Assembly (NCBI GenBank): GCA_021404525.1
Contig: JAAWWE010000001.1
Coordinates: 868,001 to 932,000 of the forward strand
Direction of reading: 5' to 3'
Source of the DNA: Rhodobiaceae bacterium
GTDB taxonomy: Bacteria > Pseudomonadota > Alphaproteobacteria > Parvibaculales > Parvibaculaceae
DNA length: 64,000 bases
Part shown: piece after piece, positions 1 to 64,000 of the stretch
How positions within the stretch are numbered: position 1 is the stretch's first letter
How the letters are laid out: each line of letters starts with the position of its first letter
Translations under genes and position numbers: made by a program
Notes under the pieces: generated by a model
What the model saw: the letters and a program-made list of their open reading frames with translations, nothing else
Told to the model about the DNA's origin: nothing
Database searches by the model: none

Positions 1-488
1 TTGAGGGCTCGGTGCAACGTCCGCAGATATTCCTCACCCGGCTCAACACCCCCAAGCAGGTGACGCACAACGCCACCAGAAATGATGAAGCCGAAGGCAT
101 GGATGGGATAAGTGGGATTGGGAACCAGGATCACATCACCCGGCGCTGAGATGGCCTGCGCGAGGTTCGCGAGCCCTTCTTTGGAACCCAGTGTCGCAAT
201 AACCTGCGTTTCCGGGTCGAGTTTTACCCCAAACCGGCGCTCATAATACCCAGCCTGCGCTTTCCTCAGGCCAGGAATGCCCCTTGAGGCTGAATAGCGA
301 TGGGTCCGCGGGTCCTGCACGGTCTCAACCAACTTGTCGACAATATGCTGCGGTGTCGGCATGTCGGGATTGCCCATCCCGAAATCGATAATATCTCGAC
401 CTTCCGCGCGCGCCTTCGCCTTGAGGCGGTTGACCACCTCCAACACGTAAGGGGGCAAGCGTTTAATGCGATGAAATTCCTCGGTCAT
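1..488 (-). CDS. Class I/II aminotransferase, AlaC / LL-diaminopimelate aminotransferase-like (C-terminal part outside window)
   Basis: Reading leftward from an ATG at 488, the frame stays open to the window edge (162 codons). Residues 1-30 form the N-terminal arm. The IDFGMGNPDMPTP segment, the RYSASRGIPGLRKA segment and the NPTYPIHAFG segment are typical of fold-type I PLP aminotransferases annotated as alanine or LL-diaminopimelate aminotransferases. The PLP lysine lies beyond the window. The family transfers amino groups between alanine or diaminopimelate and 2-oxo acids in the cytosol. The exact substrate cannot be set from the N-terminal third. The next gene leftward is not visible. Confidence 0.85.
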   Translation of the reverse strand, partial: MTEEFHRIKRLPPYVLEVVNRLKAKARAEGRDIIDFGMGNPDMPTPQHIVDKLVETVQDPRTHRYSASRGIPGLRKAQAGYYERRFGVKLDPETQVIATLGSKEGLANLAQAISAPGDVILVPNPTYPIHAFGFIISGGVVRHLLGGVEPGEEYLRTLHRAL

Positions 489-677
489 CTCACAGGACTC
501 CGGCTAGAGCAGCCATATTTGCGGGCGAAAGCGCCATCGGGCGCTCTTATACCGCCAAAAACCAGGTCGGACTACGGGTTTCCGCGCCCCGGACAAACCT
601 TAGGCTGAATTATTAGAAGGTACGAAATAAACGGCTGAAAAAGGCCAAAGAATGGCCAAATTCATGGCATTCTGAGC

Positions 678-2147
678 CTATTCAATGAATATTTCGGCGC
701 GACGGTTTCCGGCTTCACCCGCAGGCATGGATTCGTAATAGACAGGAACGGCGTCCCCTTTCGCCTCTACAACCACACGTGACGGGTCGACCCCCGCTCG
801 AATGAGTTCATTTGCAACCGCGTTCGCTCGTTTCATCGAAACGTTGAAATTCGCAAGCAGATGATCGCCTACTCCAAGATCTCCCGTCCGGCTGGACGCG
901 TGCCCAACCACCCGCACAATGCCGTTATAGGCCGCAGCACTGGAGGCAGCAGCGGCAATTTTCTGCCGGTCTTCAGCATTAAGTCCGGTCGATCCATGAG
1001 CAAAACTCACCACATAAGGAGGAATATTGCCGGGCCCGCCCTGACTGGCATAGGCAGCACCAGTGGATGGCGCCAGGGCCGGAGACAGGGAGGCTCCAGG
1101 TCCGAGACCACGCAGCGCATCCAGATTGACCTCAACCGGGTCTTCCGGGTCAGCTGACCCTGTTGGAGCACCAGCAGCGCCATAGCGAGACGATACAATC
1201 GGCCCGGCTGCTTCCAGGGCTTCCTGGGTCAAAGCAGGCGCAGAAGACGCTTCAAACGTAGTATTTGAGCGCGGGACGCTGGCCGCGGCTGCCGCCGACG
1301 GAGTAATGGACGGCGTTGGCGCGACCGCTGCTTGCGCAGCAGGCTCAGCCGTTTGAGCCGGCACCGGCGGGCGCTGGCGATAGTTTGGTGTAGCAGCAGA
1401 AGCCGCACTTGCCTGCGATGTTGTGCTCACCCGTGCTGTCCCTGGTACAGCTGGTACAGCCGGACGACGACTCGTCTGTGTGGGTTGAGCTGGCGCAGGC
1501 GCAACGGGTGTTGCCGCAACGATGGGCTGCGAAGCAGTAGAAGGCGCCGGTCCCTGAGGCGCGGGCGCAGATACCGATTCAACTGCAACGGGCGCCGTAG
1601 CCGCAGCCTGTGTCGCTTGCTCAACAACCTGCTCAGCTGTGCTCTCTGTCGACGCCAAAGAGGCACGTCCACGTCGTGCCGGCTCAGGAATGACACCGTC
1701 GGTAGACGTTGACACAACAGCCGCTGGCGCGGGCGATGTCAGGCTTGCCGTGGGCAGCGGCGCAGGACTTGTGGCAGGCGCTGCACTTCTAGGCGCCGGG
1801 GCTGGAGCGCCTGTCCCACCGCGCAGAATTTCGTCGGTATAGCGCGCCCGTTCGCGGTCCGCGGCCAAACCATCAACCGCTTCCCGCACCTCGGCAGCAG
1901 AACTGCGCGTAGGCACTTGACCAGGAACGTCGACCAATTCAGGAAAGTCTTTCTCTGCACTTGGATCTGCCGCAGCGGCTTCTGCGTCATCCCCGTAGAT
2001 CAGGCCGGGGCGCGCCCATTCTGGTGCGGTAGAACAGGCCGCCAAACCAGCAACCAAGAGGACCGCGCCGATGCGCTTCGTCGCTCGTTCCACGATCCCT
2101 GCTGTGGCAGACAGACCTACTTCGCTTGGTTGGCGTTCACTTGTCAT
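678..2147 (-). CDS. OmpA-family lipoprotein with long Ala/Pro-rich linker
   Basis: 489 residues from the ATG at 2147, which has a GGGG ribosome site; an in-frame ATG at 2189 is an alternative. A lipoprotein signal ends in the lipobox LAAC, so the mature protein should start at Cys38 and carry lipid. About 280 residues of Ala/Pro/Thr/Ser-rich low-complexity sequence follow, probably a flexible periplasmic spacer. The last 110 or so residues form an OmpA_C domain (VSFAHGSTGLNAEDRQ, VVGHAS, NRRAEIFIE), expected to bind peptidoglycan. It resembles Pal-type tethers but has a much longer linker. Function beyond envelope anchoring is unknown. It is transcribed toward the aminotransferase gene. Confidence 0.85.
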   Translation of the reverse strand: MTSERQPSEVGLSATAGIVERATKRIGAVLLVAGLAACSTAPEWARPGLIYGDDAEAAAADPSAEKDFPELVDVPGQVPTRSSAAEVREAVDGLAADRERARYTDEILRGGTGAPAPAPRSAAPATSPAPLPTASLTSPAPAAVVSTSTDGVIPEPARRGRASLASTESTAEQVVEQATQAAATAPVAVESVSAPAPQGPAPSTASQPIVAATPVAPAPAQPTQTSRRPAVPAVPGTARVSTTSQASAASAATPNYRQRPPVPAQTAEPAAQAAVAPTPSITPSAAAAASVPRSNTTFEASSAPALTQEALEAAGPIVSSRYGAAGAPTGSADPEDPVEVNLDALRGLGPGASLSPALAPSTGAAYASQGGPGNIPPYVVSFAHGSTGLNAEDRQKIAAAASSAAAYNGIVRVVGHASSRTGDLGVGDHLLANFNVSMKRANAVANELIRAGVDPSRVVVEAKGDAVPVYYESMPAGEAGNRRAEIFIE

Positions 2148-2287
2148 TTCGACCCCGCACACTTGACCATTCCCAATACGCTTGACCATCGAAAGGCCAG
2201 ACCCCTTTTAAACCACCTCAGCGACTCTCGCGGAGGATCCCAGATATTCTGGTCCCTACCCTATAGGATATTCTGCGCAAACGTAAC

Positions 2288-2335
2288 CAGACCAAATCAG
2301 AACAATGCAGAGTTTCTGCTCCCTCAATTGGTCTG
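2288..2335. promoter_or_regulatory. Nested inverted repeat upstream of the EamA transporter
   Basis: CAGACCAA at 2288-2295 pairs with TTGGTCTG at 2328-2335, and a smaller GCAGA/TCTGC hairpin (2307-2319) sits inside the loop. The element lies about 75 bases before the transporter start and about 140 bases before the divergent OmpA lipoprotein start. It could be an operator or an RNA structure. No transcription factor can be assigned. Confidence 0.3.
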
Positions 2336-2411
2336 AAACGCCCCGAAAGGCTCTCAACACGCAATCCCATTTGCTGTTTCTATGAATAGGCACCGGGTCC
2401 CCGAGGCCTTT

Positions 2412-3275
2412 ATGGTCCGCCCCATGGAAACCGACATTAGCCTTGCCTTGATCGGGCTGGTCCTACTCACAGCGCTGATGCATGCAAGCTGGAACGCCAT
2501 GGTGCGTGCCGGCGAGGACAGACTCAACTCGCTGGCGTTGATGACGGGCGCATGTGGCTTATTCGCCCTTCCCGTGTTGCCGTTCCTGCCATTTCCCACT
2601 CTGGAAACCTGGGCGATCTTAGGCGTCACCCTCATCCTCCACACGGGATACAAGCTGTTTCTCGTGCGTGCCTACACTTTTGGGGATTTAGGGCACGTCT
2701 ACCCTATTGCGCGCGGAACAGCACCACTGCTTGTTGCGATCGGCGCTTTCCTGGTCATCGGCGAAACACTGACGCTCTCAGCCATGCTGGGCTTGCTCCT
2801 TGTGACCGGCGGCATCATGAGCCTCGCCTGGCAAAGACGCCGTGGATCGCCAGACGAACGCAAAGCAACACTCTACGCCTTGGGCACCGCCGCCTTCATC
2901 GCCAGCTACACCATGATGGACGGCATTGGTGGACGTGTCGCTCAAACGCCCATGACGTATGTGTTTTGGCTGTTTCTGCTCGACGGACTGACATTTTTCT
3001 CGATCGGGCTTTACCGACGCGGCTGGCGCTCAATCCGAACCACCAACTCCATCAGCATTATCGCCTTTGGCGGGGCTGCCCTCCAAATGGTCGCCTATGC
3101 CCTGGTGATCTGGGCGATGAGTGTTGCCCCCCTTGGTCTGGTGTCCGCGCTGCGGGAGACAAGCGTCATATTCGCTGCACTGCTCTCAGCCTACATCCTG
3201 AAAGAACCCGTCGGCCGCATCGGCATCGCCGCCGCGTTCATCGTCGCGGCCGGGGTCATTCTCATTCGGTTCTGA
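2412..3275 (+). CDS. EamA (DMT) family transporter
   Basis: 287 residues from the ATG at 2412, chosen because GAGG lies just upstream; the frame also has an ATG at 2382. About ten hydrophobic helices are visible, arranged as two EamA halves (roughly residues 5-135 and 150-285). The first half contains the LVRAYTFGDLGHVYPIARG segment and the second the VSALRETSVIFAALLSAYIL segment, both typical of the family. Members export or import small metabolites across the inner membrane, and substrate cannot be told from sequence. The gene lies alone, converging on the short-chain dehydrogenase with three bases between stops. Confidence 0.85.
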   Translation: MVRPMETDISLALIGLVLLTALMHASWNAMVRAGEDRLNSLALMTGACGLFALPVLPFLPFPTLETWAILGVTLILHTGYKLFLVRAYTFGDLGHVYPIARGTAPLLVAIGAFLVIGETLTLSAMLGLLLVTGGIMSLAWQRRRGSPDERKATLYALGTAAFIASYTMMDGIGGRVAQTPMTYVFWLFLLDGLTFFSIGLYRRGWRSIRTTNSISIIAFGGAALQMVAYALVIWAMSVAPLGLVSALRETSVIFAALLSAYILKEPVGRIGIAAAFIVAAGVILIRF

Positions 3276-3278
3276 GGA

Positions 3279-4082
3279 TTAGTAAGTCCGCTCGATCTCC
3301 AACGCCTTGAGAGAGGCTTTGATGTCCTTCATGCGCGGTTGCATGTCATCGAGCAGATGAGCCTGGGTTGGAATGTAGAACAGATCCAAATCCATTCCCT
3401 TGAGTGCAACCTCAGCACAACGCTCTGCTGTAATAAGCTCAAGTTCCGGCGGCGCCATGGAGGGGTCCGGCAGACTTCGCGCGACAAGCGGCGTATAAAC
3501 CGCCCCCGGCAACAATACATGAAGGTCGAGGAGACCCGCTTTCTCCTGCTCAATCCGCAGCCATTCCATGGCCACCAGAAGTGCATGCTTGGTCGCCCCG
3601 TAGAACGTCATTTTGCCCGCACTGACAGCGCTCGGGACACTGAGGGAATTCTCTGAAGCCGTCACCATCAATCGCCCCCGTTTGCCATCGGCTTCCAAAT
3701 GACGAGCGTAAGCCTGGGCTATCTTTGGACCCGCAAAAAAGTTGATCTCAAAGAGTTTCGTCATCGCATCGGTTGCATCAAAAGGCTCTTTGGCAAGGCT
3801 GCTTCGATGCCCGATCCCTGCATTTGAGAAAATCAGATCCAAATGACCGGCGCTTTCATATGCCTGGTCAACGAGGTTGGTGGCACCCGAAGGATCACCC
3901 AAATCAGACACGATAGAAAATGCGCCATCGCCGATGGTGGAAACGGTTTGCTCGACACCCTCTGCGTCAATGTCCGCGCAAATGACCTTTGCACCGCGTT
4001 GCGATAGAGCGATCGCCGTCGCTTCGCCAATACCTGAAGCTGCGCCGGTGACTAGGACCGTCTTGCCTGAATACTCGATCAT
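3279..4082 (-). CDS. SDR family NAD(P)-dependent oxidoreductase
   Basis: 267 residues. The Rossmann glycine motif TGAASGIGEA lies near residue 12, ICADID marks the end of beta 2 (an Asp there favours NAD over NADP), SNAGIGH follows strand 4, and the catalytic Ser and YGATK (Tyr-x-x-x-Lys) lie near residues 140-165. This is a classical short-chain dehydrogenase of usual length, acting in the cytosol on an unidentified alcohol or ketone. It runs in the same direction as argC, 26 bases after it, so it may be cotranscribed, but nothing links the two functions. Confidence 0.85.
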   Translation of the reverse strand: MIEYSGKTVLVTGAASGIGEATAIALSQRGAKVICADIDAEGVEQTVSTIGDGAFSIVSDLGDPSGATNLVDQAYESAGHLDLIFSNAGIGHRSSLAKEPFDATDAMTKLFEINFFAGPKIAQAYARHLEADGKRGRLMVTASENSLSVPSAVSAGKMTFYGATKHALLVAMEWLRIEQEKAGLLDLHVLLPGAVYTPLVARSLPDPSMAPPELELITAERCAEVALKGMDLDLFYIPTQAHLLDDMQPRMKDIKASLKALEIERTY

Positions 4083-4108
4083 CTAGCCCTCCCTGAATGA
4101 ATGAACGT

Positions 4109-5065
4109 TCAGCTATCGGGCACGAGTCCAGTCGCTTCGTCAAGTCCCAGGACCAAATTCATGCTCTGGACGGCGGCGCCGGAAGCGCCTTTGCCCAGAT
4201 TGTCGAGCTGCGCCACGAGCCGAACTTGCTCTGTTTTCTGATTGCCAAAAACAAAGAGTTTCATCTCATTCGTATGGTTGAGGCCCTCAGGATCAATATT
4301 GGCGATTTCAGAGGTCTCCTCTGCACTTGCAACTGAGACGAACCGCTCACCCGCATATTGTTCGATCAACACATCGCGAATTTGATCTGGCGTGGCGTCT
4401 GATCCCAAGGACCAGAGTTGCACAGGCACCTCTACCAGCATGCCCTGCCGGTACTTGCCCACCGCCGGCGAGAAGAGAGGTTTGTGCCCAAGTCCGCTAT
4501 AGACCTGCATTTCAGGTACATGCTTGTGCGCCAGCGTCAAACCATAGAGTCTGAAAGGCTGTTCAGACGTGACAGGAGCCTGAGGGTCTTCAAACTCTGC
4601 AATCATGCCCTTGCCGCCACCGCTATAGCCAGACACCGCATTAATGGTGAGCGGAAAGTCATTAGGCAGAATACCTGCATCCACCAATGGCCGCACAAGC
4701 GCGATCGTGCCCGTCGGATAGCATCCCGGATTGCTGATCCGCTTTGAACCGGCAACCGCCGCCCGATGATCTTTGGTCATTTCAGGGAACCCATAGGTCC
4801 AGCCGTCAGCCACCCGAAAGGCAGTCGACCCATCGATCACGACGGTGTTTGGATTGTCGATGAGCGACACAGCTTCAATGGCAGCAGCATCTGGCAGACA
4901 CAGAAAGACAATGTCAGCTGCGTTCAAGAGGCGCTTTCGTTCGTCCGCATCCTTCCGCTTCGCCGGATCGATCTGCAGCAGTTCAATGTCGCGCCGTCCG
5001 ACAATCCGGTCCCGTATCAGAAGACCCGTTGTGCCCGCTTCGCCATCAATAAAAACCCGTTTCAT
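4109..5065 (-). CDS. argC: N-acetyl-gamma-glutamyl-phosphate reductase
   Basis: 318 residues, matching the shorter type-2 ArgC common in alphaproteobacteria. The N terminus (FIDGEAGTTG) is the nucleotide-binding loop. SNPGCYPTG carries the catalytic cysteine that forms the thioester with the substrate, and HKHVPEM supplies the conserved histidine region. It catalyses NADPH reduction of N-acetylglutamyl phosphate to the semialdehyde in arginine synthesis. It lies just after the rpsI terminator on the same strand, the usual rplM-rpsI-argC order in this class. Its own promoter probably lies in the 88-base gap or comes from read-through. Confidence 0.95.
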   Translation of the reverse strand: MKRVFIDGEAGTTGLLIRDRIVGRRDIELLQIDPAKRKDADERKRLLNAADIVFLCLPDAAAIEAVSLIDNPNTVVIDGSTAFRVADGWTYGFPEMTKDHRAAVAGSKRISNPGCYPTGTIALVRPLVDAGILPNDFPLTINAVSGYSGGGKGMIAEFEDPQAPVTSEQPFRLYGLTLAHKHVPEMQVYSGLGHKPLFSPAVGKYRQGMLVEVPVQLWSLGSDATPDQIRDVLIEQYAGERFVSVASAEETSEIANIDPEGLNHTNEMKLFVFGNQKTEQVRLVAQLDNLGKGASGAAVQSMNLVLGLDEATGLVPDS

Positions 5066-5101
5066 TACGTCACCGCTTAGTAGAATTCTTTACACCTTAA
5101 C

Positions 5102-5129
5102 AAAAAAAGGGGCGCCTCGCTGGCGCCCC
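5102..5129 (-). terminator. Rho-independent terminator of rplM-rpsI
   Basis: Read on the minus strand, GGGGCGCC pairs with GGCGCCCC around the five-base loop AGCGA, followed directly by seven Ts (5108-5102). It lies 25 bases past the rpsI stop and before argC. This is a textbook intrinsic terminator; partial read-through into argC is possible. Confidence 0.9.
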
Positions 5130-5153
5130 TTTGAACTCTGAACCCAAACAAGA

Positions 5154-5633
5154 TCAACGTTTGGAGAACTGGAAGCTCCGGCGCGCTTTCGCAAGGCCAT
5201 ATTTTTTACGTTCCACAACGCGGCTGTCGCGTGTGAGGAAGCCACCGCTTTTCAGAACACCGCGCAGCGCAGGTTCGTAGTAAGTCAGGGCCTTCGAGAT
5301 ACCGTGACGAACAGCACCAGCCTGACCGGAAAGGCCACCACCGGAAACACTGCAGACGATGTCGAACTGGTTTTCGCGACCAGCAGCAACGAGCGGCTGG
5401 CGAAGAACCATGCGCAGTACAGGACGCGCGAAGTAAACTTCGATGTCACGATCATTGATCGTGATGCGACCAGCACCAGGCTTGATCCAAACACGAGCGA
5501 TCGCGTCTTTCCGCTTGCCCGTTGCATAGGACCGGCCCTGCGCATCAATTTTTGGCTCACGAGGAGCAGGCGCTTCTTCAGCTGGGGCAACCACGTCCTT
5601 CAGGTCTTCCAGCGTGCGTGCTTCTTCAGACAT
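5154..5633 (-). CDS. rpsI: 30S ribosomal protein S9
   Basis: 159 residues. About 35 N-terminal residues rich in Glu, Ala and Pro precede the conserved body, an extension common in alphaproteobacterial S9. The body shows [14 protein letters not shown], then [19 protein letters not shown] and the basic tail [11 protein letters not shown] that reaches the ribosomal P site. The start ATG overlaps the rplM stop by one base (TAATG), so translation is coupled. A strong terminator follows. Confidence 0.97.
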
Positions 5634-6097
5634 TACGCACTCCTCACATTCTTAGAATTCATAGCGCCAACATCCAGCTTTTCAGGCTGCTGCGCTTCGT
5701 GCGGATGATCCGTTCCAGCATAGACATGCAGATTGGACAGCTGCTTCCGAGAAAGCGGGCCGCCGGGCAGCATGCGCTGCACAGCAAGCTCAACCACACG
5801 TGTTGGGAACTTGCCGTTCAGGATCTTCTCCGGGGTGGTTTCTTTGATCCCACCTGGGTGACCTGTGTGCCGGAAATATTTTTTGTCGGTCAGTTTCTTG
5901 CCGGTCATAGCGACCTTGTCGGCATTCACGACGATGACATTGTCACCGCAGTCCATGTGAGGCGTGAAAGTCGGCAGATGCTTGCCACGAAGGCGCATCG
6001 CAATGATGGATGCCAGACGACCAACAACCAGGCCCTCCGCATCAATCACGATCCATTTCTTCTCAATGTCTGCGGCTTTTGCAGAATAGGTTTTCAT
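5633..6097 (-). CDS. rplM: 50S ribosomal protein L13
   Basis: 154 residues, the usual length. The motifs [35 protein letters not shown] and [12 protein letters not shown] are characteristic of L13, an early-assembling large-subunit protein. It is the first gene of the rplM-rpsI pair. In Escherichia coli the orthologous operon is autoregulated by L13. Here the 5' leader holds a strong hairpin (6148-6168), which could serve a comparable purpose; that is inference. Confidence 0.97.
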
Positions 6098-6147
6098 GTG
6101 ATCTCAATCTCAACCCTTTAGCGGGTCTCGACCCTTTAAATACGAGA

Positions 6148-6168
6148 AGGCACCCATCATGGGTGCCT
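6148..6168 (-). promoter_or_regulatory. Perfect hairpin in the rplM leader
   Basis: AGGCACCCAT and ATGGGTGCCT form a perfect inverted repeat around one central base, 50 bases upstream of rplM. A second small dyad (GGGTC-TC-GACCC, 6123-6134) lies between it and the gene. No T-run follows on the minus strand, so this is more likely a leader structure than a terminator of the upstream thioesterase gene, though the latter is not excluded. Confidence 0.5.
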
Positions 6169-6277
6169 GTTGGCGCGTGTTTTAGGGGAGCTCTACCCCC
6201 AAGTCAAACGGATAAGTGGCCAAAAAGTGGAATAAATTCAGCCGCTTAAATATGCGGTATTTAATTACCACAAAAAC

Positions 6278-6724
6278 TCACCGATTTGGTGGAATAGAAT
6301 ATGTCGAGGTCACATGAGCCACAGGGTCATCCTCTTCTCCTTCGTTGAAGAGCGTCACCTCCCCTACAGCAAGTCTTTTCCCCAGTTTGAGCAACCTCCC
6401 CTCCGCCAACAGGTCCTGAAGCCCGGGTTTCCGCAAAAAATTGATGTTGAGATTGGTAGTGACCGCGAGCGCTACCGGCCCGATATGCGCCAGGATGACA
6501 GCATACATCGCATGGTCTGCGAGCCCCATCATGGTCGGCCCGGAAACCGTCCCTCCAGGCCGAAGGTTGGCGTCAGACACTTTGCGACGGATCAGAACAC
6601 GCCCTGGGCCGATTTCCTCAATCAACGTTTCTTCACTTGGCCCTCCAAGCGCCTGTGGAAAGGCCTCAGCAAAGAAGGCCCGCAAGTCCGCCACGGTCAT
6701 TATAGGTTCTAAACCGCTTGCCAT
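6278..6724 (-). CDS. PaaI-family hotdog thioesterase
   Basis: 148 residues from the ATG at 6724, chosen because GGAG precedes it at good spacing; the frame continues 18 codons further upstream. The segments RPGGTVSGPTMMGLADHAM and TTNLNINFLRK match the 4HBT/PaaI hotdog fold, in which the central helix follows the GG/SGP stretch. Members hydrolyse acyl-CoA thioesters in the cytosol. It is divergent from an enoyl-CoA hydratase, which fits a role in CoA metabolism. The specific substrate is unknown. Confidence 0.85.
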   Translation of the reverse strand: MASGLEPIMTVADLRAFFAEAFPQALGGPSEETLIEEIGPGRVLIRRKVSDANLRPGGTVSGPTMMGLADHAMYAVILAHIGPVALAVTTNLNINFLRKPGLQDLLAEGRLLKLGKRLAVGEVTLFNEGEEDDPVAHVTSTYSIPPNR

Positions 6725-6922
6725 AGCCTGCTCCTCTGTTTCGGCCGCGACATTAAGCCCAGGACGCCTCAGCCGCAAATCCCCGCGGTCGCTTGAAAGC
6801 GCTTCAGCGATGTTTCAGAAAATTCGTTTGTCAGTCGATATTTGAAATGCGACTCCGCTGCAAATGAGGCCTGACGCAGCCCCTCCAGAACGATATCATC
6901 GGCGGAAAGCGAGGAGACAAAC

Positions 6923-7738
6923 ATGTCAGAGGCAGCAGCTGAAGTAGCAGAGGAGGTCCTTGTGCGGGAGGATCGTGAGGGTGTTGCAATCCTTACACTC
7001 AACCGCCCCCGGCAGCGCAATTCACTTTCCGAAGCTCTGATAGCGGCCCTCACCGCTGAGATGACATCCATTGCTGACGATCCCTCTGTCCGCACTGTCG
7101 TGCTTGCCGCCAACGGGCCAGTCTTCAGCGCAGGGCATGACCTGAAAGAATTAACCGCGGCCAGGCAGCAGGAAGACAGAGGGCGCGCCTATTACCAGGA
7201 CATCATGCAGCGCTGCTCCACCATGATGCTTTCAATTCTAAAGAATCCAAAACCGGTAATCGCGAAGGTGCATGGCACGGCAACCGCCGCAGGCTGTCAG
7301 CTGGTCGCCACCTGTGACCTCGCAATCGCCGCCACAGAGGCTCAGTTTGCAACGCCGGGTGTCAATATCGGTCTCTTCTGCTCAACACCCATGGTCGCCC
7401 TCTCCCGCAATGTGAGCCGCAAACACGCCATGGAAATGCTTCTGAGTGGCGACATGGCGGACGCCAACCACGCCGCCGAAATTGGATTGATAAATCGCGC
7501 CGTATCCCAGGAAAGCTTGGACACCGAAGTTATGGCGCTCGCAACCAAGATCGCATCCAAATCTTCCATGACCGTATCCATTGGCAAGCGGGCCTTTTAT
7601 GACCAATTGGAACTCGGCATCTCTGATGCCTATGCGTTTACCAGCGAGGTCATGGTGAAAAACATGCTGACCCATGACGCAGAAGAAGGCGTCAATGCCT
7701 TCATCGAAAAGCGTGACCCAACCTGGAAAGACCGGTGA
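6923..7738 (+). CDS. Enoyl-CoA hydratase/isomerase family protein
   Basis: 271 residues from an ATG preceded by GAGGAG. The crotonase fold is clear: GVAILTLNRPRQRNSLSE, then FSAGHDLKEL (first oxyanion-hole segment), then KVHGTATAAGCQLVATCDL (second). The sequence is closest in style to the ECHDC3-like branch, whose reaction is not well established. The active-site glutamates of classical hydratases are not obvious, so hydratase activity itself is uncertain. It overlaps the CoA-binding gene by four bases (GTGA), implying an operon. Confidence 0.85.
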   Translation: MSEAAAEVAEEVLVREDREGVAILTLNRPRQRNSLSEALIAALTAEMTSIADDPSVRTVVLAANGPVFSAGHDLKELTAARQQEDRGRAYYQDIMQRCSTMMLSILKNPKPVIAKVHGTATAAGCQLVATCDLAIAATEAQFATPGVNIGLFCSTPMVALSRNVSRKHAMEMLLSGDMADANHAAEIGLINRAVSQESLDTEVMALATKIASKSSMTVSIGKRAFYDQLELGISDAYAFTSEVMVKNMLTHDAEEGVNAFIEKRDPTWKDR

Positions 7739-8178
7739 GCGCCCCAATGACCGCTTTGAATTACAGCTCTGATCTCCTAACGCGAGTATTAAAAGACACC
7801 AGGACGATTGCCCTGGTCGGTGCCAGTGATAAGCCGCACAGAGCCAGCTACAACGTCATGAAATACATGCTGTCCAAAGGTTATGACGTGGTTCCCGTAA
7901 GCCCACGCCTTGCAGGAAAAGAATTGCTGGGCCAAAAGGCTTACGCCTCCCTCGCAGACATTCCCCAGCCGATCGACATGGTCGACATCTTCAGAAACTC
8001 TGAAGATGCAGGAAGCGTAACGGACGAAGCAATTGCCATTGGCGCAAAGACAGTCTGGATGCAACTTGATGTGATCAATGAAGCCGCCGCGGGGCGCGCA
8101 GAACAGGCTGGATTGACCGTGATCATGGACCGGTGCCCAAAGATTGAATATGAGCGTCTCTCTATGGAGCGCACCTAA
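7735..8178 (+). CDS. CoA-binding domain protein (YccU/CoA_binding_2)
   Basis: 147 residues, a single Rossmann-like CoA-binding domain. IALVGASDKPHRASYNVM is the nucleotide-binding turn and region; DMVDIFRNSEDAG and VWMQLDVINE follow, as in the succinyl-CoA ligase alpha N-terminal fold. The GTG start at 7735 overlaps the previous stop; an ATG at 7747 is an alternative. Such standalone proteins bind CoA, but their role is not established. The position after a crotonase and before metY is a recurrent alphaproteobacterial arrangement. Confidence 0.85.
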   Translation: MSAPMTALNYSSDLLTRVLKDTRTIALVGASDKPHRASYNVMKYMLSKGYDVVPVSPRLAGKELLGQKAYASLADIPQPIDMVDIFRNSEDAGSVTDEAIAIGAKTVWMQLDVINEAAAGRAEQAGLTVIMDRCPKIEYERLSMERT

Positions 8179-8263
8179 ACGAACCAACAACCAAGACCAA
8201 CTAAATGAGTGCGTCCCAGATACATCCAAATAGGGCGCCCGATTAAAACAACAGGGATACATC

Positions 8264-9538
8264 ATGAGCGACTACGGTTTTGACACACAGGCCATTCATG
8301 CAGGTGCCGCCCCCGATCCCACGACGGGCGCACGTGCGACGCCGATTTATCAAACAACATCTTTTGTCTTTGATGACACAGATCATGCCGCGAGCCTTTT
8401 TGACCTGCAGGCCTTCGGCAACATTTATACCCGCATTACCAACCCGACGACGGCGGTTCTGGAAGAGCGTGTCGCAACCCTCGAAGGCGGCGTTGCTGCC
8501 CTTGCAACCGCGTCCGGCCATGCGGCACAGCTGATTGCCTTCCACACCCTTATGCAACCCGGTGATCACTTCGTTGCGGCGCGCCAACTCTATGGAGGGT
8601 CCATCACCCAGTTCGGTGTCTCCTTCCAGAAGTTCGACTGGCATGTGGACTGGGCAGACGTGACAGATCCTGCATCCATCAAAGCAGCGATTGGCCCGAA
8701 GACCAAAGCCGTCTTCATTGAAAGCATCGCAAACCCGGGGGGTCTGGTAACCGATATTGCAGCGATTGCTGACATCGCCCACGAAGCGGGCATCCCCCTC
8801 ATTGTCGACAACACATTGGCCTCGCCCTATCTCTGCCAGCCCTTGTCCCATGGTGCAGACATTGTGCTGCACTCCGCCACCAAGTTCCTTGGGGGTCACG
8901 GCAACTCCATGGGTGGCATCATCGTTGATGGCGGCAAGTTCGATTGGTCGGCGTCTGACAAGTACCCATCACTCTCTCAGCCCAATGACGGCTATCACGG
9001 CATGAAGCTACACGAGACATTCGGCGAAATAGCCTTCGCCATTGCCTGTCGCGTCATAGGCCTACGGGATTTAGGTCCAGCGATCTCTCCGACAAACGCC
9101 TTCATGATCATTACCGGCATTGAGACCCTGCACCTGCGCATGCCGCGCCATTGTGAAAACGCTCTGAAGGTTGCTGAATATCTGAAAGCCCATGATGCGG
9201 TGAGCTGGGTGTCATATGCGGGCCTCACGGATGACCCAAGTCATGACCTGATGAAAAAATATGCCCCCAAGGGGGCCGGAAGCGTCTTCACGTTCGGTGT
9301 CAAAGGCGGCTATGACGCAGGCGTTAAACTGGCAAACAATGTGAAGCTGCTGAGTCTGCTCGCAAATGTCGGCGACACCCGCAGCCTCATCATTCACCCC
9401 TCATCGACAACGCACCGCCAACTCACGGAAGAACAGCAGACAGCTGCAGGCGCTGGACCTGATGTTGTTCGTCTGTCCGTAGGACTGGAAGACGCAGCAG
9501 ACATCATTGCCGATCTGGAACAGGCCCTCTCAGCCTAA
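8264..9538 (+). CDS. metY: O-acetylhomoserine aminocarboxypropyltransferase (sulfhydrylase)
   Basis: 424 residues, the usual length. The Cys/Met-metabolism PLP family is shown by DTQAIHAGAAPDP at the N terminus, NIYTRITNPTTAVLEERVA, and HSATKFLGGHG carrying the PLP lysine near residue 210. It makes homocysteine from O-acetylhomoserine and sulfide, so the cell probably assimilates sulfide directly into methionine. The ATG follows AGGGA. An 85-base leader holds a short dyad (GCGTCCC...GGGCGC), but I see no SAM-II riboswitch core. Confidence 0.93.
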   Translation: MSDYGFDTQAIHAGAAPDPTTGARATPIYQTTSFVFDDTDHAASLFDLQAFGNIYTRITNPTTAVLEERVATLEGGVAALATASGHAAQLIAFHTLMQPGDHFVAARQLYGGSITQFGVSFQKFDWHVDWADVTDPASIKAAIGPKTKAVFIESIANPGGLVTDIAAIADIAHEAGIPLIVDNTLASPYLCQPLSHGADIVLHSATKFLGGHGNSMGGIIVDGGKFDWSASDKYPSLSQPNDGYHGMKLHETFGEIAFAIACRVIGLRDLGPAISPTNAFMIITGIETLHLRMPRHCENALKVAEYLKAHDAVSWVSYAGLTDDPSHDLMKKYAPKGAGSVFTFGVKGGYDAGVKLANNVKLLSLLANVGDTRSLIIHPSSTTHRQLTEEQQTAAGAGPDVVRLSVGLEDAADIIADLEQALSA

Positions 9539-9571
9539 GAGTGCAGACAAAATACAATATCTCGGGTCGCG

Positions 9572-10636
9572 TTAGCGCGCGGCCCGACCGATATTTTGAA
9601 GGTGGAAAAGCGCGACGCTGAGCAGCAACACCGCACCAGCCTGATGAAGCAGCGCCACCTCAATCCGCGTGACGGTCAGGATCGTCGCGATCCCCAGGAA
9701 CACCTGAAACACCAATGCCCCCAGCAGCCAATTGCCGGTCTTTTGAACCTGCAGCGTTGAATTGTTCATCTTCCAATAATGCCATCCGACAAGCACAAGC
9801 AGGGCGTAGGCAAACATTCGGTGATTGAACTGCACCGTGCGGACATCTTCAAATGCACTCGCCCAAATTGATTCCAGCGGATAGAGATGGCGCGGAATAA
9901 ACGATCCATCCATCAGCGGCCAGGTATTGAAAATGAAACCGGCATTGAGACCGGCGACAAAGGCGCCCAACAGGATCTGCACAAAGATAGCAAGAACGAC
10001 AATGGCCGCGCCGAGCTCAAGCCCCTTAAATGTGATCCGTCCGGGCGCTTCGCTCCGCCACAGCGCAGTGGCAAACCAGAACATGTAGCCATAGACAAAA
10101 AAGGCGAGGCTCAAATGCGCTGCCAGCCTGTACTGACTGACATCAACACGTTCTGTCAGCCCGCTCATCACCATGTACCAGCCAAGGGCACCCTGCAGTC
10201 CGCCAATGACGAACATGGCAATCAGATGAGGCAGTAACGGCCGCTCTATGCGTTTTGTAAAAAAGAAGAAGACAAAGGGCACAAAAAACGCGAGCCCAAC
10301 CAGTCGTCCCAGAAATCTGTGTCCCCATTCCCACCAATAAATGGTTTTGAACTCTTCCAGGCTCATGCCCCGGTTGATGCGGATATATTCAGGGATCTGT
10401 TTGTACTTCTCGAACTCTTCTTCCCAAACTTCCTGGCTAAGCGGCGGGATAGCGCCTGTCACCGGCTTCCATTCCGTAATCGAAAGCCCGCTATCGGTAA
10501 GCCTCGTCGCCCCGCCAACAACAACCATGCTGGCAACCAGAGCGCACATCACAAAGAGCCAGATCGCAATAGAGCGCCTGGCGGCAATCTGCTGCTCAGT
10601 CGTTTCTGTAGAAGTCTGAATATCTGTCGCAGTCAT
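9572..10636 (-). CDS. ctaA: Heme A synthase (COX15/CtaA family)
   Basis: 354 residues with about eight membrane helices. GGATRLTDSGLSITEWKPV is the diagnostic first-loop motif. Heme-ligand histidines sit in EWGHRFLGRLVG, RLAAHLSLAF, VQFNHRMFAY and LLHQAGA. The enzyme oxidises the heme O methyl group to a formyl to give heme A for aa3-type cytochrome oxidase, so the organism respires with such an oxidase. No ctaB or cox genes are nearby. It converges on metY with 33 bases between stops; a GC-rich dyad spans its stop codon. Confidence 0.95.
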   Translation of the reverse strand: MTATDIQTSTETTEQQIAARRSIAIWLFVMCALVASMVVVGGATRLTDSGLSITEWKPVTGAIPPLSQEVWEEEFEKYKQIPEYIRINRGMSLEEFKTIYWWEWGHRFLGRLVGLAFFVPFVFFFFTKRIERPLLPHLIAMFVIGGLQGALGWYMVMSGLTERVDVSQYRLAAHLSLAFFVYGYMFWFATALWRSEAPGRITFKGLELGAAIVVLAIFVQILLGAFVAGLNAGFIFNTWPLMDGSFIPRHLYPLESIWASAFEDVRTVQFNHRMFAYALLVLVGWHYWKMNNSTLQVQKTGNWLLGALVFQVFLGIATILTVTRIEVALLHQAGAVLLLSVALFHLQNIGRAAR

Positions 10637-10767
10637 AATCCCATGACATAGCGCGCACGACGCCCTCCAACAAGTAGTCAGGACGTCCCTTCAGCTGACG
10701 CGACGTCTCGCCACACCTTGGCGAGCGCTGCTGAATGACGTAGGAAGATCACAAATGGAGAGCCGAA

Positions 10768-11010
10768 ATGGATATTGAGCCCTACAAAGCGCCCCTTTTG
10801 CCGATAGGAGTCCGCAAACTGCTGGGAACGGTCATCATCCTGGTCGGTTTAACGGCCTACACGCTGGCCGCCGTTTGGTTGGCAGTTGATGTCCTGCCAC
10901 AGCATTGGGCGGTCCAACTGATCTTCTACCCGATAGCCGGCATAGCCTGGGCCTTCCCGGTCAAACCGCTGATAGACTGGATGCAAAGGCCCGACAAGTT
11001 GGACGGATAA
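10768..11010 (+). CDS. DUF2842 family small membrane protein
   Basis: 80 residues with two membrane helices (about 18-40 and 46-65), a short basic N terminus and the C-terminal motif FPVKPLIDWMQRPD, which matches the alphaproteobacterial family DUF2842. It lies divergent from the heme A synthase gene across 131 bases that contain a CTCGCC/GGCGAG hairpin (10707-10725). The family has no known function; an inner-membrane location follows from the helices. Confidence 0.8.
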   Translation: MDIEPYKAPLLPIGVRKLLGTVIILVGLTAYTLAAVWLAVDVLPQHWAVQLIFYPIAGIAWAFPVKPLIDWMQRPDKLDG

Positions 11011-11067
11011 TTGATTGGTGCATGAAAATGTGGCCCGGTCTCCCACACCACCACGCAGCGTCAAAAG

Positions 11068-11160
11068 TCAGTCGAAACGACCAAAAGTCATTTTATTGAG
11101 AATCGCCATAACAGCGATGAAAGCGACAATGGCGTAAATTGCAGTCATTGGATGTTCCAT
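11068..11160 (-). CDS. 30-codon membrane microprotein
   Basis: Between the DUF2842 gene and tRNA-Pro, the minus strand encodes 30 residues from the ATG at 11160 (a second ATG is at codon 5). One strongly hydrophobic segment runs from Ala7 to Leu21, and the protein ends in KMTFGRFD before TGA. The LN-x-x-x-FGR-x-D ending resembles small one-helix proteins I recall from other alphaproteobacteria, but that is memory, not a search. No good ribosome site is visible. It could be a real microprotein of the inner membrane or chance. Confidence 0.45.
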   Translation of the reverse strand: MEHPMTAIYAIVAFIAVMAILNKMTFGRFD

Positions 11161-11253
11161 TCATTGAGTAACGTTGGCCCTTGTCGGGCGTGGCCGGACA
11201 ATGCCCCACCGGCCCTTTTCTGTCCAGCCATGTTGCCGCCAGTACGCAGGAGC

Positions 11254-11297
11254 AAAAAAGCCGCCTCCCCCAACATATAAATGGAGAAGACGGCTTT
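11254..11297 (-). terminator. Terminator downstream of tRNA-Pro
   Basis: On the minus strand an AAAGCCGTCTTCTCC arm (from 11297) pairs, with two mismatches, with GGGGGAGGCGGCTTT, and the stem runs straight into six Ts (11259-11254). It starts seven bases after the tRNA CCA end and fits intrinsic termination of the tRNA transcript. Confidence 0.8.
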
Positions 11298-11303
11298 AGG
11301 TTT

Positions 11304-11380
11304 TGGTCGGAGCGGCGGGATTTGAACCCACGACCCCTTGTCCCCCAGACAAGTGCGCTACCGGGCTGCGCTACGCTCCG
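11304..11380 (-). tRNA. tRNA-Pro (anticodon GGG)
   Basis: The minus strand from 11380 folds as a cloverleaf of 77 bases. CGGAGCG pairs with CGCTCCG as the acceptor stem, discriminator A and CCA are encoded (11306-11304), the T arm contains GGTTCAAAT, and the anticodon loop CTGGGGG places GGG at positions 34-36. The D-arm sequence AGCGCAGCCCGGTAGCGCA is typical of tRNA-Pro. The usual alphaproteobacterial order ihfA-merR-tRNA-Pro is kept. Confidence 0.97.
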
Positions 11381-11492
11381 TCATGTCTTCAAAGGCAATG
11401 GAGGTATCCTCAGAAGGAGCGGCACTATAGAGGCGCTCCCGCAACCGATCAACGGGCCACAGCGAGGAAAAACATGGTTTTGTTGGAGAGAG

Positions 11493-11981
11493 TCAGGTGG
11501 AGGACTCTTCGTCCTCAGCGTCTGCATCCAGATCAGCTTTCAAGGCCTCAAGCCGACGGGCAATGCCTGATAATATCGACTTTGCAGTTCGATCAAGGCC
11601 CTGATCCTGTCCCTCAGCATCGATCGTTTCTTCTCCGCCGCGCTCAACAACGGTTCGAGCGATGCCAGCGACAGAATCATCATTAGCCGCCCGGCCGGTC
11701 TCCATGACAAACCGAACGCCCTGATCGCGAAACACCTTCTGAACGCCCTTGATCGTATAGCCGTCCTTGTAGAGCAATGCCCGCACACCACGCAGCAGGT
11801 CCACGTCTTCGGGTCGATAATACCGTCGGCCCCCACCCCGCTTTAACGGTTTGATCTGAGCGAACTTACTTTCCCAAAAGCGCAAGACGTGTTGAGGCAC
11901 ATCGAGTTCAGCCGCAACCTCACTGATCGTCCGAAAGGCGTCGGGCGATTTTCGCGGGCTTGTTGTCTCAATTACGGTCAT
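11493..11981 (-). CDS. MerR-family transcriptional regulator
   Basis: 162 residues. The N-terminal winged helix-turn-helix reads [21 protein letters not shown], then [20 protein letters not shown], typical of MerR proteins that follow ihfA in this class. The middle helix ([19 protein letters not shown]) is the dimerisation region. No metal-binding cysteines are present, so it is not a metal sensor. The C-terminal third is acidic and probably disordered. It follows ihfA by 47 bases on the same strand. Its targets are unknown. Confidence 0.88.
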
Positions 11982-12028
11982 ATCAAACGATTGCGCTTTT
12001 CCTTGGAGAGGCGGTCAATCTGCAATTC

Positions 12029-12394
12029 CTAATCGGCAGCTTGATCCGCCGACCCCGTTGAACTGACACCCGAAAGGCTCGCACCTGCTGCCTTAGCAAC
12101 GGTCAGTGCCTTGTTGATCTGTTCTTTCAACACATGGCTTGGACGGAAGACCAGAACGCGACGCGGTTTGATAGGCACTTCTTCACCTGTCTTCGGATTC
12201 CGCCCCATCCGGCCGCCTTTTTGCCGAACCGAAAATGACCCAAAGGAAGAAAGCTTTACAGTCTCCCCTTCGGACAGGCTGTCACCAATCGCGGTTAGTA
12301 CAGATTCAACAAGATCTGCCGACTCATTTCGTGACAAGCCGACTTCCTGATAAACCGCTTCGCTCAAATGAGCGCGCGTAATTGTTTGCCCCAT
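12029..12394 (-). CDS. ihfA: Integration host factor alpha subunit
   Basis: 121 residues from the ATG at 12394 (AGAGG six bases upstream; an ATG six bases earlier abuts that site and is less likely). The HU/IHF fold is complete: [33 protein letters not shown] and the DNA-contacting arm [18 protein letters not shown]. The last 25 residues form an Ala/Ser-rich tail past the usual IhfA end. IHF bends DNA at promoters and recombination sites. The partner ihfB is not in the window. Confidence 0.93.
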
Positions 12395-12514
12395 GACCAT
12401 CCTCTCGCGTTGTCACAAAAGGTAGGCCAGCGGAATTATCCCGTCAATATCAATGAGATGGCGGAAACTTCTTACATAGAATGTTGTGTCGAATTTGACG
12501 CGTTTAGGAAGCAG

Positions 12515-13492
12515 CTACCAGCGAACCAGCGCTGAGCCCCATGTAAAACCACCGCCCATTGCTTCCAGCAGGACCAGATCACCCCGCTTGATGCGACCAT
12601 CGGCGACAGCAACACTCAGAGCCAGAGGAACAGAGGCTGCTGACGTATTCCCATGTTCGCCTACCGTCATCACTACCTTTTCGGGGGGCAGGCCGATTCG
12701 CTTTGCCGTGCCGTCCAGGATGCGTTTGTTTGCCTGGTGGGGCACGAACCAATCAATGTCATCGATTGTAAGATTGGTCGCTTCGAGTGCCTCATTGATC
12801 ACGTCGGCAATATTCACAACAGCGTGCCTGAAGACATCTCTCCCAATCATGCGGACATGACCGACCGATTGGGTCGAGGACGGACCGCCATCGACATAGA
12901 GTTTCTCTTTATGACGTCCGTCGCTATGAAGATGGGCTGTCAGAAGACCACGGTCCTCAATAGTCCCCTCACCTTGCTGCGCCTGAAGAACAACAGCGCC
13001 GGCACCATCACCGAAAAGCACGCAGGTTGTCCGGTCCTCAAAGTCGAGCAGACGGGAAAAAGTCTCCGCACCTATCACCAGGGCATTTTTGAACTGCCCC
13101 GCTTTGAGGAAATTGTCGGCCGTCGATAGGCCAAAGACAAAGCCTGAACATACAGCTTGCAAATCAAAAGCAGCCCCATGGTGAATACCAAGCTCAGCCT
13201 GAACTGTGGTTGATGTCGCAGGAAATGTATTGTCTGGCGTCGTCGTCGCCATCACGATCAGGTCAATTTCCTGAGCGTCAACACCAGCGTCTGCCAAAGC
13301 AGCTCTGGCAGCTGCGAGAGCTAGATCGGAAGTCTTCTCGCCCTCTTCCACCATGTGACGTTGGCGGATACCGGAGCGCTCGACGATCCACTCATCACTC
13401 GTATCAACGATTTTGGACAGATCATCATTTGTGACGATTTTTTTTGGGAGATAAGACCCAACACCCGTAATCACACTTCTTGGAACACTCAC
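12515..13492 (-). CDS. fabH: 3-oxoacyl-ACP synthase III
   Basis: 325 residues, the usual length. [13 protein letters not shown] carries the catalytic cysteine near residue 113, [14 protein letters not shown] the histidine, and [15 protein letters not shown] the asparagine of the Cys-His-Asn triad. It condenses acetyl-CoA with malonyl-ACP to start fatty acid synthesis. The GTG start overlaps the plsX stop by four bases, so the two are translationally coupled and link fatty acid initiation with phospholipid synthesis. Confidence 0.96.
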
Positions 13493-14601
13493 GACGCAAC
13501 GACCTCACCCTGGGCTGCGTCAACTCGATCGCTCCATTCCGCAATCACATCCAAATCTGCGGCGATCTTCGACACCAGATCCGCTGATGACACATCGACA
13601 GCCAGATCAATCGCAGAAGCAATGCCGGCCGCATTTGCACCGCCATGACTTTTAACGACCAGGCCATTTAACCCCATAAACAGGCCACCATTGTGGACAT
13701 TGGGATCGAGACGATCGCGCAGCATATTGAAGGCTGTCTGAGCCAGCAGATATCCAAGTTTGCTAAAGATAGACTTCGACATAGCCTCCCGCAGATAAGT
13801 ACTGATCAGACGTGCTGTACCCTCAGCGGTTTTGAGAGCGACATTGCCGGTAAAGCCATCAGTGACCACAACGTCGACAGTGCCCTTAGCGATATCATCG
13901 CCTTCAATAAAGCCATGAAAATGGATCGGCAGATTGGCTTCACGAAGCATCTGGGCCGCAGCTTTGACCGATTCTGTGCCCTTCATCTCTTCTTCGCCGA
14001 TATTCAACAAACCAACACTTGGCTTGTCGTGACCAAAAAGGACTCGCGCATAGGCTTCACCCATCACGGCAAACTGGACCATCTGCTTTTCATCCGGCCC
14101 GATGGTTGCGCCACAGTCGAGCATAACACTCTCGCCCCGAATGGTTGGGATAAGAGCGGCAAGTGCTGGACGGTCAATATTCGGCATGGTTTTGAGCAAA
14201 ACCTTCGACATCGCCATCAAGGCACCTGTATTGCCCGCTGACATAGCCGCTTGGGCGTCGCCCTGCTTCACCGCGTCAATTGCGCGCCACATACTGCTGG
14301 TTTTACGACCGCGCCGAAGAGCCTGGCTTGGCTTATCGTGCATCGAAATAGCAACGTCGGTATGAACAATCGTGCTCACGTCTGCGAGCCGCGGCTCTTT
14401 GTCGAGCTCCACCTGGATCTTTGCTTCGTCGCCGAAGATGAGAAAACGTGCTTCCGGATGCCGGACACGGGCGATCTCCGCCCCAGGAATAACCACAGAT
14501 GGGCCAATATCTCCGCCCATTCCATCAAGTGCAATTGTCAGATCACGCGCCAAATCTTGGGTTTCCCAATTCTTGGTTTCGGTTGCCCAACCTTTGGTCA
14601 A
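13489..14601 (-). CDS. plsX: Phosphate acyltransferase
   Basis: 370 residues from a TTG at 14601; a TTG 16 codons further in would give a more usual N terminus. Family motifs include [33 protein letters not shown] and [16 protein letters not shown]. PlsX converts acyl-ACP to acyl phosphate at the inner membrane for PlsY. It sits between yceD and fabH, the standard alphaproteobacterial order. Confidence 0.95.
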
Positions 14602-14680
14602 TCAACGCCGGGCGGTCAGACAATACCCAGTCTCCCCACCGAAACAACAGTTAATAGGTAGGGGGTCAATCGCCGTAGCG

Positions 14681-15223
14681 CTAGTCTTGTGTTTTCAGAT
14701 TTTTCAATACTTCAAATGGGTTAGGCTTTTTTTCTGATCCACTCTCTGACGACTCAGCGTCAGCGAACTCAGCGCCTTCAACCCGCGGATAAGGGTCCAG
14801 CACAAGCGCAAGCTGCTCGGCCACCGCCTCCCCTAAATCGACACCTTCGACCGGAAGCGGGTCAGGCGGCTCTTCAGCAAGCGGATCTACAGCAACTTCC
14901 ATGGCCCGCCGCCCACTGACATCTTCGGGGAGATAGAGCAGCGTAAACTCTGAGGTCACTCTTGCGGGGACGGGATCCAGCGTGACAATGCAAGACTGAG
15001 CCAGCTCCGCCTCAAGCGTCCCGGCCACTTTGAGGCCCTTTTTACGCCACGGCTCTATAACGAGCTGTGCGTTGAGCACATCCAGAGTGAGCAGATCGTA
15101 CCTTTCTACAAGTAACGCCCGCGCCGCATCCCCTGCCTTCAAAACGACCTCTAGCCCGTCATCGGACACGTCTTCACGGGCAACCACATAGGTAAAGCCC
15201 GGAAGTCCCTCCTCGCCACTCAA
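14681..15223 (-). CDS. YceD family protein (DUF177)
   Basis: 180 residues. Visible family features are AELAQSCIVTLDPVPARVT in the middle, with the cysteine of the DUF177 core, and the acidic DPLPVEGVDLGEAVAEQLALVLDPYPR near the C terminus. YceD proteins are linked to 23S rRNA or ribosome biogenesis and, in plants, to 23S processing, though the mechanism is not settled. The usual downstream rpmF is absent here; plsX follows after 79 bases. The start overlaps the cbp3 stop by four bases. Confidence 0.85.
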   Translation of the reverse strand: MSGEEGLPGFTYVVAREDVSDDGLEVVLKAGDAARALLVERYDLLTLDVLNAQLVIEPWRKKGLKVAGTLEAELAQSCIVTLDPVPARVTSEFTLLYLPEDVSGRRAMEVAVDPLAEEPPDPLPVEGVDLGEAVAEQLALVLDPYPRVEGAEFADAESSESGSEKKPNPFEVLKNLKTQD

Positions 15224-15786
15224 GGACGCACCTCGGCCGCCAATATAGCCTCAGGCGCCGCCGGAAATTGAACGCGTCCGCTCGCAAAAACCTCCAACTC
15301 CGTCTCGCTGAGAACTGCTCTGACATTCTGCAAATAGGCGGTGAGCGCCTCCAGCCGTTCTGGTGCGATTTCTGCTTCCCGAAACACATTCCGCTTGAGC
15401 GCGGCCTTAACCGCCTCATTGGCCCCATCCTGAAAGGCAGCATCATAGGCGCCCAGCCGCCCATAAAAGGCACGTGCCATGGTTTTCACCTTCTTGCCGA
15501 CCGACAGATCACCGACACCGATTTCGCGCAGAGCCTGGTCCATATCATCGAACATGACATCAAAGAGCTTTTGGCTCAGATCTTTTGCCGGAGCTCCGAT
15601 GGCGCTTAAGCGCTCAATCACGACGACCATATGGAGCACAATCAGGTCAAAACGCCCATCCAATGTGTCCGGGACGCCGACATTGAGGTAAAACTGAGGG
15701 GATCGGGCCTGATCCACCAGATTTCGGTAGAGAAGAAAGGCGCTATCATCCGCAGATGAGGGCTTAAACCAGCTTTTCCAGAACAT
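15220..15786 (-). CDS. Ubiquinol-cytochrome c chaperone family protein (CBP3-like)
   Basis: 188 residues from the ATG at 15786 (MFWKSWF start); the frame runs further upstream but the homologous region begins here. The segments LYRNLVDQARSPQFYLNVGVPDT, FDLIVLHMVVVIERL and LFDVMFDDMDQALREIGVGDLSVGKKVK match the CBP3 family, of which the mitochondrial member assists cytochrome b assembly into complex bc1. It is divergent from bamE and overlaps yceD by four bases, a stable alphaproteobacterial cluster. Confidence 0.88.
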   Translation of the reverse strand: MFWKSWFKPSSADDSAFLLYRNLVDQARSPQFYLNVGVPDTLDGRFDLIVLHMVVVIERLSAIGAPAKDLSQKLFDVMFDDMDQALREIGVGDLSVGKKVKTMARAFYGRLGAYDAAFQDGANEAVKAALKRNVFREAEIAPERLEALTAYLQNVRAVLSETELEVFASGRVQFPAAPEAILAAEVRP

Positions 15787-15910
15787 ATTGTTTCTTTCTC
15801 TCTTTCCACCAAATCGGCTGGAAAGCTTGAATCTAGACGCCGTTACAGGTACGTCAACAGGGGACTTGCGCAACCCCCGGACCCGCTTCGGGAGCAACAA
15901 AGGTATTTAG

Positions 15911-16393
15911 ATGAGACAGCGTTTAGCCGCTCTGCTGGCCCCCTTCAAGTCAGCAATCATTGCCTCGGTTATAGGAGCAACTGTTCTTGCAGGATGCAGT
16001 ACCGAAATCGAAGAGCGAGGGTATGTCTATGACCAACGTGATTTCGACCAGATCAAGCCCGGCCTGACAAGTGAGGCAGAGGTCACTGCTATTCTAGGCA
16101 GTCCCTCGACCGTGGCGACCGTCGAAGGCGCCACTTGGTTTTACATCTCCTCGACCTTTGAAAAGCTGATGTTCTATACCCCCGAAGAAGTCGATCGGAA
16201 GGTCGTCGCCATCTACTTCGATGAGACAAAAACCGTTGAAGATGTTGGGTATTACACACTTGAAGACGGACGGATCATCGACTTCCGGACCCGGAAAACC
16301 CCGACGCGCGGTAAAGAACTCACCGTTCTTGGCCAGATTTTCGGCAATTTGGGTCGCTTCAACCAAAATGCGCCGGCGCAGCCCGGACGATAA
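15911..16393 (+). CDS. bamE: Outer membrane assembly lipoprotein BamE
   Basis: 160 residues. A signal peptide ends at the lipobox VLAGC near residue 28. The SmpA/OmlA domain follows: YDQRDFDQIKPGLTSEAEV, ILGSPSTVATVEGATWFYIS, and the KVVAIYFDETKTVEDV strand. BamE is an accessory of the BAM complex that inserts beta-barrel proteins in the outer membrane. It is divergent from cbp3 across 124 bases that should hold both promoters. Confidence 0.92.
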   Translation: MRQRLAALLAPFKSAIIASVIGATVLAGCSTEIEERGYVYDQRDFDQIKPGLTSEAEVTAILGSPSTVATVEGATWFYISSTFEKLMFYTPEEVDRKVVAIYFDETKTVEDVGYYTLEDGRIIDFRTRKTPTRGKELTVLGQIFGNLGRFNQNAPAQPGR

Positions 16394-16498
16394 CGTGAAT
16401 TTAGAAACCTGAAATCCCGCGCATAACGGGGATCATGTCAAACCTGGCTCCAAGTTGCACACCACCTTGGACAACCAAACAACCGAGAATAGAGATTA

Positions 16499-17572
16499 AT
16501 GTCTACAAAACTGAAACCTGGCGTCCAAACTGGTGCCGACTACATCGCCCTCGTAGAGGCCTGCAAATCAGGTGGATACGCCCTGCCTGCGGTCAACGTA
16601 GTCAATACACAGTCAATCAACGCGGTTTTAGAAGCTGCAGCAAAAGCCAAATCCGACATCATCATTCAATTGTCCGGCGGCGGCGCTCAGTTCTACGCAG
16701 GCAAAGGAATCAAGGACGCTGAACAGGCCAAAGTCCTCGGCGCTGTCTCTGCCGCTGAACATGTGCATCGCGTGGCGGAAGCCTATGGCGTTTGCGCGGT
16801 CCTTCACACCGACCACGCGAACCGGGCCTTGATCCCGTGGGTCGACGCCTTGATCGATGCCGGTGAAGAACGCTTCAAAGCAACCGGCAAACCGCTCTTT
16901 AGCTCACACATGCTTGATCTGTCTGAAGAAAGCCTTGAGGACAATCTTGCTGAATGCGAACGATTGCTGAAACGTCTCGCACCTATCGGCATGAGCCTCG
17001 AGATTGAGCTCGGTGTCACAGGTGGCGAAGAAGATGGCGTCGGCAAAGACCTGGACGAAGTCGACAATGACAAGCTCTACACCCAGCCGGATGAGGTGCT
17101 GACGGCCTATCGTCGTCTCGCACCACTTGGCCATTTCTCGGTCGCAGCGGCCTTCGGCAATGTTCACGGCGTGTATAAGCCCGGCAACGTGAAACTGCGT
17201 CCAGAGATTCTGAAAGCATCGCAGGAAGCCGTCTCAGCAGCAGAAAGCACAGAAGGCAATCACCCGCTTCATTTTGTGTTCCACGGCGGCTCAGGCTCAG
17301 AAAAGGCAAAGATCACGGAAGCGGTCGGCTACGGCGTTTTCAAAATGAATATCGACACCGACACTCAGTTCGCTTTCTCTGAACGGGTTGGCAAATATGT
17401 CGAAGACAACGCCAAGGCGTTCAAATACCAGATCGACCCAGACACAGACGAGCCCTACAAAAAGAAATACGACCCGCGCGCCTGGCTGCGTAAGGGCGAA
17501 GAGGGCATTGTCGATCGCCTGCTCATCGCTTGTGATGATCTGGGCTCAACGGGCAAGTCACTCGCAGAGTAA
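16499..17572 (+). CDS. fba: Class II fructose-bisphosphate aldolase
   Basis: 357 residues, the length of long-type class II aldolases such as E. coli FbaA. VLHTDHANRALIPWVDAL carries the zinc histidine after the catalytic Asp, HFVFHGGSGS the second zinc-ligand region, and MNIDTDTQFAF the phosphate-binding loop. It splits fructose 1,6-bisphosphate in glycolysis or makes it in gluconeogenesis. It has its own promoter region after bamE (105 bases) and shares a bidirectional terminator with hppA. Confidence 0.95.
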   Translation: MSTKLKPGVQTGADYIALVEACKSGGYALPAVNVVNTQSINAVLEAAAKAKSDIIIQLSGGGAQFYAGKGIKDAEQAKVLGAVSAAEHVHRVAEAYGVCAVLHTDHANRALIPWVDALIDAGEERFKATGKPLFSSHMLDLSEESLEDNLAECERLLKRLAPIGMSLEIELGVTGGEEDGVGKDLDEVDNDKLYTQPDEVLTAYRRLAPLGHFSVAAAFGNVHGVYKPGNVKLRPEILKASQEAVSAAESTEGNHPLHFVFHGGSGSEKAKITEAVGYGVFKMNIDTDTQFAFSERVGKYVEDNAKAFKYQIDPDTDEPYKKKYDPRAWLRKGEEGIVDRLLIACDDLGSTGKSLAE

Positions 17573-17645
17573 CAGGCCCCAAAGATCCGGGCATTTTCAA
17601 CACAAACTGCAGACTATCGCGGTTTGGAAATGCGCAGAAAAAGAA

Positions 17646-17677
17646 AAACCCCGCAAGGAGCGATCCTCGCGGGGTTT
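17646..17677. terminator. Bidirectional terminator between fba and hppA
   Basis: AACCCCGC(A)AGGA and TCCTCGCGGGGTT form a long hairpin around AGCGA/TCGCT, with AAAAA on the left and TTTCTTATT on the right. It lies 74 bases after fba and 23 bases after hppA, which converge here, so it can end both transcripts. Confidence 0.9.
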
Positions 17678-17699
17678 CTTATTGTCTAAAACTTAGCTC

Positions 17700-19814
17700 T
17701 TAGTGAGCGAGGATCGCGAGCAGCAGCAGAGCTACAATGTTCGTGATCTTAATCATGGGGTTCACAGCAGGACCCGCGGTGTCCTTATAAGGGTCACCAA
17801 CAGTATCACCTGTCACAGCAGCTTTATGAGCTTCTGAGCCCTTGCCACCATGATTGCCATCTTCAATATACTTCTTGGCATTGTCCCAAGCACCACCACC
17901 GGCGGTCATGGAGAGAGCCACGAAGAGCCCCGTAATAATCACACCGAGAAGCATCGCGCCAAGCGCTGAGAAGGCAGCTGACTTATCAGCAACTGCAAGC
18001 ACGATGAAGTAGAGAACCACTGGCGAGAGAACTGGGAGCAAAGACGGTACAACCATCTCTTTGATCGCAGCCTTCGTCAGAAGGTCAACCGCTGCACCAT
18101 AATCAGGCTTCTCAGAACCCTGCATAATGCCTGGCTTTTCTTTGAACTGGCGACGCACTTCCTCAACAATCGCACCAGCGGCACGGCCAACAGCCATCAT
18201 GCCCATGGAGCCAAAGAGGTATGGCAACAAACCACCAATAAAGAGACCAACCACCACATAGGGGTTGGACAGAGAGAAGTCCGCAACAACACCCGCAAAA
18301 TACGGGTACTGCTCAGGATTGGCGGCAAACACCGTCAAGTCCTGGGTATAAGCAGCGAAGAGCACCAAGGCGCCAAGACCAGCAGAGCCAATAGCGTAAC
18401 CTTTGGTCACAGCCTTGGTCGTGTTGCCCACGGCATCCAGAGCATCCGTTGTTTTACGGACGTCTTCAGGTAGCTCCGCCATTTCGGCAATACCACCCGC
18501 ATTGTCGGTCACAGGACCAAACGCATCGAGTGCAACCACCATACCGGCAAGCGCCAACATCGTTGTCACAGCGATAGCGATGCCGAAGAGACCCGCCAGC
18601 GAATATGTCACGATGATACCCACAACGATCACGATCGCTGGGAGGGCAGTTGCTTCCATCGACACAGCAAGACCTTGGATCACATTCGTGCCATGCCCGG
18701 TTTCAGACGCAGCAGCCACAGACTTTACAGGGCGATAGTTTGTGCCCGTGTAATATTCTGTGATCCAGATGATCAGACCCGTAATGAGGAGCCCGCTGAC
18801 ACCACACAGGAACAGGTCCTGGCCGGTGAACGTTTGCTCAGCAACTGTGTATTCTGTCGCAAAGCCAACCAGGCGTTCCGTCACATAGTAGAGAGCGCCA
18901 AGTGACAACACCGCAGATGCGACGAAGCCTTTATAGAGCGCGCCCATGATGGACTGGCTAGAGCCAAGACGAACAAAGAACGTCCCGATGATAGAGGTGA
19001 TGATGCAGGCGCCGCCAATAGCAAGCGGATAAAGCATCATGTTCACCGCAGAGTCTCCGGCGAAGAAGATTGATGCCAAAACCATCGTGGCAACAATCGT
19101 CACCGCATAGGTCTCGAACAAGTCAGCGGCCATGCCAGCACAGTCACCAACATTGTCGCCCACATTGTCCGCGATCGTCGCAGGGTTCCGAGGATCATCT
19201 TCCGGGATGCCAGCCTCAACCTTACCAACCAAGTCACCGCCCACGTCGGCACCTTTGGTAAAGATGCCGCCGCCAAGACGTGCAAAGATCGAGATGAGAG
19301 AAGCACCAAAGCCCAATGCGACAAGGGCATCAATCACCGTCCGTGATCCAGCTTCAAGACCCATCTGGCCTGTGAGAATACCGAAATAAACAGCTACAGC
19401 GAGAAGAGCCAGACCCGCAACCAACATGCCGGTCACCGCTCCTGACTTAAACGCGATTGCCAGACCGCCAGCCAAGCTTTCGCTTGCCGCCTGGGTCGTC
19501 CGGACGTTCGCCCGTACCGACACAAGCATGCCGATATAGCCTGCAGCACCTGAAAGAATGGCACCGATGGCAAAGCCAATGGCCACAGTCATGCCCAGCA
19601 GCCACCAAACTGCGACAAAGATGACAACACCTACATATCCAATAGTGCGGTATTGACGATTAAGGTAGGCGCTAGCCCCCTCTTGGATCGCTGACGCGAT
19701 CTCCTGCATCCGCGCGTTACCCGCGTCGGCTGCCATCACGGAACGTGATGCCCAGATACCGTACAAGACGGCCAAGGCGCCACACCCAATGATTGCCCAC
19801 AAAGACGTGCTCAT
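17700..19814 (-). CDS. hppA: H+-translocating membrane pyrophosphatase, K+-independent type
   Basis: 704 residues with about 16 membrane helices, the family length. The pyrophosphate site is shown by [20 protein letters not shown] and by [20 protein letters not shown]. The signature [13 protein letters not shown] has Lys where K+-dependent enzymes have Ala (GNTTAA), so this should be a K+-independent proton pump. It couples PPi hydrolysis to proton export at the cytoplasmic membrane. The ATG follows AAGGA. The 5' leader has a CCCAAC/GTTGGG hairpin (19868-19888). Confidence 0.95.
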
Positions 19815-20043
19815 AGTTTTTCCTTATCCCTTTATAGGATTGAACTTCTGATATGAGACAAGGGTTCCCCAACCACCTCCTAGTTGGGTGCCCCCTCCCC
19901 TAAGATGGGCAGAAGAGTGCCAAACCTTCCCCATGGGCGCAACAGTGCGAGCTAGGAATTTTTCTTTGATTGGCAAGGGGTTAGGAAGTGCATTTGGGAC
20001 GTTTGATCCAAGATCAGGTGACGCAGGGACAATCGGCCACGAA

Positions 20044-21252
20044 TCACACCTTTGACGGTCGCGCCTCTCGAAGGACAAACCAGAGCAAAAGCAGGAGGGC
20101 AGTGCCAACAAACGGGAAGAGCGCATAGTTCACAGCATCCCAGCCAAAACCGTTGAGCAATCCACCTGACCCAAACGATGCAATCGCCACTACCACAAAC
20201 ACCATCAGATCATTGGCGGCTTGAGCCTTGCTGCGTTCCGCTGCGGTGTAACAGTCCGTCAACAGCGTCGTCGCTCCGACAAATGTGAAATTCCACCCAA
20301 GTCCAAGCAAGATCAGCGCAATCACGAAACGTTCGACCTCCAGACCGCCTAGCGCAACGAAACCGCACCCGGCAAGCAGGAGCAATCCCGCTCCGAGAAT
20401 GCGCTCCACCCCAAACCGGGTGATCAGATTGCCCGTGAAGAAGCTTGGGGCGAACATAGAAAATATATGCCACTGAATAACAAAAGCAGCGTCTTTCACG
20501 CTCAGACCACACCCAATCATGGCGATCGGGGTCGCCGTCATGACCAATGTCATGATCCCGTAGCCAACCATTCCGCACGCTACGGCAACAACGGCCTTCT
20601 GTTGGGTGAAAATTTCACGCAAAGGTCTCCCCGTGTTCGCCTGTTCTTCAGCGCTTAGCTTAGGGATCGTGAGGAACGACATCACAACAAAGGCAGTAAG
20701 GCTCAGCGCAACACAGGTTGCGTACCCACCCACAAAGGGAACCGGTCCAAGCCAGTCACTTGATAGCGCCACCAGCTGAGCTCCCACAAACGCGGCTGCA
20801 ACGCCGCCGGCCATGACCCAGGAAATGGCCCGTGGCCGGAATTCGTCGCTCGCCACATCCGCCGCTGCAAAACGGTAATACCCGGCGAAGGCCTGATAGA
20901 TCCCGCAAATGAAGAGCGCCAGGCAAAAGAGTGGAAAGGAGTGCCCAAACAATGCCGTCATAGCGAGCGCAGCCCCGAAGACGCCTGCAGCTGTCCCCAG
21001 CATAAAGCCGCGCCGACGGCTTGTGCGTTGCATGAAAAGGGAAGCCGGTACGGTAGAAAGCGCGGTGCCAACCACCATGGCGCTAATCGGCAGCGTCGCA
21101 TAAACCGGGTCTGGCGATAGGTACATGCCGGCGAGCCCGCTCAACGTAATGAGCACCGCCATATTGGAGCCATAAAGCGCCTGCCCTCCCGAAAGGAAGA
21201 AGGTGTTTCGCTTTGCAAGGCGGTCATTTTGTAAGGATTCTACTTGGGACAT
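20044..21252 (-). CDS. MFS transporter
   Basis: 402 residues with about 12 membrane helices. The loop between helices 2 and 3 (FMQRTSRRRGFMLG) resembles the basic MFS signature. A central cytoplasmic loop (LSAEEQANTGRPLREIFTQQ) separates the two six-helix halves. Its substrate cannot be told from sequence. It lies upstream of hppA on the same strand with 229 bases between; I see nothing in that gap except the hppA leader. It is divergent from the GNAT gene. Confidence 0.85.
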   Translation of the reverse strand: MSQVESLQNDRLAKRNTFFLSGGQALYGSNMAVLITLSGLAGMYLSPDPVYATLPISAMVVGTALSTVPASLFMQRTSRRRGFMLGTAAGVFGAALAMTALFGHSFPLFCLALFICGIYQAFAGYYRFAAADVASDEFRPRAISWVMAGGVAAAFVGAQLVALSSDWLGPVPFVGGYATCVALSLTAFVVMSFLTIPKLSAEEQANTGRPLREIFTQQKAVVAVACGMVGYGIMTLVMTATPIAMIGCGLSVKDAAFVIQWHIFSMFAPSFFTGNLITRFGVERILGAGLLLLAGCGFVALGGLEVERFVIALILLGLGWNFTFVGATTLLTDCYTAAERSKAQAANDLMVFVVVAIASFGSGGLLNGFGWDAVNYALFPFVGTALLLLLWFVLREARPSKV

Positions 21253-21539
21253 GAAGTGACGCTAGGCCATCCCCCTACCACGTCCAAGGTCAAAACAACC
21301 GCAAAGTCAGTCAATCCGCCATTCGTCGGACCAAATGTCAAAACGCTCTTCCTCCGTTCATCTGTTCTGATATTGTCCGCCCTGAGTGACAAAAGGACCG
21401 CTCTGTACCCATGCGCTAATTCCGACGCCTGCTTTGGCGATAAATGAATAGAAGGACCGTTTCTGCGCAAATCTGCCAGGGACCAATGCTCCTCGGTTCG
21501 AGGCGGCCCCCTCTCATATTGGAATTAGAAAGACACTCA

Positions 21540-22070
21540 ATGCCTTATTCGATTAGACCCGCTCTATTGAGCGACTTGCCCGCATTTGCGCGAGTAGAAC
21601 GTAAAGCTGGTGCACTCTTCAAAACGATTGGCCTCGACATTTTGGCGGATGATGTTGCAGACCCTGAATTTGTCGCAAGTTTCATACGAGTTGAAAACGC
21701 CCTGGTCGTCGTCGACGCAAGTGATACCGTCGTCGGCTTCGCGCTTGCTTTCAACCTTGATGGCGCGCTGCATTTGCAGGAAATGTCGGTCGATCCCGCG
21801 CACGGGCGCAAAGGTCTTGGCGGCAATCTTCTAAAAGCAGTCGACGAGATCGCAAAATCGCGACACCTTTCCGTGACCACCCTATCCACATTCATTGACG
21901 TGCCTTGGAACGCGCCCTTCTACGCGCGCCACGGTTACCGCATTGCCGTCCCGGCTGAATGGACACCCGGTTTTCATATTTTACGAGCACATGAGGTACA
22001 TGAGGGGCTTCCAGCCGAGAGACGCTGTTTCATGAAAAAGAGTGTCTCGGAATCTGCCTCAAAGAATTAG
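21540..22070 (+). CDS. GNAT family N-acetyltransferase
   Basis: 176 residues from the ATG at 21540; the open frame starts 32 codons earlier, but the fold begins with YSIRPALLSDLPAFARVE. The acetyl-CoA site is LQEMSVDPAHGRKGLGGNLL (R-x-x-G-x-G/A type), followed by NAPFYARHGYR of the C-terminal half. The acceptor is unknown. A weak terminator follows. The 287 bases before it, shared with the divergent MFS gene, show no other gene. Confidence 0.85.
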   Translation: MPYSIRPALLSDLPAFARVERKAGALFKTIGLDILADDVADPEFVASFIRVENALVVVDASDTVVGFALAFNLDGALHLQEMSVDPAHGRKGLGGNLLKAVDEIAKSRHLSVTTLSTFIDVPWNAPFYARHGYRIAVPAEWTPGFHILRAHEVHEGLPAERRCFMKKSVSESASKN

Positions 22071-22071
22071 G

Positions 22072-22095
22072 CACCTGTAAGCAATAGGTGTTTTT
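22072..22095 (+). terminator. Weak terminator after the GNAT gene
   Basis: CACCT (22072-22076) pairs with AGGTG (22086-22090) and is followed by TTTTT. It lies just after the stop codon. The stem has only five pairs, so strength is uncertain. Confidence 0.45.
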
Positions 22096-22199
22096 ATATA
22101 AATTACAGCTTGTATTATAAACTGCATTGACTAATTTTGAGGTCATTAGTGGGCTGTGACGTGCGTGATGTGTGTCACTGAGTATTGGGGGACATACAG

Positions 22200-22976
22200 A
22201 TGACAACCGTCAAACGCTTGGCCGTTTTGGCTCTCGCGCTGGCAGTAGCTGCTTGCGCACAACAACCAAAATCCATTCCTTTCGTTAAACCAGCTGGATC
22301 ACAGATCCAAACGATTGGCCTTCTTGTTCCAGACATGCCTGACGAGGCGTCCGCGGCACTCGCAACCTCTCCCGGCAAAAATGCTGCAAATGCCGCTGCA
22401 GGTGCCGGACTGATCGGGCTCGCCGTCGGTCTAGTGATCCTAAGTGTCGATGCCGGCATTGAGGCCAACAGAGGTGATTCATTGCAAGAGTTGCTTGACG
22501 CTCAGTCCTTTGACGGACCTGACACTTTCACAACTGCTCTTCAAGCAAGTCTTGAGGAAAAAGGCTATCAGGTTGTGAGCATCCCAAGGTCAGGCCAACG
22601 TCAGCGTGGCACTGAAAAATTCCAGCCCACCTATCAGGCACCTGCTGGCGCGGAGGTTGATGCCTTCCTTGACGTCATCGTTGAAGGTTATGGATATGCA
22701 GCTGCAAGTACCTCGTCTAGCGCTCCATTCCGTCCGGTTGTTCTTACCGAAACTCGGCTTGTCAGTGCAGCTAGCAAGTCAGTGTTGATGCGGGACGATG
22801 TTGTCTACAATCCCATTGGCAATGGTGGTCTGCAAAACCGCGTCACAATAGCCCCTGCAGCTCAATACTCTTTCGTCGATTTCGATACACTGGAGTCAGC
22901 ACCAGAAAAGGCGACTGAGGGCTTGAACGAAGCCTTGACGAAGACAGCAGAAACAATCGGAACCCTGCTCCAATGA
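22200..22976 (+). CDS. Putative lipoprotein of unknown function (first of a pair)
   Basis: 258 residues from the ATG at 22200 (GGGGGAC upstream). The signal peptide ends in the lipobox VAAC, Cys at about residue 19. A glycine-rich hydrophobic stretch (AAAGAGLIGLAVGLVILSVDAG, residues about 61-82) follows, then IEANRGDSL and a segment LEEKGYQVVSI. The layout (IQTIGLL at the start of the mature part, central Gly-rich helix, later beta-rich part) resembles unnamed envelope lipoproteins of alphaproteobacteria, possibly of a CsgG-like fold. No function can be given. It overlaps the next gene by four bases. Confidence 0.75.
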   Translation: MTTVKRLAVLALALAVAACAQQPKSIPFVKPAGSQIQTIGLLVPDMPDEASAALATSPGKNAANAAAGAGLIGLAVGLVILSVDAGIEANRGDSLQELLDAQSFDGPDTFTTALQASLEEKGYQVVSIPRSGQRQRGTEKFQPTYQAPAGAEVDAFLDVIVEGYGYAAASTSSSAPFRPVVLTETRLVSAASKSVLMRDDVVYNPIGNGGLQNRVTIAPAAQYSFVDFDTLESAPEKATEGLNEALTKTAETIGTLLQ

Positions 22977-23656
22977 TTTCAAAGGCCGGCTTTATCACGG
23001 CGGCAAGCTGCCTTTTGCTTGCCGCGTGTGCCAATAAACCAATTCCAACACAGGACGTTACGGTTTCCCTAGCGACTGTGTCCTGTGATGCAGAGTTTAC
23101 GCGGTCGCGCGCGAAGCCAATTGGGTACGACCCAGAGGAACCGGTAACGCTTGATTTTGAGGTGCAACGCACCAGCCCGTGTAAGCTCGACAGCGACGGC
23201 AACAAACAGCTCTATGAAGTCATATCTCTGCCAAATTCGGCAGTGCCCTACCTTGTGACAGTTGCATCACCAAAGATTGGCGGCAGTGCATTTGCGCCGA
23301 CAGCTGTCACTTTGGATAAGGATGAGCAGGTGCGCCGTGTGTTCGACCATGACGCATTTCTCAATCGCGGCAGCAGATTGATGGCGATGTTTGAAGCTGA
23401 GCCAGAAGATCGATTTCTGGTCATTTCGTCCAATGCAGGAGTAGCAGGCGACGTAAAGTCAGAGATTCAGACGGTTATATCTTCGCAATCCCACTACAAT
23501 GCCGCCTATGCAACCAGCTCAACGCTCTACTTCGGTAGCGAACAACAGCGTGGTTACACCATGTCGCATACTGGAAAAGTTTCAGTTACGACGCAGGCAG
23601 CCCCAGATAGATCACTCACCCAGCCCAACAATCGCAGCACAACAACAAAGCCCTAA
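22973..23656 (+). CDS. Putative lipoprotein of unknown function (second of a pair)
   Basis: 227 residues. The start ATG overlaps the previous stop (ATGA). The lipobox LAAC places the lipidated Cys near residue 19. The mature part contains three further cysteines or so (SCDAEF, SPCKLD) and a beta-rich sequence. The last 50 residues are Ser/Thr/Gln-rich and probably unstructured. I recognise no family. Coupling to the first lipoprotein suggests a two-component envelope assembly. It converges on thiL. Confidence 0.75.
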   Translation: MISKAGFITAASCLLLAACANKPIPTQDVTVSLATVSCDAEFTRSRAKPIGYDPEEPVTLDFEVQRTSPCKLDSDGNKQLYEVISLPNSAVPYLVTVASPKIGGSAFAPTAVTLDKDEQVRRVFDHDAFLNRGSRLMAMFEAEPEDRFLVISSNAGVAGDVKSEIQTVISSQSHYNAAYATSSTLYFGSEQQRGYTMSHTGKVSVTTQAAPDRSLTQPNNRSTTTKP

Positions 23657-23684
23657 AGCATGGGTCAGACGGGGTCTGCATGGC

Positions 23685-24683
23685 CTAGAAGTGGCGGAAT
23701 CCGTGCCGGGCAAAAGGCCGAGGATTTCCGTCGGGTCCTACGACCTCAATTTCATTGACGCAGTTCGTCACACTGCCAATTCTGCAAACCACTGCACCGG
23801 CTTCTGCGGCGTATCGCTCAATGTCTCGACGCACCGATGCAGAAGCTGAAAACAGGATCTGATAGTCGTCACCTCCTGTGAGGGCATAATCAAATGCCGC
23901 CTCGACGCTCCCAACGCACGCCCGCATAGGTCGCGAGAGGGGCACAGCCTCTAGAACAATCTCGGCGCCGACTTTCGATGCCCGACACAGATGTTCGAGA
24001 TCGCCCAAAAGACCATCAGATACATCAAGAGCAGCCGTAGCAACTTGACGCAAATGCGGTCCAAAGGTAACCGGCGGTTCGGGAATATGGTACCTGCCAA
24101 TTAGATGATCGCGGTCCGCCTGCGTGCCTCCCGCAAACTCCCCCGTCGCAATCAACAGCCCAAGTGCAGCGTCGCCCAAAGTCCCAGTCACCCAAAGATC
24201 ATCGCCTGGTGCTGCGCCGCCGCGCTGGATCATCTGCCCGATGGGCACCTCACCTAGCGCCGTGAGGGTGAAGACCGAAGGTCCGTCCAACCTGATCGTA
24301 TCGCCCCCCCACAAGGCAATATCAAACGCTGCCTGGTCTTCCTTCAGTCCTTCAGCAAAGGCCCGCATCCAATCGAAAGAGGTTTCTTGAGACCAGGCAC
24401 AAGAGAGAAGATAGCCACGCGGCGTCGCCCCTTTGGCTGTCAGGTCAGACAGGTTCACCCGCAGAAGCTTCTTAGCAATCGTCTCAGCCGGGTCGCCAAG
24501 TAGATAGTGGCGCCCTTCCGCGATCGCATCTTTGGTCAGGACAAGATCATAGCCAGCACGCGGACTGAGGATCGCTGCGTCATCTTGAAGGCTGAGACCC
24601 TCTGGCCCTGCCAGAGGCTCGAACAGCTGTTCGATTAGAGAGAATTCACCGGGCATCGCTCCTGCGTCGCCGCGCCGCTCCAT
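23685..24683 (-). CDS. thiL: Thiamine-monophosphate kinase
   Basis: 332 residues from the ATG at 24683, one base past the nusB stop; an ATG at 24656 (MPGEFSLIEQLF) is equally possible. Motifs are DDAAILSPRAGYDLVLTKD, the metal-binding NLSDLTAKGATPRG, LWGGDTIRLDG and DVSDGLLGDLEHL, then the conserved YALTGGDDYQILFS. It phosphorylates thiamine monophosphate to the coenzyme. It ends the glyA-to-thiL run. Confidence 0.93.
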   Translation of the reverse strand: MERRGDAGAMPGEFSLIEQLFEPLAGPEGLSLQDDAAILSPRAGYDLVLTKDAIAEGRHYLLGDPAETIAKKLLRVNLSDLTAKGATPRGYLLSCAWSQETSFDWMRAFAEGLKEDQAAFDIALWGGDTIRLDGPSVFTLTALGEVPIGQMIQRGGAAPGDDLWVTGTLGDAALGLLIATGEFAGGTQADRDHLIGRYHIPEPPVTFGPHLRQVATAALDVSDGLLGDLEHLCRASKVGAEIVLEAVPLSRPMRACVGSVEAAFDYALTGGDDYQILFSASASVRRDIERYAAEAGAVVCRIGSVTNCVNEIEVVGPDGNPRPFARHGFRHF

Positions 24684-24684
24684 A

Positions 24685-25176
24685 TCAAGCGCTCGCTTGC
24701 CCAAATTCCTGTGGCCGGATCGCCCGCGCAACCCGGTCCAGAACCGCATTCACTACTTTGGGCTCATCATTCTCGAAGAAAGCTTTAGCAATATCGAGAT
24801 ATTCGCTGATCACAACCTTCGCCGGAATGTCCTTGTTTCGCTGCAGCTCATAACCACCTGCACGAAGGGTCGCCCTAAGTGTGCTATCGAGCCGTGCCAA
24901 AACCCAGCCATCCGCCAGAGCGTCATTGATCCGAACGTCGATGGCTTTTTGCTCGCGCACAACACCGCGCACCACATCGTCGAAATGCGTCTCTTCGGCT
25001 TCGTGATAGAGCTCACCTTCGACCTCTCGGCCAAACCGGTGATGCACAAACTCTTCAATCACGTCTTCCAGGTCTGTCTGCGCCACATCCATCTGGTAAA
25101 GCGCCTGCACGGCAGCAAGCCGTGCCGCACTGCGGCCAGCTCTATGAGAGGCTTTGCCAGATTTAGACGTCGACAT
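24685..25176 (-). CDS. nusB: Transcription antitermination factor NusB
   Basis: 163 residues. The all-helical NusB fold is shown by RSAARLAAVQALYQMDV at the N terminus, the central LARLDSTLRATLRAGGYEL and the C-terminal VISEYLDIAKAFFENDEPKVV stretch. With NusE it binds boxA RNA in rRNA operons. It follows ribH by seven bases, the usual linkage of lumazine synthase and nusB. Confidence 0.95.
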   Translation of the reverse strand: MSTSKSGKASHRAGRSAARLAAVQALYQMDVAQTDLEDVIEEFVHHRFGREVEGELYHEAEETHFDDVVRGVVREQKAIDVRINDALADGWVLARLDSTLRATLRAGGYELQRNKDIPAKVVISEYLDIAKAFFENDEPKVVNAVLDRVARAIRPQEFGQASA

Positions 25177-25183
25177 ATCTAGG

Positions 25184-25642
25184 TTACGCTCCTGCGCCGT
25201 ATCGCTGTTTCAATGCCGCCATTGCTAGCGCCGCAGCCGCCGCTCCGCCACCTTTATTTTTGTCAGAGACATTTGCCCGCGCCCAGGCCTGATCATTGTT
25301 TTCAACGGTCTGAATGCCATTTCCAAGTGCGATCTTATCATCGATGGTCAAATCCATCAGCGCACGCGCCGATTCATTCGACACAATGTCGTAATGCGTT
25401 GTTTCGCCGCGGATCACGACTCCAAGGGTCACGTAGCCGTCATAGGCCCTATCGAGGCCTCCTGCGCGGCTGGCATCAGAGGCAATTTTCACAGCTGCGG
25501 GAATTTCTAGCACACCAGGAACCGAAACCCGTTCATAGGTTCCACCCTGGGCCTCAATTTCGGCGATGGCACCACGTGCGAGCTCATCAGCGAGATCATC
25601 GTAGAACCGCGCTTCAACGATCAGAATATGCTTACCCGACAT
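25184..25642 (-). CDS. ribH: 6,7-dimethyl-8-ribityllumazine synthase
   Basis: 152 residues, the usual length. Segments [33 protein letters not shown] and [18 protein letters not shown] match the icosahedral or pentameric lumazine synthase fold; the histidine in ETTHYD is the catalytic one. It condenses 3,4-dihydroxy-2-butanone 4-phosphate with the pyrimidine amine. Its start overlaps the ribBX stop by one base (TGATG). Confidence 0.95.
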
Positions 25643-26778
25643 CAGACTGTTTCCGCATCTTTGGTGGTGATTTTTGTGCCATCAACCGAGCGCTGCTCGA
25701 CCACACGCAGACCATAGCCCTCAAGACCAACAATCTGGCGAGGCGTGTCAGACATCAAAATCATGTCATGCACGCCAAGGTCCAGAAGGATCTGCGCACC
25801 AACACCATATTCGCGAAGACGCCTCGGACCTTGCTCCTCTGACTCACCCTTGTGAAGCAGCATGTCGGACACCACCGTCGCCGTGGTATCGCGGATCAGA
25901 ACGATAACACCACGGCCTTCTTTTGCAATCGTCCGCATGGATTCTTCAATAAGGCTGTTTCGCCCACCCTTGGCGCCAAGCATGTCATCAAACACATTGA
26001 TCGCATGCATCCGAACAAGAACCGGCTCGGGTGTCGAAAGGTCACCCATCGTCAACGCGATATGCTCGGCATACTCGGCCGTGTTTAGATAGACGTTGAG
26101 ATTAAAGGTGCCGCCATATTCACTCTCGATCTCAGTTTCAATTGCCCGATGGATGAGGTTGTCATGGCGACGGCGATAGGCGATGAGATCAGCAATGGTC
26201 GCAATCTTCAATCCATGAAGCTGGGCAAACTGAACCAGGTCCGGCAACCGCGCCATGGTACCGTCATCATTCATGATCTCACAGATCACGCCAGCAGGAT
26301 AAAGGCCCGCAAGCCGTGAGATGTCGACAGCAGCTTCTGTGTGACCCGCACGCACAAGAACGCCACCATCGCGAGCGACCAGCGGAAACACATGGCCTGG
26401 AGAAACAATGTCCGTCGCGCCCTTTGTCGGGTCGATCGCAACGGCAATCGTATGCGCCCTATCATGAGCAGAGATACCCGTGGTGATCCCTTCCCGCGCC
26501 TCGATAGACACGGTAAACGCCGTTTGGTGACGCGATTGGTTATTGGATGACATGAGCTCCAAATTAAGCTGTTTTGCTCGATCAGAATTCATGGAGAGGC
26601 AGATCAAGCCACGACCATACTTCGCCATGAAGTTGACAGTTTCGGGTGTTGCCATTTGCGCCGGAATAACAAGGTCGCCCTCATTCTCCCGGTCTTCAGC
26701 ATCGACAAGCACAAACATCTTGCCGTTGCGGGCATCTTCAATCACTTCTTCAATAGGCGATAGAAATTCTTTGTACAC
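25642..26778 (-). CDS. ribB: RibBX: 3,4-dihydroxy-2-butanone 4-phosphate synthase with degenerate GTP cyclohydrolase II-like domain
   Basis: 378 residues. Residues 1-205 are a full DHBP synthase: [12 protein letters not shown] metal site, [14 protein letters not shown] loop and [14 protein letters not shown]. Residues 210-378 align with GTP cyclohydrolase II, but where that enzyme has its three zinc cysteines (type CxxDxxxSxRCDC) this one reads [16 protein letters not shown], with no cysteine. This matches the RibBX group, in which the second domain is not an active cyclohydrolase. GTP cyclohydrolase II must be encoded elsewhere. The gene sits between ribE and ribH. Confidence 0.92.
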
Positions 26779-26783
26779 GGGTC

Positions 26784-27383
26784 TCAGTCCTTTTGTGTCA
26801 GGCGCGCGACATAGCGGGCCAGCACGTCAATTTCAAGGTTGATCTTATCGCCAACCTTTGCATGTCCCCAGGTCGTGACTTCCTGAGTATGCGGAATAAT
26901 GTTCACGCCGAACGTGTCACCATCAACCTCATTCACGGTGAGGGATGTTCCTGAAAGAGTGACAGAGCCTTTCGGCGCAATGAAGTATTTTTGGTTGGTC
27001 GGGATACGAAAGGTAAATCGTTTGGAGTCGCCTTCATCGCGGATGTCGGTGATCTCGGCAACACAGTCAACATGACCGCTGACAATATGGCCACCGAGTT
27101 CATCACCAACCTTTAAAGCACGCTCCAAATTGATGGCCCGTCCTTCTGTCCAGCCAGAAAGCGAGGTGCAGTCCAGGGTTTCTTTAGAAGCATCAACAGC
27201 AAACCAGTTGCTTCCATTCATTGTGCCCTTTTCCACAACCGTAAGACAGCACCCGTCACACATGATTGACGCGCCAAGAGCAATGGTTGATGGATCGTAG
27301 GACGTCTCGATCACGTACCGCATGTCGCCCTTTTGCTCGATCGTGCTGATCTTACCGACATCTGTGACAATTCCCGTGAACAT
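26784..27383 (-). CDS. ribE: Riboflavin synthase alpha subunit
   Basis: 199 residues with the internal duplication of the family: MFTGIVTDVGKI begins barrel one, and GGHIVSGHVDCVAEI begins barrel two near residue 100. CDGCCLTVVEKG in the first repeat and LSGTSLTVNEV in the second are the matching lumazine-binding segments. It disproportionates two lumazines to riboflavin. It lies six bases after ribD and five before ribBX, clearly one operon. Confidence 0.95.
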   Translation of the reverse strand: MFTGIVTDVGKISTIEQKGDMRYVIETSYDPSTIALGASIMCDGCCLTVVEKGTMNGSNWFAVDASKETLDCTSLSGWTEGRAINLERALKVGDELGGHIVSGHVDCVAEITDIRDEGDSKRFTFRIPTNQKYFIAPKGSVTLSGTSLTVNEVDGDTFGVNIIPHTQEVTTWGHAKVGDKINLEIDVLARYVARLTQKD

Positions 27384-27389
27384 GGGTAC

Positions 27390-28502
27390 CTACCTCTTCA
27401 CACTAAAACTTTGCAGCGTATCTTCGCCAAGCGACAAAACTTCAAGCAGCTCAAAACCGGGCGCTTCATCGACCGTATCAATACCCAAGCCTGCCAATGC
27501 CGGGTACCCGTCACCACCAATAATCTTAGGCGCCTGAAACCAGTCGAGGCGATCCACGAGGCCCGCCCGCATCAGCGATGACACAAGGCGTGACCCACCT
27601 TCAACCATCAGCCGCGTGATCCCACGCTCCCCCAGTATTGAAAGCGCGATCGACATATCCATCGTGCCATCGGGGCCCGCCGGCACATCAATCAGCACCA
27701 CCCCACAATCTTCGAATGCCGCACGTCGGGCAGCGTCACCTTCAGGAAAGGTCAAAATCCAAACAGGCACGTCATGTGCTGAGCGGACCAGCTTGGAAGT
27801 TAGGGGCAATCTCAGCCGACCATCTGCAACGATCCGCCGCGGCGAACGATCGCCTAATCCCGGGAGCCGACATGTGAGATCAGGATCATCGACGATAGCC
27901 GTCGCACTGCCAACCATGATCGCATCCGTCCGCGCCCGCATCAGATGTGCTCGATTGCGCGCCCGCTCACCCGTAATCCATTGGCTATGGCCTGAATGTG
28001 TTGCGGTACGTCCATCCAACGAACTCGCAAGCTTAACACTGACCATCGGTCGGCCAGAACTCACCCTCGTCAGGAACCCCTCGTTGAGGCGCGCAGCTTC
28101 CGCCGCGAGCACACCCTCAACAACGTCGATACCCGCCTCGGCCATCATCGAATGCCCAGCACCGGCCACGCGTGGGTCTGGATCCCGCAACGCACTAACA
28201 ACCCGAGACACACCGGCATCTATGAGTGCTTGAGCGCAGGGTGGTGTTTTGCCGATATGGGCGCAGGGTTCCAGCGTGACATATGCGGTCGCACCCTTTG
28301 CCGCCTGCCCAGCGCGGTCAATCGCTTCAGCCTCCGCGTGAGGTCTGCCTGACGGTTGTGTCCATCCGCGACCGACAATCCGACCGGCCGTTTCGTCAAC
28401 GATCACACATCCAACCGCCGGGTTTGGGGCGACACGCCCCAGTCCACGCTCAGCAAGCCCGAGCGCAACACGCATCATTCGCTCGTCAAATGCTGTCGTC
28501 AC
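27390..28502 (-). CDS. ribD: Bifunctional riboflavin deaminase/reductase
   Basis: 370 residues. Residues 1-145 are the deaminase, with zinc ligands in GRPHAEAEAID and TLEPCAHIGKTPPCAQAL. Residues 150-370 are the reductase (RPMVSVKLASSLDGRTATH, then GSATAIVDDPDLTCR and VEGGSRLVSSLM). It performs steps two and three after GTP ring opening. No FMN riboswitch precedes the operon; nrdR lies 54 bases upstream on the same strand. Confidence 0.95.
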   Translation of the reverse strand: MTTAFDERMMRVALGLAERGLGRVAPNPAVGCVIVDETAGRIVGRGWTQPSGRPHAEAEAIDRAGQAAKGATAYVTLEPCAHIGKTPPCAQALIDAGVSRVVSALRDPDPRVAGAGHSMMAEAGIDVVEGVLAAEAARLNEGFLTRVSSGRPMVSVKLASSLDGRTATHSGHSQWITGERARNRAHLMRARTDAIMVGSATAIVDDPDLTCRLPGLGDRSPRRIVADGRLRLPLTSKLVRSAHDVPVWILTFPEGDAARRAAFEDCGVVLIDVPAGPDGTMDMSIALSILGERGITRLMVEGGSRLVSSLMRAGLVDRLDWFQAPKIIGGDGYPALAGLGIDTVDEAPGFELLEVLSLGEDTLQSFSVKR

Positions 28503-28556
28503 AGGGCTACTCCCTGCAGAGTCATACGGGCGGTCGCAACATCAATAAAATGGGAG

Positions 28557-29021
28557 TCAGTCGTCTTCGCCGGGACCGGAGAGCTCCCCAAGCACTTCTT
28601 CAAAGTCCTTGGCTTCCCGGAAGTTTTTATAGACTGAGGCAAAACGCACATAAGCAATATCATCCAACGAGCGGAGCCCTTCCATAATCAGCTCGCCCAC
28701 GACTTGAGACGGAATTTCAGGTTCACCCATACTCTCCAGGCGCCTGACAATGCCGCTTACCATACGCTCGATCCGCTCAGCCTCAACCGGGCGTTTGCGC
28801 ATAGCAACTTGCACGGAGCGCATGAGTTTATCCCGGTCAAATGGCACCCGGCGACCGCTGGATTTAACGATTGTGAGCTCTCTGAGCTGAATGCGCTCAA
28901 ATGTCGTAAACCGCCCACCGCACCCAGGGCAGAAACGCCGACGTCGGATGGCTGTATTGTCCTCGGTCGGACGGGAATCTTTCACCTGTGTGTCTTCGTT
29001 TCCACAATATGGGCACCGCAT
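28557..29021 (-). CDS. nrdR: Transcriptional repressor NrdR
   Basis: 154 residues, the usual length. The zinc ribbon [17 protein letters not shown] ... [16 protein letters not shown] has all four cysteines. The ATP-cone follows ([15 protein letters not shown] to the C terminus). NrdR senses ATP/dATP and represses ribonucleotide reductase genes at NrdR boxes; no nrd gene is in the window. It follows glyA by 65 bases, as in many alphaproteobacteria. Confidence 0.96.
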
Positions 29022-29086
29022 GCTGCCTCAAACTCCCCTATTCGGCCGCAGCCAGTTGAAACTTCTCGAACCTCGACTGGGCTCAA

Positions 29087-30400
29087 TTATGCGTCGCCAT
29101 AGATTGGAAAACGACTGCAGAGTGCATCCACTTCAGCCCGAACCGCCGCCTCAGTCTCAGCGTTGCCGTCCGCGCCGTTTTCAACCAGCCCGTCAAGCAC
29201 CCGGGCAATAAGCTCACCCACAAGTTGGAATTCTGCCACGCCAAACCCGCGGGTAGTGCCAGCCGGAGTCCCCAAGCGCACACCACTGGTGATCGCAGGC
29301 TTCTCGGGATCAAAGGGAATGCCATTCTTGTTGCAGGTAATGTTGGCCCGCTCAAGGCTCGCTTCTGCCACATTCCCTGTCTGACCTTTGGGTCGCAGGT
29401 CCACAAGCATGAGGTGCGTATCGGTTCCACCGGAGACAATATCAAGGCCATTATCAACAAGCGTGCCTGCGAGTGCCCGCGCGTTCTCTACGATCTGTCC
29501 AGCATAGGACTTAAAGCCCGGCCGCAATGCTTCGCCAAACGCGACTGCCTTGCCGGCGATAACGTGCATCAGCGGCCCGCCCTGAATACCCGGAAAAATC
29601 GCCGAATTGAACTTTTTGCCCAGATCTTCATTGTTGGAAAGGATCATCCCGCCGCGGGGACCCCGCAACGTTTTATGAGTGGTTGTCGTAACCACGTCTG
29701 CATAGGGCAATGGGCTTGGATGAACGCCACCGGCAACCAGCCCAGCAAAATGCGCCATGTCCACCATCAGATAAGCGCCCACACTGTCCGCGATCCGGCG
29801 GAAAGCCGCAAAGTCAATGACACGTGGATAGGCCGAACCACCCGCAATAATGAGCTGCGGCTTATGTTCTTTGGCGAGGCTCTCAACCTCATCCATATCA
29901 ATCAGATGATCTTGTGAACGCACACCATACTGCACCGCGTTGAACCATTTGCCAGACTGGTTGGGTTTCGCGCCGTGTGTCAGGTGGCCGCCGGCAGCAA
30001 GGCTCATGCCCAGGATCGTATCACCTGGCTTGATCATTCCCATCAGTGCGCCCTGGTTCGCCTGACTGCCGGAGTTCGGCTGAACATTCACATAGGCACA
30101 GTTGAATAATTGCTTCGCGCGCTCGATTGCCAGCTCTTCAGCCACATCGACAAACTCACAACCGCCATAATAGCGGCGCCCCGGATACCCTTCTGCATAC
30201 TTGTTCGTAAGCACGGAACCTTGTGCTTCAAGAACAGCCTTAGAGACGATGTTTTCAGAAGCAATCAGCTCAATCTGGTGCTGCTGACGCCCCAGTTCCT
30301 TTTCAATCGCACCAAAAATCTCCGGATCACTGTCCGCCAGTGATCGACCAAAGAACTGCGAAGACTGAGAATCCATGCTTGCGGGGCTGGAAACGGCCAT
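29087..30400 (-). CDS. glyA: Serine hydroxymethyltransferase
   Basis: 437 residues from the ATG at 30400, preceded by AAAGG; a GTG at 30427 is possible. Motifs: [37 protein letters not shown], and [15 protein letters not shown] carrying the PLP lysine. It transfers the serine hydroxymethyl group to tetrahydrofolate, feeding one-carbon metabolism. It appears to be the first gene of the glyA-nrdR-rib-nusB-thiL run. Confidence 0.96.
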
Positions 30401-30803
30401 GTCTGAAACCTTTTCTAAAACTGTCACTGGAGGGCAAACCCAGGGGAAATTGGGAGGTCTGCCCAGAGTCAGAGTGCGTTAATGTAAGGCGCGCTAGTTA
30501 CCACATATAGTCGGGCGGCGCCAACGCTACACAAGCTGAGACACGGGAAAAAACCACCCTCGCCTCGCTCCAGACAGGCCTCTCCACCAAAGGTCGCGAG
30601 CCTGGATATGCCCGACCGTTAAAACCAAGCTTTTTGCTAGGTTAATACCAAAGGTCATCAAACATATGGGCGTTTTACAAAAAGCATCGTGATCACTTTT
30701 CAAATAGTTCGAAGAAATACTTGATTAATCTAGCGCTCTTTGCGATACACCAGACAAGTATTGGTCCATTGATACCTGGTTTAGATTCTTGTCGGATTCC
30801 AAG
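30401..30803. promoter_or_regulatory. Divergent intergenic region between glyA and the mucR-like gene
   Basis: About 400 bases without a convincing gene. The half next to the mucR-like gene (30630-30800) is AT-rich with T-A steps (GGTTAATACC, GATTAATC, TTCAAATAG), the type of DNA MucR proteins bind, so autoregulation is plausible. The half next to glyA should hold its promoter. I found no riboswitch core or open frame of note. Confidence 0.4.
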
Positions 30804-31232
30804 ATGCCGAGTGATCGCGACGATCCCCCATCACCTGCAACGCTTCAGTTTGCATCAGAAATTGTTGCCGCCTATGTGAGCAACAACTCTCTCGCGGTTG
30901 ACGAATTGCCGGATATGATCCGCACCGTTCATGGCGTTCTGGCCGCATTGGGCGAGGAAGCAGGAACAGCTCTCACACAACAAGGGCCAGCTGTCTCCAT
31001 CGATGAATCCGTCACAGACGAGTACTTGATTTGCCTCGAAGATGGCAAAAAACTCAAGATGCTAAAGCGGTATTTGAGGTCCAGATACGGCCTGTCGCCA
31101 GAGGAATATCGCTCGAAATGGGGCCTTCCGGCCGACTATCCGATGGTCGCCCCCAACTATGCAGCGCAACGATCCAAACTCGCGAAGAAAATTGGTCTTG
31201 GTCAAAACAGTGCGCCGCGTAAGCGCGACTAG
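30804..31232 (+). CDS. MucR/Ros-family regulator lacking zinc-ligand histidines
   Basis: 142 residues from the ATG at 30804; a TTG at 30789 is an alternative. The MucR signature is strong: LTQQGPAVSIDESVT, ICLEDGKKLKMLK, LSPEEYRSKWGLPADYPMVA and APNYAAQRSKLAKKIGLGQ. The N-terminal 45 residues match the oligomerisation region. In MucR the zinc ligands are Cys-x2-Asp-x9-His-x3/4-His. Here Cys77 and Asp80 remain, but the histidines are Tyr90 and Arg94, so zinc binding is doubtful. Such proteins silence AT-rich promoters globally. The gene stands alone between glyA and the hemA cluster. Confidence 0.9.
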   Translation: MPSDRDDPPSPATLQFASEIVAAYVSNNSLAVDELPDMIRTVHGVLAALGEEAGTALTQQGPAVSIDESVTDEYLICLEDGKKLKMLKRYLRSRYGLSPEEYRSKWGLPADYPMVAPNYAAQRSKLAKKIGLGQNSAPRKRD

Positions 31233-31238
31233 CCGATC

Positions 31239-31514
31239 TCAGACCACCCACCCTTTGCCATTTTTTCCTGACTTGGGCGCTGTCTGCTGATTCTCATCAG
31301 CCTTCTGAGCCATGACATAATTCAGTTTATTGAGCGCAACACGCTCAAGCTCTGATTGCGGCAAGTTAGCAGGACCGACAATCGACACTTCGATACCGGT
31401 CGCACTGTCAATTGCCGACACTTTCATGCTGTCGCCAACGGGGTAGAGCTCGAAATAAACTTCGCGCGACTTGCCGCTCTCTTGCGGTCCGGAAGACGGA
31501 GACTTACGCCGCAC
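31239..31514 (-). CDS. Small conserved-looking protein downstream of hemA (DUF6898-like)
   Basis: 91 residues if the GTG at 31514 is used; this overlaps the hemA end by 11 bases, and the open frame runs to 31547. The core is [20 protein letters not shown] followed by [19 protein letters not shown] and [12 protein letters not shown] recall similar short proteins after hemA in alphaproteobacteria (named DUF6898), with no known function. The C terminus is Lys/Gly-rich. Overlap with hemA suggests cotranscription and perhaps coupling. Confidence 0.7.
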
Positions 31515-32715
31515 GCCTAATCTTGCGTCGGGTCCACACGTCATCAAGTGCGTGCACCAGACTCTCCATCATTTCGTCCGTATGAAGAGGACAAGGGGTA
31601 AACCGAAGCCGCTCTGTTCCACGCGGTACTGTCGGATAATTGATTGGTTGAACGTAGATATTATGATCGTTCAGCAAATCGTCAGCTACCTGCTTGCAAA
31701 GCACCGGATCCTTGACCATGACAGGCACGATATGACTTTCGCACATCATCACAGGCAGGCCCGCGTCTAGCAGCATCTTGCGAAGGGTTTGAGCCCGTTC
31801 CTGATGCACTTCCCGCTCTACGTTGCTCGCTTTCAGGTGACGAACGCTTGCAAGGATCCCGGCAACCAGAACCGGCGACAGCGACGTCGAAAAGATGAAC
31901 CCAGGAGCATAGGACCGGACGACGTCCACAACCGCTTCACTAGCTGCGATATATCCACCCATCACGCCAAACCCTTTGGCGAGCGTTCCTTCGATGATAT
32001 CGACCTTGTCAAGAACACCATCGCGTTCTGCGATGCCGCCGCCTCGCGGGCCATAGAGCCCCACGGCATGAACCTCATCAAGATAGGTCAGCGCACCATA
32101 TTTATGCGCGAGATCACAGATCTCACCGATAGGCGCAATGTCACCATCCATGGAATAAACAGATTCAAAAGCAACGATTTTTGGCTGCTCAAGCGGCACG
32201 GACTGCAGCAACTCTTCAAGATGCTCCAAGTCATTGTGGCGCCAAACCCGTTTGGGACCGCCGCTGCGACGAATACCTTCGATCATGGACGCGTGATTAA
32301 GTTCATCTGAGATCGTCAGGCAGTCGCCGAACACACGCGCCAAAGTGCTCAGCGTCGCATCATTGGCGATATAGCCAGACGTAAAGAGCAAGGCCGACTC
32401 TTTCTGATGAAGATCCGCGATCTCTTTTTCAAGCTCTACGTGATAATGGGTGGTGCCGGAAATATTCCGTGTACCCCCTGAACCGGCCCCGACAAGATCA
32501 ACCGCTTCATGCATTGCCGATGTGACCAGCTCATTTTGACCCATGCCCAGATAGTCGTTTGAGCACCAGACGACGATCTCTTTTTCACCTTCGGGTGCAT
32601 GAAAAGTCGCGCGAGGGAAACTTCCACGATGGCGCACAATATCGGCAAAAACTCGGTATCGGCCCTCATTCCGCAAGGAGGTCAATGCTTCCGACAGTTT
32701 GCCTTCATAGTCCAT
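31504..32715 (-). CDS. hemA: 5-aminolevulinate synthase
   Basis: 403 residues from the ATG at 32715; a GTG four codons earlier is possible. Motifs: [50 protein letters not shown], and [16 protein letters not shown] with the PLP lysine. It condenses glycine and succinyl-CoA to start tetrapyrrole synthesis by the C4 route, which supports an alphaproteobacterial origin. hemB lies 8 kb away. A perfect 18-bp palindrome sits about 100 bases upstream and may be an operator. Confidence 0.96.
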
Positions 32716-32812
32716 CGTCAATTCCACTTCCAGTTGACCTTAAACCGAAATACCACCATAGGAAGAGTGGTGCCTTATGGTTTACAGTCCGTTAACGCGT
32801 TCTAGTACCCTA

Positions 32813-32830
32813 GGAAATCTGCAGATTTCC
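32813..32830. promoter_or_regulatory. Perfect 18-bp palindrome upstream of hemA
   Basis: GGAAATCTGCAGATTTCC reads the same on both strands. It lies about 100 bases upstream of the hemA start and 60 bases before the end of the neighbouring glpQ gene. The symmetry suits a dimeric DNA-binding protein. It does not match the FNR or CRP half-sites, so the regulator is unknown. Confidence 0.4.
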
Positions 32831-32890
32831 ACACCCAGCGCTACTCGCGAATTGTCGCAGAAAACACCGTCAAATTCTAGAACCGGCGGT

Positions 32891-33670
32891 TTAGTGCCAC
32901 ACACCCCGCTCTTCCAGAATAGATTTAAGCACTTCGGGCCGGTCTGTCATCAGCCCATCGACACCTACATCGAGTAATCGGCGCATTTCCTGCGGGTCAT
33001 CAATCGTCCAGACATGAACCTGAAGGCCCCGCTCATGGGCGTGGGCAACCAAACGGCGGTCAACCAGACGAATTCCGAACTGATGGGTGGGTATCTGCAG
33101 GCACCCTTGTGGGAACGGGCCCCAAAGGCCGGAAAAAGGCCCCGACAAGCTGGAAAACCGCATTCTCGCGGTGCCAAGCGGCCCTAGCCCTGTGCATAGA
33201 CGTGAGCCCAGCATGTCACGGATCCCAGCAGTTCGCCTGTCAGAGAACGACGTCACACAGACCCTGCCGAGGGCATTGGCATCCTTGAGGACCTTCGCCA
33301 GCGGTTCAGCAGCATTATCAAGCTTAGGATCGATATTAAACCGGGCCTCGGGCCAGCTCGCCAGAAGCTCGGCAAACAAGGGAATGGGCTCACGCCCGTC
33401 TATGCGGGCTTTCGACACTTGAGCGTAGTCCAGCTCGGCAATCCGACCGGTCATATCGGTGACGCGGTCCAGCTCTTCATCATGGAAGGCCAGCAACACA
33501 CCGTCCCTTGTCGCATGTACATCTGTTTCCAGATAGCGGAATCCAAGATCAATCGCATGTTGAAAGGCCGGAAGCGTGTTCTCTGGATGCGCGCTGGTTC
33601 CCCCTCTATGCGCAAAGGCCAGAACACCATCAAATTCTAGGTATGGAAATTTTGCAGGTCGCGACATCAA
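32891..33670 (-). CDS. Glycerophosphodiester phosphodiesterase
   Basis: 259 residues, one GDPD TIM-barrel domain. FAHRGGTSAHPENTLPAF near residue 16 carries the catalytic histidine and arginine, YLETDVHATRDGVLLAFHDEEL the metal residues and second histidine, and the C-terminal VWTIDDPQEMRRLLDVGVDGL closes the barrel. No signal peptide is visible, so it should act in the cytosol on glycerophosphodiesters, releasing glycerol 3-phosphate. It lies between ldt and hemA on the same strand. Confidence 0.92.
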   Translation of the reverse strand: MMSRPAKFPYLEFDGVLAFAHRGGTSAHPENTLPAFQHAIDLGFRYLETDVHATRDGVLLAFHDEELDRVTDMTGRIAELDYAQVSKARIDGREPIPLFAELLASWPEARFNIDPKLDNAAEPLAKVLKDANALGRVCVTSFSDRRTAGIRDMLGSRLCTGLGPLGTARMRFSSLSGPFSGLWGPFPQGCLQIPTHQFGIRLVDRRLVAHAHERGLQVHVWTIDDPQEMRRLLDVGVDGLMTDRPEVLKSILEERGVWH

Positions 33671-33738
33671 TCTCTCCCGTAAGGGACAAATTTAGTCCAT
33701 ATGAGGCGGATTGAAAGAGCCAACGAAAGTAAGGCGAC

Positions 33739-35052
33739 CTATCTGGTCAGGGAGGAAGTGCGAACACGGCGGTCAATATCGTAGACATCGTCTCGAAAGT
33801 TCACGACGCCGCTATCATCAACCCAGGCGGTGAGATAAAGCAGATAGACCGGCACGGTCTCAGCGAGCCGCACGTCACGACGGTTACGTTGATTGACAAC
33901 ACCATCGATACGGGCGCGGTCCCACCCTTCTGTTTCGCTGAGCAGCCACTCGGTCAGATCGTGCACATCCTCAACGCGCACGCAGCCAGAGCTATACGTC
34001 CGTGCTGTGCGACCAAAGAGGCTCTTCGACGGCGTATCATGAAGATAAACCGCATAAGGGTTGTTAAAGTGGATCTTCACAGTGCCAAGCGAATTTCTCG
34101 GACTTGGATCCTGGCGCAAACGAACGTCACGGGCGCTCGTACGATACCAATTAACAGACCGGGCGCTGACTTCTCTTCCACCCCGATACACACGAATGCC
34201 CAGCCGTTCGAAATAGGCCGGATTGCGGCGCGCTTTCGGGATCAGGTCTTTCTCGGCAATACTGCGGGGCACATGCCAATAGGGATTAAACGCCAGGAAC
34301 GTGATCTCGCTGGTGATCTCTGGCGTTTGCCGGTCTTCCTTACCAACAATAACGCGACGCCGAAGGTCGACCCGACCATCAGTGACTGCCTCAACCTCCT
34401 GGCCGGCAATATTCACAAACACATAGCGGCGGCCGAGAGACTCTGAAACTTCATTCAAGCGCTGAAGATTGATCGCCAGCTGTTTAATCCGCTTTGAGAC
34501 CGGCACATTCATTGTATCGATCGTCCGCGGACCAATCACACCATCTGGGGTTAGTCCATGACGGCTCTGGAAGCGACGTGTGCCCTCATAGACATGTTCG
34601 TCATAAACTGCCGGGTCACCACCCGAAATTGCGAGATCGCCGGTCGCCACCAGACGCTCGCGGATAAGCGGTACCCGGTCATCCCGATCACCCAATTCGA
34701 TTTTCTCACCACGCGGGATGGACTTCCAACCGCCCCATTCTTCAATCTGCTCATACATCGACATGGCGCGTAGCACCGGCCAGAAGCCGGCATCGCCGAG
34801 TGTCGGAACACTTGAGAGCGACGTTGGAGTTTCTGGAATAAGGGCTTCAGAACTCGGATTCCATGGATCAACCCACTGCTGTTCCCATGGATTGAATGCG
34901 TCATCTGCCGCCGCTGGTGATACAAAAAACAGCGCAATACCAACAAAAACAGCGCTCGCAGCCATAATCAGATAGTCGAAAGATGTCTTTGCGACATGTG
35001 TCACAGTGCTGCCCCCGCGGCCTGTATCGATTTTACGTCTGTTAGCGTTCAT
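33739..35052 (-). CDS. L,D-transpeptidase (YkuD domain) with peptidoglycan-binding domain
   Basis: 437 residues from the ATG at 35052; the frame is open 40 codons further but without homology. A membrane or signal segment (LIMAASAVFVGIALFFVSPAAA) lies at about residues 29-50. A PG_binding_1 helix bundle (YEGTRRFQSRHGLTPDGVIGPRT) is near residue 160. The YkuD domain follows, ending in the catalytic YSSGCVRVEDVHDL. It belongs to the large YcbB/LdtP type that makes 3-3 peptidoglycan crosslinks in the periplasm. The probable regulator ldtR lies one kilobase away. Confidence 0.92.
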   Translation of the reverse strand: MNANRRKIDTGRGGSTVTHVAKTSFDYLIMAASAVFVGIALFFVSPAAADDAFNPWEQQWVDPWNPSSEALIPETPTSLSSVPTLGDAGFWPVLRAMSMYEQIEEWGGWKSIPRGEKIELGDRDDRVPLIRERLVATGDLAISGGDPAVYDEHVYEGTRRFQSRHGLTPDGVIGPRTIDTMNVPVSKRIKQLAINLQRLNEVSESLGRRYVFVNIAGQEVEAVTDGRVDLRRRVIVGKEDRQTPEITSEITFLAFNPYWHVPRSIAEKDLIPKARRNPAYFERLGIRVYRGGREVSARSVNWYRTSARDVRLRQDPSPRNSLGTVKIHFNNPYAVYLHDTPSKSLFGRTARTYSSGCVRVEDVHDLTEWLLSETEGWDRARIDGVVNQRNRRDVRLAETVPVYLLYLTAWVDDSGVVNFRDDVYDIDRRVRTSSLTR

Positions 35053-35204
35053 TTTCGGTACACCAGAGTCAAAGCACAAATAGGGTAAATTGCCTCTTTG
35101 AGACAGTTTTTGGTTGTTCGGCAACAGTTTGCCATGATGAACGCAAATAAGAGGCCACGTTTCACCGATCAAAAGCCCCTAAAACAAAAGGGTAAATCCA
35201 GTAT

Positions 35205-35999
35205 ATGTCACAAATACTGATAACAAATTTAGCCGTGATTGCAGTCTGCCTGCTCGCTCTATGGGGCGTAAGTATCAGGATTCGCGATGCGAGCATCATC
35301 GATATCTTCTGGGGTCCAGGCTTCGGCATCGTAGCGCTGACCACCTTTATCCTCACCGACGCACCTGGACCATCTGGGGTCCTTCTCACAGCATTTGCGT
35401 GTCTGTGGTCCATAAGGCTAGGCACCCACCTGGCAGGCCGTTGGCTCTCCCACGGACGCAAGGAAGACGCGCGCTACATCGCCATGCGGAAAAAGGCCGG
35501 TCCGTCTTTCGGCAGACGGTCACTGGTAACCGTCTACGGCCTTCAAGGAGCGCTCATGTGGATCGTCTCCCTGCCGCTCCAAATCGGTATCTCACAAAGT
35601 TCCGGCGCTGCATTTGGAGTTGCCACAGCGCTTGGCTGCATCATCTTCACCGCAGGTTTCGTGATGGAAGCTTTGGCCGACGCGCAATTGCGCGACTTTA
35701 AAGCTGACACAAAAAATGACGGGAAGATCATGTCGCAGGGTATCTGGGCTTGGAGCCGCCACCCCAACTATTTTGGCAATGCCTGTTTGTGGTGGGGCCT
35801 CTTCCTAATCGCCTCAGACGCGCCTTTTGGGGTCTTTGCGATTGTGAGCCCGGTCATCATGACGTTCCTGTTGCTGCGCGTTTCCGGTGTTGCCCTGTTG
35901 GAACGCCGGATGGCTCGCGCCAAGCCTGAATATCTGGAGTACCAACAGTCCGTAAATGCATTTGTGCCGCTCCCACCTTCATGGAAACGGCACAAATAG
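35205..35999 (+). CDS. DUF1295 / steroid 5-alpha-reductase-like membrane protein
   Basis: 264 residues with about six or seven membrane helices. VSIRIRDASIIDIFWGPGFG lies near the N terminus; the C-terminal catalytic-type region has SQGIWAWSRHPNYFGNACLWWG, shared by DUF1295, isoprenylcysteine methyltransferases and sterol reductases, where it binds a nucleotide cofactor. The substrate is unknown, probably an isoprenoid or lipid. It is divergent from ldt and convergent with ldtR, so it sits inside the ldt-ldtR neighbourhood. Confidence 0.87.
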   Translation: MSQILITNLAVIAVCLLALWGVSIRIRDASIIDIFWGPGFGIVALTTFILTDAPGPSGVLLTAFACLWSIRLGTHLAGRWLSHGRKEDARYIAMRKKAGPSFGRRSLVTVYGLQGALMWIVSLPLQIGISQSSGAAFGVATALGCIIFTAGFVMEALADAQLRDFKADTKNDGKIMSQGIWAWSRHPNYFGNACLWWGLFLIASDAPFGVFAIVSPVIMTFLLLRVSGVALLERRMARAKPEYLEYQQSVNAFVPLPPSWKRHK

Positions 36000-36019
36000 A
36001 TTTGTCTGATTGATCCAGC

Positions 36020-36532
36020 TTAGAGGCGGAAACGGATCTGATCTGTCCAGAAGCGTTCAAGCTTGTTCAGCGTCTTGTTGATGACCTGAAGCTCTTCCTG
36101 ACTCACATCACCCACCTCAGAGATCGTGTCGATGTGACGATTGTAGAGCGTATCAATGGTATCGCAGATTTCCCGACCTTTTTGCGTGAGGCGAACACGC
36201 ACGGAGCGTCGGTCCATCTCGGAACGCTGGTGGTTGATGTAACCCGCTTCCACAAGCTTCTTCAGATTGTAGGAAACATTCGAGCCGAGATAGTGACCCC
36301 GCGACCGCAGCTCGCCAGCCGTCATTTCCTGGTCGCCAATATTGAACAGAAGCAACGCCTGCACACTATTGATCTCGACATTGCCACTGCGATCAAGTTC
36401 ATCCTTGATCACGTCCAGCAAACGACGGTGAAGTCGCTCAACAAATGTTAGCGCCGTCAGATAGGCCTCACGCGCTTCGGGGGAAGCACTCCTTGGCTCA
36501 CTTGTTTCTGCTTCTTCAATCATCGCACTCAT
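36020..36532 (-). CDS. ldtR: MarR-family regulator, LdtR-like
   Basis: 170 residues. The segments FVERLHRRLLDVIKDELDR, NSVQALLLFNIGDQEMTAGEL and SRGHYLGSNVSYNLKKLVEAG match LdtR, the MarR-type regulator of L,D-transpeptidase expression known from Liberibacter and rhizobia. The winged helix is SEMDRRSVRVRLTQKG. The first 20 residues are acidic and extra. It is likely to control the nearby L,D-transpeptidase gene and stress tolerance. Symbol assigned from motif similarity, not a search. Confidence 0.85.
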   Translation of the reverse strand: MSAMIEEAETSEPRSASPEAREAYLTALTFVERLHRRLLDVIKDELDRSGNVEINSVQALLLFNIGDQEMTAGELRSRGHYLGSNVSYNLKKLVEAGYINHQRSEMDRRSVRVRLTQKGREICDTIDTLYNRHIDTISEVGDVSQEELQVINKTLNKLERFWTDQIRFRL

Positions 36533-36684
36533 GGAACAAACCTCTACAAATCCGCTCTGGCGGCAAACTCAAACCTAACTAGCCGCAAACCCATGAATGC
36601 AACACTAAAGGCGGCGTCCTAATGGTGGCTTAATCAGAACCTCAAATTTGGCCTAAATTTGGGGATGTTTTCGCTACAGCTTGA

Positions 36685-37104
36685 TCATTCCGCGGCTTGA
36701 CCATAGGCAGCGCCTATCATTGTGTCGGAAAGGATTTGGTAAGTATGTTTCCAAGCAGCATCAACTTCCGGCAAATAAGCCTCGCCAAGCCCCTGTTCCA
36801 GGGTCCACAGCAGTGCGGCACCAACCTTGTCATAATGCTCTGGCTTGACGCCATAAGCCACGTGCCCCTGGCCAAGCTTCTGCAGAACCGGCACCAGTGC
36901 ATTCAAATCGTTGAGCCCCGCCACAGCGATGGTCAGCGTCTTCATGAGCTTCCGCCCCTGCTCTTCCATATCTCCAGTAAAGAGCGGCTTTACTTCAGGT
37001 GCGATCTCAAACAGGCGGCCGTAAAAAAGTTCGGCAGCTTTGTCTGCAATAGGCTTAACCGCTTCAAAACTGGTTTGAACAAGCTGGATTTCGGTTGGGG
37101 TCAT
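36685..37104 (-). CDS. Single-domain haemoglobin (globin family)
   Basis: 139 residues, one globin domain. Tyr28 (B10), Phe42 (CD1), Gln49 (E7) and the proximal histidine His81 in QGHVAYGVKPEHYDKVG match flavohaemoglobin-type single-domain globins. No reductase domain follows. The Tyr-B10/Gln-E7 pair fits NO dioxygenase or O2-binding roles; which one is inference. The gene stands alone, with a CTCGC/GCGAG hairpin in its leader (37114-37128). Confidence 0.9.
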   Translation of the reverse strand: MTPTEIQLVQTSFEAVKPIADKAAELFYGRLFEIAPEVKPLFTGDMEEQGRKLMKTLTIAVAGLNDLNALVPVLQKLGQGHVAYGVKPEHYDKVGAALLWTLEQGLGEAYLPEVDAAWKHTYQILSDTMIGAAYGQAAE

Positions 37105-37172
37105 TTTCTTTTCCTCGCGTTATGCGAGTAAAAATCTACCCAATACACTCTAAGTCCCGGTTAAGGTCGTCC

Positions 37173-37195
37173 AAAAAAAGTCGGTGGCAATCGAC
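37173..37195 (-). terminator. Candidate terminator after mmsB
   Basis: Immediately after the mmsB stop the minus strand reads GTCG-attgccac-CGAC followed by seven Ts (37179-37173). The stem is only four pairs, so strength is doubtful, but the T-run and position fit the end of the valine-degradation operon. Confidence 0.4.
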
Positions 37196-38086
37196 CTAAA
37201 GATCCCCCTTCAGCATCTTAATTATGCCGGAAAAATCGACTTGGTCGTTCCCACTGGATTCCATGAGACTGTAGAGAGCGGCTGCTTGCGCACCGAGCGG
37301 GGTTGCCGCTTTGGCGCTTTGAGCTGCTTCCTGTGCCAGTCGCAGATCTTTCAACATCATGCCCGCGGTGAAGCCCGCCTGATAATCCCGGTTTGCTGGT
37401 GAACTTGGAACTGGTCCCGCCACCGGGCAATAGGACGTCATCGACCAACACTGTCCAGAAGCGGTTGAAGAAATGTCGAATAATGTCTGGCCATCCAGGC
37501 CCAGTTTCTCAGCGAGCACAAAGGCCTCAGAAACGCCGATCATCGAGATGCCCAAAAGCATATTGTTACAGACCTTGGCAACCTGACCATTGCCCGCTGC
37601 ACCCGCATGGAAAATGTTCTGGCCCATAATGTCGAGAAAAGGTTTGGCTGCAGTGAAAGCCTGTTCCCCCCCTCCCGCCATAAAGGTCAACGTCCCTGCT
37701 TCTGCGCCGCCGACACCTCCCGATACCGGCGCATCAATCATCTGCATCCCTGCGGCTTGCGCTTCTGCAATCACCGCACGCGCGGTCGTCACATCGATGG
37801 TTGAGGAGTCAATGAACAAGGTTCCTTTGTCGGCAGCGGCAAGCAAACCATTCTCGCCCAGATAAACGGAAGAGACATGGGCACCGGCAGGCAGCATGGT
37901 CACCACCGCGTCAACGCCGCGGGCAACATCCGACGACGAACTCGCCGCGGAAGCACCAGCATCCGCGGCTTTCTTGACGGCTTCGGCAGACAGATCAAAA
38001 ACCGTCAGCTCATGCCCGGCCGTGATGAGATTCTGGGCCATCGGTCCGCCCATATTGCCAAGCCCGATAAATCCAATCTTCGCCAT
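37196..38086 (-). CDS. mmsB: 3-hydroxyisobutyrate dehydrogenase
   Basis: 296 residues. FIGLGNMGGPMAQNLITAGH is the N-terminal signature, and VFDLS after strand 2 has the Asp that favours NAD+. APVSGGVGGAEAGTLTFMAGG is the substrate-binding segment; the catalytic lysine lies in GNGQVAKVCNNMLL. It oxidises 3-hydroxyisobutyrate to methylmalonate semialdehyde. It is the last of three genes for valine breakdown. A second paralogue with NADP-type residues is at 41491-42369. Confidence 0.93.
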   Translation of the reverse strand: MAKIGFIGLGNMGGPMAQNLITAGHELTVFDLSAEAVKKAADAGASAASSSSDVARGVDAVVTMLPAGAHVSSVYLGENGLLAAADKGTLFIDSSTIDVTTARAVIAEAQAAGMQMIDAPVSGGVGGAEAGTLTFMAGGGEQAFTAAKPFLDIMGQNIFHAGAAGNGQVAKVCNNMLLGISMIGVSEAFVLAEKLGLDGQTLFDISSTASGQCWSMTSYCPVAGPVPSSPANRDYQAGFTAGMMLKDLRLAQEAAQSAKAATPLGAQAAALYSLMESSGNDQVDFSGIIKMLKGDL

Positions 38087-38108
38087 ATCCTGCCTCCCGG
38101 AAAAAAGT

Positions 38109-39149
38109 TCAGTCGAACGTCAGCTCATTCTCATTAAGTGACGCGAAATAGCCTGCCACCTGCTCATCTGTAACCGCGTCTAAGGTTTCTGGCTGCCATT
38201 TCGGTGCCTGATCCTTATCAATCACCACAGCCCGCACGCCTTCATAAAAGTCCGGCGCCGCCATAAACCTGTTGGTCAGTCGAAATTCAAGCGACATGCA
38301 GTCTTCAAAATCAAGCGCCGCGCCCGCACGGATCTGGCGGTAGGCCACACGCGTAGACAGAGGCGACTTGGATCGAATGGTTTCTGCTGTTTTTGCAGCC
38401 CACTCACTGCCGTCGACGGCCAAGCGCTCAAGAATGGCGTCCACGCTGTTGGCGCTGAACGCAGAATCAATCGGACCCTGCAACTCTGCGAGTGGTGCCT
38501 CATCTGTCACTTGCGTTTCCGCGGCAATCGCAACATCCACAGCTGCGCCCTCGACAAGCCGGGCAAGAAGCGCATCATGACGGTCTGCAGGCACGAAGGC
38601 GTCCGCAATCCCTGCATAAACTGCATCAGCGACCTTCAGGCGCGCACCTGTCAGCCCCAGATACATGCCCACCTCCCCCGGGCAGCGCGGTAGAAAGTAC
38701 GTGCCACCAACATCCGGGAAAAGACCAATACCTGTTTCCGGCATTGCGAAGGTCAGGCGTTCTGAGGCAACGCGGTGACTCCCGTTCACCGACACGCCAA
38801 CACCGCCGCCCATATTGATCCCGCTCATCAGCGCAACATAGGGCTTTGGATAGCGTTTGATGTAGCGATTGAGGCGATATTCATCGCGGTAGAAATTGAT
38901 CACCTCTGACGACCCGGCTTTGCCCCAATCATGCAGCGCGCGAATATCGCCGCCTGCACAAAAGGCCTTCTCACCCGCGGCCTGAATGACCACGGCCGAA
39001 ATCGTGTCATCCTCTGCCCATTGTTCAAGCTGGGGATGAAGCAGCTTCACCATATTGTAGGTAAGCGCGTTCAACACTTTTGGACGGTTGAGAGTTACCA
39101 GGCCAATCGGCCCGCGTTGTTCAAACAGGATTTCCGGTTCGTCGCTCAT
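38109..39149 (-). CDS. 3-hydroxyisobutyryl-CoA hydrolase
   Basis: 346 residues, longer than hydratases and the right length for HIBYL-CoA hydrolase. The crotonase motifs are VTLNRPKVLNALTYNMVK, KAFCAGGDIRALHDWG and ALMSGINMGGGVGVSV; MPETGIGLFPDVGGTYFLPR carries the Glu and Asp typical of the hydrolase. The C-terminal domain (SLEFRLTNRFMAAPDFYEGV) is the characteristic extension. It hydrolyses 3-hydroxyisobutyryl-CoA between the dehydrogenase and mmsB steps and lies between those genes. Confidence 0.92.
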   Translation of the reverse strand: MSDEPEILFEQRGPIGLVTLNRPKVLNALTYNMVKLLHPQLEQWAEDDTISAVVIQAAGEKAFCAGGDIRALHDWGKAGSSEVINFYRDEYRLNRYIKRYPKPYVALMSGINMGGGVGVSVNGSHRVASERLTFAMPETGIGLFPDVGGTYFLPRCPGEVGMYLGLTGARLKVADAVYAGIADAFVPADRHDALLARLVEGAAVDVAIAAETQVTDEAPLAELQGPIDSAFSANSVDAILERLAVDGSEWAAKTAETIRSKSPLSTRVAYRQIRAGAALDFEDCMSLEFRLTNRFMAAPDFYEGVRAVVIDKDQAPKWQPETLDAVTDEQVAGYFASLNENELTFD

Positions 39150-39157
39150 CTGGTTCT

Positions 39158-40297
39158 TCAGTCTTTCAACATCTCACGCGCAATGATGACGCGCATAATC
39201 TCATTGGTGCCTTCAAGGATCTGATGCACGCGCACGTCCCGTAGATGCCGTTCTAAAGGATAGTCCTTGAGGTAGCCGTAGCCGCCATGGATCTGCAGCG
39301 CCTCATTGACCACTCGGAACCCAGTGTCGGTCGCAAACCGTTTTGCCATCGCCGCCTGCATCGTCGCATCAGGCGCTTTAGCATCTACTTTCACCGCTGC
39401 TTGATAGAGCAGCAGGCGCGCGGCTTCCAGTTCCGTCGCCATATCCGCAAGCTTGAATTGAAGCGCCTGAAAGTCTGCGAGCGGCCGTCCGAACTGCTTG
39501 CGCTCCTGCATATAGGCCTTGGCAGTGTCGAGCGCTGTCTGCGCCGTACCAAGAGAGCAAGCGCCAATGTTCAAACGCCCACCATCAAGCCCCATCATCG
39601 CAATTTTGAAGCCCTGACCTTCTTCCCCGATGAGGTTCTCTACGGGAACACGGGCATCCTCAAAAATGACGGCGGCAGTCGGCTGACTGTTCCACCCCAT
39701 CTTCCGTTCAGTCGCGCCAAAGGACAGACCAGGCGTTCCCTTCTCAACCACAAGACAAGATACGCCTTTCGGCCCCTCACCGCCGGTACGCACCATGCAG
39801 ACATACACGTCCGATGTGCCGCTTCCGGAGATGAACGCCTTCGAGCCGTTCAACACATAATGATCGCCATCTTTCACGGCCTTGGTGCGAAGCGATGCCG
39901 CATCAGATCCAGAACCGGGTTCCGTCAGGCAATAGGAAGCGATCTTGGTCATGGTTGTGAGATCGGGCAGCCACTTGGAGCGCTGCTCGTCGGACCCGAA
40001 GCGGTCGATCATCCAGGAGGCCATATTGTGGATTGACATATAGGCGGCCGTTGAGGTGCAGCCCGCAGACAGGGCTTCAAAGATCAGCGCTGCATCAAGA
40101 CGCGTCAGTGCCGAGCCGCCTACATCTTCGCGTACGTAGATCCCCGCAAAGCCGAGCGCAGCAGCTTTGCGCATCGTATCGACCGGGAAGATGGCATCCC
40201 GGTCCCATTCAGCAGCGAAGGGCGCTAACTCGTCCTGGGCAAAGCCGCGCGCAACGTCCTGAAACGCCTGCTGTTCCTCTGACAATTCAAACTGCAT
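39158..40297 (-). CDS. Acyl-CoA dehydrogenase, probable isobutyryl-CoA dehydrogenase
   Basis: 379 residues from the ATG at 40297; the longer frame adds 27 unrelated codons. Segments [19 protein letters not shown] (FAD and substrate), [18 protein letters not shown] and the C-terminal [27 protein letters not shown] are standard. The position of the catalytic glutamate is in [10 protein letters not shown]. Operon with the hydrolase and mmsB makes isobutyryl-CoA the likely substrate. First gene of the operon; a dyad GATACGTATC lies 19 bases before its start. Confidence 0.92.
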
Positions 40298-40315
40298 GAC
40301 GGCACCTCCCGCTTG

Positions 40316-40325
40316 GATACGTATC
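40316..40325. promoter_or_regulatory. Candidate operator upstream of the valine-degradation operon
   Basis: GATACGTATC is a perfect 10-bp palindrome, with weaker symmetry further out, 19 bases before the acyl-CoA dehydrogenase start. Position fits repression by a dimeric regulator of branched-chain degradation, but none is nearby and no family consensus is claimed. Confidence 0.3.
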
Positions 40326-40466
40326 GAGTGTACGCATCTCGTTCTGTGGGTGATAAAAGCCCGGTAATCCCCTGTCAAACAAGCCTTTTCTCACAAAGCG
40401 GACCCTACGGAATGTTGCCAGCAGACATCCCAGCCGATATGACAGATGCATCATAATAAGAATTGA

Positions 40467-41474
<1,008 letters not shown>

Positions 41475-41490
41475 GACGCTGCCGGATACA

Positions 41491-42369
41491 CTAGGTCCGC
41501 TTCAAACGCGCGATCAGGCTCGACGTGTCCCACCTATTGCCGCCCATCTCCTGCACATCTGCGTAGAATTGATCAACCAGCGCAGCAACAGGAAGCTGTG
41601 ATCCGTTCTGCCGGGCTTCTTCCAGACAAATCGCCAGATCCTTGCGCATCCAGTCGACCGCAAAGCCGTGCTCAAACTCACCGGCTATCATGGTTTCAAA
41701 ACGGTTTTCCATTTGCCAGGATTGCGCCGCCCCTTTGGAAATCACATCAATCACGGCGGTCGCATCAAGTCCTGCATTTTCCGCAAACTGAATGCCTTCA
41801 GAGAGACTTTGAACGAGGCCCGCGATGCAAATCTGGTTGACCATTTTTGTGAGCTGCCCAGCCCCTGCAGGGCCCATCAGCCGTACAGATTTTGCGAAAC
41901 AATCGATGAGCGGCTGTGCCTTCTGAAAAACCGCTTCCTCACCGCCGACCATTACCGTCAGGGCGCCATTCTCAGCCCCCGCCTGCCCACCGGAGACGGG
42001 CGCGTCAAGAACCCCAACGCCCTTTTTCGCCCCAATTTCCGCCAGCTCACGGGCCACCCCGGCCGAGGCGGTCGTGTGGTCAACAAAAACGGTGCCTGCT
42101 TCCATGCCTGCGAAGGCGCCGGTCTCGCCGATGGTGACCGACCGCAGATCGTCATCATTCCCAACGCAGCAAAAGACAAAATCAGCCCCCGTTGCCGCCT
42201 CTGCTGGCGTCGCAGCCATTGACCCGCCATGCTCAGCGACCCATTTTTCAGCCGTGGCACTCGTCCGGTTGAAGACCGTCACCGAATGACCCATTTGGCT
42301 TAAATGACCCGCCATCGGGTAGCCCATCACGCCAAGTCCAATAAATGCGACTGATTTATCCACGCCCAC
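41491..42369 (-). CDS. NAD(P)-dependent beta-hydroxyacid dehydrogenase (3-HIBADH family)
   Basis: 292 residues from the GTG at 42369 (another GTG two codons in); the open frame continues 43 codons upstream without homology. FIGLGVMGYPMAGHLSQMG is the signature; VFNRT after strand 2 has Asn-Arg, which favours NADPH, unlike mmsB. APVSGGQAGAENGALTVMVGG and GAGQLTKMVNQICIAG (catalytic Lys) follow. It may reduce a semialdehyde such as succinic or tartronate semialdehyde. Divergent from the acylase gene; it is next to hemB only by position. Confidence 0.88.
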   Translation of the reverse strand: MGVDKSVAFIGLGVMGYPMAGHLSQMGHSVTVFNRTSATAEKWVAEHGGSMAATPAEAATGADFVFCCVGNDDDLRSVTIGETGAFAGMEAGTVFVDHTTASAGVARELAEIGAKKGVGVLDAPVSGGQAGAENGALTVMVGGEEAVFQKAQPLIDCFAKSVRLMGPAGAGQLTKMVNQICIAGLVQSLSEGIQFAENAGLDATAVIDVISKGAAQSWQMENRFETMIAGEFEHGFAVDWMRKDLAICLEEARQNGSQLPVAALVDQFYADVQEMGGNRWDTSSLIARLKRT

Positions 42370-42446
42370 TGTTTTTGCCCTTATTCTGATGTTTGGGCGC
42401 CTTTTGTAGCGGACTGACCACCTACAACGCAAAGAAGTACACAAAT

Positions 42447-44852
42447 ATGAGCACAGTACTGAAAATCGGGAAATGGACAGGATATGTCTTGTTGGCACTG
42501 ATCATCTTGATCGGCCTGCTTCTCATGGACCGATATGGTGCCGCCCGGCAATCCGTCGATGCTCATGAGGGCAGCTTTCAGCTGGCCGGTCTCACAGCGC
42601 CCATCGAGATCATCCGGGATGAAAACAGCGTGCCGCATATTTTTGGGTCGACCGAGGAAGATGTCGCCTTCGGCCTCGGCGTCACACACGCTCAGGACCG
42701 TCTTTGGCAAATGGAACTGTTCCGCCGCGCGGGTCAGGGGCGCCTTGCTGAGCTCTTGGGGAGCTTTGCTCTCCCCGCTGATCGCTACCTTCGCACCCTT
42801 GATCTCTATGGCCAGGCCCAGGCAACGGTCCCGGAACTAGCGCCGGAGACCCAGGCGCTTCTTGAGGCATATGCCGCAGGCGTGAACTCCTACCTGGCCC
42901 AACGCGAAATTCCGTTGCCGCCGGAATTCCTCTTCATGGCGCATTCGCCCGAACCCTGGGTGGCTGCAGACTCTGTCGTGATGATCAAACTGCTGGCGCT
43001 GGGCCTCTCCGGCAATGCAACCCGCGAGCTCTCGCGGGCGCGCCTGGCAGAGGTGCTCACGGCAGATCAGCTCGCCGCCTTCTTCCCACCCTATCCCGGA
43101 GACGGACCTGTCGCCCTGCCCGACCTGGCGAGCCTTTATGCGGACACGCCGATCCGAGAAGCCGCCGCCTCAATCCCTGATATTGGCCCCAAAGGCGCGT
43201 CTAACAATTGGGTGGTCGACGGACGCCACACAGCCAGCGGCAAACCCCTGCTCGCCAATGACCCGCATCTCGGCATGCTCGCCCCGTCAATCTGGTATCT
43301 CGCCCATTTGGCCTACCCGGATCGCAATGTCGTAGGTGGGACCATTGCAGGTGTTCCAAGCGTCGTCCTTGGCCGCAATGATCACATTGCCTGGGGCTAC
43401 ACGAATACCGGTCCTGATACGCAGGATCTCTATGTCGAAAAGCTCAATCCCGATAATCCGGAAGAATATCTGACACCTGACGGGTACCAGACCTTCGACG
43501 TACGGACGGAGACCATAAAAGTTCGTTTCGGCGCGGATGAGACCTTCACGATCCGCTCAACCCGAAACGGCCCCGTCCTCCCGTCAGATTTCTTCGGCGC
43601 AGATGAACTCATTGAAGAAGGCCATGTTCTTTCCCTATCCTGGACCGCGTTTGCGAGCCCAGACCTCACCATTGAGGCGGGCCACAACATCACCAAAGCC
43701 AAAAACTTCGAAGAGTTTCGCGATGCCCTTCGCTCCTATGTCGCGCCGATGCAAAACATGGTCTTTGCAAATGTGGACGGAGAAATTGGCTTTATCGCAC
43801 CAGCTCGGATCCCAGTGAGAAATGACGCTCATGAAACACTGGGCCTCATACCCGCGCCCGGCTGGAAAGAAGAGAACAGCTGGACAGGCGTGATCCCGTT
43901 TGACGGTCTTCCCCAAACCTACAACCCTGCGAGCGGAAAAATCGTCACGGCCAACAATAAGATTGTCTCTGACAGTTACCCATACTCCATCACCAAGCAG
44001 TGGGACCTGCCTTACCGGGCAGAGCGAATTGAGGAATTACTGGCAGAGTCCACAGCGCACACGGTGGAGAGTTTCAACGAGATGCTGATGGACAATGGAT
44101 CGAGCTTCGCAGCGAAATTTGCACCCTTGCTTCTCTCCATGGCGGCCGACACACCAGAAACAACGACCGCGCGGGAGCGCCTGGCTGCCTGGAACCACAG
44201 AATGGATGGGAACCAGGCAGAACCGATCCTCTTTCTCAGTTGGATGCGAGAGCTGACCCGTCTTGTTTACGCGGATGAACTTCAGGAGGAGTTTTCCTCT
44301 CGATGGCGGTTCCACCCAGTATTCATGGAGCAGGTTCTAAAAGGCATTGAGGGTAAAGAAGGCTGGTGTGACAACACGACCAGCATGGAGACATCCGAAA
44401 CTTGCGCGGACCTTGTCGACGAAGCGCTTACAAAAGCCATTGCGGATGCACAGGAACGGTTTGGCGACGACATGGATGCCTGGCGCTGGGACGAAGCCCA
44501 CCCCGTCGTGAATAGACACATTCCGGGGTCGTTTTTGCCGTTGCTTGGTGAGGCGCTCACCATTGCGCGCCCTTCTTCTGGCGGCAATCACACCATCAAT
44601 CGCGGGCAGCACTCGATTGGATCGAGCAATCCCTTCGACAACATCCATGCCGCAGGCTATCGCGCCGTATATGATCTCGCGAACCTCAACGCATCCCGCT
44701 ACATGATTTCAACGGGACAATCGGGCAATCCGTTTTCGCCGGACTTTGATCACCTGGCGACAAACTGGGCAGAGGGCGGCAGCATCACCATTGAAACTGA
44801 CCGCACCTCTATCGATGCGAAGTCCCAAATGAGCCTCACACCCGCTCGCTAG
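42447..44852 (+). CDS. Penicillin acylase family protein (Ntn hydrolase)
   Basis: 801 residues from the ATG at 42447; the frame extends upstream. A signal anchor lies at residues 9-27. IIRDENSVPHIFGSTEEDVAFGLG and HAQDRLWQMELFRR begin the alpha chain. The autocleavage site is GASNNWVVDG with nucleophile Ser252, followed by LLANDPHLGMLAPS and the NTGPDTQDLY region of the beta chain. It should mature to a heterodimer in the periplasm and hydrolyse amide bonds, for example acyl-homoserine lactones or peptide-like amides; the substrate is unknown. It converges on the TonB-like gene with three bases between stops. Confidence 0.9.
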   Translation: MSTVLKIGKWTGYVLLALIILIGLLLMDRYGAARQSVDAHEGSFQLAGLTAPIEIIRDENSVPHIFGSTEEDVAFGLGVTHAQDRLWQMELFRRAGQGRLAELLGSFALPADRYLRTLDLYGQAQATVPELAPETQALLEAYAAGVNSYLAQREIPLPPEFLFMAHSPEPWVAADSVVMIKLLALGLSGNATRELSRARLAEVLTADQLAAFFPPYPGDGPVALPDLASLYADTPIREAAASIPDIGPKGASNNWVVDGRHTASGKPLLANDPHLGMLAPSIWYLAHLAYPDRNVVGGTIAGVPSVVLGRNDHIAWGYTNTGPDTQDLYVEKLNPDNPEEYLTPDGYQTFDVRTETIKVRFGADETFTIRSTRNGPVLPSDFFGADELIEEGHVLSLSWTAFASPDLTIEAGHNITKAKNFEEFRDALRSYVAPMQNMVFANVDGEIGFIAPARIPVRNDAHETLGLIPAPGWKEENSWTGVIPFDGLPQTYNPASGKIVTANNKIVSDSYPYSITKQWDLPYRAERIEELLAESTAHTVESFNEMLMDNGSSFAAKFAPLLLSMAADTPETTTARERLAAWNHRMDGNQAEPILFLSWMRELTRLVYADELQEEFSSRWRFHPVFMEQVLKGIEGKEGWCDNTTSMETSETCADLVDEALTKAIADAQERFGDDMDAWRWDEAHPVVNRHIPGSFLPLLGEALTIARPSSGGNHTINRGQHSIGSSNPFDNIHAAGYRAVYDLANLNASRYMISTGQSGNPFSPDFDHLATNWAEGGSITIETDRTSIDAKSQMSLTPAR

Positions 44853-44861
44853 GCGCTAGCG
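44847..44861. other. Palindrome holding both stop codons of the converging acylase and TonB-like genes
   Basis: CGCTAG-GCG-CTAGCG is a perfect six-pair dyad. The plus-strand stop TAG (44850-44852) is in one arm and the minus-strand stop (44856-44858) is in the other. No T-run follows on either side, so it is at best a weak terminator. Confidence 0.45.
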
Positions 44862-45767
44862 GATAGAGCCTTCACCTGCCAACCGATAGGACTTGCAGTG
44901 GGGAGAGGAGTTTCGCAGGCACTGCGCGTAATAGAGACGCAGAACAGAGCCATCGAGGTTCATGTCATAACAGTCTTTGGTGCCGTATGAGATGATCTCT
45001 GATTGATGACACCAACGATTGCCCTCAATCCACCAACGGCCACTTCCGCGTTTTGAACGTGTAGACGAATATTCCTGGTGGAATGTTTTGTAGTGGTAAT
45101 AGATCAGCTTCACACGGCTTGTGCCGTCGGCATTGAGCTGGATCTCAACATTGGTAAGACGGTTGCCGCCCTGAATGTCCAGGCGCCCCATTTCAAGAAA
45201 GAGAGTCTGACCTGTCAGGCGCGCACTGATCGCATTGCCAGTCAGTGAATTGCCTGGACGGTTTCGAATGGTTTCTTCCAGGCTTCCGCCACCACCACTA
45301 TTGTCCTGGCCCACAATACCGGTTGATCCGCCAGGCGTTGCCACTTCCTCTTCACCGCGTTGCTGTGTCGTTGACGCCTGTTGCGGCTGCACATCTTCAT
45401 TACGGCGCGTGGGCAATTGATCTGTGACCTGCGGTTTAGGTTCCGGCTTCACCTCGGGCTTGGGTTCAGGCTTCGGTTCTGGCTCAGGCGTCGGTTCAGG
45501 CACTGGATCAATGTCCGCGTCGGCAAAGGTCGGCGTTTGCTGATCCGATCCATCAATTTGTGCGGCTGCGTCATCATTATTGTCGAGGCCGGCTGCAAGC
45601 TGAAAGGTCAGCGCATCGCCGTCACCCGGACCTTCACTTCCAAAAATGCCACCGCCCAGCAGAAAATAGACCAGCACCAGCAGGTGAAGACCAACAGACC
45701 AAAGCAACACCGTCCGCAGGCGGGGCGCTTCAAATCCATTCAACTGGTCTGGCTCCGCAACACTCAT
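44856..45767 (-). CDS. TonB-like transenvelope protein with non-TonB, four-cysteine C-terminal domain
   Basis: 303 residues. A short cytoplasmic start, one membrane helix (residues 18-40, with a TonB-like VGLHLLVLVYF including His28), an acidic stretch, then Pro-Glu/Pro-Lys repeats at residues 88-113 as in TonB spacers. From about residue 172 a compact domain begins (RPGNSLTGNAISA), with GRWWIEGNRWC and Cys253, 266, 283 and 291. It lacks the TonB_C pattern. The G-N-x-L-x-G and G-x-W-x-x-x-G-x-x-x-C layout recalls small alphaproteobacterial periplasmic domains such as DUF995. It follows two ExbDs and overlaps the second by four bases. Confidence 0.8.
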   Translation of the reverse strand: MSVAEPDQLNGFEAPRLRTVLLWSVGLHLLVLVYFLLGGGIFGSEGPGDGDALTFQLAAGLDNNDDAAAQIDGSDQQTPTFADADIDPVPEPTPEPEPKPEPKPEVKPEPKPQVTDQLPTRRNEDVQPQQASTTQQRGEEEVATPGGSTGIVGQDNSGGGGSLEETIRNRPGNSLTGNAISARLTGQTLFLEMGRLDIQGGNRLTNVEIQLNADGTSRVKLIYYHYKTFHQEYSSTRSKRGSGRWWIEGNRWCHQSEIISYGTKDCYDMNLDGSVLRLYYAQCLRNSSPHCKSYRLAGEGSIR

Positions 45768-46168
45768 TCAGATTGCTCCGTCACAAGGTTCACTTCACGC
45801 ACACCGACATTCCGCAATCCTTCCATAAGCTTGATCAGCTCATGGGCCGGCGCATCCTGGTCTGCCTTGATGGAAACATCATAAATGCCTTGCTCATCTA
45901 GGAAGTCACGCAGGGCATATGCCGCCAGATCGGCCCCCATGACACGATCACCGAGATAAACAAATCCATCTGCTTCCACATAGAGCACAAGATCTTCCGA
46001 CGCGCGTTTATCGTCCACCTGACCAGCCGGCAGGTCGACATCCACATCGTCTGTTGGCTGTAGTGTGCCTGCCAACAGAAAGAAGATCAGCAGCAAAAAC
46101 ACCACGTTGATAAGTGGAACAACGGATTCATAAGGACGACGTTGAGGGGGTTCTTCAAACTCGATCAT
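45764..46168 (-). CDS. ExbD/TolR family protein with Asn in place of the membrane aspartate
   Basis: 134 residues. One membrane helix at residues 16-37 reads VVPLINVVFLLLIFFLLAG. In ExbD, TolR and MotB this position is Asp, which carries protons; here codon AAC gives Asn21. The periplasmic domain (LVLYVEADGFVYLGDRVM ... LIKLMEGLRNVGVREVNLVTE) is a normal ExbD fold. It starts one base into the stop of the first ExbD and overlaps the TonB-like gene by four bases. A pair with an Asp-bearing ExbD would give an asymmetric dimer. Confidence 0.9.
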   Translation of the reverse strand: MIEFEEPPQRRPYESVVPLINVVFLLLIFFLLAGTLQPTDDVDVDLPAGQVDDKRASEDLVLYVEADGFVYLGDRVMGADLAAYALRDFLDEQGIYDVSIKADQDAPAHELIKLMEGLRNVGVREVNLVTEQSE

Positions 46169-46572
46169 TATCTCAAGCTCTCCACCCGTGAGGTGCCAAT
46201 GGACTGAGCACCACCATTGCGTGCGGCCTCAATCGCGGAGATCAATGGCTGCACCGCCGAGCCATTCTCTGCCAGAATGGAGACAACCGCTTCGGGGTCG
46301 CCACCCAGATTATTGCGAATACCATCACTCAACGCGTCAAACGCAATTGGCTCACCGTCGAGCCAAAGACTTCCGTCTGTCAGCACCCAGACCTCAACAA
46401 CATGACGGTCGGTCTCAACCTCCTCCGGATCGGGCGCTGGCGTCAGCACGGCGATCGACTGGGTCTGCAAAAACGAGCTTGCCAGCATAAAAAAGATCAG
46501 GAGCAGGAACACCACATCGATAAGCGGCGTCAGGCTCACGATCCTCTTTTTATGGATTGCTTCATCAAACAT
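46168..46572 (-). CDS. ExbD/TolR family protein with the conserved aspartate
   Basis: 134 residues. A basic start (HKKRIVSLTPLIDVVF) leads into the membrane helix, with Asp19 in LIDVVFLLLIFFMLAS, the proton-carrying residue of the family. The periplasmic domain (VEVWVLTDGSLWLDGEPI, then LISAIEAARNGGAQSI) is ExbD-like. It lies 12 bases after exbB and overlaps the second ExbD by one base. Together they should form the rotor-like core in an ExbB pentamer. Confidence 0.92.
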   Translation of the reverse strand: MFDEAIHKKRIVSLTPLIDVVFLLLIFFMLASSFLQTQSIAVLTPAPDPEEVETDRHVVEVWVLTDGSLWLDGEPIAFDALSDGIRNNLGGDPEAVVSILAENGSAVQPLISAIEAARNGGAQSIGTSRVESLR

Positions 46573-46584
46573 GGGCCAACCGCC

Positions 46585-47355
46585 TTAAGCAGATTTAAGA
46601 GCTGCAATCAGTCTTGAGGAAGCGTCGCGCAGTGTCAGCCGCGCCATATCCACTCTGCTTTCGAGCAGGTTGAGTGACGCAATCGCTGGAATGGCCACCG
46701 CGAGACCGACAGCTGTTGTAAGCAGCGCAACCCAGATCCCTCCGGAGAGGATTGCCGGGTCAACCTTGTTTCCTGCGAGCTGTAACTGTTGGAACGCGTT
46801 GATCATCCCGATCACAGTCCCCAGCAAACCGAGCAGCGGCGAAATATTTCCGATCACCTCAAGCCAGCGGAAATAGCTTTGCAAGCCTCCCAGTTCATTG
46901 CCACCAACACGGGCGATCTCTTCTTCCGCATTACCGCCGTTCTGAGCACCTTCCACACCAGCCAATAATGTACGTGCAACCGGCGAGCGCGTTTTGCGAA
47001 GGACCGCAGCAGCGCCATCTCTGTCGCCTGACCTAACTTTATCAATCGCCACATCAATAAACGCACGTCGAGTGAGACCAGCTCGCCAGAACTGGAAAAC
47101 CTTGAGCAAAATGATCGCAAGTGACAGAACCGACAGGCAAAGTAGGATGATTACAATCGGCCCACCTCTATCGATTAGAGGCACCAATTCCCATATGCCT
47201 CCATCGCCGCCTGCCGCCGCAGCTGCATCAAGCGCTGAAAGCGCTTCTGCGCCCTCGCCACTGGCTTCCCCTGCGCCAGCCTCTCCCGTCGCTTCGGCCG
47301 CGGCGTCTCTGCCTGCAGCTGTTTCCTCACTCACTACATTTTCCTCATCGGCCAC
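46585..47355 (-). CDS. exbB: MotA/TolQ/ExbB proton channel family protein
   Basis: 256 residues from the GTG at 47355, which has GGGGGA nine bases upstream; a TTG at 47400 gives 15 more residues. About 60 residues of Ala/Glu/Gly-rich sequence precede the first helix (PIVIILLCLSVLSLAIILL). Helices two and three carry SPLLGLLGTVIGMINAF and GGIWVALLTTAVGLAVAIPA, the ExbB/TolQ channel core. It uses the proton gradient to drive the TonB-like partner. It is the first gene of the four-gene cassette and divergent from a MarR gene. Confidence 0.92.
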   Translation of the reverse strand: MADEENVVSEETAAGRDAAAEATGEAGAGEASGEGAEALSALDAAAAAGGDGGIWELVPLIDRGGPIVIILLCLSVLSLAIILLKVFQFWRAGLTRRAFIDVAIDKVRSGDRDGAAAVLRKTRSPVARTLLAGVEGAQNGGNAEEEIARVGGNELGGLQSYFRWLEVIGNISPLLGLLGTVIGMINAFQQLQLAGNKVDPAILSGGIWVALLTTAVGLAVAIPAIASLNLLESRVDMARLTLRDASSRLIAALKSA

Positions 47356-47392
47356 CGGTATCACTCCCCCAAACAGCCCGATTGCACTCGAG

Positions 47393-47546
47393 CCAAACAA
47401 TTAGTAACATAACTTTACTAGAACATCTGAAAGGCGATTTGGTCAACCCGGATTTCTAGAGCCAAACAAATCAATTTAGTGAGTGCAATCATTTCGACAA
47501 AAGACCAGAATCTCCCTACCAAACAAATCTAGCGCACGGTTAGTGA
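47393..47546. repeat. Three direct repeats in the exbB-marR intergenic region
   Basis: CCAAACAA followed by a TTAGT(G)A element occurs at 47393-47407 (no spacer), 47462-47482 (CCAAACAAATC, TTTAGTGA) and 47519-47546 (CCAAACAAATC, GGTTAGTGA). Distances are about 69 and 57 bases. The repeats fall in the divergent promoter region, a good place for a MarR operator, though MarR sites are usually dyads. Confidence 0.45.
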
Positions 47547-47583
47547 CAATAGCGCAGAAGAAACAAAGAGCCTTAAGAGCTAG

Positions 47584-48060
47584 ATGGTTAATCAAGACAC
47601 AGACCGCGACGAGCTGGACCCTTTCTATTTCATTGAATTGTTTTCGGAGGTGGGTGCCCTACTTCAGCACAATTATGACAGCCGCAGCGGTCTAAGCCGG
47701 AACCAGACACGCGTAATCGTAACTTTGTTGAAGACCGACGGTCTGACACAAACAGAACTCGCCGATGCGCTGGGCATACATAAAGTATCCGCCGGGATCT
47801 ACATCTCAGAACTTGAAGAAATAGGCTTGGTGGAGCGCAAACCCCATCCCCAGGATGGTCGTGCCAAATGCATTTTCCTCACACCGATTCTCCATGAGCT
47901 GAGATCAGGTGGCGAAGATATCGTCAAGGACATGCACAAAGGGATCATCGAAGGCATTACTGCCGAGGAATATCTAAAGCTCCTGGGGTACATGCGTCTC
48001 ATGCGGGACAATCTGAAAAAGATGACCCCAACGCCGCCGCCGGATCGAACACCAGATTAA
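47584..48060 (+). CDS. MarR-family transcriptional regulator
   Basis: 158 residues. The winged helix-turn-helix reads LTQTELADALGIHKVSAGIYI and the wing PHPQDGRAKCIFLTP; the flanking helices form the dimer interface. The ligand is unknown. It is divergent from the exbB cassette, which it may control through the shared repeats, and its tail overlaps the converging flavin reductase gene by four bases. Confidence 0.87.
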   Translation: MVNQDTDRDELDPFYFIELFSEVGALLQHNYDSRSGLSRNQTRVIVTLLKTDGLTQTELADALGIHKVSAGIYISELEEIGLVERKPHPQDGRAKCIFLTPILHELRSGGEDIVKDMHKGIIEGITAEEYLKLLGYMRLMRDNLKKMTPTPPPDRTPD

Positions 48061-48539
48061 GAAGCAAGCTCGCAATAACCGCCGCGATGATAGATAAGCG
48101 GTGTCTCTGCGCTTGGCTGTTGAAAGGCCTTCACCTGACCAACCATGATGATGTGATCACCAGCATCGTGACGTGCATAGACTTCACACTCAAATGCCGC
48201 CAATGACTGAGATAGGTACGGACACCCGTTAACCCCCTCGGTGACTGGAATACCCTCCAGATAAGGTTGTCCGGAGCGGGAAAGGCGATTGGAGAGATCT
48301 TGCTGTGTGGCTGCAAGAACATTGATCGTAAATCCAGCACATGTCTGAAAGGCCTCGAGACGGTCTGACCCCTTATCGAGACACCACAAAACCAGCGGGG
48401 GATCGAGCGATACCGATGAAAAGGAATTGACCGTAATTCCAATAGGGTCATCATCCCCGACCTGTGTCGTCACAATGGCAACGCCAGTGGCAAACTCCCC
48501 AAGGGCATTGCGAAACGAGCGACTATCAAGGGTGTTCAT
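48057..48539 (-). CDS. Flavin reductase family protein
   Basis: 160 residues, one FMN-binding split-barrel domain. FRNALGEFATGVAIVTT, GITVNSFSSVSLDPPLVLWCL and FTINVLAATQQDLSNRLS are typical of HpaC-like flavin reductases. It would supply reduced FMN or FAD to a monooxygenase, but none is nearby. It lies divergent from motA with 287 bases between that hold a perfect hairpin. Confidence 0.9.
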   Translation of the reverse strand: MNTLDSRSFRNALGEFATGVAIVTTQVGDDDPIGITVNSFSSVSLDPPLVLWCLDKGSDRLEAFQTCAGFTINVLAATQQDLSNRLSRSGQPYLEGIPVTEGVNGCPYLSQSLAAFECEVYARHDAGDHIIMVGQVKAFQQPSAETPLIYHRGGYCELAS

Positions 48540-48668
48540 CTGGTTTTCCGATGCAGTATTGATTTCTTAACAGACATTTCCGATTGGTGAAGCAAATCAC
48601 CTCAGCCCTTTTAGGCAAGCTGCAAATGCTGCGCAACCCACCAGATTGAGCGGGTTAATGAGTATTCT

Positions 48669-48690
48669 CGCGATTGAGTCAACAATCGCG
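48669..48690. promoter_or_regulatory. Perfect hairpin upstream of motA
   Basis: CGCGATTG and CAATCGCG form an eight-pair stem around AGTCAA, about 140 bases before motA. No T-run follows, so it is not an intrinsic terminator. It may be an operator or leader structure. The rest of the 287-base gap shows no gene. Confidence 0.4.
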
Positions 48691-48826
48691 GTCTCCAGCA
48701 ACATTCCTTCAACACCATATTAACAATGCCTGAGCAGAATGAGGTTCGAAAAGTGTAGGCCAGGATGGCCGCTACGTAATGGGCTTGTAGTGGCGCGACT
48801 GGATCACAAGTAAGGGCGGTCTCGCG

Positions 48827-49693
48827 ATGCAGCTGATTGTTGGTGTTATAGTTGTTTGTCTCTGCGTGTTTGGTGGCTATGCCGCAATGGGCGGTAAGCT
48901 TGGCGTGCTCTGGCAACCATTTGAATTTGTCATCATTCTAGGCGCCGCAATAGGCGCCTTCATCATTGGCAACCCCAGCCCTGTTCTTAAAAACATGGGC
49001 AGCATCTTCGGCACGATGTTCAAAGGAACGAAATACTCCAAGGAGGCATTCTTGGAGCTGCTCGGTTTGCAATTCACGCTGTTCAAGCTGGCAAAAGCTA
49101 AAGGTTCTTTGGCCCTTGAAGCTCATATCGAAGACCCGCATGGATCTGATATCTTCAATCAGTTTCCCATTTTCGCGGCGGACCATCACGCAGTAGAATT
49201 CATGTGTGATTATCTACGCATGATCACGCTGGGCACGGAAAATGCTCATGAACTTGAAGCCCTGATGGATGAAGAACTCGAAACCCACCATCAGGAACAA
49301 GAGCTCGCCGTAGGGTCCATGCAAGCGCTGGGCGACGGCACCCCTGCCCTCGGCATTGTTGCCGCTGTGTTGGGTGTGATCAAAACCATGGGGTCGATTG
49401 ACCAGCCACCGGAAATTCTGGGGCACCTGATCGGTGGTGCGCTGGTCGGAACGTTCTTTGGTGTGTTTGTCGCTTATGGTTTCTTCTCTCCCATGGCAAG
49501 CTTCCTGAAGGCCGCCTATGAAGCAGAAAGCAAATATTTCCTCTCTATGAAGGCAGGCCTTTTGGCGCACATGAACGGATATGCACCGGCGGTGTCAGTG
49601 GAATTCGCACGCAAGGCCGTGATGACGCCTTACCGCCCGACCTTCGCAGAAGTTGAAGAGTCGACAGGTAACCTTTCAGTACCCTCAAGCTAA
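48827..49693 (+). CDS. motA: Flagellar motor stator protein MotA
   Basis: 288 residues with four membrane helices, the length of long MotA. VGVIVVCLCVFGGYAAMGG begins helix one, PFEFVIILGAAIGAFIIGNP helix two, and GIVAAVLGVIKTMGSIDQPPEILG and LVGTFFGVFVAYGFFSPMA the last two with the conserved prolines. The large loop is cytoplasmic and carries charged residues that touch FliG. With MotB it forms the proton-driven stator. No other flagellar gene is nearby. Confidence 0.95.
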   Translation: MQLIVGVIVVCLCVFGGYAAMGGKLGVLWQPFEFVIILGAAIGAFIIGNPSPVLKNMGSIFGTMFKGTKYSKEAFLELLGLQFTLFKLAKAKGSLALEAHIEDPHGSDIFNQFPIFAADHHAVEFMCDYLRMITLGTENAHELEALMDEELETHHQEQELAVGSMQALGDGTPALGIVAAVLGVIKTMGSIDQPPEILGHLIGGALVGTFFGVFVAYGFFSPMASFLKAAYEAESKYFLSMKAGLLAHMNGYAPAVSVEFARKAVMTPYRPTFAEVEESTGNLSVPSS

Positions 49694-49706
49694 GTAGCAG
49701 CCAGTC

Positions 49707-50654
49707 ATGTCGATGAACGAACAACCCATCATCATCAAGAAGGTGAAGAAAGCGGCGCACGGCCACCATGGTGGCGCGTGGAAAATTGCCTATGCCGACT
49801 TCGTGACCGCGATGATGGCGTTCTTCCTATTGATGTGGCTGATCTCGATGACCACCCCTGAACAAAAGCAGGGTCTTGCAGACTATTTCGCACCGGCGAG
49901 TGTGAGCCGATCGACATCCGGCGCCGGGGGTGTCATGGGCGGCACCGCATTTGACGTTGATGGGTCACGTATGGCCGGATCGGCACCAAAGGTGATGATG
50001 TCCATCTCAACACCGGCAGCACCAAAGAGTCCTGAGTCTGAAAACCAAAGAACAGCAGCTAGTTCCGACGGGAAAGACTCCTCAAACGGAACGGATCCCG
50101 GAACCGCAGATTTTGAGTCTTCAGCGCTTGAGAAAGACCAAAACGCCGCGAATGACCAAAGTCAGTTCGCAAGCGCCGCTGCAAGTCTTCGTCAGTCCAT
50201 GCAGGACTTGCCGGAACTCGCAGAGCTGTCGCGTAACATCATCATCGAAGAGACGCCAGAAGGGCTTCATATTCAACTGACAGACCAGGACGGGCGCTCC
50301 ATGTTCCCGCCCGGGCATGCAGAGCCCTATGAGCGCACCCGTCTGGTCCTTGCACAGGTCGCAAAAGTCATTCAACAACTGCCCAACCGTTTGGTGATTA
50401 CCGGCCACACAGATGCCGCGCCGCTTGACGGCATCCCCGGTTATTCCAATTGGGAGCTGACAGCTGATCGCGCAAACGCGACCCGTCGTATCCTGCAGAT
50501 GAACGGTGTGAAGTCAGACCAGATTTCAGAAGTTGCAGGCAAAGCCGATTCCGATCCGCTCTTCCCGGAAGACGTATTTCTGCCCGCAAACAGGCGGGTT
50601 GGCATTCTTTTGCTGAACGAAGCCCCGGTAATACCGCCAGGTTTCGGGCGCTGA
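49707..50654 (+). CDS. motB: Flagellar motor stator protein MotB
   Basis: 315 residues. The basic N terminus (KKVKKAAHGHHGGAWKIAY) leads into the helix with the proton-carrying Asp31 in YADFVTAMMAFFLLMW. A Ser/Gly-rich linker follows, then the OmpA_C domain (MFPPGHAEPYERTRLVL, VITGHTDAAP, NWELTADRANATRRILQ, NRRVGILLL) that binds peptidoglycan. It is 13 bases after motA. Together they form the torque-generating stator. Confidence 0.95.
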   Translation: MSMNEQPIIIKKVKKAAHGHHGGAWKIAYADFVTAMMAFFLLMWLISMTTPEQKQGLADYFAPASVSRSTSGAGGVMGGTAFDVDGSRMAGSAPKVMMSISTPAAPKSPESENQRTAASSDGKDSSNGTDPGTADFESSALEKDQNAANDQSQFASAAASLRQSMQDLPELAELSRNIIIEETPEGLHIQLTDQDGRSMFPPGHAEPYERTRLVLAQVAKVIQQLPNRLVITGHTDAAPLDGIPGYSNWELTADRANATRRILQMNGVKSDQISEVAGKADSDPLFPEDVFLPANRRVGILLLNEAPVIPPGFGR

Positions 50655-50725
50655 GTTCCCTCTTGCGCAAAGAGCCCAAACTCCCCAAATATCCCTGACG
50701 GCCTTTTGGCATCAGGAGAATTAGA

Positions 50726-51250
50726 ATGGACGACGCACAAGGCAGCCCTGGGAGCAGCTTTCCGTCAAGCGACTATATCAGAGACAGTTTTTATGCAGCT
50801 GGCGCGCCAAATCCAGCCGATAATCCCGAAGCCTTCAAAGGTCTTCTGAGATCACGAATCCTTGCCTTTTTTGCCGACCTCGCCGCTATTGCAGTCCTGT
50901 TCTTCGCTGCGTCTATCCTTTTCGGCATCCTGGGCGTTCTAAGCTTGGGTGTCCTGTGGCCGGGATTTGGCCTGATTATGCCAGTTCTCTTTTTCGCCTA
51001 CTTCACCATGACATTGGGCGGTAACAGGTCGGCAACCCCCGGCATGCAATGGCAAGGCATTGAAATGCGCACATGGGATGGTTTGCGGCCCGGTTATGTT
51101 CAGGCCTTTGTGCAGACACTCCTGTTTTACATCACCGCTACGCCACTCTTTGGCCTGTCTCTCGCAGTCGCACTGTTCAACAGAAGAAAACGCTGTCTAC
51201 ATGACTTTTTCTCAGGGTCGGTTTTTGTCCGGACCCGCGCTGTACAATAG
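50726..51250 (+). CDS. RDD family membrane protein
   Basis: 174 residues with three membrane helices. The RDD domain is visible as FKGLLRSRILAFFADLAAIAV (R...D on the first helix), GGNRSATPGMQWQGIEMR and NRRKRCLHDFFSGSVFV at the end. The function of such proteins is not well set; some act as ion transporters. It follows motB by 71 bases and may share its transcript. Confidence 0.85.
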   Translation: MDDAQGSPGSSFPSSDYIRDSFYAAGAPNPADNPEAFKGLLRSRILAFFADLAAIAVLFFAASILFGILGVLSLGVLWPGFGLIMPVLFFAYFTMTLGGNRSATPGMQWQGIEMRTWDGLRPGYVQAFVQTLLFYITATPLFGLSLAVALFNRRKRCLHDFFSGSVFVRTRAVQ

Positions 51251-51372
51251 ACCTTTTCACAGAAGTACCTGAGATAAGTTTCCCTCAACGACAATCATCT
51301 GTACGACGGTGCGCGAATTTGCGATATGATGCCCGTTCATAAAACGCGGCAACAATGGTCAAACACTAATCA

Positions 51373-53226
51373 ATGCAAGCACTTGCCCCCGAGACGTGGC
51401 AGATGTGGGTCACCTTTGGCGCCATCATCGCCGCGATTGTGCTCTACAGCACCGAGCGCCTCACACTTGAGCTGACGTCACTGCTCGTCATCGGGTTCTT
51501 CCTGGTATTTTTTACACTGTTCCCGGTCATGGCCGCAGACGGAACAAACTTGCTGTCGAGTGCTCAGCTGCTCGCAGGCTTTGCCAACCCCGCCCTCGTT
51601 GCTGTCCTGTCGCTCCTTGTTGTGGGACAGGGCCTCTTCCATTCCGGCGCAATGGAAGCACCCACACAATGGATAGCCTCCATTGGCGGCAGCAAACCGA
51701 AAACAACGCTGATCGGGACCCTCTTCTTTGTGGCGGCCATCAGCGCGTTTCTGAACAACACGCCCGTGGCCGTGATGTTCATTCCGGTTCTCGTGACCCT
51801 TGCAGCTCAGATGCGCAAACAGGCAAGCCAAGTCATGATGCTGTTGAGCTTTGTCTGCATCCTCGGAGGCATGACCACATTAATCGGGTCATCAACCAAC
51901 CTGTTGACCGCCGGCATCACCGCAAGCCTCGGTCTTGGGCAGATTGGCTTTTTTGATTTCACCATTCCCGGTCTCGTGATGGCGAGCGTTGGCATGGTCT
52001 ACGTGCTGTTTGTTGCACCTCGTATCTTGCCAAAACGCGAAGGTCTGACCGACGAACTGGGCCATGGATCTGGCAAGCAGTACATTGCACAGATACACCT
52101 CACCTATAATCATCCACTTGTCGGCGAAAGCGCTGTCGCGGGCATGTTTCCGTCTTTAAAAGAAATGACGGTGCGTATGGTGATGCGCGGAGAGCATCCT
52201 ATTTTGCCGCCATTTGACGAAGTAACACTTCAACCTGGCGACACGCTCATTCTGGCCGCCACACGCCAAAGCCTCACAGACGCGCTCAAATCAAGCTCCA
52301 ATATTTTCCGCGGCATGCTGGAAGAAACCCTTCATGCCGACGACGGCGAAGAGACCCCCGCAGGTTCCGGCAAAATAACACTGGTTGAAGCTGTCGTTGC
52401 GCCGGGCTCGCGCATGATTGGCCGCAACATCGAACAAATCGGCTTTCGCCACGAAACCGGATGCATCGTCCTCGGCATTCAACGCCGCAGCCGCATGATC
52501 CGTGCGCGCATGAGCGATATCCGCCTTGAGGATGGCGACGTACTTCTCATCCTCGGCGAAGCCGACGATGTTCAGGGCCTGCGCCTGAACAGGGACGTCA
52601 TCCCACTTGAGTGGTCAGCGACCGAGATCCCGGACATTCGCCGCGCCTGGCGCGCGCGCATCATTTTTGGCGGCAGCATCCTGGCTGCTGTCACCGGTGT
52701 GGTTCCCATTGAAGTGGCGGCCCTTGCCGGGGCAGCAGGCATGATCGCCTTTGATGTCCTTAACATCCGACAGGCGTCGCGCGCGGTTGACCGTCGCATT
52801 TTCCTGCTTGTTGGGGCCGCCCTTGCCATGGGTGCAGCATTGCAATTCACCGGCGGCGCTGGCTTCCTGGCACACGCTGTGGTGACAGCCTTTCAGGGTG
52901 CAGGACCGGCCGTGGTTCTGTCCGCCTTCTTCCTGCTCATTGCCATCATGACCAACATGTTGAGCAACAACGCAACGGCAGTGCTGTTCGTACCCATTGC
53001 TGCGGGCACGGCGCAGGAGCTTGGCATTGATCCCATGATCTTCATCTACGCGGTCATCTTCGCCGCCAACTGTTCCTTCGCCACCCCAATGGGCTATCAG
53101 ACCAATCTGTTGGTAATGGGTCCGGGTCATTACCAATTCCGCGACTTTTTGAATGTTGGCGGCCCCCTGATTATAATCCTCTGGATTACATTCTCGCTGT
53201 TCGCTCCTTGGTACTATGGCCTTTAG
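51373..53226 (+). CDS. SLC13 family permease with two RCK_C (TrkA-C) domains
   Basis: 617 residues. Membrane helices fill residues 10-205 and 420-617, each half with an [12 protein letters not shown] or [14 protein letters not shown] hairpin, as in the DASS/SLC13 fold. Two TrkA-C domains lie between ([15 protein letters not shown]... and [18 protein letters not shown]). Such proteins transport sulfate, citrate or dicarboxylates; the soluble domains may regulate it. The substrate is unknown. The next gene, bpt, follows after 47 bases. Confidence 0.9.
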
Positions 53227-53273
53227 AGGGCACCAGACAAGGACAACGCATTTGCAGGACGGACCTTGATCAA

Positions 53274-54020
53274 GTGACGACACAGTTCGGATCAAAATTT
53301 CCGCAGTTCTATATTACGGCACCGTCCAAGTGCCCCTATCTCGACGGCTTCTACGAAAAGAAGGTATTTACCCACCTCATGGGGGAGAATGCCGACCTGT
53401 TGAACAATGCGCTGACCCATGGCGGTTTTCGGCGGAGTCAGAACATCGCCTACCGTCCGGCGTGTGACGATTGCTCAGCCTGTGTGTCTGTCAGAGTTCT
53501 GGTGGATCAGTTTGTCGAAACCAAGTCCTTCAAACGCATCCGCAAGATCAATAATGACCTCGTCAGAACCACGCTAGACCCAGTCGCAAGTGAAGAACAG
53601 TTTAGTCTGCTGCGCGCCTATCTCGACGGCCGCCATGCGGAAGGTGGCATGTCCGACATGACCGCGCTCGATTACGCCTCCATGGTTGAAGACACGACGG
53701 TGAACACCGGTATCTTTGAATATCGGGAACGCCAGGAACTCGGTAGCGAAACACAAGGTCCCCTGACCGCCGTTGCGCTGACGGACCGCCTCGAAGATGG
53801 CCTCTCCATGGTCTATTCCTATTTTGACGCGGGGCAGCCAAATAGAAGTCTGGGCACCTACATGATCCTCGACCACATCACCCGCGCCCGCCAGCTGGGA
53901 CTTCCTTACGTTTATCTGGGCTATTGGGTCGCTGGGTCACAGAAAATGGCCTACAAGGCCCGCTTCAAACCCCTTGAAGGTTTGCGTCCTGAGGGCTGGG
54001 AAGTCCTCCCAGACAGCTAA
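53274..54020 (+). CDS. bpt: Aspartate/glutamate leucyltransferase
   Basis: 248 residues from the GTG at 53274; a longer frame begins at a TTG inside the permease end. Family motifs are [39 protein letters not shown] with its cysteines, and [20 protein letters not shown]. It resembles Bpt, which adds leucine to N-terminal Asp or Glu to mark proteins for ClpS-ClpAP degradation. The classical arginyltransferase Ate1 is related and cannot be excluded without a wider comparison. Confidence 0.9.
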
Positions 54021-54198
54021 AACAGGCGACTGAACACGGCTCTTAGCCCACCGCGCTAACCCCCTCGAATCACAGCAAAATCGCCCTCTTATGCCATTGC
54101 GTGTGCAGCACCGCTCCCTATACTGACCCCCACAAACAAGCCGGTCGCCAAATTGTCGTCTGGCAGGGGAAATATGTGGGTACCGGGAGTTACGAACC

Positions 54199-55269
<1,071 letters not shown>

Positions 55270-55272
55270 ACC

Positions 55273-55821
55273 TTGGCAGCGCTCACGAAATTCGCCGACT
55301 GGATAGATGCGTTTTCCAATCGCACGGGACGGATCATCGCATGGGCCGCCCTGCTTATGGTGCTGATCCAGTTCACCGTGGTGATGATGCGCTACGTATT
55401 TGGTCTCTCCAGCGTCTGGATGCAGGAGAGCATCATCTACCTTCATGGCATCCTGTTCATGTTGGCCGCGGGGTACACACTCTATTGTGATGGGCATGTC
55501 CGGGTCGATATTTTCTACCGGGAAGCCTCTCCAAGATATAAAGCGAGCATCGACCTGATCGGAACCATTCTGTTTCTCTGGCCGGTCGCGCTTCTTGTGA
55601 TCTACGTGTCCTGGCCCTATGTCGCAAGCTCCTGGCGGGTGCTTGAAGGCTCACGAGAGACCAGCGGCATTCCGGCAGTGTTCCTATTGAAAACGATCAT
55701 CCCGGTGTTTGCCGTCTTTATCATTCTCCAGGGACTGTCGACGGCCATTCGCTCCCTCCTGACGCTAATGGGCCAAGCACCCACAGAGAACGACGATAAC
55801 AGCGTGTCGGAGACCATCTGA
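55273..55821 (+). CDS. TRAP transporter small permease (DctQ family)
   Basis: 182 residues from a TTG at 55273, with four membrane helices. YVFGLSSVWMQESIIYLHGILFM is the typical second-helix region, and ADWIDAFSNRTGRIIAW begins the protein. It pairs with the large permease in uptake driven by the sodium gradient. The gene lies three bases after dctP and two before dctM, so the three are one operon. Confidence 0.9.
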   Translation: MAALTKFADWIDAFSNRTGRIIAWAALLMVLIQFTVVMMRYVFGLSSVWMQESIIYLHGILFMLAAGYTLYCDGHVRVDIFYREASPRYKASIDLIGTILFLWPVALLVIYVSWPYVASSWRVLEGSRETSGIPAVFLLKTIIPVFAVFIILQGLSTAIRSLLTLMGQAPTENDDNSVSETI

Positions 55822-55823
55822 TC

Positions 55824-57410
55824 ATGACCGCTGATATCCTCGACGTCCTCATGTTCGCGGTGGCCTGCCTTGTGCTCCTGTCAGGTTTCCCGGTCGCGTT
55901 CACGCTGGCGGGTGTGGCCCTGCTCTTTGCCCTTATCGGTATTGCCCTTGGCATTTTTGATTTTGGGTTTCTAGGTGCGCTGCCATCCCGCATCTTTGGC
56001 ACCATGACAAATGAGACACTGATCGCGGTGCCCCTCTTTGTCTTCATGGGAACTATGCTCGAGCGTTCCAAAGTCGCTGAGGAACTCCTGGAAAGCATGG
56101 GTCAACTTTTTGGCTCTATCAGAGGCGGGCTTGGATATTCCGTTTCGATTGTGGGCGCCCTGCTTGCAGCTTCAACCGGAATCGTCGGCGCAACTGTCGT
56201 CACCATGGGACTGCTCTCCCTGCCGACCATGCTGCGCCGCGGCTACGACATTCCGCTCGCCACCGGAAGCATCGCCGCCGCGGGAACGCTCGGCCAGATC
56301 ATTCCGCCGTCAATCGTGCTCGTCCTGCTGGGCGACGTTCTGTCAAATGCCTATCAGCAGGCCCAGACATCGCAGGGCCTCTTTGTGCTGGAGACCATGT
56401 CTGTTGGTGACCTTTTTGCCGGCGCCCTCATTCCCGGTTTCATGCTGGTCGGGCTCTACATCGCCTATCAGATCTTCCGCGCCGCCGTGCACCCGGCATC
56501 GAGCCCGGCAATGCCTGCAGATGAAACACTCAACCGAAGTGAGCTCTATAAAAAAACCATCCGCGCACTGGTACCACCAGTACTCCTTATCCTCTCTGTT
56601 CTGGGCTCGATCCTGGGCGGCATCGCCACGCCCACAGAGGCGGCAGGCGTTGGCGCGATAGGATCCCTACTCCTCGCTGGTTACCGGCAGGAAGGCGCCA
56701 AAAGGGCCATCATAATTGCTGCGGCGAGCCTCATCTCGATTTTGCTTCTGACCGCCACTGTCGACCTTCGGGTCACACGCACCGACATCGGTGTCGGTGA
56801 GTTCCTTGCAATCGGCATGGCGGCTCTGCTCTCCATCGGCATCGCCTGGGGCGTGGTCGTCAGCTGCCTGCGCCTCTTTGGCAGCGGCATCCTCTCAGAC
56901 GTCGTCCAATCAACCACCCGCACCAGTTCAATGGTCTTCGTGATCCTGATCGGTGCGGCCCTCTTCAGCCTTGTGTTCAGAGGGCTGGGCGGCGACGAAA
57001 CGGTTCAGGAATTCCTGCTCCATGATCCAGACAGCTGGGCCACATGGGCTTTCGGACCTCTGGCGCCGGTTGTCATTGTCATGGCGGTGATGTTCATCCT
57101 GGGCTTCTTCCTGGATTTCATTGAAATCACCTTTGTCGTGGTCCCGATCGTCGCGCCTATCCTGCTGGTGATGGGGTTTGACCCGATATGGCTTGGGGTG
57201 ATGATGGCCATCAACCTGCAGACATCTTTCCTGACGCCGCCCTTTGGCTTTGCGCTTTTCTATCTTCGTGGTGTCGCGCCAGACGAAGTGCGCACCGCCC
57301 AAATATACCGCGGTGTCATCCCCTTTGTTTTCATTCAAATTCTGGCGCTCATCATCATTGCACGCTATCCGTCCATTGCGACCTGGCTGCCAGAAGTGAT
57401 ATTTGGATGA
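55824..57410 (+). CDS. TRAP transporter large permease (DctM family)
   Basis: 528 residues, about 100 longer than usual DctM, with roughly 13 or more helices. VPLFVFMGTMLERSKVAEELL, GAIGSLLLAG, and GFFLDFIEITFVVVPIVAPIL are typical. The length suggests extra helices, also seen in other TakP-associated permeases; residues 290-345 form an extra stretch with ITLTA-like helices. It forms the transport channel with the small permease. Confidence 0.9.
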   Translation: MTADILDVLMFAVACLVLLSGFPVAFTLAGVALLFALIGIALGIFDFGFLGALPSRIFGTMTNETLIAVPLFVFMGTMLERSKVAEELLESMGQLFGSIRGGLGYSVSIVGALLAASTGIVGATVVTMGLLSLPTMLRRGYDIPLATGSIAAAGTLGQIIPPSIVLVLLGDVLSNAYQQAQTSQGLFVLETMSVGDLFAGALIPGFMLVGLYIAYQIFRAAVHPASSPAMPADETLNRSELYKKTIRALVPPVLLILSVLGSILGGIATPTEAAGVGAIGSLLLAGYRQEGAKRAIIIAAASLISILLLTATVDLRVTRTDIGVGEFLAIGMAALLSIGIAWGVVVSCLRLFGSGILSDVVQSTTRTSSMVFVILIGAALFSLVFRGLGGDETVQEFLLHDPDSWATWAFGPLAPVVIVMAVMFILGFFLDFIEITFVVVPIVAPILLVMGFDPIWLGVMMAINLQTSFLTPPFGFALFYLRGVAPDEVRTAQIYRGVIPFVFIQILALIIIARYPSIATWLPEVIFG

Positions 57411-57437
57411 CACCTCTCAGACTGGTAGGCTTCAGCC

Positions 57438-57935
57438 ATGCGTATACCTGATTTCTTGAAACCCGGCCGGGGTCTAGGCGCTTTCTCGCCCATGACCCTT
57501 GTGCTCGTATTCGGCATTCTCACCATTGGCCTGGCGAGTGAATATGGTCTTGTGAGTTTTCAGGATGATCTGGAACTGAAAGTTTCAGGAGAAGTCGGCG
57601 CACAATCTGGAGACATTATCCCGCTTCAGGTGCAGGTACAGCTCATCAACAATACAGATGCTGAGATAGCTCTTACCGCCCCCACCCCCTGCAAAGTCTT
57701 TAAATGGGTGCTGGTGGATAGCCGTCGGGATTTCGTTCAGGCCAAACTCGATGAAGTCTGCCCGCAGGTGATGATGCAGGGCTCCCTGCCCGCTAACAGC
57801 AATACGACCGAAGCCTTTGTCCTCGATATTGACGCAACGCGACTGCGGCCCGACACAAGCTACGAACTCCGCGTGAGCTATTGGGGCACCATGGGTGTCC
57901 TGCCCGTTGACTTCGTGTTCGACCTGCCGGGCTGA
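57438..57935 (+). CDS. Small anchored protein of unknown function after the TRAP operon
   Basis: 165 residues. One membrane helix (residues 19-36: MTLVLVFGILTIGLASEY) is followed by a beta-rich periplasmic domain with two cysteines (TPCKVFKW and DEVCPQV) that could form a disulfide. The sequence VQVQLINNTDAEIALTAPTPC suggests an immunoglobulin-like fold, as in BsuPI-type proteins. No known family is clear. It begins 27 bases after dctM, so it may belong to the TRAP transcript. It converges on parC. Confidence 0.7.
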   Translation: MRIPDFLKPGRGLGAFSPMTLVLVFGILTIGLASEYGLVSFQDDLELKVSGEVGAQSGDIIPLQVQVQLINNTDAEIALTAPTPCKVFKWVLVDSRRDFVQAKLDEVCPQVMMQGSLPANSNTTEAFVLDIDATRLRPDTSYELRVSYWGTMGVLPVDFVFDLPG

Positions 57936-57945
57936 AGCCAGCTAC

Positions 57946-60195
57946 CTACTCAAACTTATTCCCGAATTTCTCAGTCCGTGGGAAGCCCTTCGGCGGCAAA
58001 CGCCCGGCCTGAGCGCGGGCGCCCATCCAGTCTTTGAGCTCCGTCTTCGTAAAGCTTCGTGCCCGTCCTGAGCGATCAAAAATCGTGAGACCTTCTTTCA
58101 GGGTGAAAGTCTTCACATCTGAGAGGCCCCCATCCTTGTATTTCTGCAGACGCACGCCCTTGCCGCGTCCCATCTCTGGCACATCGTCAATCTTGAAGAG
58201 CAGCAGCTTCCGGTTTTCGCCAATCACCGCAACATGGTCTCCGTCAACAACAGCACAAGCGCAGGCCTCATTGTCACCTGAGACATTGATGGTTTGCTTA
58301 CCCGGACGCCGCAGCGCCACCACATCATCTTCAGGCACGATGAACCCATGACCTGTGCGTGAAGCGACCAGCAGCTTGCGGCCAGGCTTGTGAATGAAGA
58401 GCGCGACAATATCGTGCCCCTCTTCCAGGTCGATGAAGAAGCGAATGGGCTGGCCATTGCCTCTCCCGCCCGGAAGGCGGTCTGCGGGAATGGTGTAGAA
58501 CCGACCATCTGTCGCAAACAACAGCACCTTGTCCGTCGTCTCCGCATGGAACACAAAGCGCTCCCGGTCACCCTCTTTATATTTGAGGTCGCCGGTCTTC
58601 TCCATGTGTCCCTTCATCGAGCGGATCCAGCCTTTGTCGGAACAGACAATGGTAATTGGTTCCTTCTCGATCATGGCTTCGAGAGGCACGTCTTCCAGCA
58701 CCGGCGCCTCACCAAGCGTAGAGCGACGACGGCCGAGCTCAGTTTTCGGCCCATACTCTTTCTTAAGCGCACTGATTTCACCGGAAATGACTTTCCATTG
58801 TTCAGTGTCGGACTTCAGCAGCGCCTTGATCTTCTTACGCTCTGCGTTCAGATCCTTGTGCTCTTTCTTGATCTCAATTTCTTCGAGCTTGCGCAGAGCC
58901 CGTAGACGCATATTGAGGATCGCTTCGGCCTGATTGTCTGTGAGATCAAAGGCCTTCATCATGAACTGCTTAGGCTCATCTTCCTCGCGGATGATCCGGA
59001 TCACTTCATCCAGATTGATATAGGCAATCAGGTAGCCAGCGAGGATCTCGAGGCGGCGCTCGATCTTCTCAAGCCGGAAATTACTGCGACGAACCAGCAC
59101 CTCTTTGCGGTGCTCAAGCCAGGCGCGCAGCGCATCACGCAGGTTCATCACGCCCGGCACCTGGCCAGCGGACAAGACATTGAGATTGAGCGGAATACGA
59201 ACTTCCAGATCACTCGCCTTGAAGAGCGACTCCATCAAATGCTCAGGATCAACATTCTTGCTCTTGGGCACCAGAACGAGCCGCACATCTTCCGCTGACT
59301 CGTCGCGCACATCGTCCAGCAAGGGGAGTTTCTTCGCGAGCAGCAGGTCCGCAATCCGCTCAATGAGCTTCGCCTTTTGCACCTGATATGGAATCTCGGT
59401 AACAACGATCTGCCAGCTGCCCCGCGCGCCGTCTTCCTTTTCCCAGCGGGCCCGCAGACGGAAACCGCCTCGCCCTGTCGCATAGGCTTCCTGGATCGTC
59501 TCTTTGCTTTCAACAATAATGCCGCCGGTCGGAAAGTCCGGACCGGGGATCATCTCCACCATTTTTGCAGCTGTCGTGTTTGGATGCTTGATCAGATGCA
59601 GCGCTGCGGTGCACAGCTCACCCACATTGTGCGGCGGAATGCTCGTCGCCATACCCACGGCGATGCCGTTCGCCCCGTTGGCGAGCAGATTTGGAAAATT
59701 GCCCGGCAGAACAACCGGTTCCCGCTCTTCACCATCATAGGTTTCGCGGAAATCGACCGTGTCTTCATCGATCCCATCCAACAGCCGCTGAGCGATCTCG
59801 GTGAGACGGGTTTCCGTGTAGCGCATGGCGGCAGCGTTATCGCCGTCGATATTCCCGAAATTGCCCTGGCCTTCCGCAAGCGGATAGCGCTGGGCGAACT
59901 CCTGAGACAGCCTGACGAGTGCGTCATAAATCGCCTGGTCCCCATGCGGGTGAAAGCGGCCCATAACATCGCCAACGATACGGGCGGACTTCTTAAACCC
60001 GGAATTCGGATCAAGCTTCAACTGGCGCATGGCATAGAGCAGGCGCCGATGCACGGGCTTCAGACCATCGCGTACATCAGGCAGGGCCCGATGCATGATG
60101 GTTGAAAGCGCATAGGCCAGATAGCGCTCTTCCAGCGCTTCACGCAGGTTTACTTCCTGATCTGGGATATCTGGGGGCAGAGTGGCCTTTGTCAT
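57946..60195 (-). CDS. parC: DNA topoisomerase IV subunit A
   Basis: 749 residues from the ATG at 60195; a GTG 23 codons earlier opens the frame. The catalytic Tyr126 sits in [28 protein letters not shown] is the QRDR: Gln87 and Asp91 replace Ser80 and Glu84 of E. coli ParC. The C-terminal part has the beta-propeller-type repeats ([16 protein letters not shown] and others). It decatenates daughter chromosomes with ParE. Its place on the same strand as recO is usual. Confidence 0.96.
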
Positions 60196-60339
60196 GCCTG
60201 ATTTATAGCGAGATTCGGAGCTACTCCCAGTCGAAATCCGCTCAAAAGCTGGAAAGAAAAGCACTCACGGAGAGTTCACGTGCTGTGACGCCCAAAGATC
60301 GCCGCCCTCGCTATGCTTTCTCCGACGATGGAGAGAGAA

Positions 60340-61725
60340 ATGTCCCAAATTCTGCAAAAACCCCTGTCTCGGTTCGCCCTGTGCCTCATGGCAAGCTTGA
60401 CGCTCTTGGCTCCCTCCCATGCGGAGGAAACAGACGATTTGCAAACCGCCACCATGGCGGCGCAGCTGATCTCACAATCGCCTGTTCTGCGGCGAGTATC
60501 CATCGAATGGCTGCGCGACATAGGCGGCAAACCGGCAATCCCTGCCCTCATTCGCGCCCTGAGATACAATGCGGAGGACAGGGACCTCATCATCAATGCT
60601 CTCGAATCCCTGACCGGCGAGCAAGCCGGCACTCGCTGGCACGACTGGGTCCTGTGGCAGGAAGCTCACCCAGAGATCCAGGCGTTCGAAGGCCACGATA
60701 GCTTCCTGACCACTCTTTTCACCGCTATCGACCCGAATTTCGTCAGTTTCGTCTATCCCGGTGTCAGCCACAAAATCCGCCTGGAGGAGATTGTTTGGGG
60801 CGGTGTCTACAAAGACGGCATACCAGCACTGACAAACCCGGACCTGATTGAGGCTGTCAACGCTGTGTATCTCACCGATGATGAACTTGTGTTCGGCGTT
60901 TCTATCAATGGAGACGTGCGGGCCTACCCGCTGCGGATCATGGACTGGCATGAAATGTTCAACGACGTCGTCGGCGGTGTGCCCGTTTCACTTGCCTATT
61001 GCACGCTGTGTGCCTCCGGTATCCTGTTCGACACAAGACGCACAGACGGGTCGAACTTCACGTTTGGCAGCTCCGGCTTTCTCTACCGGTCAAACAAGCT
61101 GATGTATGACCATCAGACACAGTCTCTCTGGAACCAGTTTACGGGAAAGCCAGTCGTTGGACGCCTGACGGACTCAGAGATTGAACTCAAGACACTACCG
61201 GTCACCATCACCCACTGGGGCGATTGGAAAGCAGCAAATCCAACCACCAAAATCCTCGCCATCGAAACAGGATACCGCCGAGACTATCGCCCAGGACAAC
61301 CCTATGGCGATTACTTCGAAAGTGCCGATTTGCTTTTTCCTGCTCAGGTCGAACGAACAGAGCTCGATCCGAAAGACTATGTCTTTGCGCTGAGATCCTC
61401 AGGACATGAAAAAGCCTGGTCTCTTGCAAGCTTTAACGAAAAACCCGTCATCAACGACAGCGCTGGAGCGCTTTCGCTCACACTCATAGGTGATCCTGAT
61501 ACCAGAACCGTCCGCGCCTATCGCACCGATGGAACCAAATTCGCGGTAACCGACACACCGCGACAAGTGGTCGCAAACGGCGAAACATGGGCCGTAACGG
61601 AGGAAGCCCTAGTAAACGCTGGCGGAACGTCCTTTCCACGACTGCCTGGTCACATCGCCTACTGGTTTGCCTGGGCAGGATATCTCGGCGATAGTGGAGA
61701 ACTGGCGAACGTGCCGAAAGACTAG
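60340..61725 (+). CDS. DUF3179 domain-containing secreted protein
   Basis: 461 residues from the ATG at 60340. A signal peptide (ALCLMASLTLLAPSHAEE) is cut near residue 28. Residues 30-110 have HEAT-like helices (RVSIEWLRDIGGKPAIPALI). The DUF3179 domain follows, with LAYCTLCASGILFDTR carrying a Cys-x-x-Cys and GTSFPRLPGHIAYWFAWAGY at the end. The family has no settled function; a periplasmic location is inferred. It begins the plus-strand block between parC and recO. Confidence 0.88.
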   Translation: MSQILQKPLSRFALCLMASLTLLAPSHAEETDDLQTATMAAQLISQSPVLRRVSIEWLRDIGGKPAIPALIRALRYNAEDRDLIINALESLTGEQAGTRWHDWVLWQEAHPEIQAFEGHDSFLTTLFTAIDPNFVSFVYPGVSHKIRLEEIVWGGVYKDGIPALTNPDLIEAVNAVYLTDDELVFGVSINGDVRAYPLRIMDWHEMFNDVVGGVPVSLAYCTLCASGILFDTRRTDGSNFTFGSSGFLYRSNKLMYDHQTQSLWNQFTGKPVVGRLTDSEIELKTLPVTITHWGDWKAANPTTKILAIETGYRRDYRPGQPYGDYFESADLLFPAQVERTELDPKDYVFALRSSGHEKAWSLASFNEKPVINDSAGALSLTLIGDPDTRTVRAYRTDGTKFAVTDTPRQVVANGETWAVTEEALVNAGGTSFPRLPGHIAYWFAWAGYLGDSGELANVPKD

Positions 61726-61779
61726 CAATCCCCTCCATCACGTTGGCCTGAATAACAAAGCTGAGCTGGAGAGAGTCTT

Positions 61780-62190
61780 ATGAGTGCTGTCGAGACCGAG
61801 AGTAACCCTATCGAAGATTGCCTGGAACGCATCGCCGCCGTGCACGGCGATCCAACCGACCTGGTCTACGAGAGGCTCTTCACCAAGCACCCAGAAATGC
61901 GCGAACTCTTCCTGCTTGATAGGGACAATAGTGTGAAGGGAAACATGCTTGCTCAAGTCATCGAGTGTTTCCTCGATTTCACAGGCGAAAAGCATTACGC
62001 CACCAGTCTCATCGCGACTGAGAAAATCAATCACGACCAGATCGGTGTTCCACCCGAGACATTCGAAACCTTCTTCGTCACAATTATCGACACGTTTCGT
62101 GACATTTTGGGAGACTCCTGGACTGAGCGCGACGAAACGGAATGGAACCGGTTGCTCGTCGGACTCAACGAAGCTGTCGCGCAACAATAG
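61780..62190 (+). CDS. Globin-fold protein (second globin)
   Basis: 136 residues. A globin helix pattern is visible: DPTDLVYERLFTKHPEMRELF (A-C), His85 as probable proximal ligand in EKINHDQIGVPPETFETFFV, and DILGDSWTERDETEWNRLL (G-H). It differs strongly from the globin at 36685-37104. Candidates for distal residues are unclear, so haem binding is likely but not certain. It follows the DUF3179 gene by 54 bases. Confidence 0.72.
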   Translation: MSAVETESNPIEDCLERIAAVHGDPTDLVYERLFTKHPEMRELFLLDRDNSVKGNMLAQVIECFLDFTGEKHYATSLIATEKINHDQIGVPPETFETFFVTIIDTFRDILGDSWTERDETEWNRLLVGLNEAVAQQ

Positions 62191-62409
62191 GACTAATACC
62201 CAGATCTTAAGGTTTAGCATTTAGACAGAAACATCCGTTCCAAGATGGTCTGAACAGAAGTAAAATGCAGGGAAAGAGCGATTCTCTTGATTGTTGGGTC
62301 GGACATTCAAGACAATTTTTTCGAAAAAACTTCAGAGTCTGTTGAGCGCCTGTAAAAGGTTTTCCGTTAACAATCGCCGAATAATTTAGGCGACTTATTG
62401 GGAAATGCG

Positions 62410-62958
62410 ATGTCATCGACCGATTACGACCTCAGTGTACTGACCGCAATGTTTGTGGATGACAGCCCCTACATGCGCAAGCTAATCCACGACCTGCTAA
62501 TCCTTATGGGCATTGGCAAAGTCATTACTGCTGCTGACGGTGAAAGCGCGCTGAAACTGTACAAGGAACAAGTGCCCGATCTCCTGATTACCGACGCAAG
62601 CATGCAGCCGATGGATGGATTTGAATTGGTCCGGCGCATCCGAATGGATGCTGACAACCCCAATCCTTTTGTTCCCATCATTATGCTGTCAGGCCATGTG
62701 GAGATGACCAACATCGAACGAGCGAGAGATCAGGGCGTAACAGAATATCTTGCCAAGCCTGTCTCAGCCCAGAGTTTGATGACACGCGTCATCAGTGTCA
62801 TTGAGCGGCCAAGGCAGTTTGTGAAAGTCGGTCCCTATTTCGGCCCTGACCGACGTCGCCACACGGATGATGTTTTTTTTGGCGAAGACAAGCGCGGCGA
62901 CGCCGAAGAAACCAGCCCGCAGAAACCAACAGATGACGCAGACACTTGGGCAATCTGA
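62410..62958 (+). CDS. Stand-alone response regulator (REC domain with short C-terminal tail)
   Basis: 182 residues from the ATG at 62410. The receiver has the acidic pair Asp17-Asp18 (MFVDDSPYMRKL), phospho-acceptor Asp62 in LLITDASMQPMDGF, the Ser in MLSGH and Lys116 in EYLAKPVSA. After residue 125 a short tail (FVKVGPYFGPDRRRHTD) occurs in other single-domain regulators of this class. No output domain is present, so it likely works by protein contact. An HPt-like candidate follows after about 50 bases. Confidence 0.92.
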   Translation: MSSTDYDLSVLTAMFVDDSPYMRKLIHDLLILMGIGKVITAADGESALKLYKEQVPDLLITDASMQPMDGFELVRRIRMDADNPNPFVPIIMLSGHVEMTNIERARDQGVTEYLAKPVSAQSLMTRVISVIERPRQFVKVGPYFGPDRRRHTDDVFFGEDKRGDAEETSPQKPTDDADTWAI

Positions 62959-63010
62959 CCACCGTGCCTGACCAACCCAGCAATGCATGAACCGAAAACG
63001 AGCAAGACCA

Positions 63011-63592
63011 ATGACCACGAAAGCCGACAAATCTGAGAAAGGAAAAAGGCAAGCACCCGTCGGCAAGCGCGGCGGCAATAAAAAAGGCGACCCATGCGAG
63101 TTTATCAATCCGCCAAACCTCTTGCTCGCCAAAGTCACCCACGACCCCAGCCTGAAGCATGTCCGCAACCTCACTGACAGCAAATTCAAACCCGATAGCA
63201 GACGTCTTCAAAAAATGACGACACTAATCTCCGAGAATGAGGAGAAGTGTGTCACGGCGTTGAATAGGAAAATCAAACAAATCGAGCCGGTCTATCGGGA
63301 TTTGCAAGACGGGACACTTCCCGACCGAGAACCATTTATCGAAGAGTGCAAAGACATCCATGGTGCTGCCAAAGCCCTGGATCACATGCCGGTGATACGT
63401 ATCACTTCGTCCCTTCTGCGGTATCTGAACGCAGATGTGTCAGGTCGCGCAATGGACCCCGCCATCTTCACCGCTCATTTGGATGCGCTCTTCAACCGAA
63501 ACGCGCTTGATGTGAAGCTTGATGCGCCGACCAAGCTGGTGCTGACCGCACTGGAAACGCTTGTTGACCATGCGGTCGCGGACCGTTCCTGA
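63011..63592 (+). CDS. HPt-like candidate, function unknown
   Basis: 193 residues from the ATG at 63011 (an ATG at 62987 is also possible). The first 35 residues are Lys/Gly-rich. The rest is helical. ECKDIHGAAKALDHMPVIRI has a His followed by Gly-Ala-Ala-Lys, which resembles the phospho-histidine motif of HPt domains but is not a clear match. Linkage to a lone response regulator supports a phosphorelay role. I recognise no family with certainty. Confidence 0.6.
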   Translation: MTTKADKSEKGKRQAPVGKRGGNKKGDPCEFINPPNLLLAKVTHDPSLKHVRNLTDSKFKPDSRRLQKMTTLISENEEKCVTALNRKIKQIEPVYRDLQDGTLPDREPFIEECKDIHGAAKALDHMPVIRITSSLLRYLNADVSGRAMDPAIFTAHLDALFNRNALDVKLDAPTKLVLTALETLVDHAVADRS

Positions 63593-63597
63593 TCCGC

Positions 63598-64000
63598 CTA
63601 CCTCATACCTGTCGTCTCGTTCCTCACGGTATTTGAAAGCCGGTCAATCAACCTGTACCGCGCATCGGGCAACCTTCCATGAAACGGACCAAACAGGTGG
63701 CGTTCCAAGAAGTGACCCGTTAGGCGCAGGCCGTCGGCAACATCCTCAGGTTCAGCAGCAGTGATACGCCCACCAACAAGAAATGGCGGAAGACGGTAGA
63801 GGCGTTTTTCATATGGCTCACCAGCCTCGCGGCTGACCGCACGACCGGTCTTGGGAGACACATAAATCAGATCCTCGGTTTTGCCCGTTGCCGCGCATTT
63901 GGTCAGATCAAGTCCGAAGCCCAGTTCCTGCAATAGCCCCAGCTCAAAACGCACAAACACTGCCGGCCATACATCCGCTTCCTCAAGCGTATCGAGGAGT
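63598..64000 (-). CDS. recO: DNA repair protein RecO (N-terminal part outside window)
   Basis: The minus-strand frame from 63598 is open to the window edge (134 codons), so only the C-terminal half is present. LLQELGFGLDLTKCAATG, LIYVSPKTGRAVSREAGEPY and the end of the helical domain match alphaproteobacterial RecO. The conserved cysteine after LDLT is kept, while the other zinc cysteines of some RecO proteins are not seen. It loads RecA on gapped DNA. It usually lies next to era and near parC; here the plus-strand block intervenes. Confidence 0.93.
   Translation of the reverse strand, partial: LLDTLEEADVWPAVFVRFELGLLQELGFGLDLTKCAATGKTEDLIYVSPKTGRAVSREAGEPYEKRLYRLPPFLVGGRITAAEPEDVADGLRLTGHFLERHLFGPFHGRLPDARYRLIDRLSNTVRNETTGMR

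Follow-up and report, generated by a model that had tools for sequence, protein, structure and literature searches.

Does a Ton motor need a proton-carrying aspartate in both of its ExbD subunits? The question is raised by an operon in the window, by which we mean the whole stretch of 64,000 nucleotides analysed here from a Rhodobiaceae bacterium (family Parvibaculaceae), in which two adjacent ExbD genes differ at that residue. The operon comprises the following features.

46585..47400, minus strand: proton-channel protein of ExbB type, GGIWxALLTTA subfamily (Pfam MotA_ExbB, 93.5 bits)
46168..46572, minus strand: ExbD1, in which residue 19 is the proton-carrying Asp (Pfam ExbD, 71.7 bits)
46516..46518, minus strand: codon GAT, Asp19 of ExbD1 (from the sequence)
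45764..46168, minus strand: ExbD2, in which residue 21 is Asn in place of the essential Asp (Pfam ExbD, 73.6 bits)
46106..46108, minus strand: codon AAC, Asn21 of ExbD2 (from the sequence)
44856..45767, minus strand: TonB-like energy transducer, overlapping ExbD2, with a transmembrane (TM) His motif and a Pro-rich linker

The four minus-strand genes overlap or almost touch. The ExbB open reading frame (ORF) comprises 271 aa from a TTG codon, its true start possibly lying farther downstream, and ExbD1 and ExbD2 comprise 134 aa each. An earlier note on this DNA had placed Asp19 in ExbD1 and Asn21 (AAC) in ExbD2, and the sequence confirmed both the coordinates and the codons: the helix region of ExbD1, SLTPLIDVVFLLLIFFML, reads SLTPLIDVVF, and that of ExbD2, SVVPLINVVFLLLIFFLL, reads VVPLINVVF. 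Both proteins scored far above the curated cut-off of Pfam ExbD/TolR (PF02472, 25.4 bits). The NCBIfam equivalog cut-offs for ExbB, ExbD, TolQ and TolR were reached by none of the window's ExbB, ExbD1 and ExbD2, the tolR score of ExbD2 being 53.5 against a cut-off of 127.3. The strictly conserved TM-helix Asp of the ExbD/TolR family is present in ExbD1 and absent from ExbD2; a structural study likewise terms the ExbD Asp strictly conserved (PMC9008036). Judged by its sequence, ExbD2 is an ExbD homologue without the catalytic residue.

The stop codon of ExbD1 and the start codon of ExbD2 overlap by one base (TAATG), as had been described; the equal expression read from this overlap was too strong a claim, since an overlap of this kind points to coupled translation and does not imply that both proteins are made in the same quantity. 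No TonB-dependent receptor gene was found beside the operon among the ORFs read at 41–51 kb.

Occurrence of the Asp/Asn pair

A search of the family with ExbD2 covered 40 genomes and gave a clear orthologue in 32. An Asp-type ExbD preceded the Asn-type ExbD2 in all 32 orthologous operons, with a gene overlap of 1 or 4 bases at each of 30 loci measured, and the Asn codon was AAT at 21 and AAC at nine of 30 loci. A sequencing or assembly error at codon 21 would need only the one-base difference between GAC and AAC, but it is refuted by the Asn of 32 of 32 family genomes, for which both synonymous codons occur at the 30 loci counted, and we give it practically no credence. Contig C16 of the window's genome carries another ExbB-ExbD-ExbD-TonB operon, again with Asp then Asn, and nine further second operons, found in family genomes with an ExbB profile (E up to 1e-42), showed the same order (10/10 including the window genome's own). 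In one metagenome-assembled genome (MAG; L106, 4811-5586), ExbB is split between two frames that overlap, and in the matching genome G005 the ExbB match is shortened as well; the gene may carry a frameshift or assembly error.

An ExbB profile, blind to the residue in ExbD, was searched against 348 genomes sampled evenly across Pseudomonadota. The 33 best ExbB matches among those listed (E up to 8.2e-44, 27 genomes, both operons of the window's genome included) were all read; the cut at E 8.2e-44 was chosen after viewing the list, where a gap separates it from the next entry, a single-ExbD locus at 2.8e-41. ExbD1 had Asp in 33 of these 33 operons, and ExbD2 had Asn in 31 and Asp in two (L039 and L054). 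Below the cut, two more distant ExbBs sitting among other ExbB types also had Asp/Asn pairs (L071, 2.1e-40; L092, 8.2e-31). No reversed (Asn/Asp) or Asn/Asn pair occurred among 159 pair rows, matches with fewer than 90 aligned residues being left out; the 146 Asp/Asn rows represent 137 distinct pairs. Unpaired ExbDs, where read, had Asp only (25/25).

The fixed pattern proposed for the homologues was thus borne out, with Asp always first and Asn nearly always second, and a random placing of Asp and Asn in either copy is excluded by the family operons (32/32) together with the sampled ones (33/33 and 31/33). The earlier note had further suggested an obligate asymmetric pair; the asymmetry stands, and 'obligate' has to be dropped, as two of the 33 operons have Asp in both ExbDs.

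Tandem ExbD genes as a general cause of Asn were ruled out, the tandem loci of other ExbB types being Asp/Asp in ten of ten cases among the matches listed. These ten came from 14 regions, mostly picked off a score-ordered ExbD list that favours high scorers; as to the other four regions, L081 and L083 were Asp/Asn, L079 was L039 again, and L085 had one ExbD.

Species genomes were also scanned with an ExbD2 alignment and the motif [PA][LM]IN[VI]VFL[LM], which gave at least 565 confirmed relatives, the best 80 loci being kept. Judged by record titles, these 80 all belonged to Pseudomonadota (Alpha- and Gammaproteobacteria). An Asp-type ExbD and an ExbB lay directly upstream in 80/80 of these Asn-motif loci (the best 80 of at least 565), the upstream residue of L181 being taken from the profile column (Asp); because Asn is in the search motif, the 80 loci test the partner and not the frequency of Asn. 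Five of 50 plasmid matches were inspected, from Ruegeria, Phaeobacter inhibens (two), Leisingera and Tritonibacter, and all five were Asp/Asn. No ExbD2 relative was found in the phage collection. One contig (L115) carries two Asp/Asn ExbB-ExbD-ExbD operons on opposite strands inside a stretch of 9 kb.

Constraint on ExbD2 and setting of the operons

Asn21 of the window's ExbD2 aligns with Asp25 of E. coli ExbD (PDB 6tyi). A structure model of ExbD2, based on a 30-sequence alignment, reached a mean pLDDT of 83 and a pTM of 0.53, with a predicted TM helix at residues 19–34, and its best PDB matches were the ExbD periplasmic structures 8pek, 8vgc and 8p9r; some of the matching periplasmic domains carry a bound TonB peptide. 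As modelled, ExbD2 keeps one N-terminal TM helix and the ExbD-type periplasmic fold. In the 30 aligned ExbD2s, the Asn column held Asn in 28 and Asp in two, and no other column within the predicted helix held an acidic residue in any sequence; position 14, directly ahead of the helix, was acidic in 26.

The dN/dS ratios were 0.011–0.065 for ExbD2 (9 of 15 comparisons computable) and 0.019–0.071 for ExbD1 (4 of 15), values that are rough because dS is near saturation. On these sequence comparisons, ExbD2 is under purifying selection like ExbD1. The possibility raised earlier that ExbD2 is a silent structural copy finds no sign of decay: besides the selection there is the predicted ExbD fold, and the Asn position is not a drifting mixture. 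That such a copy is being lost would agree with the loss of its catalytic residue, but its retention across Alpha- and Gammaproteobacteria, under purifying selection and with a single replacement residue, makes this very improbable.

An ExbD tree was reconstructed with the Asp/Asn column masked, from 58 Asp/Asn pairs chosen for breadth from the 137, the two exceptions and 45 other ExbDs; it had few columns and 78 open forks. ExbD1 formed a single branch (SH-aLRT 89), and ExbD2 formed one group save for one intruder, the extra ExbD of L178. Both Asp-type ExbD2s nested inside the ExbD2 group; one clusters with Asn types in a four-member group that has good support. This branching points to an old duplication in which Asn was largely kept and Asp rarely came back (or was kept), and since the two Asp/Asp operons of the 33 nest among Asn-type ExbD2s, Asn is not indispensable. 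The ExbD2 of L039, which nests with Asn types and whose nearest rows include two of Rickettsiales MAGs, suggests by its position a return to Asp. The intruder (L178, 4187-4618) precedes the ExbB operon as an additional, third ExbD; it is ExbD2-like in sequence but carries Asp (PLIDVIF), and a gene resembling those of TonB-dependent receptors is close to it on the opposite strand.

Five ExbDs were found in the window's genome, namely two Asp/Asn pairs and one ExbD beside TolB, together with four Plug-domain receptors. The window operon does not form a Tol-Pal (TolQR) cluster with TolB; the genome's one TolB_N match (contig C58) adjoins that single Asp-type ExbD. A further MotA/ExbB match (C58, 344077) was rejected as a Ton motor; it resembles a flagellar MotA and has flagellar-looking neighbours.

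Every non-Tol ExbD found belonged to an Asp/Asn pair in seven of 11 genomes, the window's own and six of ten chosen ones. Plug-domain receptors numbered 1–8 in each of these seven (5, 6, 5, 1, 8 and 6 in G003, G006, G008, G061, G129 and G462, respectively), G006, G008 and G061 being single-contig genomes; the plug domain of the only receptor of G061 lies ~0.8 kb from the ExbB match. Additional ExbDs were present in the other four of the ten (G290, G316, G406 and G457).

The second operon of the window's genome stands after a TonB-dependent receptor (TBDT) gene and HmuS-, HmuT-, HmuU- and HmuV-like genes (named from their translations), and its last gene encodes a TonB with a TonB_C domain. A single-query search of the flanks of the best 80 ExbD2 loci, with full flanks at 50, gave receptors near 24 and HmuV-related ABC ATPases (some weak) near 22 of the 80. 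In three of four annotated plasmid clusters there are receptors together with transport genes of the heme, siderophore or cobalamin type; no receptor or uptake gene was found in the Ruegeria plasmid cluster within the stretch shown. Annotating both proteins as an interchangeable 'biopolymer transporter ExbD', as in the plasmid records, masks a likely functional difference.

Because Asp/Asn pairs are the only non-Tol ExbDs found in seven receptor-encoding genomes, and because of the uptake-cluster context, the Asp/Asn ExbBD motor very probably works. The 'only Ton motor' argument is weakened by the report that TolQR can partly replace ExbBD in E. coli (PMC10907165).

The TonB-like protein of the window combines a TM helix bearing S-x-x-x-H with a proline-rich linker and, C-terminally, a domain in which four Cys are conserved; His28 and these Cys are invariant in all eight aligned sequences (the window and its relatives L106-L113). 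Pfam TonB_C was found neither in this protein nor in three of three close relatives scanned, and no Pfam model matched the four-Cys domain in the TonB-like proteins scanned; TonB_C was found in five of five more distant partners scanned, as in the genome's own second operon. A model of the four-Cys domain was of low confidence (mean pLDDT 54), with a lipocalin-like protein as its best PDB match (E 5.6e-3) and no match below 1e-3. His occurred within residues 13–50 in 72 of 75 downstream proteins (the 80 loci less two without an ORF and less L129, L153 and L166), with the exact S-x-x-x-H spacing in 24 of the 75.

Proposed motor and known systems

On balance, we favour a distinct type of Ton motor in which ExbB would hold an ExbD1–ExbD2 heterodimer with one protonatable site, encoded in the order ExbB, ExbD1 (Asp), ExbD2 (almost fixed Asn) and TonB. 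That the two ExbDs share one dimer, as the earlier note had supposed, is plausible. They would heterodimerise inside the ExbB ring, proton uptake and release would fall to ExbD1 alone, and the Asn of ExbD2 would be a permanently 'protonated' neutral partner; MotB D22N has been used to mimic the protonated state (PMC9389320).

According to a structure paper on the E. coli Ton and Tol systems, two essential Asp take turns in all rotary models, each proton accounting for 36 degrees (PMC12215075), and the two Asp of the homodimer are described as having unlike surroundings, one being protonated at a time (PMC12215075; PMC9022066). With Asn fixed in one subunit, such alternation would be lost, and a 5:2 rotary motor would then use five protons per turn, one for every 72 degrees, instead of ten, one for every 36 degrees; steps of 72 degrees have been named as one outcome if the two inner chains are non-equivalent (PMC9389320). 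One TonB strand spans both ExbD protomers and is bound differently by each (PMC10907165), so a heterodimer could fix the orientation; the ExbD1–ExbD2 pair would be set relative to the single TonB strand bound between the two ExbD periplasmic domains. The fuller proposal, a widespread Pseudomonadota class of Ton motor, ExbB5-ExbD1(Asp)-ExbD2(Asn), with a single site, 72-degree steps, five protons per turn, no alternation and a neutral subunit that fixes polarity, is more tentative, and we consider it a serious possibility that falls somewhat short of probable. E. coli ExbD D25N is reported to be inactive (PMC11658791), as may be expected for a homodimer, yet by analogy this is a warning for any Asn subunit.

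Alternatively, ExbD1 might form a working homodimer by itself, with ExbD2 either in a separate proton-dead assembly or exchanging in as a brake or regulator of the number of active motors. An Asn subunit mixed into an ExbD1 homodimer motor would be a dominant brake, the two sampled operons with Asp in both ExbDs speak for this arrangement, and the tandem ExbD2 of Xanthomonas is reported to be not needed for iron uptake and needed for another function (PMC3551730). All 33 sampled operons hold ExbD1 and ExbD2 together and have an ExbB of their own; this fits a 1:1 partnership better, as do the overlapping genes and the similar constraint of the two ExbDs, and we regard the ExbD1 homodimer as unlikely.

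ExbD2 might also conduct protons by another route, either with Asn21 as a gate or relay or with a second site supplied by another residue of ExbD2 or ExbB. The conservation of Asn rather than other small residues, in 28 of 30 ExbD2s with Asp in the remaining two, and the acidic residue at position 14 (26/30) would suit such a route. Against it, the predicted helix 19–34 has no second acidic column, and the equivalent of E. coli ExbB Glu176, which is reported to be essential with an unclear role (PMC8599685), is Glu in just 61 of 129 distinct ExbBs of Asp/Asn operons (Val in 42); we hold this route to be improbable. The equivalents of the pore threonines Thr148 and Thr181 of E. coli are kept in all 129, and the window's ExbB has both, with Val at the Glu176 position. 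A tie between Asn and the loss of Glu176 was not upheld, since the residue varies outside the Asp/Asn type too (Glu in 6 of 7 other tandem loci and 8 of 23 single-ExbD loci).

In both Alpha- and Gammaproteobacteria evolution has retained one Asp and made the other position neutral, also in the seven genomes in which no other Ton-type ExbBD was found alongside TonB-dependent receptors. Asp/Asn motors offer a natural experiment on the need for two sites, on the number of protons used per turn and on how asymmetry of the dimer directs TonB. No report of an Asn-type ExbD was found in full-text searches of open-licence papers.

Tandem exbD genes are already known in Xanthomonas and Sphingobium sp. 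SYK-6 (PMC3551730, PMC8599685). The Ton operons of Xanthomonas campestris and SYK-6 share tonB, exbB and two consecutive exbD genes with the operon described here; the likeness to X. campestris is one of published gene order (PMC3551730), and SYK-6 differs in keeping Asp25 in both ExbDs (PMC8599685). The Myxococcus gliding motor AglR-AglQ-AglS likewise combines one MotA/ExbB-type protein with two MotB/ExbD-type proteins, but AglQ and AglS reportedly both have the conserved Asp, and the choice between hetero- and homodimer is described as undecided there (PMC9389320).

In the plasmid heme cluster of Phaeobacter inhibens, the ExbD pair is Asp/Asn. A published counterpart is the Roseobacter heme uptake cluster of Ruegeria sp. 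TM1040, described by Hogle and colleagues. Its genes hmuR-exbB-exbD1-exbD1a-tonB and hmuSTUV match the P. inhibens cluster in gene content and in the six-plus-four divergent layout (PMC5225302), a likeness of published layout; the passages describing the cluster term exbD1a a duplicate and leave its residue unmentioned. The single TonB-dependent receptor of TM1040 is required for growth on heme (PMC5225302). In a Phaeobacter plasmid cluster, a small secreted-looking 'hypothetical protein' (L200, 7517-7948) lies between the heme receptor and ExbB; the TM1040 paper mentions a hypothetical gene as well (PMC5225302).

The MotAB flagellar stator belongs to the same 5:2 rotary-motor superfamily, but its MotB is a homodimer with two Asp and without an Asn partner. 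With E. coli ExbBD-TonB, seen by cryo-EM as ExbB5-ExbD2, the present system shares the ExbB and ExbD families, the pore threonines, the TonB TM histidine and the ExbD fold; E. coli has a single ExbD with Asp25 in both protomers, whereas here there are two ExbDs, one of them with Asn.
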